Shown here: positions 1 through 64,000 of the stretch, in pieces
Layout of the letters: each line of letters begins with the position of its first letter
How positions within the stretch are numbered: position 1 is the first letter of the stretch
Assembly: GCA_016208105.1 (NCBI GenBank)
Contig: JACQYS010000022.1
Coordinates: 434,001-498,000, forward strand
Reading direction: 5' to 3'
DNA from: Desulfovibrio sp.
Lineage (GTDB): Bacteria > Desulfobacterota > Desulfovibrionia > Desulfovibrionales > Desulfovibrionaceae
DNA: 64,000 bases
Program-made: the position numbers and the translations under genes
Notes under the pieces: model-generated
Databases searched by the model: none
Told to the model about the DNA's origin: nothing
The model's input: the letters and a program-made list of their open reading frames with translations, nothing else

Positions 1-3000
1 GTGGAGGACGGGTCCCAAAGACGGTTCGAGCTTTTCGGGCACGACCCCTACGACCCTGACTCCATAAGCCAGGACGATGTGATGTCTCTTCTGGAGGACT
101 CATCCGGCATCCTCTGGGCGGGCACCTATTCAGGAGGGCTGAACAAGCTTGTCCCGGGTTCGCGCTGGTTCGCCTCCTACCGCCGGATACCGGGCAATCC
201 TTCCTCACTGCCTGGAAAGGAAGTGAGCTCGGTCTTTCTTGGAAAAGACGGCGACCTCTGGGTTGGGCTTCGCTACAACGGCCTGGCCAGGATGGACCGG
301 ACCCGAAAGGTCGTGGAGCGTTTCCGGCATGACGGGGGCGACCCGGCCAGCCTGGCCGACGATCAGGTCAATTGCGTCATGGAGGATTCCAGGGGGCGCA
401 TATGGGTTGGCACTGTGGAGCAGGGCATCAGCGTCCTGGAACGATCCACAGGGAAATTCACCCACTACCGGCACAGGCCTGATGACCCCCAAAGCATCAG
501 CCAGGATAAAATCTGGTGGCTCTTTGAGGACCAGGCCGGAATCGTCTGGGCCGGAACCAGCAAGGGCGGGCTCAACCGGATCGACCCCCGGACCGGGCGC
601 GCCACCCGCTATGTCAACGATCCCAAGGACCCGGCGAGCATAAGCCACGACAGGGTCCGCTTCATCACCCAGTCCCGGGACGGCTCCCTGTGGATGGGTA
701 CCAATGCCGGGTTGAACCGTTTTCTCCCATGGAACGGCACGTTCACCAGCTGGAAAAACGACCCGAAAAATCCTGACAGTCTCTCGAATGATCGGGTCAC
801 GCCCATCGTGGAAGACGCTACCGGCGTGCTCTGGGTTGGGACGGACCAGGGACTGAACCGTTTCGATCCGTCCACGGGCAGGTTCAAGCGTTACATGGAG
901 CGGGACGGCCTGGCTGACGACGGCATCCAGGGCATGGCCATGGACGGACAGGGCAGGCTGTGGATGAGCACCTTCAAGGGCATATCGCGGCTTAACCCGG
1001 CAACCGGGGAAGTGAGGAACTATTCTCGGCGCGACGGGCTGGTCGGGGTGGAGTTCTACATGAACGCCTTCCACAAGGGGCACAACGGCGAACTCTTCTT
1101 TGGGGGCTTCTCGGGACTGAACGCGTTCTTTCCGGCGGATGTGCGGGACAACCTCCACGCCCCGTCCCTGGCGGTCACGGAGTTTCGCGTAAACAACCAT
1201 GTTAGGCCTCTGTCTTCCGCGGGCAGCGGCGGCAAGGTGGTGCTGAGTCCCAGCGACCAGAGCATGACCATCGAATTCGCGGCCATGGATTTCACCAATC
1301 CGGCAAGGAACCAATATGCGTACAAGCTGGAAGGGTTTGACGCCGAGTGGGTGGAGATAGGTTCTTCACGCAGGGCGACCTACACGAACCTCGATCCGGG
1401 CAATTACCGCTTCCTGGCCAAAGGCAGCAACAACGAGGGCCACTGGTGCAAAACGCCGCTGGCGATTTCCATGGAGGTCGTCCCGCCCTACTGGAAGACC
1501 TTGTGGTTCAAGACGGCGCTGGTGCTTGCCTGCGCGGGCGCCGCGTACGCGTTCTATTCCTTCCGTCTGAGCGCCCTGAAGACCCGGCGCAGGCAGTTGG
1601 AAGAGACCGTGGCCAGCCAGACGGCCTCGCTTCGCATCGAGATTGAGGAGCGCGTCAAGGCCGAGGCGGAACTCAGGCAGAGCCAGCAAAGCTTCAGGAC
1701 CATCTTTCTCTACAGCCCAGTTGCCGTGGGCATCATCTCGGTCCGTGACGAAGGCATCATCCAGGTGAACGAGGCCTTCTGCTCGCTGACTGGCTACACG
1801 GTGGAGCATGTCCTGGGCCGCACGTCGGCCGAGCTCGGGTTGTGGTACGACATGGAGAAGCGAAGGGAGCTGCTCGAAGAGGTTTTGGAGCGGCGGGTGG
1901 TGCTGAACCGGGAGATGGAGCTGGTGAACCGCTCCGGGGAACTGGTTCACGTGCTTTCCTCCGCCGCCCTCATCGAAGTGTTCAACGAGCCGTGCGTGCT
2001 GTGGCTGGTGCTTGACATATCGGAGCGCAAGGCGCTGGAGATGAGCATGGTCGAGGCCCGTGAACGGGCAGAGGCGGCCAACCAGGCCAAAAGCGATTTT
2101 CTGGCCAACATCAGCCACGAGATCCGCTCGCCCATGAACGCCATACTCGGGCTCACGGAGCTGGCCCTGCATCAGGACCCGCCGCCGACCCTGCGCGGCC
2201 ACCTGGAAAAGGTGGCTTCGGCCAGCCACGTACTCCTCGGAATAATAAACGATCTGCTGGACCTCTCCAAGATCGAAGCCGGAAAGATGGAGTTGTTTTC
2301 CGCCCCCTTCTCGCTTGGGTCCGTTCTGGACAGGATTTCGGATATCTACGCGACCAAGGCCAAGGAAAAGGGGATCGAGTTTTCAGTGGACATCCAGGAC
2401 GGTGTTCCCTTGTATCTGAGCGGAGACAGCTTGAGGCTCGAGCAGATTCTCATCAACCTGGTGGGCAATGCCGTGAAATTCACCAGCCAGGGCGGGGTGA
2501 ACGTATCCGTGGGCGGCGCTGAAACAGAGCCCGGGAAGGCTACGCTCTCCTTCACCGTTACGGACAGCGGCATCGGCATGAACGAGGAGCAGATCGAACG
2601 CGTGTTCAGTCCCTTTGTTCAGGCGGACGCCTCCATGTCCCGGAAGTTCGAGGGCACCGGCCTTGGCCTGTCGATCGTGCGCAAACTCGTGGACCTGATG
2701 GGCGGGGATGTCGCTGTTCAGAGCTCGCCAGGCCAGGGAAGCACCTTCACGTTCACGGCCCGGTTCGAACTGGATACGTCCGAAGCGGTTCAGCCTGTGG
2801 CCAGCCGTGGCCAAGCCTCCGGGCTGGAAGGCCTGCGGGTTCTGGTGGTGGACGACAATGCCTTGAACAGGGAACTCACCGCGGAACTGCTCAAGATGGC
2901 GGGGGTGGACACCCGGGCAGTCGCCGGGGGCAAGGAGGCCCTGGAGGTTCTTTCAGAGGATGCCTTCGATGCCGCCCTATTGGATGTCCAGATGCCGGAG

Positions 3001-3213
3001 ATGGACGGCTACGAGCTGTCCAGGGCCATACGCGCGCTTCCATTGCCCGGGCGCATGATTCTCCTGGCCCTTACCGCGCACGCAATGTCCGGCGACAAGG
3101 AGCGCTGCCTGGAAGCGGGCATGGACGGCTACCTCACCAAACCCGTCATGCCGGAGGTCCTGTTCGCAACGCTTCGGAAGATGCTCGGCCGCGAAAGAGG
3201 GGCCAAGGCCTGA
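1..3213 (+). CDS. Hybrid sensor histidine kinase with two-component-regulator propeller, 5'-partial
   Basis: This is a membrane hybrid histidine kinase of the one-protein two-component (HTCS-like) type, reading from the window edge. The first ~390 residues are repeated propeller blades with motifs like [14 protein letters not shown] and [17 protein letters not shown]-like domain follows (about 400-495), then one membrane helix (about 500-522) and a short coiled coil. A PAS domain (about 565-685), a HisKA domain with phospho-acceptor His706 in NISHEIRSP, a HATPase domain and a C-terminal receiver come next. The receiver has acidic pair D951/D952, phospho-acceptor Asp995 and a conserved Lys in LTKPV. 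Complete members start with a signal peptide and more blades, so the gene almost certainly begins upstream. No DNA-binding domain is present, so the phosphate probably goes to a partner protein. The ligand is unknown. The family call is firm. Confidence 0.9.
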
Positions 3214-3261
3214 GAAAGGGCTTGGAATACTTGCGCCCCAAAGGTATGAACCCGCCCAGGC

Positions 3262-4131
3262 ATGACCAAACAGCCCACTGTCCGGGATATTCTCCTCAAG
3301 ACTGAAACCTATCTGCGCGACAAGCAAGTCGACTCCCCGCGCCTCTCGGCCCAGGTGCTCCTGGCCACGGGGCTTGGCCTTGACCGCGTGGGACTCTTTC
3401 TCAACATGGACCGCCCGCTACGACCTACGGAGCTGGACCTCCTGCGTCCGCTGGTGGCCAGGCGGGGGGCTGGAGAACCCGTGGCCTACATTACCGGCGA
3501 ACGGGAGTTCTTCAGCCTCGCCTTCGAGGTGACGCCCGACGTTCTCATCCCCAGACCGGAGACCGAGATGATAGTCGAGGAGGCCCTGCGCCGCATTCCG
3601 GGGGAGAGCGATCTGGCCTTCGCGGACCTGGGAACCGGCTCCGGTTGTCTGGCCGTGACCTTGGCCACGCATTTGCCCACGTCGCGCGGGGTGGCCCTGG
3701 ACGTGAGCAAAGGCGCCCTGGCCGTGGCCGAGCGCAACGCCGTTCGTCATGGAGTCCGGGACAGATTGGAATTCGTGGAGGCCTCCTTCTCCGGCCTGCC
3801 GGCAAAGTCAGGGGGCTACGGACTCATCGTGTCCAACCCTCCCTACGTGAGCGAAGGCGAATACGGCGAACTCTCGCCCGAGGTGGCTGCGCACGAGCCC
3901 GTCTCGGCCTTGGTCCCCGGAACCACGGGCCTGGAGGCCTATCCCGGCATTGTGGAGGTCGCCTGGAGAACCCTCGCTCCGGGCGGAGTGCTCATTCTTG
4001 AAATCGGCTGGAAGCAGGGCGAAGCGGTGAAGGGTTTTCTGGAATCCGCGGATTTCGGTTTCGAAGCCGCAGCCGTCCTGCCTGATCTGGCCGGACATGA
4101 CCGGATTGTGCTTGGGAAAAAGCCGGAGTAG
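3262..4131 (+). CDS. prmC: Peptide chain release factor N5-glutamine methyltransferase PrmC
   Basis: PrmC methylates the glutamine of the GGQ motif in RF1 and RF2 using S-adenosylmethionine, which supports efficient translation termination. The 289-residue length is normal for the family. The N-terminal helical substrate-binding domain spans about residues 1-80. The SAM-binding motif LADLGTGSGCLAV-like segment lies near 116-128, and the diagnostic catalytic NPPY motif (SNPPYVSEGEY) lies near residue 193. The start at ATG 3262 lies 48 bp after the kinase gene. In many bacteria prmC follows prfA, which is not seen here. A membrane protein gene follows closely and may be co-transcribed. I see nothing abnormal. 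Confidence 0.95.
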   Translation: MTKQPTVRDILLKTETYLRDKQVDSPRLSAQVLLATGLGLDRVGLFLNMDRPLRPTELDLLRPLVARRGAGEPVAYITGEREFFSLAFEVTPDVLIPRPETEMIVEEALRRIPGESDLAFADLGTGSGCLAVTLATHLPTSRGVALDVSKGALAVAERNAVRHGVRDRLEFVEASFSGLPAKSGGYGLIVSNPPYVSEGEYGELSPEVAAHEPVSALVPGTTGLEAYPGIVEVAWRTLAPGGVLILEIGWKQGEAVKGFLESADFGFEAAAVLPDLAGHDRIVLGKKPE

Positions 4132-4171
4132 GAAACTAACCTCTTTGCCAATTCCAGGCCAAGGTGGGAGC

Positions 4172-5641
4172 ATGCTGGAACTCGTGGTCTTTTTGTGCGG
4201 CGCCGTGGTCATGGTGGTCGAACTGGCTGCCACGCGGGTGCTGGCCCCCTTTCTCGGAACATCCACCGTGGTCTGGACCAGCGTCATCGGCGTCATCCTG
4301 GCGGCCCTGTCCCTGGGGTACTGGTGGGGCGGGCGCCTGGCGGACAGGCATCCTTCGCCAAAAGCCCTGTCTCTGGTCATTCTCCTGGCCGCCGTGTTCA
4401 CCGGCCTGATCGGCTTTTCCCGTTCATTCGTGGTGGAGATGATCCAGGCGTCCGGCAGCGGCCTTCATTTCAGCTCCGTTCAGGCCGTGGTGCTGCTGTT
4501 CGCCCCTCCGGCCACGCTTCTGGGCATGGTGTCGCCTTTCGCGGCCAGAATCCGCATGACGGACTGCTCCCGGGCTGGCAGTACGGTGGGCAGGCTCTAC
4601 GCCCTGTCCACGGTGGGCAGCATCGTGGGCACCTTTGCCGGGGGGTTCTTCCTGATAGCCTTCTTCGGCAGCGCCATGATCCTTTTTCTCATGGCCTCGG
4701 TGCTGGCTCTGGCCTCCATTCTGTGCCACGTGGGCAAATGGCCCCTCAAGGCCGCCCTGGCCGGGGTGTTCGTGGCCTTGTACCTGGTGGCGGCGGCGGA
4801 CGCGCGTTCCCTGGCCGCTTCCGGCGTCATCGATGTGGACACCCCTTACCAGAGGGTGCTGGTCTATCCCTCGCGCGATTTTACCTCCGGCCGGGCCATG
4901 CGGGCCTTGAGCACTGGGCCCGAGGGCGTGCAGGGGGGCGTCTATCCGGACGAGCCCAATGCCCTGGCCTTAAACTACACCCGCTACCTGCCCATGGCCT
5001 CCCATTTTTCTCCGGACATGCGCCGGGTGCTGGTGCTTGGCGGCGGCGCGTACGCCTTTCCAAAGTATGTGCTTTCAAAACATCCGTCGGCCACGCTCGA
5101 CGTGGTGGAGATCGACCCCGGCATCACCGCCCTGGCCAAAGCCCATTTCTTCCTGCCGGACGACGCGCGCCAGCGCATCATTCATGAAGACGCCCGGACG
5201 TTTTTGAACGCCAATTCGAGCCGCTACGACGTGATCGTGGAGGACGTGTTCAATTCGGCGGCCTCCATTCCCTTTCATCTGGCCACGGTGGAGACCGTCA
5301 GGAAGATCGCGGACGCCCTGAAAGACGACGGCGTGCTCATCGTGAACACCATCGCCGCTCTTGAAGGGCCGAAATCCAGGCTTTACAAATCCTTCTTCGC
5401 CACCTACGCGTCCGTGTTCCCGCAGGTCCACGCCGTGCGGGCCTGGGGATCGAGCGCCGAAACCGATTTGCAGAACATCCTGCTTGTCTGTTTCAAGTCC
5501 TCCGCGCCCAGGCAGTGGACCAGCCCGGATGAATCCATGCAGACGAAACTGGACAGGCGCATACCGGCCCCCGACCTGGCCGGGGCCCTGGTACTGACGG
5601 ACGATTTCGCCCCTGTTGAACGCTATCTAACCGGTTGGTGA
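4172..5641 (+). CDS. Membrane-anchored spermidine synthase-like methyltransferase-fold protein
   Basis: The N-terminal half (about residues 1-215) is a set of hydrophobic helices like those of fused MFS/spermidine-synthase proteins. The C-terminal half (about 270-480) has the spermidine synthase Rossmann fold: VLVLGGGAYAFPKYVL for the cofactor loop, DVVEIDPGI for the acidic strand-2 residue, and HEDARTFL followed by DVIVEDVFNS. These would bind an aminopropyl donor such as decarboxylated SAM or a related ligand, but the natural substrate of the membrane-fused family is not settled. I chose ATG 4172 because a purine-rich AAGGTGGGAG stands directly upstream. An alternative upstream start at 4097 would overlap prmC and add an unrelated basic tail. 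The product would be 489 residues. The gene lies 40 bp after prmC and 3 bp before the next gene. Confidence 0.8.
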   Translation: MLELVVFLCGAVVMVVELAATRVLAPFLGTSTVVWTSVIGVILAALSLGYWWGGRLADRHPSPKALSLVILLAAVFTGLIGFSRSFVVEMIQASGSGLHFSSVQAVVLLFAPPATLLGMVSPFAARIRMTDCSRAGSTVGRLYALSTVGSIVGTFAGGFFLIAFFGSAMILFLMASVLALASILCHVGKWPLKAALAGVFVALYLVAAADARSLAASGVIDVDTPYQRVLVYPSRDFTSGRAMRALSTGPEGVQGGVYPDEPNALALNYTRYLPMASHFSPDMRRVLVLGGGAYAFPKYVLSKHPSATLDVVEIDPGITALAKAHFFLPDDARQRIIHEDARTFLNANSSRYDVIVEDVFNSAASIPFHLATVETVRKIADALKDDGVLIVNTIAALEGPKSRLYKSFFATYASVFPQVHAVRAWGSSAETDLQNILLVCFKSSAPRQWTSPDESMQTKLDRRIPAPDLAGALVLTDDFAPVERYLTGW

Positions 5642-5644
5642 CCA

Positions 5645-6142
5645 ATGAATGACAAAGACCCCTGCCCCTGCGGCTCCGAACGCTCCCTGTCGGAATGCTG
5701 CGGCCCCATCGTTTCCGGAAAGAGCCTGGCCCCCACGGCCGAGGCCCTCATGCGCTCGCGCTACTCGGCCTATGCCCTGGGCGACATGGCCCATCTGAAG
5801 CGCTCCCTGGACCCGCGCTGGCACGCTACCTTCGACGAACCCGGAGCCAAGGAATGGTCCGAGAAGGCCACCTGGAAGGGACTGACGGTTCTTTCCACCA
5901 AGGCCGGACAGGAAGGGGATGAAGAGGGCGAGGTGGAGTTCGTGGCCCGCTTCGAGATGGACGGCGAGGAGCAGCAGATGCGAGAGAGGGCGCGCTTTCG
6001 CAAGAAGGGCGGGGAATGGCGCTACCTGGACGGCAAGGTGAAGTCCACCCAGGAGCCTGTGGTCGCCTCCGGACCCAAGGTGGGGCGCAATGATCCCTGC
6101 CCCTGCGGCAGCGGGAAAAAGTTTAAAAAGTGCTGCGGCTGA
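5645..6142 (+). CDS. YchJ-like protein with two SEC-C motifs
   Basis: This is a 165-residue protein of the YchJ/UPF0225 type. It has a SEC-C zinc-binding motif at each end: [17 protein letters not shown] near residues 5-21 and [17 protein letters not shown] at the C-terminus. The middle contains the family signature [17 protein letters not shown] and an NTF2-like fold region. SEC-C motifs bind zinc and often mediate contact with ribosome- or SecB-associated partners, but no definite function is known for YchJ. The gene starts 3 bp after the preceding stop, so co-expression is likely. It is followed by the tRNA-fMet transcription unit. Confidence 0.85.
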
Positions 6143-6172
6143 GAGATATTCTCCGCTTTTTTCAAATAGCTG

Positions 6173-6201
6173 TTGACAGCATGACCCCTCGAGCGTAATC
6201 A
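6173..6201 (+). promoter_or_regulatory. Sigma-70 promoter of tRNA-fMet
   Basis: A perfect TTGACA at 6173-6178 is separated by 17 bp from TAATCA at 6196-6201. The expected start point is near 6208, about 9 bp before the mature tRNA 5' end. The spacing is ideal for the housekeeping sigma factor, and a strong promoter is expected for an initiator tRNA. Confidence 0.8.
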
Positions 6202-6216
6202 CCACTTTCCCAACGA

Positions 6217-6293
6217 CGCGGGGTGGAGCAGACCGGTAGCTCATCGGGCTCATAACCCGAAGACCGTGGGTTCAAATCCCACCCCCGCAACCA
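6217..6293 (+). tRNA. Initiator tRNA-fMet (CAT)
   Basis: The 77-nt sequence folds as a cloverleaf with anticodon CAT in the loop CTCATAA. It has the three initiator hallmarks: an unpaired C1-A72 at the acceptor end, three consecutive G-C pairs (GGG/CCC) in the anticodon stem, and a GTTCAAAT T-loop. The terminal CCA is encoded. It has its own promoter upstream and a hairpin terminator ten bases downstream. The compositionally foreign DNA that starts beyond the terminator makes its 3' end a plausible integration site, but I found no second copy of the 3' end in the window. Confidence 0.97.
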
Positions 6294-6302
6294 AGGAAAT
6301 CA

Positions 6303-6335
6303 GGGCCTTACGGAGAATATCCGTAGGGCCCTTTT
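6303..6335 (+). terminator. Rho-independent terminator after tRNA-fMet
   Basis: A 12-bp stem (GGGCCTTACGGA with TCCGTAGGGCCC, one T-G wobble) encloses the 5-nt loop GAATA and is followed by TTTTCC. It sits 10 bp after the tRNA CCA end. Confidence 0.85.
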
Positions 6336-6430
6336 CCATTAAATCTAGTAAAATAACTCTAGTGGTACATATCTGGTACAAACGACAGCGCAAGCCGTCC
6401 CCAGATTTCCAACTTTCAAAGAAATCCAAA

Positions 6431-6456
6431 GAAAAAGGCCGATAAACCCGGCCTTT
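6431..6456 (-). terminator. Rho-independent terminator of the broken ArdC-like gene
   Basis: An 8-bp stem (AAAGGCCG / CGGCCTTT, 7-nt loop) reads on the minus strand into TTTTTCTTT. It lies about 50 bp beyond the natural stop codon of the ArdC-like remnant, so this remnant seems to have kept its 3' end and terminator. Confidence 0.65.
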
Positions 6457-6503
6457 CCTGTGATTCGTCCTTGATCTTCTTTACTCTGCCCGGTGGTCTT
6501 GCT

Positions 6504-6792
6504 CTATTGCACGCCAAGGATGAAATCCGCTGCCCGCTGCCCGCTGCCCGCTAGGCCTGGGATGCTGCCTGGACGGCAAGCTTGGAATCGCCCTTAAAAG
6601 CCTTGGTCCATCCTGAAATATACGCGGCGCAATTTTCCAAGGTTTCGCGCTAAATCCCGGCGCATCCACAAAGTAAGGCCGCGCCCATCTCGGCTACAAG
6701 GTCTTCCTTGGAGTATTCCCGATCCCCGAAGTGGCGGACCTCGCCGGAGTTTCTACGATTCAAACGGCTTTTGATTTCACGGTAATCCAGGT
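6504..6792 (-). pseudogene. ArdC-like zincin antirestriction/metallopeptidase C-terminal remnant
   Basis: Reading the minus strand gives SRLNRRNSGEVRHFG, then REYSKEDLVAEMGAALLC, then an in-frame TAG, then NCAAYISGWTKAF and SKLAVQAASQA. After a frameshift the frame resumes as AADFILGVQ and stops at 6504. These blocks match the C-terminal part of ArdC-like (DUF1738-type) proteins carried by plasmids, ICEs and phages. The protein is broken in three ways: the N-terminal DNA-binding part and the HExxH zinc site are missing, one internal stop is present, and the last frame is shifted at a triplicated 7-bp unit (CTGCCCG, 6530-6550). The family call rests on remembered family motifs. Confidence 0.6.
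6530..6552. repeat. Triplicated 7-bp unit CTGCCCG
   Basis: Three exact adjacent copies of CTGCCCG lie inside the ArdC-like remnant. The reading frame of the conserved C-terminus is restored on either side only if the repeat length is changed, so slippage here is the likely frameshift cause. Confidence 0.7.
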
Positions 6793-6836
6793 AACTGCTT
6801 CAAACAAAATAACAATATGAAAGATACTATTGCACC

Positions 6837-7064
6837 ATGAATAGTAATGACTTACAAGTAATATATCAATACTGTATCAAAAGAGAACCGTACTCCATTT
6901 TCTCAAAAGTTTCTGGAGCAATTACACCGTTTAATGAGTACAATTACGCCGGTATTGCGACATTCAAATTGTCTAAGAAAGCAAGGGCTATAAAATATGA
7001 CTACCAGTTAAGATTATTATGTGTCACTAGAAGCCAGACGGAAACTCTTTTTGGTGTTCTTTGA
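6837..7064 (+). CDS. Doubtful small hypothetical protein in AT-rich island
   Basis: This 75-residue frame opens with ATG in AT-rich DNA and has no recognisable motif or signal peptide. Its 3' end overlaps the opposite-strand gene ending at 7027. Only a weak purine stretch (GAAAGATACT) precedes the ATG. It could be a real island gene or chance; low GC makes random long frames less likely but not negligible. Confidence 0.25.
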   Translation: MNSNDLQVIYQYCIKREPYSIFSKVSGAITPFNEYNYAGIATFKLSKKARAIKYDYQLRLLCVTRSQTETLFGVL

Positions 7065-7518
7065 GTAAAGGTCTGTAAGTAATAATAAGCTCCGAGAATA
7101 GTTTCGCTGAATTTCTTAGTTTAGTCTTTGGTCTATATGTAATATTTACAGTCGGGAAATACCAATTATACACATCCTCATCATCGTCATTATACTTCTC
7201 AGAATATTTTCCATACTGTTTACCAATCTCTGCCAAGAGTTTACCCTTGTCGTCGGGATAACCTTCTACCGCGATCGTGAGTAATCTATTTTTATAATAC
7301 TGATATGTGACATCTTTAATGATAACGCCATTGATGTACATTTTCTCGTTTGGGTTTCTATACCAATGATTATTTTGCGCGGGGATTATTTTTATAAAAT
7401 GAGAAGGTATAGGTGAACCCCACTTAAGACCCCTAAACCCGTCAGGCTCGCTAGCTACAGCATTACCAGCCAATACTAGCAGTATGAACAACAAGAAACG
7501 AATAGATTTAGTGTTCAT
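7027..7518 (-). CDS. Hypothetical secreted protein of AT-rich island
   Basis: This is a 163-residue protein with a clear Sec signal peptide (NTKSIRFLLFILLVLAGNAVAS), so the mature part should be periplasmic. The mature part begins with a FRGLKWGSPIP segment, like the short FRGIKWG-type motif of several small uncharacterised secreted proteins. It continues with alternating aromatic and charged beta-type segments. I do not recognise a catalytic site. I chose ATG 7518 over GTG 7521 because an AGAGG lies about 9 bp upstream. Its start overlaps the end of the next gene by 11 bp, so the two are probably translated together. Base composition is far more AT-rich than the flanking chromosome, which suggests horizontal acquisition. 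Confidence 0.6.
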   Translation of the reverse strand: MNTKSIRFLLFILLVLAGNAVASEPDGFRGLKWGSPIPSHFIKIIPAQNNHWYRNPNEKMYINGVIIKDVTYQYYKNRLLTIAVEGYPDDKGKLLAEIGKQYGKYSEKYNDDDEDVYNWYFPTVNITYRPKTKLRNSAKLFSELIITYRPLLKEHQKEFPSGF

Positions 7519-8242
7519 CACTGTTAACCTCTTGTGTGGTGATTGGCTTTGTAAAATACGTTGGAAGAGGTATGAATTGGTGATCTGGATATTTCTTTTT
7601 TAAGATTTCATGAAACTCAACAGCTACTGATGGAATATTTTTCAATAATTTTCCTTCCATTTCATATATTTCATCAACCAAAGAGCTTGCCTGTGCTACA
7701 ATATTTTTAGGCAACATTTTATCAATTTCATCTAATGTCCTATCATACCAAACTTTATCCTTAATTTGTATCGCTAGCTTTTGCAATTGTAAGTTGATAG
7801 CATTAAACTCTTTAATATTATTGATGAATAAATGAAAACTTTTCTCTAACCCTGAAAGCCTTCCCATTACTATATGATTCTCTGTGTTTATTAAGAACGA
7901 TAGCGTTTTATAGTCAATCACTACGTTTGAATAGTCAACCATGTTTAAAATATCCATTTGTAAGTATTTGTATTGCTTGTCTCTTACCCCATCAAGTTCT
8001 TTTTTGATAGATTTCAGCAATGAATACTGTTGAATGATGGTGAAGATAACGAAGTCGCCACTCGCTTTATTATCACCAACAGTCTTCAACTCTTCTTTTC
8101 TTATTGTCCATCTGAAAGCAGAGTATGCGCCAATAAATGCACCAGCCAATGGCCCAACAATGACTTTCATCCACGACAAGTAATCAATATTCGTTAGATG
8201 TGTCATGATGATTTCAAAGTGCTGTTGTACATCTGCTGGCAT
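7508..8242 (-). CDS. Hypothetical membrane-anchored helical protein of AT-rich island
   Basis: This 244-residue protein has one probable membrane helix near residues 24-42 (SWMKVIVGPLAGAFIGAYSA). A long cytoplasmic helical region follows, rich in Leu, Ile and Lys with coiled-coil character. There are no recognisable catalytic motifs. The start at 8242 is supported by GGAG seven bases upstream. The gene lies between another membrane protein gene (8298-8822) and a secreted protein gene (7027-7518), all on the minus strand with short gaps or overlap, so it looks like a three-gene transcription unit. The function is unknown. Membrane helix plus coiled coil is common in phage-defence effectors, but nothing here proves that role. 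Confidence 0.6.
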   Translation of the reverse strand: MPADVQQHFEIIMTHLTNIDYLSWMKVIVGPLAGAFIGAYSAFRWTIRKEELKTVGDNKASGDFVIFTIIQQYSLLKSIKKELDGVRDKQYKYLQMDILNMVDYSNVVIDYKTLSFLINTENHIVMGRLSGLEKSFHLFINNIKEFNAINLQLQKLAIQIKDKVWYDRTLDEIDKMLPKNIVAQASSLVDEIYEMEGKLLKNIPSVAVEFHEILKKKYPDHQFIPLPTYFTKPITTQEVNSDEH

Positions 8243-8297
8243 TAATTGCTCCAGATTCTAAACGAAATTTCTCCTAATTACACTTAAAGAAAATAAA

Positions 8298-8822
8298 TCA
8301 TACTTTTGAAAGACAAATATAAATACAAACAGCACCAGCGCCAACAGGAACAATAAAGTCAAGTCCTATTGTTTTAAAACTAAATATGTACTTTGACTTG
8401 TTCCTTAAGCTCTTCAACTCTTCATTTACTGCTGTACTGTGTTGCGAATACAATTTCTCATCAGCCAATGATATTAATTGCTTTCGTATATCATTATATC
8501 TTTCATAAAAGTAAGTTGTGATATAATTTATAAACTCGTATAATGTTAATGCCAGTATTGCAGAATACAATATAGTATTATTTAAATTTTGAAATGTTAC
8601 ACCATAATAATTAATATTTTGTATGACTATGTTAAAATTCGAAAAAAATATTCCTATGGATGAAAAGACAAGCAAGTTTCTTCTGATTCTCTCCGCACGA
8701 TCAGACAAATCAAAAGAAAGGTCATTTGTGGGTTTAACGGGAGGCCTGCTTGTTGATTCCGTTCTAGGGTTCAAACCAGGAGTGATCTCAACAGAGGCGT
8801 TTGAATCTTTGACCTGATCCAT
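8298..8822 (-). CDS. Hypothetical two-to-three-helix membrane protein of AT-rich island
   Basis: This 174-residue protein starts at ATG 8822 with GGGAG upstream. Residues 1-45 are polar. Hydrophobic segments lie near 50-68 (RNLLVFSSIGIFFSNF) and 85-105 (TILYSAILALTLYEFINYI). A helical charged stretch (YNDIRKQLISLADEKL) follows, and a C-terminal hydrophobic segment (FIVPVGAGAVCIYICL) ends the protein. The pattern of two early helices and a helical cytosolic part is loosely like SLATT-type membrane proteins, but I cannot assign the family. It is the first gene of the apparent three-gene minus-strand unit. Confidence 0.55.
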   Translation of the reverse strand: MDQVKDSNASVEITPGLNPRTESTSRPPVKPTNDLSFDLSDRAERIRRNLLVFSSIGIFFSNFNIVIQNINYYGVTFQNLNNTILYSAILALTLYEFINYITTYFYERYNDIRKQLISLADEKLYSQHSTAVNEELKSLRNKSKYIFSFKTIGLDFIVPVGAGAVCIYICLSKV

Positions 8823-8964
8823 TGAAACAAACTCCCAGACAAACAATTAAGGTGAATCTGACCCACCTACTCGTAACCCTACCTTCTTTTGCATGATGTC
8901 AAAAGTAATCGCAATACCCGTGGAAACACGCCTAGAGCTAGGATAACCCAGGCTCCAAGCATGA

Positions 8965-9126
8965 CTACGAAACCAACCTAAGATTTGCCCATGTCTTTTG
9001 AGACTTGTTGCCCCCGGCAAGTTTTATAAAATCCTTAAGCTGCTTGCCTAGCTCCTGGTCCTGATAGAATTTGAGTGCATCGTCGGTTGATCTGGCTAAA
9101 GACTCAGTGAAATAATTGCACGCTAT
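8965..9126 (-). pseudogene. 3' fragment of an unidentified gene
   Basis: The minus strand encodes an open stretch ending at 8965 that reads ESLARSTDDALKFYQDQ, then ELGKQLKDFIKLAGGNK and SQKTWANLRLVS before TAG. Its amphipathic, protein-like composition contrasts with the surrounding noncoding DNA. Its upstream part is cut exactly where the IS3 transposase remnant begins on the other strand (9132), so it looks like a gene truncated by an insertion or rearrangement. No start codon or family is recognisable. Confidence 0.35.
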
Positions 9127-9131
9127 AGCCA

Positions 9132-9348
9132 GTGCGCAGCCCGGAAAGCAACGGAATGGCCGAGGCCTTAGTAAACACCTTCAAGCGGGATTACGTGCGC
9201 GTGCACGAACGCCCTGATGCGGCCAGTCCTGGCTCAGCTTCCCAACTGGTTCGAGGACTACAACGAGAGGCATCCCCGCAATGGTCTGCGGATGAAATCT
9301 CCCTGGGAGTTCATCCGCTCGTCAGCAACCGCAGGGTGTCCGATTTAG
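9132..9348 (+). pseudogene. IS3-family transposase (OrfB/rve) C-terminal remnant
   Basis: The frame reads RSPESNGMAEALVNTFKRDY then VRVHERPDAA. After one frameshift it continues as VLAQLPNWFEDYNERHPRNG, LRMKSPWEFIRSS and ends at TAG 9346-9348. This is the typical C-terminal end of the IS3-group DDE integrase domain, including the final catalytic Glu region of the S-P-x-S-N-G-x-x-E motif. The N-terminal HTH, the first two catalytic Asp residues and both terminal inverted repeats are missing, and the frame is broken, so it cannot be active. Confidence 0.8.
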
Positions 9349-9572
9349 CAGGGGCAACTCCAGTATTTGGGGTAAGAATAAGGCAAAAACGCCAAGGTCG
9401 GTTGTCAGGTATTTTCGTGAAATTCGTGTAGCGAAATTACGCGATAGCATGGACGGGCATGGCCGAGCCGGGCGAGGAACCAAGCTGATCAGGATAAGAC
9501 GCGATACGCTTTATCAATACCAGGATCACCTTGAGCCCGGGTCATAAAAAGGTGGGAGAGGAACCCGGCAAG

Positions 9573-10208
9573 TCAGCCCTGCCGCCGGATGGCGAACTGG
9601 CGCAGCTCCTTCATGCTGGAAAGGCCCAACTTGCGTACCAGCCGGCCGTAATAGGTTTCCACGGTGTGGGAGCTGATGTTTAGGGCCTTACTCATCTCGG
9701 CGCAGGTATCGCCGCGCCCGAGCCTGTCCAGTATCTGCCTCTCGCGCTGGCTCAAGGCCGCCTCCCCGCTGTCACCTGGCGAAAGAACCCGGTCGGCCAG
9801 GCTGCGCATGACCTCCGGACTGGCGTAACGCCGCCCCTCGGCCACCGCTTGGATGGCGCCCAGCAGAACATCCTCGACCTCGCGCTTGGTGACGTAGCCC
9901 ATGGCCCCGTGGCTAAAGGCCTGTTCGATGGATTTGCTGTCCTCGTGCATGGAGTAGATGAGCGTCGGGACGCCCCGGGCGGTCAAGTCGCCTATCATGT
10001 CCAGCCCGGACTCCTGGGCCAGGGAGAGGTCCACCAGGGCAACGGCGGCCCCGGCCGCGTCTATGCGGGTCAGAAGTTCCGACCGGCTGCCTGCCACGCC
10101 GCACACGGCGTAGCCGCTTTGCGTCAGCAGCAGCGACAGGCCGTTTCGCATGACCGGATGATCGTCGACCAGAAAGACGCGAAGTCCAGATGACGCAGCC
10201 TTATCCAT
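9573..10208 (-). CDS. NarL/FixJ-type response regulator
   Basis: This 211-residue DNA-binding response regulator has a receiver domain that begins GLRVFLVDDHPVMRNG and carries the phospho-acceptor Asp in VALVDLSLAQESG near residue 60. A C-terminal LuxR-type helix-turn-helix spans about 140-200 (LSQRERQILDRLGRGDTCAE and ISSHTVETYYGRLVRKLGL). I chose ATG 10208, which overlaps the last 8 bp of the kinase gene upstream. A longer reading from 10247 lies wholly inside that gene. The tight coupling shows that the DISM-type kinase is its partner. The target genes are not evident. Confidence 0.9.
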   Translation of the reverse strand: MDKAASSGLRVFLVDDHPVMRNGLSLLLTQSGYAVCGVAGSRSELLTRIDAAGAAVALVDLSLAQESGLDMIGDLTARGVPTLIYSMHEDSKSIEQAFSHGAMGYVTKREVEDVLLGAIQAVAEGRRYASPEVMRSLADRVLSPGDSGEAALSQRERQILDRLGRGDTCAEMSKALNISSHTVETYYGRLVRKLGLSSMKELRQFAIRRQG

Positions 10209-12165
10209 CGCCGTCCTCCCGTGGGGTTCTGTCCGGCGCGCACACAAGGGAACAGGACACCAAGGTCCCGCCCCCGGCGACGTCGTCTATGGTAAGCTCC
10301 GCCTGGATCATGCTCGCCCGGTACGCCATGATCCGCAAACCGAGTCCCCCCTGGGGCACAGACGCGGCCTGGCGGCCGATGCCGTCGTCACGCACGGTGA
10401 GGACAAGGCGTCTGTCCGGGCCGCAGTGAAGAGCGATGTCGATGCAGGCCGGTTTGGCATGTTTGACGGCGTTGGCCACCGCCTCCTGAGCGATGCGGAA
10501 AAGCTGCACGAGATGCTCGTTGCGGCATCTCGCACATGCCAGATTCTCCGAGTAGTCGATGTCGATACCGCTCGACCGGCCCGCTTGCCGCGCCAGTTCG
10601 GCCAAAGACGCCCTGACATCACCAGGAGCGTGTTCCACCGGCCAAAGACCCCGGGAGAGGTCGTAGGCCTGGCTGACCGAATCTTTCAGCAGCGCGGCGA
10701 TTTCCTGGACTTCCATTTCCACGGCTGGCTCGGCGATGGGGCGGCGCGCCAGGGCCGCGCAACGCATACGGGTGCCTGTCAGCTGCTGGCACAGGCCGTC
10801 GTGCAGATCGTGGCTCAAACGGCGGCGCTCCTCCTCGCTGACATTGACGATTTCCCGTTCCAGCCGGGTGCGCTCGTCCATTTCCACCCGCAGGTCCGTG
10901 GAGAGCTTTTCAACGGCAGTGAAGGCATTGGAAAAACGCTGGGCCATGGCCAAGGCCTGGGAGAGGACGAAAGCGAGCACTCCGAGAGGGAGCATGTCAA
11001 TGCCGCCGTGGCTGAAAACATGCCAAGCGATGTCGTAAATGGAAGTCGCAGACAGCACAATAAAACCGAGAGATAAAACAAGCGCACCATCGCGCCTGCG
11101 CCAGAGGCAAAGTGAGAGCGAAACAAGATAGACAATGTTCAGTGCGAATGTAACAACAGAAAGCCAAGGAACAGAATCGTACATGACGCTTTGACGCTGT
11201 GTGATAACTATGAACACAAACACAACACTTCTAATGTCGCAAATGTGCTGAAATAAAATGATAAATTCCTTTGGATACATGGATCTGTAGAATCTGTATA
11301 TGAAAGATCCGGAGATGGCATAGGCAGCTATGCATATTCTTGCGATGGTTCCTGGATCAATGTGTGGAAACATGAATGCCAGAAGCCAGTCTGATGAGTC
11401 AAAGGTGACGAAGATGCAGGAAAATATAATGCATTCCAGGCCGAAATAGAGTGTAGAGATCTCTTTCTTTTTGAGAAAGAAGAGGGCGAAATGGTAGATG
11501 GCCATGATGAGCATGCCGCCGACGAAACACATTGACCACGCCCAAGTCCGAATATGGTCCCGTTCCAATTGATCCGGGAGGCCCAAGACTATCGGATGCA
11601 ACACGCCGCCCCTGCGGAGAGTGTAGTTGGATATCTGTAGCACCAATTCTATGGGCGCGGCATGGCTTTCAAGCTTGGCAAGAACCAGGGAGCGGTTCGC
11701 TATTTCCCCGGCATCGTCGTTGCCAATGACACCGCTGGAGGCGATGAGCTTTCCGTCGGCCCAGAGCCGGTAGGCCCCATGAATGGCGAAAAGGCGCAGG
11801 GCCAGCTGGTTGTCGCCGGTACCAGGCAACAGGCGCAGGCGAAAGGTGGCCTGCCCACGGCCGGGCAGGGGCTGGTCGTGATACTCATGGCCCTTCCAGG
11901 TGCCGGGCAGGTGCAAGAAATCGGATGAGTCCACGGCGCCGGGCGTGAAATCCCCGGGGCCAAGCAGGCGTCCCCAAAAGAATTGCCATTGTCCGTCGAG
12001 CCTCACCGGCCCGTCCCGCGCCGCATCCCAGGTGGAAAGGTCGATTACGCCGTTTTCGGCCACGGGCATGGTCTTGCCGTTTCCGGAACACCCGCAGACA
12101 AGCAAAAGGAGCATGGCCAACAAAAGGGCGGCTCGAGCCTTTCTGACGCTTTTATCCATGCACAT
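10201..12165 (-). CDS. 7TMR-DISM sensor histidine kinase (NarX-type transmitter)
   Basis: This is a 654-residue membrane sensor kinase. The N-terminus is hydrophobic with a possible lipobox (LVCGC). An extracellular 7TMR-DISM-like beta domain spans about 35-195, with features such as FLHLPGTWKGHEY and LRLFAIHGAYRLWADGK. About seven membrane helices cover 200-395. A short coiled coil leads into a HisKA_3 domain with phospho-acceptor His in RRRLSHDLHDGLCQQL (near residue 450). The HATPase domain ends the protein (TVRDDGIGR and GGLGLRIM motifs). DISM sensors often recognise carbohydrate-like or other small ligands, but the ligand here is unknown. The next gene overlaps it and encodes the cognate LuxR-type regulator. 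The neighbouring STAND regulator at 12809 is transcribed divergently. Confidence 0.88.
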   Translation of the reverse strand: MCMDKSVRKARAALLLAMLLLLVCGCSGNGKTMPVAENGVIDLSTWDAARDGPVRLDGQWQFFWGRLLGPGDFTPGAVDSSDFLHLPGTWKGHEYHDQPLPGRGQATFRLRLLPGTGDNQLALRLFAIHGAYRLWADGKLIASSGVIGNDDAGEIANRSLVLAKLESHAAPIELVLQISNYTLRRGGVLHPIVLGLPDQLERDHIRTWAWSMCFVGGMLIMAIYHFALFFLKKKEISTLYFGLECIIFSCIFVTFDSSDWLLAFMFPHIDPGTIARICIAAYAISGSFIYRFYRSMYPKEFIILFQHICDIRSVVFVFIVITQRQSVMYDSVPWLSVVTFALNIVYLVSLSLCLWRRRDGALVLSLGFIVLSATSIYDIAWHVFSHGGIDMLPLGVLAFVLSQALAMAQRFSNAFTAVEKLSTDLRVEMDERTRLEREIVNVSEEERRRLSHDLHDGLCQQLTGTRMRCAALARRPIAEPAVEMEVQEIAALLKDSVSQAYDLSRGLWPVEHAPGDVRASLAELARQAGRSSGIDIDYSENLACARCRNEHLVQLFRIAQEAVANAVKHAKPACIDIALHCGPDRRLVLTVRDDGIGRQAASVPQGGLGLRIMAYRASMIQAELTIDDVAGGGTLVSCSLVCAPDRTPREDGDG

Positions 12166-12808
12166 GCCCCGGCATTACTCCCCGGCGTCCGTATTGTCCC
12201 TGCCCGCGCTCACCTGAACGGCAAAAGGCGAGCAGCCCTGGCTTCGGCCCCAGCTGGGCACGTTTGCCCAGCAATGCACTGAAAATGTTCAAAAGTCCAA
12301 ACCGGCGCGGCCGTCCGGCCCGGCGCACGCCAAGCATTTCATGCGCTTGGTGTTAAGAGAAGATTATTGATCGATCCGCCGTGTAGCGGAATCCCGCTAC
12401 AAAAAAATCACGGAAATACCTGACAGCCGCCTCTCCAGGCTTTGCGTTATCAATTCGTCGAACAGGCAGGCGGCCTCATTGCAAGGCTTCACATCACGCC
12501 ACGCAGTAGCCGGTATTTTCAAGGGCGAAATCATCATGGAATGCGAGGAGATAAACTGCTCGATCGAAAACCGGCGCTGGGAATCCGGCGCATGCTGGCC
12601 CCACGGTTCGCCGGGCCACAAGCCCCCCGCCCCTGAGGCCGTGCCCCCCCGCGGGGAGCATGCTGCTGATGAACCTTCCAACAGATGCCAGCGGCTTTCG
12701 TTGTGGGTGGTCTAAACGCTTAGGGCAGGGAGCAAACGCCGCAATTCCAGTGGATAACCAAACAAACAATACTTGCAATTGAAGCGTACACCGCGCGAAG
12801 TTTCAAAT
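12166..12808. other. Intergenic region between divergent regulators
   Basis: This 640-bp stretch separates the leftward kinase from the rightward STAND regulator and should hold both promoters. It has an imperfect hairpin near 12331-12351 (CCAAGC / GCTTGG arms). A short open frame near 12536-12715 begins MECEEINCSIENRRW but lacks a ribosome binding site and ends in low-complexity Pro/Gly sequence. I see no convincing gene. Confidence 0.4.
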
Positions 12809-15800
12809 ATGCACTACAATCCTCAAATAAGGACGCAGCATTTTCTCTTTAGAGAGCGCCTTGTTGACGATATTTCCCGTCTCAACAATTACGATAAGCC
12901 GATACTTCTCTTCGAAGCCCAGGCTGGGCAGGGCAAGACAACCACCATACAACAGCTTCTCAAGCGCATTGGCCGGGATTTCGCGTGGCATCAAGTGGCC
13001 TCTGAAGACGCGGACCCTTGTCAATTTCTTATTTCCATACATTCCTGCATTACCAATCATCCTCTTGGTTGCCTTTCCAAGGCGAGCCTCCCTGGTTTGC
13101 CGGGGGACGATGCCGCTTTGCCCGATCTTGCGCGGCATATCGACGTGATGCTGAACGAGCTTCAAACCTCCCTCCGGGATGATCTGTTTTTGGTGTTCGA
13201 TGATGCGCACAATCTCATCCGCCATGAAAAAAGCTTGTACGTCCTCAATCACCTGATCGAAAACGCCCCGCCCAAGCTGCGTTTCATCCTGTCGGCACGC
13301 GAACCTGTTCCGCTCCCGGCTGTTTATCATCCAAAGAGTCATCTTGCCGTTATAACCAACGAGGATCTGGCGTTCGGGTTGGAAGAGGTCGCGGACTTGT
13401 ACGAGCAGGTGTTAAAGCTCCCCGTATCCTACGATACCGCCCGAAAGGTTCATTCCATGACTGGTGGATGGGTTCTGGGGGTTGTCCTGCTTGGGGTGCA
13501 TTTGTCGAAACAAACCGTCGAATCGCCTTCAGAGGAGTGGCTCCATAAGGGGCGTGCGGAAATAATGAGCTATTTCCGGAGAATGATATTCACTCCTTTG
13601 CAGCAAAGGCTCCACCAGCCCCTGCTCAGGCTCTCGCTCCTGGAGACGATGCCGGTTCAGCTGGCCAAGGAACTCACGAACCTCCCTGACATAGGGGCCG
13701 AGTTGGGCCAACTTGCCAGGCGAAACATCTTCATGCGCTCTTTAAGCCCGGAGTGCGGTATGTACCGCATGCACCACCTCTTCCGGGACTTTCTCCGGGA
13801 GAAGGCCAGGGAAACCCTGTCCCCCGAAGACATTCAGGCTGTCTACCGCCAAGCCGGCCGGTTTTTCTTCCGCAATGTCCAGATGTCCCAGTCGTTGCGC
13901 TATTTTGTGCTGGCCCGAGACTACAAGGAAGTGGAACGCGTTCTTCAAGCGGGCGGCATGCGCTTGCTTGCTGAAAACAAGACCTCTGCATTGTTGGACA
14001 TATTAAGCGAAATTCCAGAACAGGAGCTCTCCCGGCTTGGTTGGGCTCCCTTGTGTCTGGCATTGGCGTATCTGGATTTCTCTCCGGCCAAAGCCCTGCC
14101 CCTTCTGTCGATCTCACTGGCGTACTTCTCCGGACAGCGGGACCAGCTGGGCGAACTGCTCAGTGTGGCGAACATCATCGCCGTCCGCATTGCCACCACC
14201 GGACATTGCCGCGAGGATGAAGAACTGCTTCCCCGCGCCGAAGAACTGTTCGCCCAAGCTCAGGATGCGCTTGATCCTTTCGCGGCAATCCTCGTGGCCC
14301 GCGGCCTGGCCATGGGCTATGGCTTCCTGCGGGCCGACATCGCCACCGCGACCAGATACGCCACCCTTGCCCTGACGCTTGCCCGGAAGAATCATCTGGT
14401 CAATTTCGAAGCCGCCGTGCTTATGGTCATGGGCTGCCCGGGTATGTTCACGGGGGACAGGTCTTTGGCCCATCTGTGGCTGGAGCAGGCGGCAGCACTG
14501 GTCAACCGCCCCGAGGTCGGCTCCTTCAACCGGCTGGGCATACGGGTGATGCTTTCGAGCCATCTTTTTCACGACAGCCAGTTCGACAATTATTTCGATC
14601 AGAAAAAACGGCTAGTCGAAGAAGCGGGCATGGCGCTGTGTTCTCAATCGATGGCAGGGCCATCCACCAGTATTTGGGAGATGGACATCGCCATCAATCA
14701 GGGAAAGCCGGATGACGTACAAAAGCTCGCCGCCCGGGCCTTGCGGGAGCCGCTTGGTCCGCATCTTCGCAGCCAGGTCTTGCAGCTTCAGGCCGTGGGG
14801 CTGGCCATGGGCGGACAACCCGGGCAGGCCCTGGCAGCCGCGGCGGAAGCCACAAGCCTGCGGGAGCAGGCCGGAGGGGCGTATTTCATCATATTGAATA
14901 CACTCCTGACCGGCTTGACCATGAGCTTGTGCGGCGACCACACCTTGGCGATCGAACTGCTGACGCATGCAATCGAGAGTGCCAGGCGAATGCCCGCCGA
15001 GCATCTCGAAGCCTGCGGGCTCATGCATCGAGGCGCGGTGTATCTTGGTCTGGGCGAACACGAGGCGGCTGCCAAAGACGTGGAATTCGGGCTCGAGCTG
15101 ATGCGCCGCAATGCCTGCAAACATCTCTGGGCCTGGGCTCCCGGATCAATCCGGGCAGTGCTCGGATTCGCGGTGGCAAGAGGGATCGAGACCGACTACG
15201 CCCGCGCCTTGGCAGCCGAACGTATCGATACGGGCTTCCGGGAAGACGGGACGGAAATCCCGCTTTTGACGGTCAACACCCTGGGTGATTTTACGATCCA
15301 ACGCAAAGGTGTGCCGATCTTGCACGCTGAGGATTTCACCCCGGCGCAGCGGGAACTGCTCTATATGCTGCTGGCCTCTCCCGGCCTGAAGTTGTCCCAG
15401 GAGACCGCGCAGCTCTATTTCTGGCCGGAAAGCGCCGATGAATCGGCCAAGGCGAATTTGCACACCTTGGTTTCCCGCCTCCGCAAGGTCTTGGCGAAGG
15501 TACTGCCGGAAAACATGGTCCAGGACTATCTCGTCCGGGACAAAGGGGTGGTCTGGCTGGCGCATTGCCGCGTGGACGCTCACGAGTTTCTCGAGTGCGT
15601 GAAACGTGGGCTGGGGCATTGGGATCTGCGGGAGCTCTGGCAGGCGGGCAACGCCTTCACCCACGCCAATGCGCTCTGGAAAGGGGAGTACGCCCAGGGG
15701 CTGATGGGAGAGGATGGCGTATGCCATTTCCGCACCTCCCTGACCAAGACCCTGGTAAACTTGGCCCTGACCTGGGAAGGGCAGCTGGCTGACGCCGGCC

Positions 15801-16165
15801 GGCCGCAAGCCGCGATAGACCTTGTTGAAAAGGCGTTGGGGGCCGACCCTCTCAACGAATCCCTTTGGATTCGTCTCTATCGCCTACACGGGCGTCTTTC
15901 CGCCATCCAGGCCCGCCAGGTCCTGCATCGTTTCGCCGCGGTGCTCAAATCCGAGGATTACTCGGAGAAGGAAATCCCCGCCCTTGTGGACCGGGTCGCC
16001 GGGGTCCCACATTCCGGCCCGCTGCCCAAAAACGGCATGTTCAATACCGGAACGTTTCTGGGCACCAGTGGTCCACATCGTGGCCTGCTTCCCGTGCCGC
16101 GCGGGAGCAGAAACCATGGCCATGATAACGGGTCAGGCGTGGTCCGCCTTCTTGGGGAGCTGTAG
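12809..16165 (+). CDS. MalT-like STAND ATPase transcriptional regulator with C-terminal BTAD domain
   Basis: This is a large (1118-residue) signal-transduction ATPase. A P-loop [16 protein letters not shown] lies near residue 40 and a Walker B-like [11 protein letters not shown] near 135. Helical winged-helix and TPR-like repeats fill about 300-800. The C-terminal part (about 805-1080) is not the LuxR helix-turn-helix usual in MalT. It is a winged-helix plus bacterial transcriptional activation (BTAD/SARP-type) module, seen as [36 protein letters not shown] and [18 protein letters not shown] preferred ATG 12809 to TTG 12773 because GCGAAG lies close upstream. The last 33 bp overlap the convergent sensor kinase. 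The inducer and targets are unknown. Confidence 0.8.
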
Positions 16166-18418
16166 CCGGACGCGTGTGCCGCCTTGGGATTCCAACTCAA
16201 GTGAGCCATGAAGCTGGTCCGTGAGCATGGTGACGATCTGCAGCCCGAGCGAAGCGGCTGTTGCTACCGTAAAGCCCGGGGGCAGGCCCGCTCCGTCGTC
16301 CTGGATAAGAAAAACCACCGAATCCTCCTGCTCTATCGCGGAGATCCCGATCATCCCGGAACTCTTGTCCCTGAATGCGTGCTTGAGCGAATTGGTGACC
16401 AGCTCGTTCATGATGAGCCCAAAGGGTATGGCCTGGTCGAGGCTCATGTGGATTGCGGGCATTTCGATCTTGAGGTCGATGGTGCGCGCTCCTTTCAGGG
16501 CGGTCACCAGCCTGGATAAAAGCTTGTGCAGGTATTTGCCCGCGTCTATTCCCCGATAATCGGATGATTCGTAGAGTTGTTGATGAATAAGGGCCATCGA
16601 CATAACCCGGCCTTGGCTGTCGTTTAAGATGCTCAGGGCGGCTGGGTCGTTGGTGCCCTGGCCTTGCAGGCTCAGGAGGCTGCTGATGATCTGCAGGTTG
16701 TTTTTCACTCGGTGGTGAATCTCGCGCAGAAGGATCTCCTTCTCACGCAAGGACGAGGCCATGGCGGCCTCGGCATGCTTTCGTTCGGTGACGTCGATCC
16801 AGCTGGCGCGCAGGAGTCTGCGCTCCGCCGAAGGCAAAAGAACCAGCCGCACTTCGCATATGCGAACAATTCCCTGGGCGCTTCGGATTGCCCGCTCGAA
16901 TATCACCTCTTCCCCGGCCAGCGCCCTGGTGCGATGGTCGTTCATGCTCACGCTCAAGGGAAGATGGTCGGGCTGCTCGGGCAGGAAATAGAGGTCCACC
17001 CGGTTGCTTATCTGCTCGAGTGTTTCGCAGCCGAAAAGCTTGAAGGCGTTTTTGTTGGCATCGACGGTCAGGTTGCTGTCAACGTCGGTGACTATGATCG
17101 CTTCGGGGGCCTGTTCGACAAGAGCCCGGAACCTCGCTTCGCTTAAAAGCGCATCGGTTTCGGCCAGTTTGCGGCGCCGGTTCATTCTCCAAAGCGCTGC
17201 CACCAGCGTACTCAAAACCAGCAACACCCCAAGCGCACCAATGACGGCCTCTTTGTACTGTCCCCAGAGGGTAGGCGAGCGGTTGGTGAAAACACTTCCC
17301 TCGGGAAAGGCGTCCATGTCCAGATGCCAGCGTTCCACCTGCTGATAGTCGAACATTGGGCGAGCGAGGCAGGGGATGACGGTCAGCTGTTCAGCCGGCT
17401 TGAGTTTCCCGGACATGATGTCGAGCGCCAGTTCGGCGCTATGATGGCCTTCATATTCGTAGCTGAACATCGAACCGCCGAGCACGCCCACTCCCAAAAG
17501 CGTGTCGTACACGCCGAAAACAGGCACTTTGGCTATACGCGTTGTCTCTCTGGCCACATCCAGCGGGACGAACGTGCGGTTGGTGGGGTCCCGGTAGAAG
17601 GACAGATAGAAAATGATGCTGTCGGGAGAGAGTGAACCGGCTTTCTGGAGCATCTCTTCATATGTGCTTGATGCGGAATAATCGAACCGCAGTTTGCCAT
17701 GCCATGGGGTGAAAGCGGTTTTCGCTATTGCCAGCCATTGCTTTTCAACCGGCGCGTCTCCAATGACGAAATAGACGGTCTTCGTCTCCGGAAAGAGTTG
17801 CAAGGCCGTTTCCAGGGTTCCTTCAAAATTAACCTTGGCGGGTATCTGGATGATGCTACGGCCTGGAACCGGGTCATTTAGTGTTACAGGTGCGAGAACG
17901 GAAATGATCGGGGTGCCGGGAAACAGCATGCGGCCTCTATTGAGAATGAAGTCCTGAGCGGGGCCGTCGACAGTTATGATAACGTCCATCTTGAGGCCCC
18001 GGTACTTTTCCTGGAGCCATTTTGAGAGGGAGTCCTGGTATTCCGGGGTGGTGTTGCGCCCAAGTTCAAGGATTTCGTAGTGGATGTTGGCGCTTGAAAC
18101 TCCAGCCTTTTCCAGTGTGTTCAAAAGAGCTGCGCTGTGTCTTCTGTAGGCCGGCAGAAAAGACGCCGAGTAGAGAAGCACAACATGCTTGTCTTCGAGG
18201 GAAGGTAAAGGGGTTTGAAGAGCCTTGTGCGAAGAAGAAGCCGGGGTCTGCGTTTGCGCGAACGAGGCGTGGAAAGCAAGAACAAACAGCAGCAGTACAA
18301 TGTGGGAAATAACAAGCACTGTTCGCTGCGGCGTGTGGCGGAAGAACCCCGCTGCATTGCGGCTCACCCGGTTGCGGCCTTGTTGCGCCATGCTGCTTGG
18401 GTGAGAATTGAACCTCAT
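16133..18418 (-). CDS. Sensor histidine kinase with ABC substrate-binding-like sensor, PAS and HisKA_2 transmitter
   Basis: This 761-residue protein has an N-terminal signal/anchor helix (about 33-53). A periplasmic ABC_sub_bind-like domain follows (about 70-375: [50 protein letters not shown]). A second membrane helix lies near 395-415, then a PAS domain (about 430-550: [19 protein letters not shown]). The transmitter is of the HisKA_2/HWE class, with phospho-acceptor His in [16 protein letters not shown] near residue 575 and a HATPase segment [17 protein letters not shown]. Such kinases usually phosphorylate stand-alone receivers; none is adjacent. It shares its sensor type with the kinase at 27931. 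I chose ATG 18418, preceded by TTTGAGGC; ATG 18391 is an alternative. Confidence 0.85.
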
Positions 18419-18704
18419 AGTGCCTCAAATGGTGCATTTTGGTGGGAATTGCAAGCAGGGTGTGGAAACATCGGAGTACGCCGATACTCGTGTCTACGCC
18501 ACAGTGGCTGGACCAGGGGATTGTCCTGGTTTGCTGAACAGTTGCGCGGTTTTAGCCGGATATATTCCCCGTGCTATTCTCCCGTATCCTTCTGGTTTTC
18601 CTACCTTGGCAACAGGCGGGATTCCGTAGGATACTCCATGGAAACAGCAGTTGTGTTTTGTTCTGGAACCAATAGGCGGCGTATTCTGTAAAATAGAAAA
18701 TCAG

Positions 18705-19181
18705 ATGTCATGTGCCATGGAATATAAATTCATGAATCACAATACGCTGGAACAGTTGATCACTGAAGAAAGGTGGGAAGAGGCTTACGACGATTTGAAG
18801 AATCTCATAGATTCATTGAGCCTCAGTGATATTGATACATTGGCAGGGAATATAAATGAATCCTGCAAGCATTGGAGCCAGATGCTGATTAATACAGGGT
18901 TGTGTTGGGATGATGAAGGAAACGGAGGATATCTTTCGCGGAAGGTGTTTGTAAAAATATGGGATGGCTCAACGTATCATAACAAGTGGATACTGTTGAA
19001 GTCTCTTCTGACGTTGTACGGAATACTTGTTGATGGTTATGATGGCGGTCAGCTCGCGAGGCTGCTGCTGAAAATACAAATCCATACGGGGATATCCCCG
19101 AAGGAAGTTCTTGAACTGTTTTTTTATCGCCACAGCAACCAGGGCAAGATCATGAGCGGTATGCCGATCTGTGTTCAGTGA
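18705..19181 (+). CDS. Hypothetical protein
   Basis: This protein of about 158 residues lies in DNA with lower GC than its neighbours. It is acidic and helical (LEQLITEERWEEAYDDLKN, SLSLSDIDTLAGNINES) with no signal peptide or membrane helix. I do not recognise a family. The start is uncertain: ATG codons at 18705, 18717 and 18732 are in frame and none has a good ribosome binding site. A strong terminator follows 50 bp after the stop, so it is probably a single-gene unit. The base composition suggests acquisition by transfer. Confidence 0.5.
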   Translation: MSCAMEYKFMNHNTLEQLITEERWEEAYDDLKNLIDSLSLSDIDTLAGNINESCKHWSQMLINTGLCWDDEGNGGYLSRKVFVKIWDGSTYHNKWILLKSLLTLYGILVDGYDGGQLARLLLKIQIHTGISPKEVLELFFYRHSNQGKIMSGMPICVQ

Positions 19182-19230
19182 AGCCACAAGCTTATTAGAG
19201 GCGATTGCGGACTGTCCTGCAAAGATGAGC

Positions 19231-19260
19231 GCTCCGGGAGAAACCCCGGAGCATTTTTTT
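19231..19260 (+). terminator. Rho-independent terminator
   Basis: The stem GCTCCGGG / CCCGGAGC with a short loop is followed by ATTTTTTT. It ends the transcript of the small gene at 18705-19181. Confidence 0.85.
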
Positions 19261-19380
19261 GCCTGCCCGCCAGGCCTCGCAGGGCAGGGGACGCTCACAG
19301 GCAGGAAGCGGGCGGATCCGGTGTTGCCGGGAGAGCCTGGCTTGTGGAAGTGTCCCTGATGTTGAAAGGAATATCCCGTC

Positions 19381-19423
19381 GGGTTTGGTCCCGGCCGCCT
19401 GAACATCGGCCGGGACCAAACCC
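19381..19423 (-). repeat. Perfect 16-bp inverted repeat after the mmsA-like gene
   Basis: GGGTTTGGTCCCGGCC at 19381-19396 and GGCCGGGACCAAACCC at 19408-19423 pair perfectly around an 11-nt loop. It lies 15 bp beyond the stop of the leftward dehydrogenase gene. No U-tract follows on either strand, so it may be a 3' stability hairpin or an atypical terminator. Confidence 0.7.
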
Positions 19424-19438
19424 TGGAATGGGGTGTGT

Positions 19439-20962
19439 CTAGAGGTCGCGGTTGATGGTGCCTTCCCAGGTGCTTACCTTGCCGACTCCGGATTCCTCGG
19501 GCGAGACCCATTTGGTGGTCACGGTCTTTACCCGGGTGTAGAAGCGCAGGCCTTCGCGGCCCAGGGTGTGCACCACGCCGAAGAAGGACTGCTTGTTGCC
19601 CGAGAAGGGGAAGAACGCCAGCGGCACGGGTATGCCCACGTTCACCCCCACCATGCCGCCGTGGGTCCGGCTTACGAATTCCCTGGCGTAGTGGCCGCTT
19701 CCGGTGAAGATGGATGACCCGTTCGCGAAGCGGTTCGCGTTCATGATGGCCAGGCCTTCCTCGAAATCCTTCACCCGTTTGACGCACACCACGGGCCCGA
19801 AGATCTCCTCGTCGCCGATGGTCATGTCCTTGGTCACATGGTCGAAGATGGTGGGGCCGACGTAGAAGCCGTTCTCAAGCCCCTTGGGAGCGCAGTTGCG
19901 CCCGTCCAGCACCAGCTTCGCACCTTCGGCCACGCCCTTGTCGATCCAGTCGGTCACGAACTTCTTCTGCCCGGCGCTGGCCAGGGGGCCGAGTTCCGTC
20001 TTCGGGTCGTAGGCGGCGCCCACCACCAGCTTTTTGCCCAGGGCCTGCAGGATGTCCACGAAACGGTCTGCCACCGATTCCTGTACGCACACCACCGGCA
20101 AGGCCATGCACCGCTGGCCGGCGCAGCCGAAAGCGGAGTTTACTATGCGCTTCGCGGACCATTCAAGGGGCGCGTCCTCGAGAAGCAGGGCGTGGTTCTT
20201 GGCTTCTGTCAGGCATTGCACCCGCTTGCCCGCCCCTGAGGCGGCCGCGTAGATCTTGAGGCCGACCGAGGTGGATCCCACGAAGGATACTCCGTCGATT
20301 TCCGGGTGGGACAAGAGGCCGGTCAGTTCGTTGCGGCTGCAGGTGACAAGGTTGACCACGCCCTTGGGCAGCCCTGCTTCGATGAGCAGCTCGAGAAGAC
20401 GCATGCCGGTCTGGGGGACCATGGTGGCGGCCTTCAAGACCATGGTGTTGCCTGCGGTGATGCACACCGGGATGAACCAGCCGAAGGGGATCATGGCCGG
20501 GAAGTTGTAGGGCGCTATGCCCAGAAAGACGCCCACCGGCTCGTAATAGAGGCTTATGTCGTGGCCTCGGGTGGCGTTCATCATGGTCGATCCCTGGATT
20601 TCCATGGGCACGGTCACCGCCACTTCGCAGGCTTCCACCACCTTGAACACGTCGCCCCGGGCCTCGTCGAGGTTCTTGCCCATTTCCGTGGCCAGGGTCG
20701 TGGCCAGTTCCTCGAAATGCTTGTTCACCAGCTCGCGGAAGCGGAATATGACCTGGGTGCGCACCGCGACCGGTGTCTGGGACCAGCCGGGAAAGGCCGC
20801 CCTGGCCGCCTGCACGGCGTTCTCCACTTCGGCCTGGGTGCAGATGGGGGCCTGGGCGATCACCTGCCCGGTACTGGGGTTCATTACCGGGGAATATGTG
20901 TCGCACAGCGAATCGTTCCATTCGTTGTAGGCGCAGTATTTCAGTTTCTTCGACGGGGACAT
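19439..20962 (-). CDS. mmsA: Methylmalonate-semialdehyde dehydrogenase-like CoA-acylating aldehyde dehydrogenase
   Basis: This 507-residue enzyme is of the MmsA/IolA branch of the aldehyde dehydrogenase superfamily. The branch oxidises (methyl)malonate semialdehyde with NAD and CoA to acyl-CoA and CO2. Diagnostic parts are the cofactor region APYNFPAMIPFGWFIPVC (about 150-167), SFVGSTSVG (about 226-234), catalytic Cys285 in GQRCMALPV, the segment EEIFGPVVCV and the C-terminal GREGLRFYTRVKTVTTKW. A perfect AGGAGG precedes ATG 20962. It is the last gene of a permease-GlcG-dehydrogenase operon, so its true substrate may be a semialdehyde from the imported acid. Related members act on other semialdehydes such as 3-sulfolactaldehyde, so substrate is not fixed by sequence alone. 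Confidence 0.85.
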   Translation of the reverse strand: MSPSKKLKYCAYNEWNDSLCDTYSPVMNPSTGQVIAQAPICTQAEVENAVQAARAAFPGWSQTPVAVRTQVIFRFRELVNKHFEELATTLATEMGKNLDEARGDVFKVVEACEVAVTVPMEIQGSTMMNATRGHDISLYYEPVGVFLGIAPYNFPAMIPFGWFIPVCITAGNTMVLKAATMVPQTGMRLLELLIEAGLPKGVVNLVTCSRNELTGLLSHPEIDGVSFVGSTSVGLKIYAAASGAGKRVQCLTEAKNHALLLEDAPLEWSAKRIVNSAFGCAGQRCMALPVVCVQESVADRFVDILQALGKKLVVGAAYDPKTELGPLASAGQKKFVTDWIDKGVAEGAKLVLDGRNCAPKGLENGFYVGPTIFDHVTKDMTIGDEEIFGPVVCVKRVKDFEEGLAIMNANRFANGSSIFTGSGHYAREFVSRTHGGMVGVNVGIPVPLAFFPFSGNKQSFFGVVHTLGREGLRFYTRVKTVTTKWVSPEESGVGKVSTWEGTINRDL

Positions 20963-20990
20963 TCAAACCTCCTGGGGAATATGTATGCGT

Positions 20991-21401
20991 TCAATATGAG
21001 AGGGCGTTCTGGGCCAGGTGATCCGCCAGGCCCTGGTCCTCGCTGGGCAGAAGTCCGCTTATACCCACTGCTCCTATAATCCCGCCCTCCTTGTCCTTTA
21101 CGGGTGATGCTCCCGGCAGGGCGGTGAGCAGAGGGTCGCAGAAGTAGCTGATGTCGACCTGCTCGTTTCGCAGCCTGGCCAGGAAGGCCTCGGTGGTGCT
21201 GCCCATGCGGGCCGCGCTGTAAGCCTTTTGCTGGGCGATGGAGATGGTGCGCAGGGGCGCCGCGTCCATCCTGAAGAAGGCCACGAGGTCTCCATGCCAG
21301 TCGCAGACGCTTATGCAGATGGGGCGGCCGAAATCCTTGTCGGCCTTTTCGACTCCCGCGTCCACCAGCTGTCTGGCCAAGTGTGCTGTCATGCTGGCCA
21401 T
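20991..21401 (-). CDS. GlcG/HbpS-family protein
   Basis: This 136-residue cytosolic protein is of the GlcG/HbpS (DUF336) family. Typical blocks are GRPICISVCDWHGDLVAFFR, SIAQQKAYSAARMG, the short glycine-rich PGASPVKD segment and IIGAVGISG with a following acidic stretch. Family members bind haem or cobalamin-like cofactors in some cases. They are often encoded with catabolic genes for glycolate, diols or hydroxy acids, but the exact role is unclear. The start has AAGGAG upstream. It lies 20 bp after the permease and 28 bp before the dehydrogenase, so all three are one operon. Confidence 0.85.
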   Translation of the reverse strand: MASMTAHLARQLVDAGVEKADKDFGRPICISVCDWHGDLVAFFRMDAAPLRTISIAQQKAYSAARMGSTTEAFLARLRNEQVDISYFCDPLLTALPGASPVKDKEGGIIGAVGISGLLPSEDQGLADHLAQNALSY

Positions 21402-21421
21402 TGTTCAAGTCTCCTTCGTTT

Positions 21422-22819
21422 TCAGGCTATGCCGAACACGGCGAAGAACGCCAGGGCGAGAACCACCATGAGGATCTTCAGGATGGTCAGCGCGAATATG
21501 TCCGGGTAGGACTGGCGGTGGGTCAGGCCGCACACGGCCAGCAGGGTGATGATGGCTCCGTTGTGGGGGCCGGTGTCCATGCCGCCCGAGGCGATGGCCG
21601 CCACCCGGTGCAGCACGTCCGGGGAGAGGTTCACGGAATTCGCCCAGTCCAGCCAGTATTTGCCGAACAGGTCCAGGGCGATGGACACGCCGCCAGAAGC
21701 CGATCCGGTGATGCCGCAGAGAATGTTGATGGTCACCGCTTCGGACACCAGGGGGTTGTTGCCCAGGGTGAGTCCCAGCACCGCGTCGGCGATGGTCTTG
21801 AAGCCGGGCAGGGCGGCGATGACGTTGCCGTAGCCCACCTCGGAGGCCACGTTCATGATGGCCAGGAGAGACCCGACGGCGCCGACGCTGATGGCCTTGC
21901 TAATGCCGCCCGAGGGCATGCGCCTGTAGCCGATGGCCGCGGTCAGGGAGATGCCGCAGACCAGGCCGATGATGAGCGACCAGGTGCTGATGACCCTCTT
22001 GATGTTCGGGGCCATGAGCGGGATCTTCATGGCGGCTATGGGTTCGAGCACCTTGGGGTCCCAGGTGATCATATTGTTGCCGATGTAGGTGATGGCCAGG
22101 ACCAGGATCAGGGGCAGGACGGATATCTGCCAGGAGGGCAGCTTCACGTCCTCCTTTATCTCGGGCTCGTTTATGGTGTGCTCCCCGTAGCCCTCGCCCC
22201 GGGCCAAGGCCTGGTTGGCCCGGTGGTGCAGCCACCACATGCCGGAACTGAACATGCAGATGGAGATGAAGATTCCCATCCACGGGCCGGCATAGACGCT
22301 GGTGCCCAGGAAGTTGGACGGAATGAGGTTCTGTATCTGCGGCGAACCGGGCAGGGCGTCCATGGTGAAGGTGAAGGCGCCCAAAAAAATGGCCGAGGGC
22401 AAGAGCTTCTTGGGGATGCCCGCTTCCTTGTACAGGGCCGCGGCGAACGGATACACCGCGAAGACCACCACGAACATGCTCACGCCGCCGTAGGTGAGAA
22501 TGGCCGCGGCCAGCACCGTGGAGAGCATGACGTGCTTTGGCCCGAGCGATTCGAATATCTTGTGGGCCACGGATTTGGCCATGCCGCTTTCTTCCATGAT
22601 CTTTCCGAAGACCGCGCCCAGCATGAACACCGGGAAGAAGTTCTTCACGTAGGTGACAGCTTTGGCCATGAAGAGTTCGGTGTAGGTGGGCATGATGGGC
22701 AGGCCCTGCATCACCGCTGCGGCCACAGCGAGGATCGGGGCGAAGAAAATGACGGAATACCCTCGGTACGCCACGATGATCAGCAAGACCAACGTTCCGA
22801 TGATTCCAATTACTTCCAT
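21422..22819 (-). CDS. GntP-family organic-acid permease
   Basis: This is a 465-residue inner-membrane permease with about 12 hydrophobic segments. GntP-type features are FMLGAVFGKIMEESGMAKSV, LTYGGVSMFVVVFAVYPFA and the late TGSASGGVSIALD and MDTGPHNGAIITLL segments. The family imports gluconate, glycerate, hydroxybutyrate and similar acids with protons; the exact substrate cannot be read. ATG 22819 is strongly supported by GGAGGAAG at the right spacing, and the much longer upstream reading is noncoding leader. A sigma-54 promoter lies about 100 bp upstream. It heads an operon with GlcG/HbpS and the MmsA-like dehydrogenase. Confidence 0.88.
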   Translation of the reverse strand: MEVIGIIGTLVLLIIVAYRGYSVIFFAPILAVAAAVMQGLPIMPTYTELFMAKAVTYVKNFFPVFMLGAVFGKIMEESGMAKSVAHKIFESLGPKHVMLSTVLAAAILTYGGVSMFVVVFAVYPFAAALYKEAGIPKKLLPSAIFLGAFTFTMDALPGSPQIQNLIPSNFLGTSVYAGPWMGIFISICMFSSGMWWLHHRANQALARGEGYGEHTINEPEIKEDVKLPSWQISVLPLILVLAITYIGNNMITWDPKVLEPIAAMKIPLMAPNIKRVISTWSLIIGLVCGISLTAAIGYRRMPSGGISKAISVGAVGSLLAIMNVASEVGYGNVIAALPGFKTIADAVLGLTLGNNPLVSEAVTINILCGITGSASGGVSIALDLFGKYWLDWANSVNLSPDVLHRVAAIASGGMDTGPHNGAIITLLAVCGLTHRQSYPDIFALTILKILMVVLALAFFAVFGIA

Positions 22820-22919
22820 AAGCCTTCCTCCAGGTCTGTTGAGAGTGCCTTGAGAGTATCCGCTGCAAAACGCTGGCTGACCGCAAAGAAAAACGGAGCC
22901 TGCAGTCGAACGGCCAAGA

Positions 22920-22934
22920 GCAAGCGTTGTTCCA
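22920..22934 (-). promoter_or_regulatory. Sigma-54 promoter of the GntP-GlcG-MmsA operon
   Basis: The minus strand reads TGGAACAACGCTTGC, which fits the -24/-12 consensus TGGCACG-N4-TTGC with two mismatches and exact GG-N10-GC spacing. The start point would be near 22908, giving a leader of about 90 nt. A sigma-54 activator gene lies directly upstream on the same strand, which supports the call. Confidence 0.75.
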
Positions 22935-23026
22935 TTCTTAAAGGATGGGGCTAGAGGACGTGTTAAGGCGCGCCAACCATGGCCAGAGGGGAAAGCGAAA
23001 CGGACAAGAATGAAATGGCCTGCTGT

Positions 23027-23066
23027 ACAAAAAATGTGCACCTTGACGAAGGTGCACATTTTTTGT
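23027..23066 (-). terminator. Perfect 18-bp hairpin terminator after the sigma-54 activator gene
   Basis: ACAAAAAATGTGCACCTT and AAGGTGCACATTTTTTGT pair perfectly around a 4-nt loop. The A and T tracts make it a terminator for either strand. It lies 27 bp beyond the stop of the activator gene. Its GC-rich core TGTGCACCTT / AAGGTGCACA is also 95 bp upstream of the sigma-54 promoter, so a second role as an activator site is possible. Confidence 0.8.
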
Positions 23067-23092
23067 GGACAATTATTGTGCAGACACTGTGA

Positions 23093-25087
23093 TTAGTTGC
23101 TGTATTCCTTGAGCTTGTTGCGAAGAGTGTTGCGATGAATGCCGAGCAGGCTCGCAGCCAGCACATGATTGTTGCCCGTGAGGCGCAGGGCTTCGGCAAT
23201 GGCCTCCTGCTCAATGTTTTTCAACGGCCTGATGCCTGAGAGTCCGGCGCCAGGCTCGGCTTCCGGCTGGCTGGCGCTTGCGGAAGCTGAAAAGCAGGAT
23301 GCGGATTTCCCCATCTGGAAGCAGATGGTGTCCAGGTGGCCAGTGGTCAGGACCGGCGCGTCCCTGGCGATGAGGATGGAGCGTTCCAGTATGTTGCCCA
23401 GCTCCCGGACGTTTCCCGGCCATTCGTGGTGCATGAGGGCTGCCAGGAAGTCTTGCGAGAGTTCCTTTTTCCCCTGCCCCAGCTTGCGGCAGACCATGTC
23501 CGCTATGTGTCTGGCCAGCAGCGGGATGTCGCCCGTGCGTTCGCGAAGGGGGGGGATGTCCAGGATGATGGTGTTGATGCGGTAGTAGAGGTCCAGGCGG
23601 ATGAGCCCCTGCTTCACCAGGTCGCCCACGTTCTTGCTGCTGGCGGCCAGAATGCGCACATTCACGGGCATAACCGTGTTGCCCCCCACGCGGGTGATCT
23701 TGTTTTCCTCAAGCACGCGCAGGAGCTTGATCTGCATCTCCTGGGGCATGCTGTCTATCTCGTCTAAGAAGATGGTCCCGCCGTCGGCTAGTTCGAATTT
23801 CCCCGGCATGCCGCCTTTTTTCGCACCGGAGAAGGCCCCTTCGTTGTAGCCGAAGAATTCGCTCTCCATGAGTTCGGAGGGGATGGCGCTGCAGTTGATG
23901 CCGATGAAGGGGCCGTCGCGGAGGTCGCTGGCGTTGTGGATGGCCTGGGCGAAGAGCTCTTTGCCGGTGCCGCTTTCTCCCTGGATCAGGACCCGGGCGT
24001 TGGTTGGCGCCACGCTGCCCGCCAGTTCCACCGCGCGCCGTATTCTCTCGTTGTTTCCCAGGATGTCCTCGAAGGTGAATGTGGCGTAGGCGCCCACCAT
24101 GCGGTGGACCAGGCGGTGGATGTCCTTTTTCTCCTTGGTGATGATGAGCTTGCCGATGGGCTCGTTCTCTTCGTTGTAGACGGCCTGCGTATTGACGAGA
24201 AGTGTGTTGTATTTGTCGTTCTTTTTTATGGAGATGCTTTTCTCGAAGAGCCTGTTGTCCTTGTCGAGCAGTTTGGTCAGAGGCGGGGACGAGAACAGCA
24301 CCTCTGTAACCGGCTGCCCGAGCAGCTTGTCAGACGGGGACGACGTGTACTGCGCAAGTATCTTGTTGATTTGCTTGACGTTCTGCTTGTTGTCCAACAC
24401 GGCCAACCCGTATTCGGAGCTGTCGATGCAGTTTTGCAGGTAGGTGTTTGTGGAGCGAAGTCCCAGGGCCTGTTCAAGGGCCTTGGCCATGGCGATCACG
24501 ATGCCCAGGGTGTGTTTGTGGATCAGGCGGTAGTCTCCGCTCAAGTTCAGGACGCCGATAAGCTCGCCTGAGTCGTCGCAGATTGGGGCGGAGGAGCAGG
24601 TCCAGTCGTGGTAGAAGGCGCAGTAGTGTTCCGCGCTGAAAATCTGCACGGGCTGTTTGCTTATAAGGCTCAAGGCGATGCCGGTGGTCCCGGCGTGGTG
24701 TTCGTTGCGCACTGCCCCGGGCCGGATGAAACCCTTGTCCGCGGATTCGAGCAGGTCCGGGTCTCCCACGGCGTGCAGAACATGCCCCTGCCTGCTGGCC
24801 AAAAGGCCGATGAAGTGGGTTTCGTCAACAACCTTGCCCAGGATGTCCATGTAGGGCTTGGCCAGGGAGATGAGCGCGGCGTTGGAGCGCAGGAGGGCGT
24901 CCAGGTGGTCCTGGTCGGTGATGCAGCAATCGCTGGCGCTCATGTAGGGGTTGAGGTTCTGGGCCCGGCAGCGCTTCCAGGATTCGAGGATGACAGGGCG
25001 GATGACAGTGGCGTCGCATTCCCCGGTATCCACAAAACGCTGCCATTCCCGAAAGTATGACTTCCGAGCGATATCGCAAGGATACAT
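23093..25087 (-). CDS. Sigma-54-dependent transcriptional activator (AcoR-like)
   Basis: This 664-residue enhancer-binding protein has an N-terminal GAF-type sensor region (about 60-225, including HYCAFYHDWTCSSAPICDD) and a PAS-like segment (about 230-320). The AAA+ domain carries Walker A GESGTGKELFAQAIHN, the sigma-54 contact loop as GAFSGA (usually GAFTGA), Walker B GGTIFLDEIDSM and the arginine-finger region. The C-terminus is a Fis-type HTH (ALRLTGNNHVLAASLLGIHR). AAGGAGGAG precedes ATG 25087. Domain order matches AcoR/DhaR-type regulators of carbon use. A sigma-54 promoter for the permease operon lies just downstream, so that operon is its likely target. The inducer is unknown. Confidence 0.9.
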   Translation of the reverse strand: MYPCDIARKSYFREWQRFVDTGECDATVIRPVILESWKRCRAQNLNPYMSASDCCITDQDHLDALLRSNAALISLAKPYMDILGKVVDETHFIGLLASRQGHVLHAVGDPDLLESADKGFIRPGAVRNEHHAGTTGIALSLISKQPVQIFSAEHYCAFYHDWTCSSAPICDDSGELIGVLNLSGDYRLIHKHTLGIVIAMAKALEQALGLRSTNTYLQNCIDSSEYGLAVLDNKQNVKQINKILAQYTSSPSDKLLGQPVTEVLFSSPPLTKLLDKDNRLFEKSISIKKNDKYNTLLVNTQAVYNEENEPIGKLIITKEKKDIHRLVHRMVGAYATFTFEDILGNNERIRRAVELAGSVAPTNARVLIQGESGTGKELFAQAIHNASDLRDGPFIGINCSAIPSELMESEFFGYNEGAFSGAKKGGMPGKFELADGGTIFLDEIDSMPQEMQIKLLRVLEENKITRVGGNTVMPVNVRILAASSKNVGDLVKQGLIRLDLYYRINTIILDIPPLRERTGDIPLLARHIADMVCRKLGQGKKELSQDFLAALMHHEWPGNVRELGNILERSILIARDAPVLTTGHLDTICFQMGKSASCFSASASASQPEAEPGAGLSGIRPLKNIEQEAIAEALRLTGNNHVLAASLLGIHRNTLRNKLKEYSN

Positions 25088-25314
25088 GGAGAACTCCTCC
25101 TTGGTGGAACAACCCTCGGGGGCGATTTCAAATTGAGCATAGCCTCAGCCCAGCCGGGTCGTCCAGGCTGGAGAGTGCGCAGCCTCCAGAGTGTTCCCGA
25201 ATCGCCATCCACGATCCATGCCATCAAGAACGCGCTGCGGGCATGAGGGCCTGAGGGGCACCCTGCCGGCAGCGCGTTTGTCTGTTAAGTTAACCTGTCA
25301 AAAAGCGAGTATGA

Positions 25315-25842
25315 TCAATTCCAGGTGCGGAACTCGTTCGGATCAAGTTCGTTGAGAATCATGGTCAGTTCAGAGTCTGGAAGCGAGTCCTTGGTCTGTT
25401 CGCTCCAAAAGGCGTTCAGTTCCTGGTTTGCCAAATTGCGCGGGTCAGGCTCGCTCAAAAATACGTTCAAAAGATGGGGGGCGAGTTTGTCCGGACCAAT
25501 TTCCAATGGAAGCACGTCCAGAAGATAGTCTGACAGTTTGGCTGAACCATATCCTCCCTGGCGTGCCTTCGGATCCTGGCCGTCTGGTTCAACCGATTCC
25601 GGCTCTTTCAGGAGAACGCTCCGCTCCGGGGCTGAGAGCGTGCCCTGGCCAGGTTCAGTCATCAGCATGTTCATCTCTTCGTCCGTCAGCTTGTCCGGCA
25701 AGGGCTCGCTGTCAGGGACGGAGAACATGGCTTGAGATGTGATCTCGTCGACCGCGAAGGGGAGCATTGCCCGTCTCGCTTCATCGACGAGATGGGGCGG
25801 GACCAGGAAACGCATTTCAACTACGTATATTGCTTTCCGCAT
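25315..25842 (-). CDS. Unknown protein with a seven-unit 17-residue tandem repeat array
   Basis: The 175-residue product has no recognised family. Residues 1-51 form a head with MRFLVPPHLVDEARRAM. Residues 52-170 are seven contiguous units of exactly 17 residues with pattern L-x-x-x-x-L-[ND]-x-[LF]-[LW]-x-E-x-D-P-x-x: LTDEEMNMLMTEPGQGT, LSAPERSVLLKEPESVE, a degenerate unit, LSDYLLDVLPLEIGPDK, LAPHLLNVFLSEPDPRN, LANQELNAFWSEQTKDS and LPDSELTMILNELDPNE. A 5-residue tail ends the protein. The repeats are acidic and should be short amphipathic helices. There is no signal peptide or membrane helix. GAGGG precedes ATG 25842. The gene at 26020-26211 encodes a similar head with one repeat unit. The function is unknown. 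Confidence 0.7.
   Translation of the reverse strand: MRKAIYVVEMRFLVPPHLVDEARRAMLPFAVDEITSQAMFSVPDSEPLPDKLTDEEMNMLMTEPGQGTLSAPERSVLLKEPESVEPDGQDPKARQGGYGSAKLSDYLLDVLPLEIGPDKLAPHLLNVFLSEPDPRNLANQELNAFWSEQTKDSLPDSELTMILNELDPNEFRTWN
25333..25689 (-). repeat. 51-bp-periodic coding repeat array (seven units)
   Basis: Seven in-frame 51-bp units encode 17-residue repeats inside the gene at 25315-25842. The third unit has lost the consensus but keeps the length, which suggests old duplication followed by divergence rather than recent slippage. Confidence 0.75.
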
Positions 25843-26019
25843 GGTTTATCCCTCACAGCTGACGGCTGTTTTGGTTGGCAACGAAACGGAAACAGCTTTC
25901 AGGTAAAATCCCATAAACTCCCAGGCATTAGAGTTGGTTCGCTATAGTCCTTTCTAGATAGTATTCATTCTTTGTTGGAAGTCTATACCGTGCCGGCGCA
26001 TCCCGCCAATCGTGAACGC

Positions 26020-26211
26020 TTATTCGCTCAGGAGAAGGTCCAGCTCCTGGTTCGTCAACCTGCTTGGGTTTGTTTTTCTTTCCGGGGCGGGGCAATTTAC
26101 GTAAGGCGTGATCTCCTTGACCGTTAGCGCCGATATCGCCTGCCTGGCCGCGGTAGCCAAGTGGGACGGAACCAGGAAGCGCATCTCCACATCGTGTTCG
26201 GTTTCTTTCAT
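26020..26211 (-). CDS. Short paralogue of the 17-residue-repeat protein
   Basis: This 63-residue protein starts at ATG 26211, preceded by AGAGGAA. Its head VEMRFLVPSHLATAARQAIS followed by VKEIT matches the head of the upstream-strand neighbour (VEMRFLVPPHLVDEARRAM, VDEIT). It ends in a single repeat-like unit LTNQELDLLLSE. An internal segment YVNCPAPERKTNPS has the only Cys. The two genes are about 180 bp apart on the same strand with no obvious operon, so they may be regulated separately. The small size and acidic L-T-x-x-E-L-D ending also resemble leader peptides of modified-peptide systems, but no maturation enzyme is nearby. Confidence 0.6.
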   Translation of the reverse strand: MKETEHDVEMRFLVPSHLATAARQAISALTVKEITPYVNCPAPERKTNPSRLTNQELDLLLSE

Positions 26212-26271
26212 GAATATTTCCTCTCGGCCGGGGTTGAGTGCGCGTGCCGATTCATACCCCGAAACAAACAT

Positions 26272-27060
26272 GACAATAGCGACGTGACGACGGGTATGGT
26301 TCCTGAACTCAATTGTTAAAACGTTACAATATGCATATTGAGTGCCATGTTATTGATGTTGGGCGTTTACATTTCATACATAAAATACTTGTACGTTTGG
26401 TTAGTAGCAGTGATTATTATTTGTATGGCTATAAATGTGCAAGATGAATCTTTTTTAATGCTATGCTTGTGTGGCATGGCAGAGTGTCATCCCCAAGAGA
26501 GAGGCCAGGTGTTGGAGACACGTTACACAGTTTTCTCCGATGGCTTGGGAGCAGGCCTTCAGGCGCTGTGTCCCAAGGGCTTATCGGATTAATTTCAGTC
26601 AACTTATGGCCCGAGGGTGAATAATCGAAAGAAGAGAGGCGAAGGCATTGGGTGGCAAGAGCCTGTCTGTAGAGCCTGCGAACGTCCGGGAAAATTCCAG
26701 AAAGTGAGCGGCCGGCGTATGGTTTTTGGGAAGCATGTAACTTTTCCTGCCAAATCAGGGTCAAAGGAATAGCCATGGCCTTTTTCCGGTGAGTACCCCT
26801 GACGCTTGCCCGATGCAGCCATGGTCGCCCGGCGGAGTGGGGAGGGGATTTCCCCTCCGCCGGGCGCTTCTTAGCCGGACGCCTCGGGCGAAGAGAGTGA
26901 AGATCCCTCGGTTTTTCGTGCAATCCCCATTTTCCTGGCACCGCGGTGCGCGATATGGGGTGTCTATACGGGCTGTAATACTCATTTTAGGCGGGGTTGC
27001 AGCTCATCACATCAAGCCGTACCTGCCGTGCTGTGGCCTGGCGGTGGCTCTGGGGGCAGC
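26272..27060. other. Long intergenic region, no convincing gene
   Basis: The first 200 bp are AT-rich and contain a short hydrophobic frame beginning near 26347 (MLLMLGVYISYIKYLYVW) without a clear ribosome binding site. I judge it doubtful. A strong hairpin lies at 26826-26866. The rest shows no gene-like reading on either strand. Confidence 0.4.
26826..26866. terminator. GC-rich hairpin, possible terminator
   Basis: CGCCCGGCGGAG and CTCCGCCGGGCG form a 12-bp stem, with GGGGA / TCCCC pairing inside the loop. It is followed by CTTCTT on the plus strand, a weak U-tract. The gene it would terminate is unclear. Confidence 0.45.
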
Positions 27061-27810
27061 ATGAGCGGCCATGACCCATTCCCGGCCTTGCTGGGAGTGT
27101 ATTCCCTGCGCAAGCTGAGCGAGATCGGTTCCGGCAGTACCCTGGTGGATCACAAAAACGTGACCTATTGGTACGTCCGGCAATTGTCCGACACGCGCCT
27201 TGAGGTGCAGCCGCTCACCGACCAGGGAGTTCCCTCGGGCATTCTCAAATCCGTTGACGTCAAGGATTTCATCAAATCATACACTCCTGAGCCTCTCTAC
27301 TACACGGATCACCGTGTTCCTCTGGTGGCTGGTCTGGCCCGCAAGATTCTGGACGGGGACGATACCGTGTCCCTGGGGAGCCTGGACGTCAAAGAATTCA
27401 GTGCGCTCAAGGCGCTCCTGGTGGATCAGGTTGATTTTCCCGCCCATTCCGATCCCGGCTATGATCTTGCCCATAAAAGGGTGATGGCCAGCATTAAAAA
27501 GATCCTCGGCTTGCTCATGTGCCGGTGCGAGATGTCCAGGGACGAACATCGCAACCGTTTCAACAGCTTTGGCGTTTCATTGCGCAAGGACGGCCATCTG
27601 GACGAGTCCATCGGGTTTTTCTCAAAAGCCTTGGAGCTTGAGAAGAACGATGAGAACATCTACTTCAACATGGCCAGGGTGTATTTCGACAAGGGAGACC
27701 TTGAAAGCTGCACCCGGGTTCTGGAGCAGGCCTTGATCCTGAATCCGGATTTCAAGGAAGCCGGCCAGTTCGTCCGATACGTCGGAAAAAGAGACTTCTC
27801 CCGGCGTTGA
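27061..27810 (+). CDS. TPR-containing protein
   Basis: This 249-residue cytosolic protein has two or three tetratricopeptide repeats at the C-terminal end (about 160-240: NSFGVSLRKDGHLDESIGFF, NIYFNMARVYFDKGDLESC, ALILNPDF). The N-terminal part (YSLRKLSEIGSGSTLVDHKN) has no recognised domain. It resembles the C-terminal half of the REC-like/TPR protein at 59967. TPRs mediate protein contacts. The start at ATG 27061 follows GGGGG. It precedes the LytS-type kinase gene but is separated from it by a terminator, so it is probably its own unit. Confidence 0.7.
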   Translation: MSGHDPFPALLGVYSLRKLSEIGSGSTLVDHKNVTYWYVRQLSDTRLEVQPLTDQGVPSGILKSVDVKDFIKSYTPEPLYYTDHRVPLVAGLARKILDGDDTVSLGSLDVKEFSALKALLVDQVDFPAHSDPGYDLAHKRVMASIKKILGLLMCRCEMSRDEHRNRFNSFGVSLRKDGHLDESIGFFSKALELEKNDENIYFNMARVYFDKGDLESCTRVLEQALILNPDFKEAGQFVRYVGKRDFSRR

Positions 27811-27881
27811 CGCGCCAGGCGCCGTCTCGGACGGCTTCTCACCATTCCCATGCGCCCTTGATCGTGGTAGGAGTGAACTCG

Positions 27882-27908
27882 TCAGCCGTTTCGGCTGAGC
27901 GCTTTTCA
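27882..27908 (+). terminator. Rho-independent terminator
   Basis: TCAGCCG and CGGCTGA pair around a TTT loop, followed by GCGCTTTTCATT. It ends the TPR gene transcript just before the kinase gene at 27931. Confidence 0.65.
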
Positions 27909-27930
27909 TTCTGACCGGCCAAGGCCCGCC

Positions 27931-30084
27931 ATGATTTTTTGCTTCCCTATATCCGCCCGCGTTATGCTGGCCGTATGCCTTGTCCTCTTGAGCGCGTTGC
28001 CAGCCGTCGCCCAGGACAAGAAACGCGTTCTGGTGCTGCATTCCTACCACAAGGGACTGACCTGGACCGACAGCGAGGACGCCGGCATGGCCTCGGTGTT
28101 CAGGCAGGACAATCACATCGAGGTGTTCACCGAGTACATGGACGCAAAGCGCGTCCACAACCCGGGCGACGACGCCAGGCTGGCCTCCTTCTTAAAGGAG
28201 AAATACGCCCGGGTGGCGTTCGACGTGGTGCTGGCTTCCGATGACGACGCCTTCCAGTTCCTCTTGGACAAAAGGGCGGCTCTCTTCCCGAACGCCCCGG
28301 TGGTTTTTTGCGGCGTGAATTTCTTCGATGAAGCCAAGCTTACGGGAAAGCAGGATTTCTTCACCGGCATCGTGGAAGCCTATGATGTCCGCAACACGCT
28401 GCGCACGGCTCTGGCCCTGCATCCGGGTACCTACCGCATCGTGGTGATAAACGACAGGTCCGCTACCGGATTGGCCAACAAGAAGGTGCTCTCCGAGGTC
28501 TTGCCCGAGTTCGAGAAAAAGGTGTCCGTGTCCTACCTGGAAGACCTGGACATGGACGAGCTCCTCTCCAAGGTGAGGACCCTGGCCCAGGGGGATCTCA
28601 TCCTGCTCTTGACCTACAACCGGGACCGTTCCGGAAAGCCGTTCAATTACGATGAGTCAATAGAACTCGTGGCCGGGCAGTCCAAGGTGCCGATCTACGG
28701 CGTATGGGACTTCTACCTGGGCCACGGAATCGTCGGCGGTCTTCTGACCAGCGGCTTCGACCAGGGCAGGGAAGCAGCCGAGATGGCCGTGCGGATTCTT
28801 AGAGGGGAGCGCCCCCGCGACATCGGGGTGGTGAAGGAGAGCACCAACCGCTTCATGTTCGATTACGAGCAGCTGCGCCGGTTCGGCGTGTCCCAAAGCC
28901 TGTTGCCCGAGGGGAGCCTCCTCATCAACAGGCCAGCCTCCTTCTACGAGGAGCACCAGGGCAAGGTGCTGGCCGTGTCCACGGCGTTCATGATCCTTCT
29001 AGGCATGCTGATGGCCCTTTGGGTGAACATACAGGGGCGCAAGAAGACCGAGGCCAGCCTGCGCGAGTCCGAAGAGAAGTTCGAGCGCATCTTCCGGCAC
29101 AGCCCGGACTGGATCGCCATCCTGCGTCTCCATGAAGGCACCTACGTGGACGTCAACGATGCCTTCGTGGAGATCACCGGGTTCAGCCGCGAAGAGGTCA
29201 TCGGCAAGACGTCCATGGATATCGGTATCTACGCCAATCCCAAGGAACGCTACGAGCTCGACGAGGGTTTCTTGCGCCAGGGCCGGACCTTGAACCAGGA
29301 GCTCCAGTACAGGATGAAGTCCGGCGAGGTCATCACCGTCGAGCGGTCGGGCGAGCTTGTCGAAATCGGCGGGGAGAAATGCGTGGTCTCCATCGTCCGC
29401 GACATTACCAGCAAGAAACAGGCGGAGCAGGCCCTTATCGAGTCCGAGCTGCAAAAAAAGCTGCGTACCGACGCAGAAATCAAAATGCTCCAGGCCCAGA
29501 TCAATCCGCATTTTCTTTTCAACGCCATAACGTCCATCATGCATTATATCAGGACCGACCCGGAAACGGCCTCGGATCTTCTGGTGAAGCTTGGCGATTT
29601 CTTCCGCAAGAACATAAAGCCCGGCGGGGCCAGCGTCCCCCTGGCCAAGGAACTGGAACACTGCGAGGATTACCTTTCCATCGAGCGGGCCCGGTTCGAG
29701 GAACGGCTCAAGGTCACCTACGACATCGAACCAGCCGCCTTGGAGTGCCCGGTTCCTCCGCTCATCCTCCAGCCTTTGGTGGAAAACGCCCTGCGCCACG
29801 GACTGATGCCCAAGGAAGAGGGCGGGGAGATCATTGTCGGCGCCCATCATGAAAACGGCGCGGTGCGGATCTTCGTCAAGGACAACGGCGTGGGCATGGA
29901 ACAGGCGGCCGTGGCGGCCCTGCTGGACGAAACCCCGGGCATCCAGCCCGCTCACGGCACGGGCCTGGCCCTGCGCAACGTGAACGCCCGCCTGGTGGCC
30001 ATCCATGGAGCCCAGCACGGCCTGCGCATCGAGAGCGCTCCGGGCGTTGGCACAACCATCTCCTTCTCCATCCCGCGCTCATGA
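27931..30084 (+). CDS. LytS-type sensor histidine kinase with ABC substrate-binding-like sensor and PAS
   Basis: This is a 717-residue membrane kinase. A signal/anchor helix (about 5-27) is followed by a periplasmic ABC_sub_bind-like domain (about 30-330: KKRVLVLHSYHKGLTWTDSE, DVVLASDDDAFQFLLD, VPIYGVWDFYLGHGIVGG). A membrane helix lies near 350-370. A PAS domain (about 385-500) has FRHSPDWIAILRLHEG. The transmitter is His_kinase/LytS type, with phospho-acceptor His in QAQINPHFLFNAITSI near 527, and a HATPase segment with LVENALRHGL and GTGLALRNVNARL. Its stop overlaps the start of the LytTR regulator by 4 bp, so the pair is a unit. The sensor is related to the one in the kinase at 16133. Confidence 0.88.
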   Translation: MIFCFPISARVMLAVCLVLLSALPAVAQDKKRVLVLHSYHKGLTWTDSEDAGMASVFRQDNHIEVFTEYMDAKRVHNPGDDARLASFLKEKYARVAFDVVLASDDDAFQFLLDKRAALFPNAPVVFCGVNFFDEAKLTGKQDFFTGIVEAYDVRNTLRTALALHPGTYRIVVINDRSATGLANKKVLSEVLPEFEKKVSVSYLEDLDMDELLSKVRTLAQGDLILLLTYNRDRSGKPFNYDESIELVAGQSKVPIYGVWDFYLGHGIVGGLLTSGFDQGREAAEMAVRILRGERPRDIGVVKESTNRFMFDYEQLRRFGVSQSLLPEGSLLINRPASFYEEHQGKVLAVSTAFMILLGMLMALWVNIQGRKKTEASLRESEEKFERIFRHSPDWIAILRLHEGTYVDVNDAFVEITGFSREEVIGKTSMDIGIYANPKERYELDEGFLRQGRTLNQELQYRMKSGEVITVERSGELVEIGGEKCVVSIVRDITSKKQAEQALIESELQKKLRTDAEIKMLQAQINPHFLFNAITSIMHYIRTDPETASDLLVKLGDFFRKNIKPGGASVPLAKELEHCEDYLSIERARFEERLKVTYDIEPAALECPVPPLILQPLVENALRHGLMPKEEGGEIIVGAHHENGAVRIFVKDNGVGMEQAAVAALLDETPGIQPAHGTGLALRNVNARLVAIHGAQHGLRIESAPGVGTTISFSIPRS

Positions 30085-30833
30085 GCCTGACGGTCTTCAT
30101 CATAGACGACGAGGGGCCGGTCCGGCGCGAACTCAAGCATCTGCTCGGCCGCATCGAGGACGTGGCCATCGTTGGCGAGGCCTCCAGCGGTACGGCGGCC
30201 CTGCCCGAGGTAAGGGCCCTGCAACCCGACCTGGTGTTTCTAGACATCCAGATGCCCGGGCTCTCTGGCCTTGAGCTGTCCTACCTGTTCGGAGATCTGC
30301 CCAAAAAACCTCTGCTGGTGTTCGTTACGGCCTATGAAGAACACGCCGTGAGGGCGTTTGAATTGGACGCCCTGGACTACATCCTGAAGCCTTTCACGCT
30401 GGACAGGCTGCGCAAGGCCGTGGACAAGGCCAAGCGGTATTGCCGTCTGGATGAGGAGAGTTCCGCTCTCCAGCCCGCCTCCGGCCCCGGCGCCATCCAG
30501 GAGCGGCGAATCCCCCTGTACGACGGCGAGCGCATAGTGCCGACCCTTCCCAAACACATCTTCCACGTCACCAGCGATGACGGACGCATCAGCGTGCACG
30601 CCGTGCACGGGCGCTACACGGTCAAGGCCACCATCACGGAGTTGGAGGCCCGTCTCGTGCCTCATGGCTTTTTCCGGGCTCACCGCAGCCATCTGGTGAA
30701 TTTGAACCATGTTGCCGAGATTCTCCCCTGGACCGGCGGCAGCTACAAGCTCATCATGAGCGACCGCGAACGCACGGAAATCCTGGTCAGCCGCTACAAC
30801 GCCAAGGACCTGAAGGCGCATTTCGATATCTGA
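30081..30833 (+). CDS. LytR/AlgR-type response regulator
   Basis: This 250-residue regulator has a receiver domain with acidic pair D9/D10, phospho-acceptor Asp55 (DLVFLDIQMPG) and Lys in DYILKPF. A C-terminal LytTR DNA-binding domain spans about 150-248 (FHVTSDDGRISVHAVHGRYT, FFRAHRSHLVNLNHVAEILP). Its ATG overlaps the TGA of the kinase gene, which indicates translational coupling. LytTR regulators bind pairs of short direct repeats; I saw no obvious paired site near the gene. The lactate-use genes start 320 bp downstream on the same strand and could be a target, by position only. Confidence 0.92.
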   Translation: MSLTVFIIDDEGPVRRELKHLLGRIEDVAIVGEASSGTAALPEVRALQPDLVFLDIQMPGLSGLELSYLFGDLPKKPLLVFVTAYEEHAVRAFELDALDYILKPFTLDRLRKAVDKAKRYCRLDEESSALQPASGPGAIQERRIPLYDGERIVPTLPKHIFHVTSDDGRISVHAVHGRYTVKATITELEARLVPHGFFRAHRSHLVNLNHVAEILPWTGGSYKLIMSDRERTEILVSRYNAKDLKAHFDI

Positions 30834-30942
30834 CGCCGCGCCATCTCAAAGATCTCCGTTCCCCCATCCAGCCTTTTTTTGAGACCATTCGCCTGGAAAA
30901 TCGTGCCACTTGGATTTGCGCGATACCTTCTCGCAACCGAAA

Positions 30943-30957
30943 TGGTTGGCTTTTTGC
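30943..30957 (+). promoter_or_regulatory. Weak sigma-54-like site upstream of lutC
   Basis: TGGTTGGCTTTTTGC keeps the GG and GC dinucleotides at the correct spacing, but the middle CAC is TTG. It is about 200 bp before lutC. It is the best match in this 320-bp intergenic region, which otherwise shows only T-rich tracts. I treat it as a candidate only. Confidence 0.3.
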
Positions 30958-31156
30958 CCCGGCCCTTTTGAGAGAATGCGCCTTAATACCTTTCAAGCCT
31001 CAAAACACACCATTCAGGCATTCCTACCGCTGTTTGAAAAGATTGTTCACATTGCTTTGCAATGCCTGCTAAGAGACCTTGCAAATGGCCGCACCGCGTG
31101 CGCGCTGTGATGGAAACGGGCGTTTCGACCGGCGCCCTTCAACCTGGAGGACCGAT

Positions 31157-31708
31157 ATGTTTGACCTTTTCAAAGCAAAAGCTGAAGCCGTGAGCGCGGA
31201 AGTGCACCGCTTCGCTTCCAAAGGCGAGGCCCTGGCCTTCATCAAGGAAACCTTCCGCACGGAACAGGTGGCCGATGCCCCCCATTCCTACGCGGTATGG
31301 ACCGAATGTCCCTTTCTGAAGGATGTGGATACGGACGAGCTGGCCAAGGAATTCCCTGGGCTTAAGTTCAGTGTCACCCGGGATCTGGCCGAGCAGGCCA
31401 GGATCGGCATAACCCAGATGAACTGGGGTCTGGCCAACACCGGCAGCGTCTGCCAGAATTCCTCCGATCCCAAGGAACGCCTGGCTTCCATGCTGCCCTG
31501 GATACACCTGGCCATCATCGGCACCAATCAGATCCTGCCGGACATGCCCACGCTTCTCGAAACCGTTCACCCGAAAGATTGCGCCTATCTGGCCATAATC
31601 ACCGGCCCCAGCCGCACGGCCGACATCGAGCGGGTGCTCACCATCGGCGTGCACGGGCCTGAGCGGTTGATCATAGTCTGCATCGACGACCTTGGAGGGC
31701 AAAACTAA
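31157..31708 (+). CDS. lutC: LutC-like lactate utilization protein (LUD domain)
   Basis: This 183-residue protein is of the LutC/YkgG family. With LutA and LutB functions it oxidises L-lactate to pyruvate, passing electrons into the membrane chain or to other acceptors. LUD-domain features are AVWTECPFLKD, ITQMNWGLANTGSVCQ, LPWIHLAIIGTNQILPDMP and the C-terminal IITGPSRTADIERVLTIGVH. The start at ATG 31157 is set by GGAGG; longer upstream readings are leader. It overlaps the next gene by one base in TAATG, so expression is coupled. The composition matches the chromosome. Confidence 0.88.
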   Translation: MFDLFKAKAEAVSAEVHRFASKGEALAFIKETFRTEQVADAPHSYAVWTECPFLKDVDTDELAKEFPGLKFSVTRDLAEQARIGITQMNWGLANTGSVCQNSSDPKERLASMLPWIHLAIIGTNQILPDMPTLLETVHPKDCAYLAIITGPSRTADIERVLTIGVHGPERLIIVCIDDLGGQN

Positions 31709-33846
31709 TGGCTGACACACTCTTTAAACAATCAGTCGACAAGGCGTTGCACAACGCCAATCTGAGCGGAGCCCTGGGTCGCTTCTCCGAGGCCTACGCC
31801 GTGGCCAGGGTCAAGGCCTACGAAGGCATCGATTTTGAACAGCTGCGCGAGCGCATCGCCGCCATCAAGGGATACGCCGCCGAACACCTGGACGAACTGG
31901 CCGACCAGTTCGCGAAGGCGGCCACGGCGCGCGGGGCCAAGGTTTTCCGGGCCAGCTCCCCCCAGATGGTGAAGGACTACATCGCCAGCCTGTGCCGGGA
32001 AAAGGGCGTCAAGAGCATCGTCAAATCAAAGTCCATGGCCACCGAGGAAATCCACCTGAACCAGCACCTGATGGCGCAGGGCGTCCAGGTGAACGAGACG
32101 GACCTTGGCGAGTGGATCATCCAGCTGGCCGGGCAGACTCCTTCGCACATGGTCATGCCGGCCATCCACATGACCCGCGACGAGGTTGCCGACCTCTTCA
32201 GCAAGGAAATAAACGAGCGCCTGACCAACGACATCCCGAAACTGGTCAAGGTGGCCCGCAAGGAGCTGCGCGAAAAGTTCCTCCAGGCCGACATGGGCAT
32301 CTCCGGCGCCAACATGGCCATTGCCGAAACCGGCACCATCGGCATCATAACCAACGAGGGCAACGCCCGCCTGACCACCAGCCTGCCCAAGATCCACGTG
32401 GCGGTGGTTGGCCTGGAAAAGCTCATCCCCACCTGGGCCGACGCCGCCCCCATACTGGTAGCCCTGCCCAAGAGCGCCACCAGCCAGCAGCTCACCAGCT
32501 ACGTGAGCTTCATCACCGGGCCCACGCCCAATGACGACGGCTCCATGAAGGACGTGCACATCATCCTCATGGACAACAAACGCACCGAGATGGCCGCCGA
32601 CCCCATCTTCAAGCAGGCCCTGCAGTGCATCCGCTGCGCCTCCTGCCTGAACGTGTGCCCGGTGTACCGCCTGGTGGGCGGCCACGTGTTCGGCAAGGTC
32701 TACACGGGCGGCATAGGCACCATCCTCACCGCCTGGTTCGATGAGCTCAAAAAGAGCGAGGACATCCAGGGCCTGTGCATCCAGTGCGGCAACTGCAAGC
32801 AGGTCTGCCCCGGGCAGATCGACATTCCGGCGCTCATTCTGGAGATTCGGCGCAGGCTGGCCCAGGAAAAGGGCCAGGGAGTGGTGCAGAAGGCCATCTT
32901 CAGCGTGGTGAACAACCGCACCCTGTTCCACGCCATGCTGCGCACCGCCTCCAAGACCCAGAAACTGGTGGGGGCCAAGGAAGGATTCATCCGGCACCTG
33001 CCGTTCTTCCTCTCCGAGCTGTCCGACTTCCGCAGCCTGCCCGCCATTGCGGAAAAGCCTTTCCGCGACGTGTTCGACACCATCAAGCAGCCGGTGCTGC
33101 AAAAGAAGATCGCCTTCTACTCGGGCTGCCTCATCGACTTCGCCTACCCCGAAATGGGCGAGAAGCTGGTGAGCATTCTGAACAAGGCCGGCTACAACGT
33201 CACCTTCCCCAAGGGCCAGACCTGCTGTGGCGCTCCTGCCCGCTACAACGGCGCCTACGAGGTGGCGGCCAGCAACGCCACTGACAACGTCAACGCCTTG
33301 CTGGAAGAGGAAGTGGACTACGTGATCTCGGCCTGCCCCACCTGCACCGGGGCGCTCAAACACGAGTTCATCGAGGTGTACGAAAGCCTGGGACAGCGCG
33401 ACAAGCTCCCCAAGGCGCGCCGCCTGGCCACCAAGACCGTGGACTTCTCCACCTTCGTCAAGCAGTTGGTGGACGAGGGCAAGCTTACCTTCAAGGAAGG
33501 CAAGACCCTTGGCAGGATTACCTACCACGATTCCTGCCACCTGAAGCGCACCCTGCATGCCGAGAAGGAACCCAGGGAGCTCCTGACCCAGGCCGGCTAC
33601 CAGATCGACGAGATGTTCGAGTGCGACATGTGCTGCGGCATGGGCGGCTCGTATTCGCTCAAGTTCCCGGAGATCTCAAAGCCCATTCTCACCCGCAAGC
33701 TCACCAACATAAAAGCCACGGGCGCGCCCACGGTGGCCATGGACTGCCCCGGCTGCGTCATGCAGATCAAGGGCGGGTTCGACAAGGAAGGCGCCAGGGT
33801 GCAGGTGAAGCACACCGTGGAACTTCTGGACGACCTGTTGAAATAA
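31708..33846 (+). CDS. lutB: Fused LutB/LutA-type Fe-S lactate oxidation protein
   Basis: This 712-residue protein joins the LutB and LutA functions. Residues about 60-290 form a LUD domain (SGANMAIAETGTIGIITNEG). Two ferredoxin-type 4Fe-4S motifs follow: Cys307/310/313/317 in CIRCASCLNVCP and Cys357/360/363/367 in CIQCGNCKQVCP. The C-terminal third has two CCG domains like LutA: GQTCCGAPARYNG, YHDSCHLKRTLH, CDMCCGMGGSYSL and DCPGCVMQIKGG. In Bacillus, LutA and LutB are separate proteins; the fusion is common in sulfate reducers. It should oxidise lactate with LutC and supply pyruvate to PFOR encoded at 39209. A strong terminator follows, so lutC-lutB is a two-gene operon. Confidence 0.9.
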   Translation: MADTLFKQSVDKALHNANLSGALGRFSEAYAVARVKAYEGIDFEQLRERIAAIKGYAAEHLDELADQFAKAATARGAKVFRASSPQMVKDYIASLCREKGVKSIVKSKSMATEEIHLNQHLMAQGVQVNETDLGEWIIQLAGQTPSHMVMPAIHMTRDEVADLFSKEINERLTNDIPKLVKVARKELREKFLQADMGISGANMAIAETGTIGIITNEGNARLTTSLPKIHVAVVGLEKLIPTWADAAPILVALPKSATSQQLTSYVSFITGPTPNDDGSMKDVHIILMDNKRTEMAADPIFKQALQCIRCASCLNVCPVYRLVGGHVFGKVYTGGIGTILTAWFDELKKSEDIQGLCIQCGNCKQVCPGQIDIPALILEIRRRLAQEKGQGVVQKAIFSVVNNRTLFHAMLRTASKTQKLVGAKEGFIRHLPFFLSELSDFRSLPAIAEKPFRDVFDTIKQPVLQKKIAFYSGCLIDFAYPEMGEKLVSILNKAGYNVTFPKGQTCCGAPARYNGAYEVAASNATDNVNALLEEEVDYVISACPTCTGALKHEFIEVYESLGQRDKLPKARRLATKTVDFSTFVKQLVDEGKLTFKEGKTLGRITYHDSCHLKRTLHAEKEPRELLTQAGYQIDEMFECDMCCGMGGSYSLKFPEISKPILTRKLTNIKATGAPTVAMDCPGCVMQIKGGFDKEGARVQVKHTVELLDDLLK

Positions 33847-33854
33847 GCTGAACC

Positions 33855-33890
33855 GCCGGGCGGGGTCTTCCAGGACCCTGTCCGGCTTTT
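33855..33890 (+). terminator. Rho-independent terminator of lutC-lutB
   Basis: A 13-bp stem (GCCGGGCGGGGTC with GACCCTGTCCGGC, two G-T wobbles) with a 6-nt loop is followed by TTTT, 8 bp after the lutB stop. Confidence 0.85.
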
Positions 33891-33992
33891 ATCTCCCGGT
33901 CGAAGACGGCCCTCGCGGGAAATCGGTCACCCCGCGGGGGCCGTCGTCGTTGTATCAGCGGGAAAAGAGCCAGAATGAAAAACGAGGGCGGG

Positions 33993-34032
33993 AAAAAAGA
34001 ACTGGCGGGGGCCTCCGGAAGCCCCCGCCAGT
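33993..34032 (-). terminator. Rho-independent terminator of the small secreted-protein gene
   Basis: ACTGGCGGGGGC and GCCCCCGCCAGT form a 12-bp stem (34001-34032). On the minus strand it is followed by TCTTTTTTCC, about 20 bp after the stop of the gene at 34055. Confidence 0.85.
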
Positions 34033-34054
34033 AAAATCAACGCCGAAAAGAAAG

Positions 34055-34291
34055 TTATTTCTTTTTGGCAGCCTTGGGGGCGTCCTTGGCAGGTCCGGGG
34101 AAGTTCATCACCAGGCCGCCCATCTTCATGCAGGCGTCGGTGGTGGCGGTCATGACCTTCTTGTCACCCACGGAGCACTCGATCTTCTTGGGGGCTTCCT
34201 TTTTGGGGGCTTTGGCTTTTCCGGCGGCGAAAGCGGCGCCAGCGGAGAGCGACATGGCGGCGACCAGACCAGCAATAAGCAGCTTCTTCAT
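34055..34291 (-). CDS. Small secreted protein with two cysteines
   Basis: This 78-residue protein has a clear Sec signal peptide (KKLLIAGLVAAMSLSAGAAFA, cleavage after AFA). The mature part of about 55 residues is lysine/proline-rich at both ends (KAKAPKKEAPKK and KDAPKAAKKK), with a core IECSVGDKKVMTATTDACMK containing two Cys that could form a disulfide in the periplasm. AAAGGAG precedes ATG 34291 and a terminator follows, so it is a single-gene unit. I do not know a function. Confidence 0.7.
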   Translation of the reverse strand: MKKLLIAGLVAAMSLSAGAAFAAGKAKAPKKEAPKKIECSVGDKKVMTATTDACMKMGGLVMNFPGPAKDAPKAAKKK

Positions 34292-34481
34292 GACAATAGG
34301 CTCCTTTCGAAAGGTTTTTAACACCTTAGCCAAGGCCGCCCCTTGCATCAAGAGATTTCATGAACAAAGTTTCATGTTTCAGAAAAAATATGGCTTCCCA
34401 ACCAAAGACAAGTGCTCTGTCCGTAAGGCTAACTTGCTGAGCACAATGAATCTTCACGGTCCGTCGTACATGCGCTCCGTT

Positions 34482-35936
34482 TCATGCCGCGGGGGTAACC
34501 GCCTTGATCTCCTGGCAGTCCCAGCCGCCGCCGAGGGCCTTGTACAGCGTGATGATGTCCAGGATAACGGCGGCGCTTGATTTGCAGTGGTTCTCCTGGG
34601 CCTCGTAGAGGGTCTTTTCCGCGGACAGAACGTCCAGGAAACTGGTGAGCCCTTTTGCGTAGCGTTCCCGTGCCAGGGCGAGCGCGTCCTCGCTGGCCAG
34701 CACGGCCTGCTGGAGGCTTTGCTTCCTTTCCTCGTCCGCGCCGTAAGCGCTCAGGGCGTTTTCCACGTCTTCCAGCGCGGTGAGGAAGGTGGCGTGGTAT
34801 TTGGCCAGGCTCTCATCATACACGGCCCGCTTCTTGGCCACGCCCGCCCGGGCCTTGCCGGCATCGATGACCGGAGCGGAAAAGGCCGGAACAACGGACC
34901 AGTACCAGTTGGCCAGGCCCAAAAACTTCGTGAGCACGTTTCCTTGCAGCCCAAGCCCCATGGTCAGGTCGAACTTTGGATACTGTTCGGCGGCGGCCAC
35001 CCCGATATTGGCCGAGGCCACGGCCAGCTGGCGCTCGGCCTTGCGCAGGTCCGGCCTGCGGGAGAGGAGTTCCGACGGCAGCCCCAGGGCGTTCACGCCA
35101 GAAGCCGCAGGCACCGCTCGGACCGTTTCCAGCTCACTCTTAAGCGCGTTGGGCTCCTGGCCCAGGAGTATCCCCAAACGGTGGATCGATTGCTTGATGG
35201 ACGCTTCGAGAACGGGCATGTCCGCTTCGGTCGATGACTTTTGCGCCTGGGCCTGGGAGACGTCCAGGTGGCTTATGAGGCCGATCTTGAAGCGTTCCAG
35301 GGTGACGGCCACGTTCTCTTGTTGCGATTTGGTGGACGCCCGGGCAATGGCGAGGCGCTCCTGGTACGTTCGTAACTCCACGTAGTTTTTGGCCACGTCG
35401 CCAAGCAAGGTCAGAACGGTGGCGTTGAAGTCTTCCGTACTGGCATCCAGTGCTGCCCGGGAGGCCTCGCGTTGGCGTCGCTGGCCGCCGAACACGTCGA
35501 TCTCCCAGCTGACTCCCAGACCTCCCTGGTATGTGGTGGATGGCGAAACCGTCGCATTCGATGACGTGTCCGGAGTGGATGAAAGCACCGAACCGTCGGC
35601 GTAGCTCGACGTGGTGGAACCGGCAGCGTTCAGGGCGGGCAGAGCCCCGGCCCTGACCACAACCACTTCCGCCCTGGCCTGGGCGATGCGGGCTCTGGCC
35701 TGGGCCACGTCCAGGTTTTTGGCCACGGCCCGCTCCACAAGGCTGTCCAGAACCGGATCTCCAAGGTTCTTCCACCAGGCGGCCTGCTCGATCCCGGCTG
35801 CCGTTTCCACGGGCCTTGCCGTTTCCCCCCAATTCTGCGGGGCGTCGAATTGCGGGCGCTTGTAATCGGGACCAACGCTCACGCAGGCGCAGAGCGCCAA
35901 TGGAAGCAGGACGATGCTTGTGCCAAAGCGCTTCAT
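34482..35936 (-). CDS. NodT-family outer-membrane efflux lipoprotein
   Basis: This 484-residue TolC-like outer-membrane factor is of the NodT family. The N-terminus has a lipoprotein signal with lipobox LCAC, followed by the family opening VGPDYKRPQFDAPQNW. Two OEP domains follow (LDSLVERAVAKNLDVAQARA, and SRRPDLRKAERQLAVASANIGVAAAEQYP). It would form the outer-membrane channel for the exporter encoded just upstream on the same strand: permease, ATPase and HlyD adaptor. Its start overlaps the HlyD stop by 4 bp, so the four genes are one operon. Confidence 0.9.
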   Translation of the reverse strand: MKRFGTSIVLLPLALCACVSVGPDYKRPQFDAPQNWGETARPVETAAGIEQAAWWKNLGDPVLDSLVERAVAKNLDVAQARARIAQARAEVVVVRAGALPALNAAGSTTSSYADGSVLSSTPDTSSNATVSPSTTYQGGLGVSWEIDVFGGQRRQREASRAALDASTEDFNATVLTLLGDVAKNYVELRTYQERLAIARASTKSQQENVAVTLERFKIGLISHLDVSQAQAQKSSTEADMPVLEASIKQSIHRLGILLGQEPNALKSELETVRAVPAASGVNALGLPSELLSRRPDLRKAERQLAVASANIGVAAAEQYPKFDLTMGLGLQGNVLTKFLGLANWYWSVVPAFSAPVIDAGKARAGVAKKRAVYDESLAKYHATFLTALEDVENALSAYGADEERKQSLQQAVLASEDALALARERYAKGLTSFLDVLSAEKTLYEAQENHCKSSAAVILDIITLYKALGGGWDCQEIKAVTPAA

Positions 35937-36916
35937 AACCCGCCCCCGGCGACCTGCTTGGCTCCGGAGGCCACGGATGACGGGGGCGTTGTCTCTATGA
36001 AGACGTCCAGCTGCTGGCCGACAAAGGCCGGAAACTCGCTTCTGTCGAAGCTGTAGATCACCTGGAGCACGCGGGTGTCCACCCGTTCGCTGCTGCCGCC
36101 GGTAAGCGACACCTTGGGGGTGACGTAGGGCTCCACCCGCACGAAATCAAGCGTGGCCTTCATCTCCCGGTTGCCGCGCATGAATGCCATGGCCCTGGTT
36201 CCTTCTCTCACCCGCCAGGCATCGTTCTCGTCCACGTCCACGCGCACGTTCATGCGGTCCATACGTCCCAAACGCATGAGCGGAGTGGAGAGGCTCCCGG
36301 TGGGGGCGAATTCTCCAGCGCGAATGTTCACCTGGAGCACCTCGCAGGAAAGCGGCGCCCGCACGGTAAGGCGGTCCAGCGTGGTTTTCGAGGCCGCGAG
36401 CTCGGCTTCGGCAGACAAGACGGCGGCCTTGGCGCTCTCCACCTTGGCTTTGGCCAGGGCTTCCGCGTTGCGGCGCTTTTCCAGGTCGTCCACGCTCACG
36501 GCCCGGCGGTCGGTGACGTTTTTCACCAGGGAGAATTGCGTCTGGTAGTCCTTGTGGGAGGCCCGGGCCTCTTCCAGAGCCGCCTGGGCCTTGGCCAGGC
36601 TGGCCTCCTTGACGGCTATCTCCGCCCGCGTTTCGCGATCATCGATGGAAAACAAGGCCTGGCCTGGTTCCACCGTGTTCCCGGCTTCCACGAATACCTT
36701 GGACACCACGCCCGCAACGGACGTTCCAAGCGAGATATTGTTGTTGTTGGCTTCTACCAGTCCGGCTCCGCCGACATAGTGCTGGTAGGGAGCCTGGGAG
36801 GGTTGGGCCAGGGGCTGGGCCGGTTCGTGCCTGCGCTCCGAGCTGAACGCCGCGGCCACGGCAAAGGCGATGCCCACGGCGGCAATTCCGGGGAGAAGCA
36901 AATGTTTGAGTTTCAA
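35933..36916 (-). CDS. HlyD/DevB-type periplasmic adaptor
   Basis: This 327-residue membrane-fusion protein has an N-terminal anchor helix (HLLLPGIAAVGIAFAVAAAF). A biotinyl-lipoyl-like region follows (AGVVSKVFVEAGNTVEPGQALF), then a coiled-coil hairpin (about 110-210) with KAQAALEEARASHKDYQTQF. The beta-barrel parts include APLSCEVLQVNIRAGEF. The start is TTG 36916, with AAGGAG 7 bp upstream. The TTG overlaps the TGA of the ATPase gene (TTGA). Frames reading further upstream belong to the ATPase gene on another frame. It links the inner-membrane FtsX-type permease to the NodT channel, as in DevBCA of cyanobacteria. Confidence 0.88.
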   Translation of the reverse strand: MKLKHLLLPGIAAVGIAFAVAAAFSSERRHEPAQPLAQPSQAPYQHYVGGAGLVEANNNNISLGTSVAGVVSKVFVEAGNTVEPGQALFSIDDRETRAEIAVKEASLAKAQAALEEARASHKDYQTQFSLVKNVTDRRAVSVDDLEKRRNAEALAKAKVESAKAAVLSAEAELAASKTTLDRLTVRAPLSCEVLQVNIRAGEFAPTGSLSTPLMRLGRMDRMNVRVDVDENDAWRVREGTRAMAFMRGNREMKATLDFVRVEPYVTPKVSLTGGSSERVDTRVLQVIYSFDRSEFPAFVGQQLDVFIETTPPSSVASGAKQVAGGGL

Positions 36917-37638
36917 GAGTCCACTCCTTGAACTGGAGTCTTGGACTGGACGCTTTCGATGCGTCCGTCGTCCATGTTGGCCATGCGGTCGGCGTAGTCG
37001 AATATCCTGGAGTCGTGGGTGACGATCACCAGGGTGCGCTTGTCCCGAACGGCCAGGGATTTGAGCATGTCCATCACGTTTTTTCCGGTGGCGTGGTCCA
37101 GGGCGCTGGTGGGCTCGTCGCACACCACGATGCTCGGGTCGTGGACCAGGGCGCGTGCTATGGCCACGCGCTGCTGCTGTCCTCCGGACAGGTCCGGCGG
37201 GCGCGAATCCTCGCGGCCATGAAGGCCCACATCCTCCAGGCACCGCCTGGACCGGAGCAATGACTCCTTTTGGGAACAACCGTTTATTATAAGCGGCAGG
37301 GAGACGTTCTCCGCCACTGTCAGCGTCGGCACCAGGTTGAAGGCCTGGAACACGAACCCGATGTTTCGCCCCCGGAATTGAAGACGTTCTTTTTCGGAGA
37401 GCTTCTTCATGTCCCGGCCGAGCAGTTCGCATGTTCCCTGGTCCTGGTCCATTATCCCGGCCATCACCGATATCAGGGTGGTCTTGCCGCAGCCGGACGG
37501 TCCCACCAGCATCAGCAGCTCTCCGGGGAGCACGTCGAGATCCACGCCGCGAAGAGCCCAGGTGCTGTTGTCTCCGCTCCCGTAGCATTTGGTTATGTTG
37601 CGGCAGCTTATGGCCAAAGTGTCAGCAGCATTTCCCAT
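36913..37638 (-). CDS. ABC transporter ATPase (MacB/LolD/DevA-like)
   Basis: This 241-residue nucleotide-binding protein has Walker [19 protein letters not shown], the Q-loop [18 protein letters not shown], signature [16 protein letters not shown], Walker [13 protein letters not shown] and the H-loop VIVTHD. These match the lipoprotein- and macrolide-exporter subfamily (LolD, MacB, DevA). It starts 2 bp after the permease stop. With the FtsX-like permease, the HlyD adaptor and the NodT channel it forms a complete export machine. The substrate (lipid, glycolipid, peptide or drug) cannot be deduced. Confidence 0.92.
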
Positions 37639-37640
37639 GG

Positions 37641-38801
37641 TTATCCCTTGAACACCACGGCTGGTTCGAGTTTCATCACCTTGCGGGCGCTTATCAGGGC
37701 CGCGAGAAGAACGATGACCATCACGGCCGTTCCGCTTCCAAGAAGGAGCTCCCAGGTGAGTTTGGGCTGCGGCCCCATGCCTCCGGTTGTGCCGGCCATG
37801 AAGGCGGCGGTGATCCCGGCGCCCAGGCCGAACCCCACGAAACCCACCAGGAACGCCTGGAGAAGGATCATGCGCAGGAGCTGCCCGCCAGTGGCGCCCA
37901 TGGCTTTGAACACGCCGAAGTAGCGAAGGTTTTCCAGGGTGAAGTTGTAAAATATCTGGCCCGTGACCGCGGTGCCCACCACGAAGCCGATGAGCACCAC
38001 GAAGCCGATGTTCTTTAAGATGTTCGTCCTGTGCAGAATGAAATCGAGCGACACCTGCTTGAACTCTTCGGACGAGTAGGCCTTGAGGCCGGTTTCCGCC
38101 GAAATTCTTCTGGCCACGTCCTCGGGGCGTTCCTCGGGTTTGGCCTTGGCCAGCACGTAGCTCAGGAGTTTGCGTTCGCTCAGCGCAAAGGTCTTGGCGC
38201 GGTTGTAGGTGGTGTAGAGCACCGGCTGGGACATGAAGCTGGGCGTTGTCTGCGATATCCCCACCACCAGGGCCCGGTGTTCGTTTATCTCCAGGACGTC
38301 CCCCACCTTCAGGGGCACGCGGGGGCCTCCGTCCTTAGGTGTTGACGCCAGCCTGCCTTTTGCTCCGGCCTCGTCAACGATGACCGCGTCGGACACGTGC
38401 AGATCCACGAGATTGCCCTGGAGAAGCTTTGCCGGGCCTCCGATGAGGGTGGCGTCGTCAAGGCCGTTCATCTGGCATTGGGCGGTTTCGCCATTTGGAA
38501 GGCGCACCTTCTGGCCGCCCTTGTAGAAGGGAACGGCCCACTCCACGCCTTGGACGCTTCGCACGCGGTAGAGCAGGGTGTCCTGCATGGCCTTGGAATC
38601 TTCGATGGACTGTACCTGCGGGTCCATCACCCAGATGTCCGGCAGGCTTATGTCCGAGATGGTGCCGTAGGTCTGGCTCAGGATGTCTACCAGGATCGCG
38701 GGCTGCTGGATCATGATGATGGAAGACAGGGCAATGGCCGTAACGATGCCAATGTATTTGCCTTTGTCTCCGAAGAGCATTTTCAACGCGATGTGCAGCA
38801 T
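37641..38801 (-). CDS. FtsX/DevC-like ABC permease
   Basis: This 386-residue inner-membrane protein has the four-helix FtsX/MacB layout. One helix lies near residue 20 (YIGIVTAIALSSIIMIQQPA), a large periplasmic domain covers about 50-260, and three C-terminal helices begin near 265 (NIGFVVLIGFVVGTAVTGQI), 310 and 355. The sequence style (MLHIALKMLFGDKGKYIGI) is that of DevC-type permeases. It is the first gene of the permease-ATPase-HlyD-NodT operon. Terminators at 38921-38998 separate it from por upstream. Confidence 0.88.
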   Translation of the reverse strand: MLHIALKMLFGDKGKYIGIVTAIALSSIIMIQQPAILVDILSQTYGTISDISLPDIWVMDPQVQSIEDSKAMQDTLLYRVRSVQGVEWAVPFYKGGQKVRLPNGETAQCQMNGLDDATLIGGPAKLLQGNLVDLHVSDAVIVDEAGAKGRLASTPKDGGPRVPLKVGDVLEINEHRALVVGISQTTPSFMSQPVLYTTYNRAKTFALSERKLLSYVLAKAKPEERPEDVARRISAETGLKAYSSEEFKQVSLDFILHRTNILKNIGFVVLIGFVVGTAVTGQIFYNFTLENLRYFGVFKAMGATGGQLLRMILLQAFLVGFVGFGLGAGITAAFMAGTTGGMGPQPKLTWELLLGSGTAVMVIVLLAALISARKVMKLEPAVVFKG

Positions 38802-38920
38802 ATGGTTTTTTCGATGGGGTGTGCGGGAAGGGCGGGCTTGCTTTGGATGCCGATGGACACACGTAAGAGACCGGGGAGTGGGGCGGGGTTACAGATGTTG
38901 GGGATAAATTGCAGGAAGGC

Positions 38921-38961
38921 ATAAAAAATGCCCGGCGGCTTACAGTTTAAGCCGCCGGGCA
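38921..38961 (-). terminator. Rho-independent terminator downstream of por
   Basis: TGCCCGGCGGCTT and AAGCCGCCGGGCA form a perfect 13-bp stem with a 7-nt loop. On the minus strand it reads into TTTTTTAT. It is the second of two tandem hairpins between por and the exporter operon. Confidence 0.85.
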
Positions 38962-38998
38962 AGTAAAAAGAAGCGGGGGGAGAGGGCACTCCCCCCGC
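38962..38998 (-). terminator. First tandem terminator downstream of por
   Basis: GCGGGGGGAG and CTCCCCCCGC pair around a 6-nt loop (38973-38998) and are followed on the minus strand by TTCTTTTTACTT. Confidence 0.7.
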
Positions 38999-39117
38999 AC
39001 GGTAGGGCTAGTCGGCAGGTGGGCAGCGTGGTGAGGCTCGCGGCTTTTAGGGCGGGGTTGTGGTGGGGCGATGCCGCGAGGGGTTACTGCCGGCCAGCCC
39101 GTTGGCCGTATACCCGT

Positions 39118-39200
39118 CGGCAAGCGTTCTGCGCTTGCCGTATACTTCTATAATCACTTTTTTTGTCCCCGGAATAGATTTTCATCCATTCCGGGGACAT
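39118..39200. repeat. Two hairpins in the por 3' region
   Basis: CGGCAAGCG / CGCTTGCCG (39118-39140) and GTCCCCGGAAT / ATTCCGGGGAC (about 39167-39200) are perfect stems just after the por stop. The second starts 9 bp after the stop. It lacks a U-tract on the minus strand, so it is more likely a 3' stabilising structure than a terminator. Confidence 0.5.
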
Positions 39201-39208
39201 TTCTTTAC

Positions 39209-42856
<3,648 letters not shown>

Positions 42857-42880
42857 CTACAGTGTATGAATATGGGTTGG

Positions 42881-43948
42881 TTAGAGCCCAAGACCCTGCC
42901 TGATGGCGGCGATGTCGAGATTGCCGGCCACCAGTTGGGATGCTTGCTGGAATTTGCCTGGGTCGCGCAGTTTGTTCCTTGAGAGAAGGGCCTCCATGCG
43001 CCGGGCCACGGAATAGGTGTCCTCGCGAACCACCATGATGGGCACTTCCGCGTTCTCGGCGCGAGCCAGTATGATGTCGTTGGGGTAGAGGTTGCCTGTG
43101 AGAATAAGGCAGGCGCATCTGCCTTCGATGGCAACCAGTTGCAGGTCGGAGCGGTCGCCGCCCACGATCACCGCGGCCTTGGTGTGCTTTCTGAAATGGG
43201 TGAGGAAATTTTCCACCTGCATGGTGCCTATGAGGAAGCTCTCGGCCACCACATCGGATTTGTGGGCGCTGGAGATGAGCTTGCCGCCCAGGCGTTCGGC
43301 CAGGATGTTCACCGAAACCGCTCCGAGCAGGCGGTCGTGCGGCATGATGCCAAGAACTTTCACGCCGCGCTTGGCCAAGAACGGCACGAGCACGGAGTTC
43401 ACCTCTTCCTGGTAGTGGCCGGTGACGTCCGACAGGACGCATCCGAGCATCTTCTCGCCCAGGCGCTCCTTGATGGCCAGGAGTATGTCGTAGTTCATCT
43501 CGTGGGTGCACCGGTCCACGATGACAACCGGCACGTTCAGTGCCTTGGCCACGGTGGCGCCGTCTAAGCAGGCGTAAAGTCCGGAGTGCAGGAATCCGCC
43601 GGATCCTCCCACCAGGGTGACGTCCTTGCCCTTGGAGATCTTTTTGTACGCGGCCACGATCTCGCCGGTACGGTCCTGGCAGGGAGACTGGGAAAAGACC
43701 TTGTGCATGAAGTCCTGCGTGACCAGCACCGGCGTGGCCAGGTCGGGCGCGACGCTTTGGCCCAGGGCCTGGCTTATGGCGGCCGCGTCCAGGTCTCCCC
43801 AGGAGTCTCCTATTTTTGCCGCCTGCGCGCCCACGGGCTTGAAATAGCCCACCGAGAGCCCTTCCTTCTGGAACTTGAGGCCAAGACCCAGGCAGAGGGT
43901 GTTCTTTCCGGAAAAAGGCGCTGTGGAACCGATATACAGTCCTGGCAT
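42881..43948 (-). CDS. BioD-like/DRTGG-domain protein (Pta N-terminal-like), no catalytic Pta domain
   Basis: This 355-residue protein matches the N-terminal regulatory part of long phosphotransacetylases. A BioD-like P-loop region (GSTAPFSGKNTLCLGLGLKF, and VTLVGGSGGFLHSGLY) covers about 1-210. A DRTGG domain covers about 215-330 (AVIVGGDRSDLQLVAIEGRC, LILTGNLYPNDIILARAENA, VPIMVVREDTY). The C-terminal PTA catalytic domain is absent and the protein ends normally after ~25 more residues. It therefore cannot make acetyl phosphate by itself. Its place between ADP-forming acetate-CoA ligase and PFOR, with gaps of 21 and 39 bp, suggests a nucleotide- or metabolite-sensing partner in acetate metabolism. 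Confidence 0.82.
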   Translation of the reverse strand: MPGLYIGSTAPFSGKNTLCLGLGLKFQKEGLSVGYFKPVGAQAAKIGDSWGDLDAAAISQALGQSVAPDLATPVLVTQDFMHKVFSQSPCQDRTGEIVAAYKKISKGKDVTLVGGSGGFLHSGLYACLDGATVAKALNVPVVIVDRCTHEMNYDILLAIKERLGEKMLGCVLSDVTGHYQEEVNSVLVPFLAKRGVKVLGIMPHDRLLGAVSVNILAERLGGKLISSAHKSDVVAESFLIGTMQVENFLTHFRKHTKAAVIVGGDRSDLQLVAIEGRCACLILTGNLYPNDIILARAENAEVPIMVVREDTYSVARRMEALLSRNKLRDPGKFQQASQLVAGNLDIAAIRQGLGL

Positions 43949-43969
43949 ATGCGCGTGAACTCCCTATGG

Positions 43970-46066
43970 CTACTGTGGAAGAAGCATAAGGCGCACGTCC
44001 GCTACGACGGCGCGTTCATTGTTGACAAGAACAGGGCCCAGTTCGGCCTCGTAAATCTCCGGGAAGTCTATCGCCAATTGCGAGAGCCGGATGACGATGT
44101 CTTCGAGTGCTTCGATGTTCGCCGCCGGTTCGCCACGCACCCCCTTGAGGAGCATGTAGGAGTCCACTTCGCGGATGAGCTGGCGGGCGTCATTGATGGA
44201 TACCGGGGCCAGCCGGTACGAGATGTCGCCCAGCACATCGATGTAGATTCCGTTCAGCCCGAAATGCAGAAGCGGCCCGAAGTGGTCGTCCCGGCGGAAA
44301 CCGAGCACCACTTCCTTCATGTTCGCGGGCGCCTGCTCCTGGATCATGCATCCGGAAACGTGGGCGTCCGGCCGGGTGATCTTCACGTGCCCGGTGATTT
44401 CGAGAAATGCCGTGCGCAGTTCCTCGGGCGTCCTGACCCCTACCGCCACGGCCCCGGCGTCCGCCTTGTGGGTGATCTGGGGCGAGGCCACCTTGCATAC
44501 CACAGGATATCCGATCTTGGAACCCAGAGCCAGCGCTTCGTCGGAAGTTCTTGCCAGTGCCGCTTTGGCTGCCGGGAGGTCGTAGGCCTTGAGGATGTCC
44601 TGGGCCATTTCGTCGGGAATTTCAGTCATTCCCTGGGAACGGGCTTCCTTGATGACCTTGCGCACCACATCCTTGCGGCCTTCCACGCTGGCCATGACCG
44701 GGGAAGGACGGCTCTTGCGGACGCCGTAGCGGTACATGGCCTCCAGGCTGCTCACAGCCTGTTCCGGGAATTGGTAGCAGGGAATGCCGGCCTCTTTGAG
44801 CAGGATGGCGCCGGCTTCCATGTGGCTTTTGCCCATGAAGCAGCACAGCACGGGCTTGAAGGTGTTCGCGGCGGATTTTATTATGGCCTTGGCCATCTTC
44901 TCGGGATGGGTGAACGCGGTGGGCGCGATGAGCACCATGAGGCTGTCCACCTGGGGATCGTCCAGCAGCACTGAAATGGTGCGGTCAAGGCGATTCGCGT
45001 CGGCGTCGGCCTGGATGTCCACGGGGTTGTATATTCCGGCCGAGGCCGAAAGGCCGGATTTGAGCGTGTCCACCGTCTGCGCCGACAGCGGGGCCATGGA
45101 CAGGAGCGACTTCTCGGCCGCGTCCGCGGCCAGGATGGCGGGGCCTCCCGCATTGGTGACGATGGCCAGGCGCGGCCCCTGGGGCAGGGGCTGGTTGGAA
45201 AAGGCCTGGGCCATGTCGAACATTTCAGTGATGGTGTGGGCGCGCAGAATCCCGGTCTGGCGGAAGGCGGCTTCGTAGGCGTGCTCGGACCCCACAAGCG
45301 AGCCTGTGTGGGAGGAGGCCGCCTTGGCCCCGGCCGCCGTGGTTCCGCCTTTGAGCATGATCACGGGTTTTTCCCGGGTGATCTTGCGGGCCATGCGCAG
45401 GAAGGCCTCGCCGTGCTCCACGTTCTCCACGTAGCCGAGAACGACCTTGGTTTCCGGGTCCTGGGCCAGCGCATAGAGCATGTGGGTTTCATCCACCACG
45501 GCCTTGTTGCCAAGGCTCACGAACTTGGAGAAGCCGATGGATTCGCCGATGGCCCAGTCCAGAATGGCGGAGCACAAGGCCCCGGACTGGGAGAAAAACG
45601 CGATGTTTCCCTTGCGGGGAAAGCCAGGAGAGAAAGACGCGTTGACGCCGTCCTCGGTGGAGATGATTCCAAGGCAGTTGGGGCCGATAAGCGCGATGTC
45701 GTTGTCGCGGCAGATGCGGGCCACTTCGGCTTCGATCTTCCATCCTTCCTTGCCGGATTCGCGGTACCCGGCGGAAACGATGACCGCGCCGCGCAGCCTG
45801 TGCTCCAGCAGGGCCTTCAGGGAGGGGATAACCGTTTCGCGCGGCACTGCGAGCACGGCAAGATCAAGGGGGGATGGAAGGCTCGGGATGTCCTTGTAGG
45901 CCTTGAGCCCGAGAACCGTTTCGGCTTTCGGGTTGACGGGGTACAGTTCGCCCTTGAAGCCGGCCTCGATCATGTTCTTCAAGATGGTGTGGCCAATCTT
46001 GCCCGAATCCCTGGAAGCGCCAACAACTGCCACGGTTTTCGGGCTGAACAAGGCGTCGAGGTGCAT
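43970..46066 (-). CDS. ADP-forming acetate-CoA ligase (alpha-beta fusion)
   Basis: This 698-residue enzyme is of the NDP-forming acyl-CoA synthetase family. It interconverts acetyl-CoA + ADP + Pi and acetate + CoA + ATP, so it conserves energy as acetate is released. The alpha part (about 1-460) begins DALFSPKTVAVVGASRDSGK with the CoA-binding Rossmann fold and includes the ligase-CoA regions LIGPNCLGIIS and ASSHTGSLVGSEHAYEAAFR, which contains His residues in the active-site zone. The beta part (about 480-698) is an ATP-grasp domain (DLPAAKAALARTSDEALALG, YPVVCKVASPQITHKADAGA, VVLGFRRDDHFGPLLHFG). I chose ATG 46066 for the GGAGTAAGA upstream. It heads the operon with the DRTGG protein and PFOR. 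Confidence 0.9.
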   Translation of the reverse strand: MHLDALFSPKTVAVVGASRDSGKIGHTILKNMIEAGFKGELYPVNPKAETVLGLKAYKDIPSLPSPLDLAVLAVPRETVIPSLKALLEHRLRGAVIVSAGYRESGKEGWKIEAEVARICRDNDIALIGPNCLGIISTEDGVNASFSPGFPRKGNIAFFSQSGALCSAILDWAIGESIGFSKFVSLGNKAVVDETHMLYALAQDPETKVVLGYVENVEHGEAFLRMARKITREKPVIMLKGGTTAAGAKAASSHTGSLVGSEHAYEAAFRQTGILRAHTITEMFDMAQAFSNQPLPQGPRLAIVTNAGGPAILAADAAEKSLLSMAPLSAQTVDTLKSGLSASAGIYNPVDIQADADANRLDRTISVLLDDPQVDSLMVLIAPTAFTHPEKMAKAIIKSAANTFKPVLCCFMGKSHMEAGAILLKEAGIPCYQFPEQAVSSLEAMYRYGVRKSRPSPVMASVEGRKDVVRKVIKEARSQGMTEIPDEMAQDILKAYDLPAAKAALARTSDEALALGSKIGYPVVCKVASPQITHKADAGAVAVGVRTPEELRTAFLEITGHVKITRPDAHVSGCMIQEQAPANMKEVVLGFRRDDHFGPLLHFGLNGIYIDVLGDISYRLAPVSINDARQLIREVDSYMLLKGVRGEPAANIEALEDIVIRLSQLAIDFPEIYEAELGPVLVNNERAVVADVRLMLLPQ

Positions 46067-46181
46067 TCTTACTCCGATATTGGAAACCGGCATTCTAAAC
46101 CGGCGCTTCCATCTTGTTTCACGGAATGAGACGAACGTGCATTTCGCCCCAGCCGCCACCGTTGACTAACCGAAACTTATT

Positions 46182-46196
46182 ACAACTTCCGTTCCA
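46182..46196 (-). promoter_or_regulatory. Weak sigma-54-like promoter of the acd-por operon
   Basis: The minus strand reads TGGAACGGAAGTTGT. It matches TGGCACG-N4-TTGC except at the C of CAC and the last base, so the -12 GC is GT. It lies about 115-130 bp before the acd ATG and just downstream of three palindromes that could be activator sites. The sequence around it is AT-rich, so a sigma-70 promoter is also possible. Confidence 0.4.
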
Positions 46197-46241
46197 ATAT
46201 TCTTAACATAATAAATCCAACAAGTTATTCGACTAGAGTCT

Positions 46242-46319
46242 GTCCGATCCTCCGGATTGACGGAGGGAGTCCGGTAATTCGGACGGTGTGGGAGGCGCAA
46301 CCAGTCCGGATGTCCGGAC
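46242..46319. promoter_or_regulatory. Three 16-bp GTCCG-type palindromes upstream of acd
   Basis: GTCCGATCCTCCGGAT (46242-46257), GTCCGGTAATTCGGAC (46269-46284) and GTCCGGATGTCCGGAC (46304-46319) share the same 16-bp length and half-sites; the last two are exact or near-exact palindromes. Centre spacings are 27 and 35 bp. They lie 45-135 bp upstream of the sigma-54-like site. The layout fits an upstream activating region for a dimeric enhancer-binding protein, such as the LurR-type activators known for lactate-oxidation genes in Desulfovibrio. Which protein binds is inferred only. Confidence 0.65.
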
Positions 46320-46517
46320 AGTGGCGGGCAGGCATGACAACACCTTATGCCCGACTCTTATGGTCGAGTCAATGCAATCGCTCAATGGACCAAAATTGCG
46401 TCCGAAATGCGCACAATTAAACGTGGACCGGGTTGGCCGCCCTGTTCGAGGCAGGGCCGGGACAGTTGCCAGCTGGCGGCTGGTTCGTGGTGCTGCGGGC
46501 GGAAAAAGTCTCCGGTC

Positions 46518-46916
46518 TTAGGCTGTCGGAGACGGGACCGCTTTATTCAGGGAGAGTCCTGGCAGGGTGAGCAGGGTGCGTTTGGCTTTGCGCTTGCGCC
46601 GTTCGAACACTTCCGGGCGCGAGCCGAGCCGGTAGCGCCACAGGTAGCAAGGGGAGTAGGGGTCCTTGCAGGAAGGAGAGGCCGCGCAGGCGCGGACCTG
46701 TTCCCTGTTGCCGCAACAGCAGCTGAGGCATTGGCGGCGTATGGCGCGGACAGGAGGCCTGGATGCTTGGGGAGCCGGCCCCTGGCGGTAGACGTGCAAG
46801 GGGCACTGCGAATCCGAACACTCCGCCACCAGCATGTACGAGCCGCCCATGCAGGCCACGCAGAATTTCCGGATGGATTCGGATGCGCTGAGCTTTTTGA
46901 TGACGTGTGAGCTCAT
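46518..46916 (-). CDS. Cys-rich protein with two putative zinc modules
   Basis: This 132-residue basic protein has two similar Cys modules. The first is IRKFCVACMGGSYMLVAEC then SDSQCPLHVYRQG; the second is IRRQCLSCCCGNREQVRAC then KDPYSPCYLWRYRLG. The C-x2-C plus C-P/Y-L-x-x-Y/R-x-G pattern is that of a small uncharacterised zinc-binding module found in many phage and bacterial proteins. The C-terminal tail is Arg/Lys-rich (RRKRKAKR) and may bind nucleic acid. The gene lies upstream of acd on the same strand, but 450 bp away. The function is unknown. Confidence 0.6.
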   Translation of the reverse strand: MSSHVIKKLSASESIRKFCVACMGGSYMLVAECSDSQCPLHVYRQGPAPQASRPPVRAIRRQCLSCCCGNREQVRACAASPSCKDPYSPCYLWRYRLGSRPEVFERRKRKAKRTLLTLPGLSLNKAVPSPTA

Positions 46917-47268
46917 TTACAACCTGCCTTGTTGCGGTTGCCCAGGACGTTGTTCCCTCCAGGGGAGAGAATATCGACACCCGCTCTTGCAGGCCGCCTC
47001 CATGGTGCCGGGCGGCAAGAGCACGCCCGATCGGCCAGCAGGCAGCGTTTAGACCCCCTGTGTCCTGTCCGGGCGCAAAAGGCAAGACCGCTCAGAGTTG
47101 CGGGGCATGAAAATTTTGCAGTATATTATGTATTGCTCGCCACGCGAGACGCATAGGGACAAGCGAAGGCAGCTGCCGGGCCTACTGATCTCCGGAGGCC
47201 TGGCGCAGGGATGCGGGTGCTTTTTGCGCGCGGCGAGGATTCTGACGTCTGTCCGAAGGGAGGGTTCC

Positions 47269-47514
47269 ATGCGCTGGTGTGTCTTTCTATTCTTGGTGTG
47301 CCTCGCACCCCAGGCCTTTGGAGCTTCGAAAGCGGATGAGAAAGAGCGGCAGCTGGACGAGCGCTACAGGCAGTGCGTCGACGCCTGCAAGAAGCCGGTG
47401 CCGCGGGTGGGCAGAGAACAGGACGTGTGGGACAAGAACGTCAGGGACGAAGCGCGCTACGACAACTGCATCCTTAATTGCGACAGGAAGCAGCTGCGCG
47501 GCTTCAGGAAGTGA
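47269..47514 (+). CDS. Small secreted protein with four conserved-looking cysteines
   Basis: This 81-residue protein has a signal peptide (RWCVFLFLVCLAPQAFGA). The mature part of about 60 residues is highly charged, with CVDAC and CILNC motifs, i.e. two CX3C pairs that could form disulfides in a helical hairpin. That CX3C spacing resembles small helical-hairpin proteins, but no family is assigned. GAAGGGAGGG precedes ATG 47269. The stop overlaps the 3' end of the convergent hemerythrin gene by 11 bp. Confidence 0.65.
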   Translation: MRWCVFLFLVCLAPQAFGASKADEKERQLDERYRQCVDACKKPVPRVGREQDVWDKNVRDEARYDNCILNCDRKQLRGFRK

Positions 47515-47917
47515 CCACGCCTTTTTCCTTGAAATGCTTCACGTAGCTTAAATCATGGCGGATGATGTGGTTTATGATCCAGTTTGCCAGGAACGCCTTC
47601 AATTCCTGCGGTGGAACATGTTCGTGCCTGTATCCTGACGTGTGGAATTCCTTGACGGTCTGGGTGAGCTTGGCGTGTTCGGCGCGGTGCTCGTCCCGGC
47701 GAGGGTACTTGTGCTTCTCCATGAGCTCCTCTTCCGTGGTGAAATGGAGCTTCACGAATTGCCGGAGTTCGGCGATTATCTCCTTGAATTCCGCTTCAGT
47801 CATTCCCTTTGAGATGGCCTGGAATGCTCTGTTGCACAGTTCAATAAGCTTTCGATGTTGTTCATCGATATCGGGAATGCCAACGCGCAGTCTTTCGTCC
47901 CACTGAATTTCTTTCAT
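47504..47917 (-). CDS. Bacteriohemerythrin
   Basis: This 137-residue hemerythrin-like oxygen-binding protein has the di-iron ligand pattern: GIPDIDEQHRKLIELCNRAF near residue 20, KLHFTTEEELMEKHKYPRRD and HRAEHAKLTQTV in the middle, and NHIIRHDLSYVKHF near the C-terminus. It is a single-domain cytosolic protein. Such proteins sense or store oxygen in microaerophilic and anaerobic bacteria. The start ATG 47917 lacks a strong ribosome binding site. It is transcribed divergently from the GGDEF protein gene at 47982. Confidence 0.92.
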   Translation of the reverse strand: MKEIQWDERLRVGIPDIDEQHRKLIELCNRAFQAISKGMTEAEFKEIIAELRQFVKLHFTTEEELMEKHKYPRRDEHRAEHAKLTQTVKEFHTSGYRHEHVPPQELKAFLANWIINHIIRHDLSYVKHFKEKGVVTS

Positions 47918-47981
47918 AGGGCAGCCGAAGTTGTAATGTGTTGCCGGAATATAAAGTCTGTGGCAATAATGTAACACTACT

Positions 47982-49784
47982 ATGCATACTATGCCCCCAG
48001 ATGAACATTCTGGCAAGAGTTCCCTGGTGAGAACCACCTTGCGGGACATCTTGACCCCGGGAGTCATTGGCGTTCCGGTCGGAGCGGCCATGGAAGAAGC
48101 TCTGGCGTGCATGCGCAAGGGCAGAATCAGCTCCGCCGTGGCCTTGAGCCGGGGCAAGCCCGCCGGGATACTAACGGAACGCGGAGTGATCGCCGCCCTG
48201 GCCGAACACGGGCCGTCGCTTCTTTCGCGCAAGGTGAGAGAGCTGATGTCTTGCCCGGTACTGACCGCGCCGGAGCACATGCCCATCCACCAGGCCTTTT
48301 CCATGCTCCTTGAGCAGGGAATACGCCATCTGGTGGTGGTGGATGCCAAGGGGCGGGCTTTGGGCATGGTCACCCAGACCAACATGGTCCAGAACCTGGG
48401 CGTCGAGTATTTTGTCGAGGTCAAGCGGGTCAGCCAGATCATGGCCCGCATGGTGGCCTGCCTAAGCGCCGCGGACAATCTCCAGAACGTCCTGGAGCTC
48501 ATGGCGCGCGGGCCCTACAGCTGCATCGTGGCCCTCGAATGCAACCAGCCGGCGGGGATCTTCACCGAGCGCGACATGGTGGCCGTGGTGGCCGACGGCT
48601 GGAAGCTGGCCGACACGTCCCTGGGCGAGGTCATGTCCCGGCCTGTGCTCACCGTTTCGAGCGATACCCCGGTCCACCAGGCCTCGGCGATCATGCGCGA
48701 GAATAAGGTCCGGCGCCTTCTTGTCGTTGGCTCTGATGGCAGCACCGAGGGGCTGGTCACCCAGTCGGATATCGTCAAGGGCATGGAAGCCCGCTACGTG
48801 GAGATGCTCAAAGAGGTCATCCGCGAGAAGGACCAGCTTTTGCGCGAGGCGGTGGAAGAGGCCGCAAAAAAGACCTGCTATCTGGACACGATCCTGAATG
48901 CCTCCATGGAGCTGGGCATTGCCGCCACGGAGGGCGATGTCCTGGCTTTCGTGAACCATGCGGCGCAGGGCATTCTGGGAGCGGGAGAAGCTGGCTCAAT
49001 CGGTTCCGACATCCTGGAATTCCACAAGAGAATCGGGGTTCCCGTCAGCCGTGTCCGCCGCGGCCTGTCCCAGGTGAAGAAGGGAAACAGCCATCGTTTT
49101 TCAGCCGTGATCGACAACGGCGCGTCAAACCGGTTCATCAACGCCAAAGTCAGCGGGATTTGGGGGAGCGAAGGCAAACCTTCCGGGTATGTGCTCATGG
49201 TCCGGGACGTGACCGAGCGCCGCATGGCTGAAGACACCATCAAGCACATGGCCTATCACGACGCCCTTACGGGACTGCCCAATAGATTTCTTTTGGAAGA
49301 CAGGCTGGAACAGGGGCTGGCCCTGGCCAGCCGGCGGGGAAGCCTGCTTGCGGTCATGCTCCTGGATCTCGACGGATTCAAGGCGGTCAACGACAGTCTC
49401 GGCCACGACGTGGGTGACATGCTGCTCAAGATGGTGGCGGGAAATATCGGCGGGCTCTTGCGCAAGTCCGACACGCTGGGGCGCATGGGGGGGGATGAAT
49501 TCCTCATCATCCTGCCCGAGGTGAAGACCCCGGAAGGCGTGACCGCGGTGGCCCGCAAGGTCCTGAAGGCCGTGTGCGAGACGCGGGTGCTGTCCGGGGT
49601 GCGGGTCAACGTGAGCACCAGCATCGGTTTGGCGCTCTACCCATGGGACGGGGCCGACCCTCGCGTGCTGATTCAAAAAGCCGACGCGGCCATGTACAAG
49701 GCCAAGGAGGCTGGCCGGAACACCTACTGCCTCGCGGGCGAACACCTTTCCTTAAAGGACGAAATGGCCTTCAAGCACCCGTAA
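47982..49784 (+). CDS. Diguanylate cyclase with four CBS domains and PAS
   Basis: This 600-residue cytosolic protein has two CBS pairs (about 20-140 and 150-280: VPVGAAMEEALACMRKGRIS, HQAFSMLLEQGIRHLVVVD, HQASAIMRENKVRRLLVVG), then a coiled linker (about 285-305) and a PAS domain (about 310-430). A C-terminal GGDEF domain spans about 440-590. The active loop is intact GGDEF in GRMGGDEFLIILPE, and an RxxD inhibitory site (RKSD) lies five residues before it, so it should make c-di-GMP and be product-inhibited. CBS pairs bind adenine nucleotides, so the cyclase may respond to energy charge. Its own ATG has no clear ribosome binding site; ATG 47991 is an alternative. Confidence 0.9.
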   Translation: MHTMPPDEHSGKSSLVRTTLRDILTPGVIGVPVGAAMEEALACMRKGRISSAVALSRGKPAGILTERGVIAALAEHGPSLLSRKVRELMSCPVLTAPEHMPIHQAFSMLLEQGIRHLVVVDAKGRALGMVTQTNMVQNLGVEYFVEVKRVSQIMARMVACLSAADNLQNVLELMARGPYSCIVALECNQPAGIFTERDMVAVVADGWKLADTSLGEVMSRPVLTVSSDTPVHQASAIMRENKVRRLLVVGSDGSTEGLVTQSDIVKGMEARYVEMLKEVIREKDQLLREAVEEAAKKTCYLDTILNASMELGIAATEGDVLAFVNHAAQGILGAGEAGSIGSDILEFHKRIGVPVSRVRRGLSQVKKGNSHRFSAVIDNGASNRFINAKVSGIWGSEGKPSGYVLMVRDVTERRMAEDTIKHMAYHDALTGLPNRFLLEDRLEQGLALASRRGSLLAVMLLDLDGFKAVNDSLGHDVGDMLLKMVAGNIGGLLRKSDTLGRMGGDEFLIILPEVKTPEGVTAVARKVLKAVCETRVLSGVRVNVSTSIGLALYPWDGADPRVLIQKADAAMYKAKEAGRNTYCLAGEHLSLKDEMAFKHP

Positions 49785-49787
49785 TCG

Positions 49788-49984
49788 CCTGTTGAAAAAC
49801 ACCCGCTGGCGGCGTTGCCGTTCAAAAGTCAAACCTTCGCGTATGTCAAATACGCTTGATCAGCCCCCGTCCTGGGGGCTGACCCTTCGGGTAATGCCCA
49901 AGGGCATTGCCTCAAAACGCTGTCCTGCGTTTTGGTCAGCCTTGACTTTTTCCTGCGCCTTGCCAGCGGACTTTTTGAACAGGC
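49788..49984. repeat. Compound inverted-repeat intergenic element
   Basis: The ends GCCTGTTGAAAAA and, on the other strand, GCCTGTTCAAAAA begin an imperfect inverted repeat that continues as CCGCTGGC in both arms. Inside are four more perfect hairpins: GCGTAT/ATACGC (49839-49855), TCAGCCCCC/GGGGGCTGA (49860-49882), AATGCCC/GGGCATT (49893-49908) and CAAAACGC/GCGTTTTG (49913-49934). No gene is apparent; it fits a REP- or MITE-like mobile repeat. It lies 3 bp after the GGDEF gene and 38 bp before mlaA. Confidence 0.75.
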
Positions 49985-50022
49985 TTAAGAAGACCAACTT
50001 TTACAATGGCCAGGTAAGGGCT

Positions 50023-50790
50023 CTACTGGTTCAGCGACCTGACCCAGGCATCCCTCAACGCATCTTCCACTATTTTGGCCCGCAGCTGGGCATAGGCGTC
50101 CCGGGCCGCACTGTAGGGCTCCACCGCCGAGCGCTTGAGCTCCTCGTACACGTCCAGGGTTTCCGGAATCCGGTTCAACCGGCCAGCCCCGCTGATGGCG
50201 GCGGTAAGCAGGAAGGGGACCTCAATGTACGAGGTGGGCTGTGCCGCCGCGTCCACTCCCAGGCCAATCGCGTCGCGCAGGGACGAGGGCCCGAGGATGG
50301 GCAGCACCAGATAGAACCCGTGGCCCATGCCCCATATTCCGAGCGTCTGGCCGAAACCAAGTCTTTGCGGCCCCATGTTGGGATTGGTGGCGGCCAGGTC
50401 GTAGAGGCCGCCCAGGCCGAAGGTGGAGTTGATGATGAAACGACCCAGCTCCCTGGATGCCTTGTCCGGGCGCAGCTGCAGGACGGCGTTGACGAAGCGG
50501 GCAGGAAAAAGGAAGTTCGAATAGGCGTTTTCGATCCGGTCCCTGGCGTACTTGGGAAAAACGGTCGTGTAGGCCTTGCTGAACGGCTTGCCCAGCCCCA
50601 TGTAGAACACGTCGTTGAAACCGAACCAGAAGCGGTTCCAGGGTTCGATGGGGTCGGCTATCTGGACCTGGGGCGCGTCTTCGGAGTCCACGGGAGCCTT
50701 GGCGGCCTTCTTGGAAGCGCAACCGGCCGTGAGAGCGAACAGGAGAAAAAGGGAGAGGAGCGAAATGAGGGGGCGGTTTGTGGAGCGCAT
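50023..50790 (-). CDS. mlaA: MlaA outer-membrane lipid-asymmetry lipoprotein
   Basis: This 255-residue lipoprotein has a signal peptide ending in lipobox LTAGC. The MlaA/VacJ domain starts at DPIEPWNRFWFGFNDVFYMG and includes FLFPARFVNAVLQLRPDKAS, RFIINSTFGLGGLYDLAA and GFYLVLPILGPSSLRDAIG. MlaA removes mislocalised phospholipid from the outer leaflet of the outer membrane and hands it to periplasmic MlaC. It is the last gene of the operon rlmI-mlaE-mlaD-mlaC-mlaA, 12 bp after mlaC. I chose ATG 50790 over the upstream TTG. Confidence 0.92.
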   Translation of the reverse strand: MRSTNRPLISLLSLFLLFALTAGCASKKAAKAPVDSEDAPQVQIADPIEPWNRFWFGFNDVFYMGLGKPFSKAYTTVFPKYARDRIENAYSNFLFPARFVNAVLQLRPDKASRELGRFIINSTFGLGGLYDLAATNPNMGPQRLGFGQTLGIWGMGHGFYLVLPILGPSSLRDAIGLGVDAAAQPTSYIEVPFLLTAAISGAGRLNRIPETLDVYEELKRSAVEPYSAARDAYAQLRAKIVEDALRDAWVRSLNQ

Positions 50791-50802
50791 GGTCAAAGAT
50801 TC

Positions 50803-51387
50803 CTAGCTGGCCTGGCCCATGGTTTCGACCCGGCCGATAAGCTGGGCCGGAGATTCCTTTGCCAGAATCTGGTTGAACTGGTTGCGGTAGTTCTGCACCA
50901 AGCTGACACCTTCGATCACCACGTCGTAGACCTTCCAGTCGTTCTTCTTGATGAGTCTGTAGACGATGGGCACTTCCTTGGTGGAGGTGACGATCTTGGT
51001 GCTCACTTCGGAGCGGCCCTCGCCAAGCGCGGACTCGTCCAGAAAAACGACCTTCTCGTCGGTGTAGGCTTCGATGCGGCGCAGGTAGGTGCGCTCCAGG
51101 AGCTTGACGAAGGCCAAGGTAAAGCGTTTGCGCTCATCGGGGTTGAAGGCATCCCAGTGCGAGGCCAGGGTGCGCTTGGCCAGTTCCTCGGGATCGAAGA
51201 CCTTGCTTACGGCCTGGTAGAGCTTCTCGGTCCGCCCGGACTCGCCGGGTTTGGTGGCCGAAAGCACCTTGAGCACCTCGTCCACGCTTTCCTTCAAGGA
51301 ATCCTTGGCTTGTCCGGCCATGGCCGTCTGGGATGAAAGAACCAGAAGCAGAGCAAAGGCCAGCACGTTCAAAGCACGTGCCATCAT
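50803..51387 (-). CDS. mlaC: MlaC periplasmic phospholipid-binding protein
   Basis: This 194-residue protein has a signal peptide (ALNVLAFALLLVLSSQTAMA). The mature domain has the MlaC/Ttg2D pattern: DEVLKVLSATKPGESGRTEK, FDPEELAKRTLASHWDAFNP, FVKLLERTYLRRIEAY and a late KKNDWKVYDVVIEGVSLVQN. It carries phospholipid between MlaA and the MlaFEDB-type complex. Its ATG overlaps the mlaD TGA (ATGATG), and GGAGGAAAAG is a good ribosome binding site. Confidence 0.92.
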   Translation of the reverse strand: MMARALNVLAFALLLVLSSQTAMAGQAKDSLKESVDEVLKVLSATKPGESGRTEKLYQAVSKVFDPEELAKRTLASHWDAFNPDERKRFTLAFVKLLERTYLRRIEAYTDEKVVFLDESALGEGRSEVSTKIVTSTKEVPIVYRLIKKNDWKVYDVVIEGVSLVQNYRNQFNQILAKESPAQLIGRVETMGQAS

Positions 51388-51851
51388 TTCTTTTCCTCCT
51401 TCACCCCTCCGAAGACGTACTTTCCGATGAGCTCCTGGATGTCCACTGATGACTCGGTATCGGTGAGAAGTCCGCCGGGTGGAAGGGGGTCGCCCGCTCC
51501 GCCTGGGGTGATCTTAAGATATTTGTCGCCGATAAGGCCGCTTGTCTTCACAGACACTATGGCGTCCTCACTCAGTTTGACGCCTTTCTGGATATTCATG
51601 GTGACCACCGCGCGCTTGTCCGGAGTAAGCGTGATTGCTTCCACCCGTCCCACGCGCACGCCTGCAAGCTCCACGCCAGCGCCTTCCTTGAGGCCGGTCA
51701 CGTCTATGAAGCGGGCCTTTATTGCGTAAGTGTCGCCGCTTAGGACCTCGAGCTTGCCGAGCTTGACGGTAAGATAGGCCGCGCACAAAAGCCCGGCCAT
51801 CACGAACAGTCCCACCGCCAATTCTACTGAACGATTCTTCATTGTGTCCAC
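51384..51851 (-). CDS. mlaD: MlaD MCE-domain protein
   Basis: This 155-residue protein has one N-terminal membrane helix (VELAVGLFVMAGLLCAAYLT) and one MCE domain (AIKARFIDVTGLKEGAGVEL, VRVGRVEAITLTPDKRAVV, GLIGDKYLKITPGG). MlaD hexamers form the periplasmic ring that connects MlaE to MlaC. The start GTG 51851 has ATGAGGC upstream; ATG 51842 is the alternative. The C-terminus is short compared with E. coli MlaD, which is normal outside enterobacteria. Confidence 0.9.
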   Translation of the reverse strand: MDTMKNRSVELAVGLFVMAGLLCAAYLTVKLGKLEVLSGDTYAIKARFIDVTGLKEGAGVELAGVRVGRVEAITLTPDKRAVVTMNIQKGVKLSEDAIVSVKTSGLIGDKYLKITPGGAGDPLPPGGLLTDTESSVDIQELIGKYVFGGVKEEKK

Positions 51852-51885
51852 GAAATATGCCTCATCGTCTCGGAAATCAACAGTA

Positions 51886-52692
51886 TCACAGCAGAAAAGA
51901 GGTCAACGCGTAGTCCGAAGCCAATATGGAAACGCAGGAAGTGACCACTGCCGAGGTGGTGGAAAGCCCCACCCCTTTTGCACCGAAGCCGCCCGGGCGC
52001 CTGTGGGTGTAGTAGCCCTCGTAGCAGCAGACGGAGGCCACCAGCACGGCAAATACCAGGGATTTCACGAAACCTCCGGACACGTCCTGCATGGCCACGC
52101 TGTCGTAAATGCGCGCCCAGTAGATTCCCGGGCTCACTCCAAGCATCAGGACTCCGGTCAGGTAGCCGCCCCACACGGCGATGACGTCGAACATGGCCGT
52201 GAGCAGCGGAAAACAGACGAGCGAGGCGGCCAGCCTGGGGCCGACCAGATACCGCACCGGGCTCACGTCCATGGCGTCCAAGGCGTCTATCTGCTCGGAA
52301 ATGCGCATGATGCCAAGCTCCGCGGCCATGGAGGAGCCGGCCCGGCCGGTGATCATGATGGCCGTGAGCACCGGGCCAAGCTCGCGGATCACCGAAAGGG
52401 CCACCGCCGCGCCCAAAAGCCCCTCGGCCCCGAATTTCACCAGGGTGTAGTAGCCCTGAAGGCCCAGGACCATGCCGGTGAAAAGCCCTATGAGCGCGAT
52501 GACCGAAACGGACTTCACCCCGATGAAGTACACCTGCTGCACCATTTTGGCCCACTGCAGCGGCAGGCTGACCATGTGCCCCAAGCCACGCAACGTGAAC
52601 ACGGAATACGACCCGAGCCCGAGCGTGAGCCCTATGGCCGTTCGTCCGAGCTTGGTGATGGGAGCCAGCAGGAAGTCCGAGGCGGCGTTCAT
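51886..52692 (-). CDS. mlaE: MlaE phospholipid transporter permease
   Basis: This 268-residue inner-membrane permease is of the MlaE/YrbE family. It has an N-terminal amphipathic helix and about five membrane helices, with IGLFTGMVLGLQGYYTLVKF, the conserved RELGPVLTAIMITGRAGSSM, GTMRISEQIDAL-type segment (here LGIMRISEQIDALDAM) and GGYLTGVLMLGV. It works with an MlaF ATPase. No mlaF lies between mlaE and mlaD or elsewhere in this window. The gene starts 3 bp after rlmI, with translation probably coupled. Confidence 0.92.
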   Translation of the reverse strand: MNAASDFLLAPITKLGRTAIGLTLGLGSYSVFTLRGLGHMVSLPLQWAKMVQQVYFIGVKSVSVIALIGLFTGMVLGLQGYYTLVKFGAEGLLGAAVALSVIRELGPVLTAIMITGRAGSSMAAELGIMRISEQIDALDAMDVSPVRYLVGPRLAASLVCFPLLTAMFDVIAVWGGYLTGVLMLGVSPGIYWARIYDSVAMQDVSGGFVKSLVFAVLVASVCCYEGYYTHRRPGGFGAKGVGLSTTSAVVTSCVSILASDYALTSFLL

Positions 52693-52695
52693 GGT

Positions 52696-53913
52696 TTATT
52701 CAGTGTAATCGTGATCCGGGGTTTGTGAAGCATTCACCCGGAAAAGAAGCGATTTCAGGTAATCTGTTTCAGGCATGGAGGGGTGGATGGGGTGGTCGGG
52801 CCCCTGGCCACCGCGCCAGACGAGCTGGGCGCGCTTGCGCCCGGAAAGGGACGAGGCCACCAGACGCTGGAACTGGCCGGCTTCCATGTGCTGCGAACAG
52901 GACGCAGTGAGCAGGAAACCGCCCGGCTCGAGAAGACGCCCGGCGAACTTGTTTATCTTGTGGTAGGCGCCCATGCCGGGCTCCAGGTCCTTCTTGCGCT
53001 TCACGAAGGCTGGCGGGTCCAGGCTTATCACGTCGAAACGCCTGCCTTCCTTGGCCAACTCCTCCAGCACGTCGTCGGCGTCGCCCTTTATGGTGGCCAC
53101 AGTGTCCGAGACGTTATTGAGTTCTGCGTTGGCGGTCACATGGTCGACGGCCGCCTGGGAGGCGTCCACGCAAAGAGCGTGATCGGCTCCGGCCAGCGCG
53201 GCTCCGATGCCCAGGGCGCCGGCGTAGCAGAAGACGTCCAGCACCCGTTTGCCCTTGCACAAGGGCAAAATGCCCAGCCGGTTGGGGCGCTGGTCGAAAT
53301 ACCAGCCGGTCTTCTGGCCCGAGGCCAGGCTTGCCTTGTAACGGCCAAGGCCCTCGGGGACCTCCACCTCGGAGGGGGGCTCGCCCTTCACGGCCTCCAC
53401 GATGAGCGGCAACCCTTCGAGCTGCCTGGAGCGGGAGTCGCACTTGAGGAGGATCGAGGCAGGCCGGACAAGCTCGTCCAGCACGTCGATCACGTCTTCG
53501 CGCAGGCGGTCCATGCCTGCCGTGAGCAGCTGCACGCAGAGCACGTCGCCGAAGCGGTCGACGATAAGGCCCGGGATGTGGTCGCCCTCGCCGTACACCA
53601 TTCTGTAGAACGGCTTGTCGAAAAGGGTCTCGCGAAGGGCCAGGGCCTGGGAAATGCGGGAATAGAGCCAGGCGCGGTCGAGCCTGGCCTTGGGGTTTTT
53701 GTCGCAGACCCGGGCCAGGATGAGCGAGCCGGGATTGACGTAGCCGACCCCCAGCGTCTTGCCCCGGGCGGACATGATGACGGCCTGGTCCCCGGCGGTG
53801 AAAGTGTTCAAAGGGCTCTGGGCCGTATCCGCCTCGTTGGAGAACACCCACAGGTGTCCGGCCATGAGGCGGCGTTCCTCGTGTTTTTTGAGATGAAGTA
53901 TTGGTAGGTTCAT
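52696..53913 (-). CDS. rlmI: 23S rRNA m5C methyltransferase RlmI-like
   Basis: This 405-residue class I SAM-dependent methyltransferase is of the RlmI/RlmK (PUA plus Rossmann) family, which methylates C1962 of 23S rRNA in E. coli. An N-terminal PUA domain spans about 1-80 (RRLMAGHLWVFSNEADTAQ, TLGVGYVNPGSLILARV). The catalytic domain has GQKTGWYFDQRPNR, the SAM motif RVLDVFCYAGALGIGAA, and active motif SLDPPAFVKRKKDL. The late SCSQH segment supplies the catalytic Cys region typical of m5C enzymes. It heads the operon that continues into mlaE-D-C-A. Confidence 0.88.
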   Translation of the reverse strand: MNLPILHLKKHEERRLMAGHLWVFSNEADTAQSPLNTFTAGDQAVIMSARGKTLGVGYVNPGSLILARVCDKNPKARLDRAWLYSRISQALALRETLFDKPFYRMVYGEGDHIPGLIVDRFGDVLCVQLLTAGMDRLREDVIDVLDELVRPASILLKCDSRSRQLEGLPLIVEAVKGEPPSEVEVPEGLGRYKASLASGQKTGWYFDQRPNRLGILPLCKGKRVLDVFCYAGALGIGAALAGADHALCVDASQAAVDHVTANAELNNVSDTVATIKGDADDVLEELAKEGRRFDVISLDPPAFVKRKKDLEPGMGAYHKINKFAGRLLEPGGFLLTASCSQHMEAGQFQRLVASSLSGRKRAQLVWRGGQGPDHPIHPSMPETDYLKSLLFRVNASQTPDHDYTE

Positions 53914-53997
53914 AGGCGAGTGGTCCTGTAGGACTTCCGGGCTTGGTTTGCAATGATTTGTCTTGAGGATGGAACATTTGGAGAGTAATTTCCAGTC

Positions 53998-54549
53998 ATG
54001 AGAACCGCAGCATTCATTTTATTCGCCGTTGTCACCGCTGCGGCCGCCGCGCTCTCCACGCTGGTGGCCTCGCGTTACCTCACTTTGGAAAAGGAATTAT
54101 CCGAAAATCGCGCCCAGCTCGAGGACGTTCTGCGCGAGCGCAAAAAACAGGAAGAGGAGAAGATGTCTCTTCGCCTGGAGAAGGAGCGCATGCAGGCGGA
54201 CCTGGAGGGGCGCTTCGCCGAACAGCGCGGCCAGCTTGAGGAATGCGCCAACCAGCGCCAGCGGGACTTCCAGGAGGTGCTCGCAACCCTTAATAACATC
54301 CAGAAGCGCATGTCCGACATCGAGGTGCAGCTTTCCCCTGCCGCGCTCATGGAAAGGGCCAAGGCCCAGGCCAGCGAAGCCCAGGCCGAGCAGGCAGGGG
54401 GCGCACATCCCGAGGCGGAATCGCGGAAGCCCTCATCGGCAGTCCCGCCAGCCGGGCAGGCCCAGCCCCCCGCCAAAACCACTGACGTACCCAAGGGGGC
54501 CATCCCCACTCCGGAGCAGGAAGCCAGGACCTTGAACAAGGTTCAATAG
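53998..54549 (+). CDS. Membrane-anchored coiled-coil protein
   Basis: This 183-residue protein has one N-terminal membrane helix (FILFAVVTAAAAALSTLVAS). A long charged coiled coil follows (about 28-110, e.g. ELSENRAQLEDVLRERKKQE), then a Pro/Ala/Glu-rich disordered tail. If the helix is uncleaved the coiled coil lies in the periplasm or cytosol, and the orientation is not clear. No family is recognised. The gene is transcribed divergently from rlmI with 84 bp between, which must hold both promoters. Confidence 0.6.
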   Translation: MRTAAFILFAVVTAAAAALSTLVASRYLTLEKELSENRAQLEDVLRERKKQEEEKMSLRLEKERMQADLEGRFAEQRGQLEECANQRQRDFQEVLATLNNIQKRMSDIEVQLSPAALMERAKAQASEAQAEQAGGAHPEAESRKPSSAVPPAGQAQPPAKTTDVPKGAIPTPEQEARTLNKVQ

Positions 54550-54605
54550 CCTCGTTGGTTTTATTCAATAAATATTGTCGAAAACGTATCCAAGAGAGGC
54601 CGACA

Positions 54606-54995
54606 ATGCCTTTGGTAAGAGTGAGCGTGGTCAGGCAGTGGAGCGCCGAAGAAAAACTGGGCATCATGAACGGTGTGCACGCCGCCCTGGTGGAGGCTTT
54701 CGGCATTCCCGAGCCGGACCGCAACATCCGCTTCCAGCAGTTTGATCCAAGCGACTGGCTTTTGCCTCCGGGCAAGTCCGACCGGTACGTTCTGGTGGAG
54801 GTCTTCGCCTTCCAGGGCCGCTCAGCCCAGGCCAAGGGGGCGCTGTATGCCAGCGTGGTTGAGAACCTCTCGGCCTTCAAGATTCCAGCCGGGGACATCT
54901 TCATCATCGTGGTGGAGCAGCCCCGCGAGAACTGGGGCATCCGGGGAGGCCAGCGCGCCGATCTGGTTGACCTGGGCTACGAGGTGAAGGTCTAG
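54606..54995 (+). CDS. Tautomerase-superfamily protein
   Basis: This 129-residue protein begins MPLVRVSVV, so after Met removal the N-terminal Pro-1 needed as catalytic base in 4-oxalocrotonate tautomerase relatives is present. Later segments RQWSAEEKLGIMNGVHAAL and PAGDIFIIVVEQPRENWGIR fit the two beta-alpha-beta halves of the longer tautomerase (MSAD/cis-CaaD-like) members. GAGAGG precedes ATG 54606. The gene lies 56 bp after the coiled-coil gene and could be co-transcribed. The substrate is unknown. Confidence 0.82.
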   Translation: MPLVRVSVVRQWSAEEKLGIMNGVHAALVEAFGIPEPDRNIRFQQFDPSDWLLPPGKSDRYVLVEVFAFQGRSAQAKGALYASVVENLSAFKIPAGDIFIIVVEQPRENWGIRGGQRADLVDLGYEVKV

Positions 54996-55084
54996 CGAGC
55001 CTGGCTGGGCCTCTTTTCCGTTTTCCTCCCGGATCGACGCATCCGCCAAGCGTATTGGGTTCATCGCGAGATCACGCTTGACCA

Positions 55085-55106
55085 GGTTTAACCATCCGGT
55101 TAAACC
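55085..55106. promoter_or_regulatory. TetR-type operator palindrome
   Basis: GGTTTAACC-N4-GGTTAAACC is a perfect 9-bp-arm palindrome that ends 11 bp before the tetR ATG. It is the size and place of an operator for the TetR-family repressor encoded next, which would repress its own exporter operon. Confidence 0.8.
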
Positions 55107-55117
55107 ATGCGGTAAAT

Positions 55118-55732
55118 ATGAAGACCGTAACTCCCCTCCCAGACACCCAGCAGATGGCCATACTGGATGCCGCAACCACCGAGTTCGCGGAGCACGGTTT
55201 CGCCGGAGCCCGGGTGGAGGCCATCGCCAAGGGTGCGGGCATGAACAAGGCCATGCTCTACTACCGCCTGGGCGACAAGGCCCGGCTCTATGAACTGGTG
55301 ATCCTTCGCCAGTTCGAGCGCCTGGCTACAGCGGTCGAGCGGGTGGATTCCCTGGATGGCAGCGCCCTGGAAAAATTGCAGGGCATATTGAGGGCTGTGG
55401 CTCTGCTCTTTACGCAAGACCCGAGGCTGCCGCGCATCATGGCCTGGGAGCTGGCGTCCGAGGGAAAAAGCCTGCCCGAGCAGGTGCTTTCCAAATGGTC
55501 GCGGATCATCGGCTCGGTGACCAGTCTGGCCGGTCAGTGCGGCCTGGATCCGGCCCTGACCCACTTCTCGCTGGTTGGTCCTCTGGTGTTCACCTGCCTG
55601 ACCGAACCGGTGCGCAAACGCTTCGCCCCGGCCATACCCGCGCACATGAAGCGCATCGCGGGCATCACCGTCCTTGATATGGCGGATTATCTTGGCGAAC
55701 TGCTGAAAAAAGCCGCCCGGGAGAACGCATGA
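55118..55732 (+). CDS. TetR-family transcriptional repressor
   Basis: This 204-residue regulator has an N-terminal TetR HTH (about 12-60: ILDAATTEFAEHGFAGARVE, AIAKGAGMNKAMLYYRLGDK). A helical ligand-binding domain follows (about 80-200) with a YbiH/CecR-like or AcrR-like layout. The perfect palindrome at 55085-55106 is its likely operator. Its stop overlaps the HlyD gene ATG by 4 bp, so it leads an operon of repressor, adaptor, ATPase and permease. This matches the E. coli CecR-YbhGFSR arrangement. The inducing ligand is probably a substrate of the exporter. Confidence 0.9.
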   Translation: MKTVTPLPDTQQMAILDAATTEFAEHGFAGARVEAIAKGAGMNKAMLYYRLGDKARLYELVILRQFERLATAVERVDSLDGSALEKLQGILRAVALLFTQDPRLPRIMAWELASEGKSLPEQVLSKWSRIIGSVTSLAGQCGLDPALTHFSLVGPLVFTCLTEPVRKRFAPAIPAHMKRIAGITVLDMADYLGELLKKAARENA

Positions 55733-56688
55733 AAACACGCTTGCTTGCCGTTTTGTTGCTTGGTCTTCTGGCCCAGGGCTGCTCCAAGGGGGCGGAATCG
55801 GTCTACCAGGGCTATGTGGAGGGCGAGTTCGTGTACGTGGCCTCGCAGCTGGCCGGCAGATTGGACGAGCTGCCCGTGGGACGCGGAACCTGGGTGCGCC
55901 CGGGCGACAGGCTTTTCGTGCTGGAACACGCCCTGGAACAGCAGGGCGTGGAAAGGGCCAGGGCGAACCTCGCCAAGGCCCAGGACACGGTGAACGACCT
56001 GAAAAAGGGATTGCGCCCCGACGAGATCGACCAGATCCTGGCCCGGATAGACCAGTCCGAAGCGCTGCTGGCCCTGAACAAGCTGGAGATGAACCGCAGG
56101 GCCGCGCTTCTTGCCACCGGCGCGGTGGCCCAGGAGGATTACGATCAGGCGCGCACGCGCTATCTGGACGCGCAGGGCCGCCTGGCCGACTACAAAGCCC
56201 AGCTGGCCACAGGCAAGCTCGGCTCCCGCATCGACCAGATCCTGGCGGCCCAGGCCCAGGCCAGGGCCGCCCAGGCCGACCTGGACCAGGCCCAGTGGTA
56301 CCTTGACCAGAAACTCCAGAACGCCACGCTGGACGCCATGGTGTTCGACCTGATCCACTATAAGGGCGAGTGGGTCCAGGCCGGCAGCCCGGTGGTGAAG
56401 CTTTTGCCCCCGGCCAACGTGAAGGTGCGCTTCTTCATTCCGGAAACGGACATGGGCAAGGTGGCCGTGGGCCAGACGGTCACCGTGCGCTGCGACGGCT
56501 GCCCCAAGCCGTTCACGGGCACGGTGAACTTCGTCTTCCCCCAGGCCGAGTACACGCCGCCGGTGATCTACAGCCAGGACTTCAGGGCCAAGCTGGTCTT
56601 CATGGTGGAGGCCCGCTTCGAGCCTGAAACCGCCAAGGTGTTAAAACCCGGCCAGCCCGTGGACGTAAGCCTGGGTACGAAGTCGTGA
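55729..56688 (+). CDS. HlyD-family adaptor lipoprotein (YbhG-like)
   Basis: This 319-residue membrane-fusion protein has a lipoprotein signal (LLLGLLAQGCSKG). A lipoyl-like half-motif VYVASQLAGRLDELPVGRGT precedes a coiled-coil hairpin (about 75-185). The matching half PANVKVRFFIPETDMGKVAV and a beta-barrel region follow. It is the periplasmic adaptor of the ABC-2 exporter encoded by the next two genes, as in YbhG. Overlaps of 4 bp with both neighbours show a tight operon. Confidence 0.88.
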   Translation: MKTRLLAVLLLGLLAQGCSKGAESVYQGYVEGEFVYVASQLAGRLDELPVGRGTWVRPGDRLFVLEHALEQQGVERARANLAKAQDTVNDLKKGLRPDEIDQILARIDQSEALLALNKLEMNRRAALLATGAVAQEDYDQARTRYLDAQGRLADYKAQLATGKLGSRIDQILAAQAQARAAQADLDQAQWYLDQKLQNATLDAMVFDLIHYKGEWVQAGSPVVKLLPPANVKVRFFIPETDMGKVAVGQTVTVRCDGCPKPFTGTVNFVFPQAEYTPPVIYSQDFRAKLVFMVEARFEPETAKVLKPGQPVDVSLGTKS

Positions 56689-57608
56689 ACCGTCCGGCCA
56701 TCGACGTCACCGGCATCACCAAGTCCTTTTCTGGCAAGGTGGTGGTGAACAACCTCTCGCTTCGGGTGGAGCAGGGGGAGATTTACGGCTTTCTCGGGCC
56801 CAACGGGTCCGGCAAGACCACCTTCATCCGCATGCTCTGCGGCCTTTTGAAGCCCGATTCAGGCAGCGGGCAATGCCTGGGCATGGACGTGATCAAGGAC
56901 GCCTCCAGGATAAAGACGCGAGTGGGCTACATGGCCCAGAAGTTCAGCCTCTACGGCGACCTCTCGGTGCGCGAGAACCTGGATTTTATGGCCAGGGTGT
57001 ACGGCGTGGAGAACCGCCAGCAGGCGGTGGGCGAGATGATCGAGCGCATGAGCCTTGCCCCCTACGCGGACCAGCTGGCGGGAACGCTCTCCGGCGGATG
57101 GAAGCAGCGCCTGGCCCTGGCCTCGAGCCTCATCCACGGACCGGAGCTTCTCCTGCTGGACGAACCCACAGCCGGAGTTGACCCCAAGGCCCGGCGGGAC
57201 TTCTGGGACGAGGTGCACGAACTGGCTGGCCAGGGCCTCACCGCGCTCATCTCCACCCACTACATGGACGAGGCCGAACGCTGCCACCGCCTGGCCTACA
57301 TCGCCTACGGCGACCTCTTGACCAAGGGAACCGTGGAGGAAGTTGTCGCCGGGCGCGGCCTGGCCACCTGGGAGGTGGCGGGCCAGGGGCTCTACGAGCT
57401 GGCCAAGGTTCTCAAGACTCTTCCCGGAGTCGAACAGGTGGCCCACTTCGGCAACACCCTGCATGTTTCAGGGCCGGACCCGGAGCTCCTTGAAAAGAGC
57501 CTTGCCCCCTACATGTCCGGGCCCCAAGAGTTTCGTGAAGTGGCCACCAGCCTGGAAGAGGTGTTCATCAGCCTCATGAACGAATCGTTAAGCGGAGGCA
57601 AGGGATGA
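56685..57608 (+). CDS. ABC-2 exporter ATPase (YbhF-like)
   Basis: This 307-residue ATPase has Walker A GFLGPNGSGKTTFIRMLCGL, a Q-loop in MAQKFSLYGDLSVRENLDF, signature LSGGWKQRLALASSLIHG (GG-W-K-Q in place of GGQQQR), Walker B LLLLDEPTAGVDP and the H-loop ISTHYMDEAERC. It uses GTG 56685 and overlaps the adaptor gene by 4 bp. YbhF of E. coli is a double ATPase; this one has a single domain. With the permease it would export a drug or similar hydrophobic compound. Confidence 0.92.
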   Translation: MNRPAIDVTGITKSFSGKVVVNNLSLRVEQGEIYGFLGPNGSGKTTFIRMLCGLLKPDSGSGQCLGMDVIKDASRIKTRVGYMAQKFSLYGDLSVRENLDFMARVYGVENRQQAVGEMIERMSLAPYADQLAGTLSGGWKQRLALASSLIHGPELLLLDEPTAGVDPKARRDFWDEVHELAGQGLTALISTHYMDEAERCHRLAYIAYGDLLTKGTVEEVVAGRGLATWEVAGQGLYELAKVLKTLPGVEQVAHFGNTLHVSGPDPELLEKSLAPYMSGPQEFREVATSLEEVFISLMNESLSGGKG

Positions 57609-58738
57609 ACCTATTTTCTCCGCGCCGCTTCTGGGCCATGGTGGTCAAGGAATTCGTGCAGATGCGCCGCGACCGCCTGACCTTCGCCATGATGATAGGC
57701 ATTCCGCTCATGCAGCTGGTGCTGTTCGGTTTCGCCATCAACGCGAACCCTCAGTACCTTCCTTTGGCAGTGCTCAACAACGACGACTCGGAGTTCTCCC
57801 GCACAGTCATCTCGGCCATGCAGAACAGCCTCTATTACCGCATAACCAACATCATCACCAAGGAATCAGAGGCCAAGCGCCTCTTAAGCAGGGGAGACGT
57901 GCTGTTCGTTCTCACCATCCCCGATGATTTCGGGCGGCTCATCGCCAGGGGGGACCGGCCCACCGCCCTGGTGGAGGCCGACGCGGCCGACCCATCGGCC
58001 ACCGGGTTCGCCCTCTCCGCGTTGGACGTCATCTTCAGCCAGAGCCTGAACCGCGACCTCATCGGGCCGCTTCTCCCGCTCCGCGCCCAGGCCGGGCCCG
58101 TGGACCTTCGCGTGCAGCGGCTCTACAACCCAGAGATACAGACCAAGTTCAACATCGTGCCCGGGCTCATGGGCGTGGTGCTCACCATGACCATGGTCAT
58201 CATCACCGCCCTGGCCATCACCCGTGAACGCGAACGCGGCACCATGGAGAACCTTCTGTGCACGCCGGTACGCCCTTTCGAGGTGATGATCGGCAAGATA
58301 GTTCCCTACATCGTGGTGGGTTACATCCAGGTGCTGCTCATCATCCTGGCGGCCAAGGTGATCTTCGGGGTGCCGATTCTCGGCAGCTTGCCGCTTCTTC
58401 TGTGTGTTTCGATCTTGTTCATAGCCGCAAACCTGGCCGTGGGCATCACCTTCTCCACCGTGGCCCAGAACCAGCTCCAGGCCATGCAGATGGCGTTCTT
58501 TTTCTTCCTGCCCTCGATTTTGCTGTCCGGGTTCATGTTCCCGTTCCAGGGCATGCCTAACTGGGCGCAGTGGCTGGGGTCGGTGCTGCCGCTGACCCAC
58601 TACCTGCGGGTGGTGCGTGGTATAGTGCTCAAAGGGAACGGCTTTGCGGACATCGCGCCCGAGCTGTGGCCCATGGCGCTCTTTCTGGTGGTGATGATGA
58701 CAGTGGCCGTGAAGCGCTACCGGCAGACTCTGGATTAA
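57605..58738 (+). CDS. ABC-2 permease (YbhR/YbhS-like)
   Basis: This 377-residue permease has one N-terminal helix (FAMMIGIPLMQLVLFGFAI), a large extracytoplasmic domain (about 45-165) and five C-terminal helices (from MGVVLTMTMVIITALAITRE onward). The ABC-2 signature LLCTPVRPFEVMIGKIVPYI and the final LPLTHYLRVVRGIVLKG are present. E. coli has two such permeases (YbhS, YbhR); here there is one, so the transporter may be a homodimer. It ends the TetR operon, and a cluster of strong hairpins follows immediately. Confidence 0.92.
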   Translation: MNLFSPRRFWAMVVKEFVQMRRDRLTFAMMIGIPLMQLVLFGFAINANPQYLPLAVLNNDDSEFSRTVISAMQNSLYYRITNIITKESEAKRLLSRGDVLFVLTIPDDFGRLIARGDRPTALVEADAADPSATGFALSALDVIFSQSLNRDLIGPLLPLRAQAGPVDLRVQRLYNPEIQTKFNIVPGLMGVVLTMTMVIITALAITRERERGTMENLLCTPVRPFEVMIGKIVPYIVVGYIQVLLIILAAKVIFGVPILGSLPLLLCVSILFIAANLAVGITFSTVAQNQLQAMQMAFFFFLPSILLSGFMFPFQGMPNWAQWLGSVLPLTHYLRVVRGIVLKGNGFADIAPELWPMALFLVVMMTVAVKRYRQTLD

Positions 58739-58743
58739 CGCGG

Positions 58744-58885
58744 CCAGAGAGGGCGCCGCCCTCTCTGGACTCTCCCGCCAGGGGGATGATCCCCCTGGAC
58801 CCTCAATAAGCTTTGCGCCCGCCACCGGCATGCCGGTGACGGGCGCAAAGCTATTTGGGATTCCAAAGGGCCACTGGCCCTTTGG
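58744..58885. repeat. Four tandem perfect hairpins
   Basis: Stems CCAGAGAGGGCG/CGCCCTCTCTGG (58744-58768), CCAGGGGGAT/ATCCCCCTGG (58778-58798), AGCTTTGCGCCCG/CGGGCGCAAAGCT around an inner 16-bp palindrome (58809-58852) and CCAAAGGGCCA/TGGCCCTTTGG (58863-58885) follow each other in 142 bp. They lie between convergent genes and probably stop transcription from both sides. The sequence also looks like a repeated intergenic element of this bacterial group. Confidence 0.75.
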
Positions 58886-58920
58886 CCGCCGGAGGCATCT
58901 TCCTCTTGCGCCTCTTGGTA

Positions 58921-59826
58921 TCAGGCCTTCTTACGAAACATCGGCCACAGCTCGGACAAGAGCATCCCGGCCAGCATCAGGGCGCAGCCAATCATACCCC
59001 GCACGGTCAGCACTTCCCCGATGAGAAACCAGCCGCCCAAAGCGGCGAACACCGATTCCAGGCTCAGGATAATGGCCGCGTGGGACGGATTGGCGTCGCG
59101 CTGGGCCACCAGCTGCAGCGTGTAGGCCACGCCCACCGACAGAAGGCCTCCGTAGAGAATGGGTCCGGCGGCGAGCATCAGTCCCTCTGGTGCGAAGGAT
59201 TCCCCGCTCGCCACCGCGATGACGAGGCTCAGCACCGAGCATACGGCGTACTGCCCCACGGCCAGGTGGATGGGGTTCATGCGCGGCGCGAACCAGGCCG
59301 CCACCAGCACGTGCCCGGCCCAGAACACGGCCCCCAGAAGTTCCAGCAGATCGCCTGAATTGATGGTGAATGCGTCGGTGACAGAAAGCAGATACATGCC
59401 GGCCACGGCGGTCAGGGCGCCGAGCCAGGTCCCCAGAGGCGTGCGTTTGCCCCCAAGGGCGGCGAACAGTGGCACCAGAATGACGTACAGGCAGGTGATG
59501 AACCCGGCATTTCCGGCGGTGGTGTACTGAAGCCCGATCTGCTGCAGGCTTGCTCCGAAAGTGAGGACCAGACCGGCGAAGAGGCATCCCTGCCAGGGAT
59601 TGGCCCAAAGGCCCGGGGCCGGGCGCATGGTCTGGCGGGACCGGATCGCCAGGGGGAGAAGGGCGATGGCCCCCAGGGCGAAGCGCACTCCGTTGAACAG
59701 GAACGGGCCAACGTGTTCCATGCCCACGCGTTGCGCCACGAAGGCCAGGCCCCAGATCAGCGCGGTGATGGTGAGCAGGACGTCGGCTTTGATGGAGCGC
59801 AAGTTGCGACCCCCGGAAACGGGCAT
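58921..59826 (-). CDS. EamA/DMT-family transporter
   Basis: This 301-residue inner-membrane protein has ten predicted helices in two EamA repeats (about 14-145 and 155-295). Typical features are LLTITALIWGLAFVAQRVGM in the first repeat and ANPSHAAIILSLESVFAALG followed by GGWFLIGEVLTVRGMIGCAL in the second. The family exports or exchanges amino acids, nucleotide sugars or other small metabolites; the substrate is not evident. GGAGTATC lies upstream of ATG 59826. It stands alone between the hairpin cluster and the REC/TPR gene. Confidence 0.9.
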   Translation of the reverse strand: MPVSGGRNLRSIKADVLLTITALIWGLAFVAQRVGMEHVGPFLFNGVRFALGAIALLPLAIRSRQTMRPAPGLWANPWQGCLFAGLVLTFGASLQQIGLQYTTAGNAGFITCLYVILVPLFAALGGKRTPLGTWLGALTAVAGMYLLSVTDAFTINSGDLLELLGAVFWAGHVLVAAWFAPRMNPIHLAVGQYAVCSVLSLVIAVASGESFAPEGLMLAAGPILYGGLLSVGVAYTLQLVAQRDANPSHAAIILSLESVFAALGGWFLIGEVLTVRGMIGCALMLAGMLLSELWPMFRKKA

Positions 59827-59966
59827 GAATGATACTCCGATGATCTGGCGCGGGTTTTGAGGTTTCGGGGGCTAAAGGCCGCGTCACTTCACGCCAGGCG
59901 GCGGTAATAAACGCAAGGTAGGGCAATATCAAGCGATGATGGAGGGGAGCAGTTGGTTGAAGGGGC

Positions 59967-60989
59967 TCAGGTTCCACTCTTTTCAAGGGATGCGAGCATG
60001 TCCGCCGCTTCGGTGAAATCCGGCCTGATGCTGAGCGCCTGGCGCAGATGGTCGGCGGCGACGCCGGGTTTTCCCGCGTGGAAGTACGCCTTGGCGATGT
60101 TGTAGTGCAGGTTCTCGTCGGTTGGCGTTAAGTCAAGCGCCCTGGTGTAGGCGTGGAGCGCTCCGGTGAGGTCCCCGGAGCGCCGCAGGCGCACCCCCAG
60201 GGTGTTGTACGGGTTCGCGGCTTCCGGGTCATGGTTCAAGATCTCCACATAGAGTTCGCGAAGCTCCTGGAGTTTGTCCTGCATGGCCAGAATCTCGGCG
60301 GATTTGTTTAAGTACTCGAGGTATTTGTCCATGTCGCCAAGACCCTTGTGGGCATCGGCCAACCCCTTGAAGGCCTCGGCGAACATGGCGTTCACGGCCA
60401 GGGCCTTGTTGAAGCACAGGATGGCCTGGCCGTACTCCTGTCTGCGCAGGTGTTCGAGCCCCTTGTTGAACCATTCCAGGGAGTCGTTTTCCTTTTCTGT
60501 TACGCAATGGAGTTCGACAATGGCCTCGCTGAAGTGTCCGGCCTTGACGAGCTCTTTGCCCTTTTCGATCTTCTCCAGGCAGTGCCCATCAGGCCTTGAG
60601 CTCTCCCAGGCGGCCTTCAGGTGCTTGGCGAAGGTGTCCAGTATGTAGGGCCTGAGCACGTAGCCGCCGCACCCGGCGGACACCGCGCCCAGCACGCGTT
60701 CCTTGCGACCCTCCGAGGAAATCATGACCACAGCCTTGTGTTTGATTTCCGAATCGTGCTTGATCAGGCGCAGGCATTCGGAGCCGGAGAGTTCTCCGGC
60801 TCTATCTCCCACCAGGATGAGCTGAACGGAAGATTCCGGCAGGTGTTTCCTCGCCTCGCCAAATGCCGGGAAGACATGTATATTTTCAAAGCCCAGCCTG
60901 GACAACGCATGGCGGTCCTTCCCGTGTTGGGAGGCCTCGGAGTTGATGATGGCCACGCCGATTTTCGCTGGGTCGAAGTCCATTCTCAT
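59967..60989 (-). CDS. REC-like and TPR-repeat protein
   Basis: This 340-residue cytosolic protein has an N-terminal receiver-like fold (about 8-125) and five or six TPRs (about 135-335: WFNKGLEHLRRQEYGQAILC, LADAHKGLGDMDKYLEYLNK, NTLGVRLRRSGDLTGALHAY, NIAKAYFHAGKPGVAADHLR). The receiver part is degenerate: the acidic pair is replaced by NSEAS in IGVAIINSEASQHG, while an Asp remains in LILVGDRAGELSG. Phosphorylation is therefore doubtful, and it may be a protein-interaction platform. It resembles TPR/REC proteins common in Desulfovibrio. The start (60989 or 60983) has no good ribosome binding site. Confidence 0.75.
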   Translation of the reverse strand: MRMDFDPAKIGVAIINSEASQHGKDRHALSRLGFENIHVFPAFGEARKHLPESSVQLILVGDRAGELSGSECLRLIKHDSEIKHKAVVMISSEGRKERVLGAVSAGCGGYVLRPYILDTFAKHLKAAWESSRPDGHCLEKIEKGKELVKAGHFSEAIVELHCVTEKENDSLEWFNKGLEHLRRQEYGQAILCFNKALAVNAMFAEAFKGLADAHKGLGDMDKYLEYLNKSAEILAMQDKLQELRELYVEILNHDPEAANPYNTLGVRLRRSGDLTGALHAYTRALDLTPTDENLHYNIAKAYFHAGKPGVAADHLRQALSIRPDFTEAADMLASLEKSGT

Positions 60990-61048
60990 TATTTAACACC
61001 GGCCTATAACGCTGGCAAGAAAGTCCGGTGGCTGGCCAGGAGCAATAG

Positions 61049-61729
61049 ATGTCGGGAAAAACGATAAGGAAAGCTTTGGTGGTTGCCGTTGTGGCGGCTG
61101 CCGTGGCGCTGTTTTTCGTGCTGGATGGCCCGCGTTATCTGAACCTGGAGTCGCTCAAGGGGTCGCGAAACGCTCTTCAGGTTCTTTATTCAGAGCGCCC
61201 GGTGCTTATGCTGGGCGGGTATTTTCTTTTTTACATTGCGGCCACGGCGCTCAATCTGCCCGGGGCGGCGGTGCTGAGCATGGCGGGCAGCGCGGTGTTC
61301 GGATTCTGGGCCGGGCTGGTGACCGTGTCCTTCGCGTCGAGCCTTGGGGCCACGTTGGCCTGCGCCCTGTCGCGCTATGTGCTCCGGGAATCGGTCAGGT
61401 CCCGCTTCGCCAATGTTCTGGGGAAGATCGACGCTGGTTTGGCCAAGGAGGGCGCATGGTATCTGTTTTCATTAAGGCTCGTGCCCGTGGTGCCGTTTTT
61501 CTTGATCAATGTGTGCATGGGGCTCACTTCCATGCCGCTGCGCACCTTCTACTGGGTGTCGCAGATTGGGATGCTGCCCGGGACGGCGGTATTCGTGAAC
61601 GCGGGGACCGAACTCGGCCGAATAGACAACGTGCGCGACGTCCTCTCCCTGGAGCTTCTTGGCTCGCTGGCCCTGCTGGCGGTGTTTCCCTGGGTTGCCC
61701 GCCTGGCGCTCAAGCTGTTCCGCCGTTGA
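61049..61729 (+). CDS. TVP38/TMEM64-family membrane protein
   Basis: This 226-residue inner-membrane protein is of the DedA/TVP38 (VTT-domain) family. About six hydrophobic segments include VLMLGGYFLFYIAATALNLP and GAAVLSMAGSAVFGFWAGL. The VTT motif region covers FASSLGATLACALSRYVLRE and FSLRLVPVVPFFLINVCMG. Family members act in membrane lipid handling and envelope integrity; some scramble or flip lipids. The gene ends in a 20-bp overlap with the convergent DUF3467-like gene. Confidence 0.9.
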   Translation: MSGKTIRKALVVAVVAAAVALFFVLDGPRYLNLESLKGSRNALQVLYSERPVLMLGGYFLFYIAATALNLPGAAVLSMAGSAVFGFWAGLVTVSFASSLGATLACALSRYVLRESVRSRFANVLGKIDAGLAKEGAWYLFSLRLVPVVPFFLINVCMGLTSMPLRTFYWVSQIGMLPGTAVFVNAGTELGRIDNVRDVLSLELLGSLALLAVFPWVARLALKLFRR

Positions 61730-62003
61730 ACCCCGCGTCTTGCGCGGTGCGCGACGCGGATACGCGGCGCTGCATTTCCAGGATGGTCCTGTCGAGCGCT
61801 TCACGCAGCCGCAGGGCGTTGGCGGGCGTCATGGCGATGCGGTCGGCGATCTTCACTTGGTTGGCGACGCTGCGGTTCACGTTGCCGAATTCGAGGATGA
61901 CGTCGTCGGGACCCGCGAAGATGGTGAAGAAGTCGCGGTAGACGCAGTCGAGGTCGGCTGGGATTTGCAGTTGGACCTGCTGGTTTTGGTCCGGATGGGG
62001 CAT
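61710..62003 (-). CDS. DUF3467-like small protein
   Basis: This 97-residue cytosolic protein matches the DUF3467 pattern of a short beta-rich protein with YRDFFTIFAGPDDVILEFGN in the middle, followed by ADRIAMTPANALRLREALDR. The function of the family is unknown. AAGGAG precedes ATG 62003. It lies 70 bp after the hybrid kinase gene on the same strand and could be co-transcribed with it. Confidence 0.7.
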   Translation of the reverse strand: MPHPDQNQQVQLQIPADLDCVYRDFFTIFAGPDDVILEFGNVNRSVANQVKIADRIAMTPANALRLREALDRTILEMQRRVSASRTAQDAGFNGGTA

Positions 62004-62072
62004 AACGGCTCCTTGCTGGGGCTGGATGCCGAATGATTTCGCACGGATTGGAAGAAAAGAGAACCCTCTATT

Positions 62073-64000
62073 TCAAAGGGTTGCCCTGGCTATCAGCGCC
62101 TTGCCGATGGCTTCGGTCAGATCGTCGGCATTGAAAGGTTTGGGAATGAATCCGTCCATGCCTTCCTTGAGAAAGCGGGTTCTGTCCTTCTGCGTGGTGT
62201 ACGCGGTAAGGGCGATGATCGGGATACGCCGGTCCACTCCGGGGAGTTCGCCCCCCCGTATCATCCTGGTGGCTGTGATGCCGTCCATCACAGGCATCTG
62301 AATGTCCATGAGCACAACGTCGAAGCTTCCGTTCTTCAGCGCCCGCAAGCCTTCCCTGCCATCCTGGGCTCCGGTCACGGCGTATCCCTGACGGGTGAGC
62401 ATAAGCGATGCCGTGGCCATGTTGATGTGTTCGTCCTCCACGATGAGAACCCGGATGCCGTTCGCCTCCGCGATGTTGGCCGCATGGCCCGGTTCACCTT
62501 CGGCCGTGTCCGCGTCGGGCCAGAAGCAGGCGGTGAAAGAGAACGTGCTCCCGGCACCCGGAGTGCTTTCCGCCCAGATTTTTCCCCCCAAGAGCTCCAC
62601 CAGGCTGCGGGCGATGGCCAGGCCGACTCCCGCGCCGCTGTGGGTTTTGGTAAGGGCGTCTTCAGTGAGGGAGAAGCTTTCGAATATGCAGGGGAGTTTT
62701 TCAGGAGCGATGCCTATGCCGGTGTCCTCCACTGAAAAAACAAGGCGTATGCCCCCGATGCAGGTGATTGGGCCGGCCGCCCGGCTGTCCTGGGAAGCTT
62801 TGTGCAAGACATCCACCTTTACCCGTACCTCACCTTCCTGTGTGCATTGGAGCGCATTGGAAAGAAGATTGGTGAGAATCTGGCGCAGGCGGAATTCGTC
62901 GCCGGTCAGAACATCGGGTACGTCCGGCGAGATGCCGGCCTTGAGCGATATGCCCTTGAGACGCGCCTGAAGCTCGAAATTGTCGACGACCGACAAGACG
63001 GTCTTTTTGGGAGAGAAGGGGCGCATGGCCGGCTGCAGGGCGTGGGACGTGATGTCCGCCAGGTCCAGAAGGGAATTGATGGACCGCAGGAGCCGCTCCC
63101 CGGATTCGCTGACGATGCTCCAGAGTTCGCGCTGCTCCTCCGGCAGGCTATCGTCCGCGGCCAGTTGGGCCGCTCCGAGGATGCCGTTCAGAGGCGTGCG
63201 GAGCTCGTGGCTGATGTTGGCCAAAAACTGGGTTTTTGCCACGAAGGATGCTTCGGCTCGTTGCTTGGCCTGGATGAGGGCCCGCTCCAGGTGCTTGCGT
63301 TCGGTGATGTCCCTGGAGAATGATCCGAGATACTCGGTGCGACCCGCCGCATCGGGGAGGGGATAGATGCTTACCCAATAGGTCCGCTCGCCCGTCTGCT
63401 CTTCGTACTCCACAGGCTTGCCGCAAAGGAGCACCTTCTCGGCCATGGCCCGGCGGAACTGGGCGGCTTCCGGGTCCATGTTCCTGTAGATGCTTTTGCC
63501 CAGAAGCTCGTCGACGCTTTTCCCGCGCCGCCTGGCCGCTTCGTCGTTCAGGGCCAGAAGTCTTCCGTTCGCGTCCATGAGGACAGCCGAATCCTGCGTG
63601 GCGTTGAGAAGGGCTCTTAACCGGACGCGTTCTTCGCGGGCATGCCGTTCCATCTCCACCCAGCGGGTTACATCCTCGCGGATGATGACCGCGCCGCCGG
63701 TATTGCTGCCCGAGCGCACGCCAACGGCCCGGATGGTTTGATACCCGGATTGACCGCCGCTGAACTCCGCCGTGAACACTCTTTCGAGAAGAACGTCCTG
63801 TCCGGTCAGAACCGGTTTGATGGCATCACCCACCCCGGAGGACACGATTCCAGGAAGAGAGAAGAAGGATTTGCCGAGAAAATAACTTCTTTCGTGCAGC
63901 CCCCTGGCAAAATGCTCCAGGTGCCAGTCGTTGACAAAAGAGACAACGCCTGAGCTGTCGATGAACATGATGGAGACTGGAGCTTTTTGGGCAAGGGCTT
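62073..64000 (-). CDS. PAS hybrid histidine kinase, 5'-partial
   Basis: The frame is open to the window edge (residues ALAQKAPVSI precede the first in-window Met), so the start is outside. Visible parts are two or three PAS domains (IMFIDSSGVVSFVN at the start, LLNATQDSAVLMDANGRLL later), a HisKA domain with phospho-acceptor His in [18 protein letters not shown], a HATPase domain (FSVEDTGIGIAPEKLPCIFE, GAGVGLAIARSLVELLGGK) and a C-terminal receiver. The receiver has acidic pair VEDEH, phospho-acceptor Asp in DVVLMDIQMPVMDG and Lys in FIPKPF. It lacks a DNA-binding domain, so it is a phosphorelay protein. Confidence 0.9.
   Translation of the reverse strand, partial: ALAQKAPVSIMFIDSSGVVSFVNDWHLEHFARGLHERSYFLGKSFFSLPGIVSSGVGDAIKPVLTGQDVLLERVFTAEFSGGQSGYQTIRAVGVRSGSNTGGAVIIREDVTRWVEMERHAREERVRLRALLNATQDSAVLMDANGRLLALNDEAARRRGKSVDELLGKSIYRNMDPEAAQFRRAMAEKVLLCGKPVEYEEQTGERTYWVSIYPLPDAAGRTEYLGSFSRDITERKHLERALIQAKQRAEASFVAKTQFLANISHELRTPLNGILGAAQLAADDSLPEEQRELWSIVSESGERLLRSINSLLDLADITSHALQPAMRPFSPKKTVLSVVDNFELQARLKGISLKAGISPDVPDVLTGDEFRLRQILTNLLSNALQCTQEGEVRVKVDVLHKASQDSRAAGPITCIGGIRLVFSVEDTGIGIAPEKLPCIFESFSLTEDALTKTHSGAGVGLAIARSLVELLGGKIWAESTPGAGSTFSFTACFWPDADTAEGEPGHAANIAEANGIRVLIVEDEHINMATASLMLTRQGYAVTGAQDGREGLRALKNGSFDVVLMDIQMPVMDGITATRMIRGGELPGVDRRIPIIALTAYTTQKDRTRFLKEGMDGFIPKPFNADDLTEAIGKALIARATL

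Follow-up and report, generated by a model that had tools for sequence, protein, structure and literature searches.

Which regulator acts through the three 16-bp palindromes upstream of the acd-ptaN-por operon, and where in the genome is it encoded? The palindromes lie in the window analysed here, a 64-kb stretch (C22:434001-498000) of a 4.18-Mb genome (G000). On the basis of sequence and gene neighbourhood, we propose, with a probability of about 0.87, that they serve as upstream activating sites for LurR, the enhancer-binding response regulator of the LurSR lactate system, and that LurR would drive three sets of genes: acd-ptaN-por, dld-permease and pta-ack.

The acd promoter and its operon

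An earlier note on this DNA had described three matched palindromes within 78 bp, placed 45-135 bp from a sigma-54-like element in the layout of an upstream activating region, before a central energy operon and away from the gene for the binding protein. All three are present (Table 1), the span and the distances are correct, and the element is on the minus strand. The reading as an upstream activating region of an enhancer-binding protein is supported by the fact that all seven genomes of the genus retain both the LurR-like sites and the sigma-54 element, and family models for por, ptaN and acd confirm, as far as position goes, that the sites precede such an operon. In length and half-sites the palindromes are like published LurR sites; the first, GTCCGATCCTCCGGAT, is an imperfect palindrome. 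The binding protein does appear to be encoded at a distance: a receiver-AAA+ regulator, a hybrid kinase and lactate genes are found on contig C5 and the operon on C22, adjacency of lurSR being usual for LurR operons, though not strictly defining.

Table 1. Features of the acd-ptaN-por locus, in positions of the window
Feature	Positions	Strand	Sequence	Remarks
Conserved element upstream of the LurR-type sites	46372-46346	minus	TTGAC-N16-GGCATA	7/7 genus genomes, fixed spacing
LurR-type site 3 (distal)	46304-46319		GTCCGGATGTCCGGAC	centre about -141; 0 mismatches to GTCCGG-N4-CCGGAC
LurR-type site 2	46269-46284		GTCCGGTAATTCGGAC	centre about -106; 1 mismatch to GTCCGG-N4-CCGGAC
LurR-type site 1 (proximal)	46242-46257		GTCCGATCCTCCGGAT	centre about -79 from predicted sigma-54 start; 2 mismatches to GTCCGG-N4-CCGGAC
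Sigma-54-type -24/-12 element	46196-46182	minus	TGGAACGGAAGTTGT
acd, ADP-forming acetate--CoA ligase type, first operon gene	43970-46066	minus		best NCBIfam models below curated cut-offs
ptaN, resembling the phosphotransacetylase N-terminal part (AAA_26 and DRTGG)	42881-43948	minus		21-bp gap to acd
por, pyruvate:ferredoxin oxidoreductase	39209-42841	minus		TIGR02176, 1914.8 bits; 39-bp gap to ptaN
Two terminator-like hairpins 3' of por	38929-38998	minus

From sigma-54 spacing, the transcription start of the acd promoter is predicted at about 46170. The -24 element reads TGGAACG in all seven genus genomes, against the consensus TGGCACG, and a sigma-54 gene (Sigma54_DBD) is encoded in the genome. 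IHF recognizes the consensus WATCAA-N4-TTR, to which 46160-46345 contains no match with one mismatch or fewer. We placed the acd start at the ATG at 46066, where the start is conserved and the leader is not. At the other end of the operon, a search for terminator-like hairpins 3' of por returned four matches (one nested, one on the opposite strand) against 0.7 expected, and the two hairpins of Table 1 likely mark the operon end. A second acd-like gene (51% identical) lies next to a ptaN-like gene elsewhere in the same genome (G000:C8:65043-68313), and the window also encodes a one-component sigma-54 activator with a GAF domain and HTH_8 (23093-25087, minus strand).

In the mechanism that we propose, lactate would be sensed by the hybrid kinase LurS, with phosphorylation of LurR as the outcome; LurR on the three sites would then contact sigma-54 RNA polymerase at TGGAACGGAAGTTGT, and ATP hydrolysis would open the promoter for transcription of acd-ptaN-por. 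The same LurR would also activate dld-permease on C5 and pta-ack on C27, and with one LurR at three loci the split lactate pathway would stay coordinated. We infer LurR binding, phosphorylation, the lactate signal and activation from the features described here.

Two further lactate loci

The C5 locus holds, on one strand and in this order, the hybrid kinase, the 468-residue receiver-AAA+ regulator, a pair of sites and then the lactate genes, namely a GlcD/D-lactate-dehydrogenase-like gene (dld), an iron-sulfur subunit and a lactate permease. In all seven genus genomes the sites of the dld promoter are exactly 27 bp apart and are accompanied by a TGGCACG-type sigma-54 element; G001 and G004 carry dld and lurSR on different contigs. 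Just 3' of this element, an inverted repeat CCTCC...GGAGG (L017, about 7374-7391) occurs in 5/5 aligned genomes and is doubled in two.

Upstream of pta-ack on C27 lie a full site, two weaker ones and a separate sigma-54 element. Scored with a symmetrised matrix that was trained solely on five published D. vulgaris LurR sites, the three best matches of a 12-kb C27 stretch (19.1, 11.8 and 10.6 bits) all fall upstream of pta. A full or near-full site is present in each of the six genomes with a full pta match (G006, 66% complete, has none and is outside this count), G003 reading CAGAC for CGGAC, and the sigma-54 element is good in five genomes and degenerate in G002.

Seven of the nine genes in the D. 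vulgaris operon DVU3025-3033 have counterparts in acd-ptaN-por and the C5 and C27 loci taken together. Counterparts of the other two, lldGH-like genes, lie elsewhere in the window, at 31079-33846, behind a LytTR-type two-component system. That stretch (27931-33846, plus strand) encodes a sensor kinase with an ABC substrate-binding-type domain, a LytTR response regulator, and lldG and the lldH-like gene (LUD domain). The L-lactate branch thus seems to have its own two-component system, separate from LurR; no matrix match of at least 12 bits lies near lldGH in the window. For a second permease gene, on C3, no match above 7 bits is listed upstream.

Candidate LurR and LurS genes

The C5 regulator combines a receiver domain (PF00072) with a sigma-54 AAA+ domain (PF00158), and it adjoins a large hybrid kinase with PAS, kinase and receiver domains, in which two PAS stretches were found; three PAS domains are described for the LurS-type hybrid kinase of D. 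vulgaris in the available text of PMC6456213. Pfam calls no HTH in the C-terminus of the regulator, but its helix SGLSRSHxYALLK recurs, identically or as a close variant, in the best matches from 29 other genomes. Among the LurR-like proteins of the genus (L041-L047, one from each of the seven genomes) the sigma-54 contact loop always reads GSFTGA, and by regular expression 16 of 23 other best regulator matches have GAFTGA, six GSFTGA and one neither, GAFTGA being also the loop given for D. vulgaris LurR in the accessible part of PMC4641369.

Scanning genome contigs with the C5 regulator returned 21 loci, two of them from close relatives (84 and 86% identical). The D. vulgaris lactate promoter sequence occurs in 0 of 288 family genomes, which precluded a direct DVU3023 comparison, and, as D. 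vulgaris LurR was not found, orthology to it rests on synteny and the published site. The C5 genes are likely the LurR and LurS of this genus.

Would another sigma-54 response regulator with a similar motif, of the NrfR, DVU0539 or LurR-paralogue type, use the sites instead of LurR or together with it? NrfR and LurR bind the same sites in D. vulgaris (PMC6456213, in the text available), and there DVU0539 is reported to target the same promoter, lowering reporter activity (PMC3333781, likewise in part), and because both act there, cross-binding by another regulator is possible. The genome itself contains 26 further matches to the LurR protein among 27 scored of 113 candidates. The best listed of these paralogues is encoded on C2; its helix, SGMSRSRLYALLK, is similar in part but has R for H, and its loop is GAYTGA. 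A closer case is found in G026, where the pair ATCCGCCATCGCGGAT / ATCCGCGATAGCGGAC (L150 1501-1538; G026:C7:251683) follows by about 300 bp a LurR-like paralogue that ends in SGLSRSHLYDLLKK (SGLSRSHLYDLLKKHG), has nearly the same recognition helix and lies away from the lactate operon. This paralogous regulator may use a near-identical motif, and since it adjoins such a pair, the motif by itself does not point uniquely to LurR. Against these points, the promoter next to lurSR and that of pta-ack carry the same sites, and a motif search of 19 kb around the genome's own nrfA-like gene found no enhancer-binding protein. We therefore consider it very unlikely that another regulator of this type is at work here.

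Conservation and a second upstream element

The regions upstream of acd have diverged considerably among the seven genus genomes (44-64% identity in 19 of 21 pairs, with two close pairs at 0.90 and 0.93), and the proposed LurR sites stand out from them. Invariant columns number 12/16, 11/16 and 10/16 in sites 1, 2 and 3, and the outer half-site columns are invariant in 27 of 30 positions over the three sites, including 10/10 in site 2; at the sigma-54 element, 46181-46188 and 46190-46196 do not vary in any of the seven genomes. Elsewhere the counts are 2/11 and 4/19 for the spacers, 5/44 between the sigma-54 element and site 1, 11/116 in the leader and 8/143 in the far upstream stretch. Spacing is kept as well: from one site start to the next the distance is 27 and then 35 bp (36 in G002), and site 1 starts 61-62 bp from the sigma-54 element in every genome. 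A strict regular expression with clustering recovers three sites in four of the seven genomes and two in the other three, where the third is degenerate but in register.

Further upstream, the TTGAC-N16-GGCATA element was found in 22 of 198 loci examined, and all 22 are overlapping copies of the region upstream of acd from the seven genus genomes. It may be a second promoter of a non-consensus sigma-70 type, or the site of another regulator; a consensus scan found no sigma-70-type promoter there. A predicted sigma-70 promoter overlaps the sigma-54 promoter in D. vulgaris, as the available text of PMC4481167 has it, whereas in this genus its place would be upstream of the LurR sites. A two-promoter switch is conceivable, in which the sigma-70-type promoter would keep por on without lactate and LurR would block it while firing the sigma-54 promoter, and we regard this as rather unlikely. 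If true, the LurR sites would lie at about +20 to +100 of the upstream start, and one protein would exchange promoters, not merely add activity.

Transcription from further upstream would also be needed if the palindromes worked as RNA or DNA hairpins in a leader, whether as terminator or as attenuator. Such repeats are able to pair, and a promoter-like element is conserved upstream of them, but no terminator-like structure was found in 46060-46560, 27 of the 30 outer half-site columns keep their letters with no covariation, and the same letters occur at two unlinked promoters, all of which makes a hairpin role extremely improbable.

Clusters and single sites against background

The case for LurR sites depends on clusters. 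Within the window, single loose matches (up to three mismatches) number 61 against 55.95 expected, and genome-wide the loose pattern occurs 1182 times, below its control (2101). Strict single sites occur 11 times and the reversed control 8 times. We accordingly rejected single-site genome counts as evidence. The paired motif, two sites 5-35 bp apart, behaves differently, with two places in 4.18 Mb and none for the control: the acd promoter, with two overlapping pairs, and C5:31582-31624. Across 59 genomes (own included), the pair pattern has 15 forward matches in ten genomes and the control none, and 13 of the 15 are upstream of acd, dld, permease or por. The other two are the G026 pair described above and one in G046 (L142 1501-1564; G046:C1:384903). 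The latter falls within an open frame of 1021 residues, which has a receiver-like end, and is probably due to chance.

Six of the 11 strict sites are located in the three lactate promoters (acd, dld and pta). The other five comprise three that overlap gene-like open reading frames (C17, C22:166147 and C23) and two that are apparently intergenic (C10 and C19), and by regular expression none of these five has a sigma-54 match within 600 bp. The C10 site, ATCCGAATTGCCGGAT (L101 2445-2460; G000:C10:171944), is directly upstream of a small open reading frame, ArsR-like by eye, and is possibly a similar-shaped site of another regulator.

The matrix trained on D. vulgaris sites ranks the site at 46269 first in the window, that at 46304 fourth and that at 46242 only 21st; hence the trio stands out and each site alone does not. 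The trio's score of 35.4 is the best in the window (85-bp spans) and is reached by 0 of 200 Markov-1 random windows, with a maximum of 30.0. The comparison with published LurR sites that the earlier note had suggested thus picks out the same trio, while the genome scan for GTCCGG-N4-CCGGAC that it had also suggested gave a divided result, strict singles being near background and clusters rare with a control of zero. Likewise, the possibility raised there, that the motif is common throughout the genome and unrelated to promoters, fits isolated sites and not clusters. Single sites are barely more frequent than in the reversed control, as chance clustering in a GC-rich genome would have it, but with no control clusters in this genome or in the 59, the sites kept in all seven genus genomes and no random window at the trio's score, we find such an origin scarcely credible.

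Gene arrangement in wider relatives

We scanned stretches of 30 genomes (own included), selected for high-ranking LurR matches or acd. In 21 of 29 relatives, the stretches around the best regulator match contain por, dld, permease or pta, and in the other eight none of these. At least two matrix matches of at least 12 bits lie within 700 bp upstream, summed over stretches, in 22 of the 24 genomes with a leading lactate gene; G029 and G032 have no match within this distance and two each elsewhere in the stretch. Outside the 24 are G039, G037, G042, G038, G051 and G043, for want of a leading lactate gene in the stretch examined. Overall, the 25,900 bp upstream contain 65 matches and the other 612,138 bp contain 25, so that the upstream density is 61 times that of the rest.

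In G033 and G030, lurSR, the sites, por, dld, permease, acd and ptaN are all together, which makes it likely that the dispersed state is derived in the genus of the window, the order of events being read from gene order in relatives. What we describe is thus a known type of regulator in a dispersed arrangement, in which genes that stand beside lurSR in several relatives are split over three loci. The literature covered, for the most part at the level of titles and abstract openings, and with most subscription papers and the supplementary site tables of PMC6456213 beyond its scope, yielded no description of a split LurR regulon and nothing on Fundidesulfovibrio together with lactate and promoter.

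The genus thereby offers a clean natural case of catabolic genes that are clustered in relatives and here occupy three loci, each with predicted sites of the same activator and a sigma-54 element. Its predicted lactate regulon includes an ADP-forming acetate--CoA ligase, and GTCCG-N6-CGGAC pairs 27 bp apart provide a practical search motif for LurR targets in relatives.

Comparison with known systems

The closest described system is that of D. vulgaris, which we compare on the basis of the available parts of the papers cited. There, LurR recognises ATCCGCTTTTTCAGAC, GTCCGCTTTTCAAGAC and GTCCACTTTTTCAGAC, three 16-bp sites that lie upstream of por and before a sigma-54 promoter, and most genomes have three LurR sites upstream (PMC6456213). 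The locus described here shares with DVU3025-3033 three GTCYR-N6-YRGAC-like 16-bp palindromes and a sigma-54 promoter before por or its operon, as well as lurSR-like genes in the same genome (PMC6456213). It differs in that D. vulgaris has one nine-gene operon adjoining lurSR and here there are three separate loci, and in that acd comes first and por last, with sites that are closer together and nearer the promoter (PMC6456213).

An ADP-forming acetyl-CoA synthetase gene replaces pta/ack in some luo operons (PMC4481167), and its presence in a lactate operon is a feature common to those operons, to acd-ptaN-por and to G033 and G030, which have acd-ptaN beside por, dld and permease. Unlike in those luo operons, as far as the available text of PMC4481167 describes them, acd-ptaN-por here stands apart from lurSR, dld and permease, and the genome also retains pta-ack elsewhere. 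Finally, a LurR-type promoter away from lurSR has a precedent in DVU2451 of D. vulgaris, a remote, LurR-activated promoter with two sites that is reported to be sigma-54-dependent (PMC6456213); its target is a lactate permease gene, whereas the remote target proposed here is an oxidoreductase operon.
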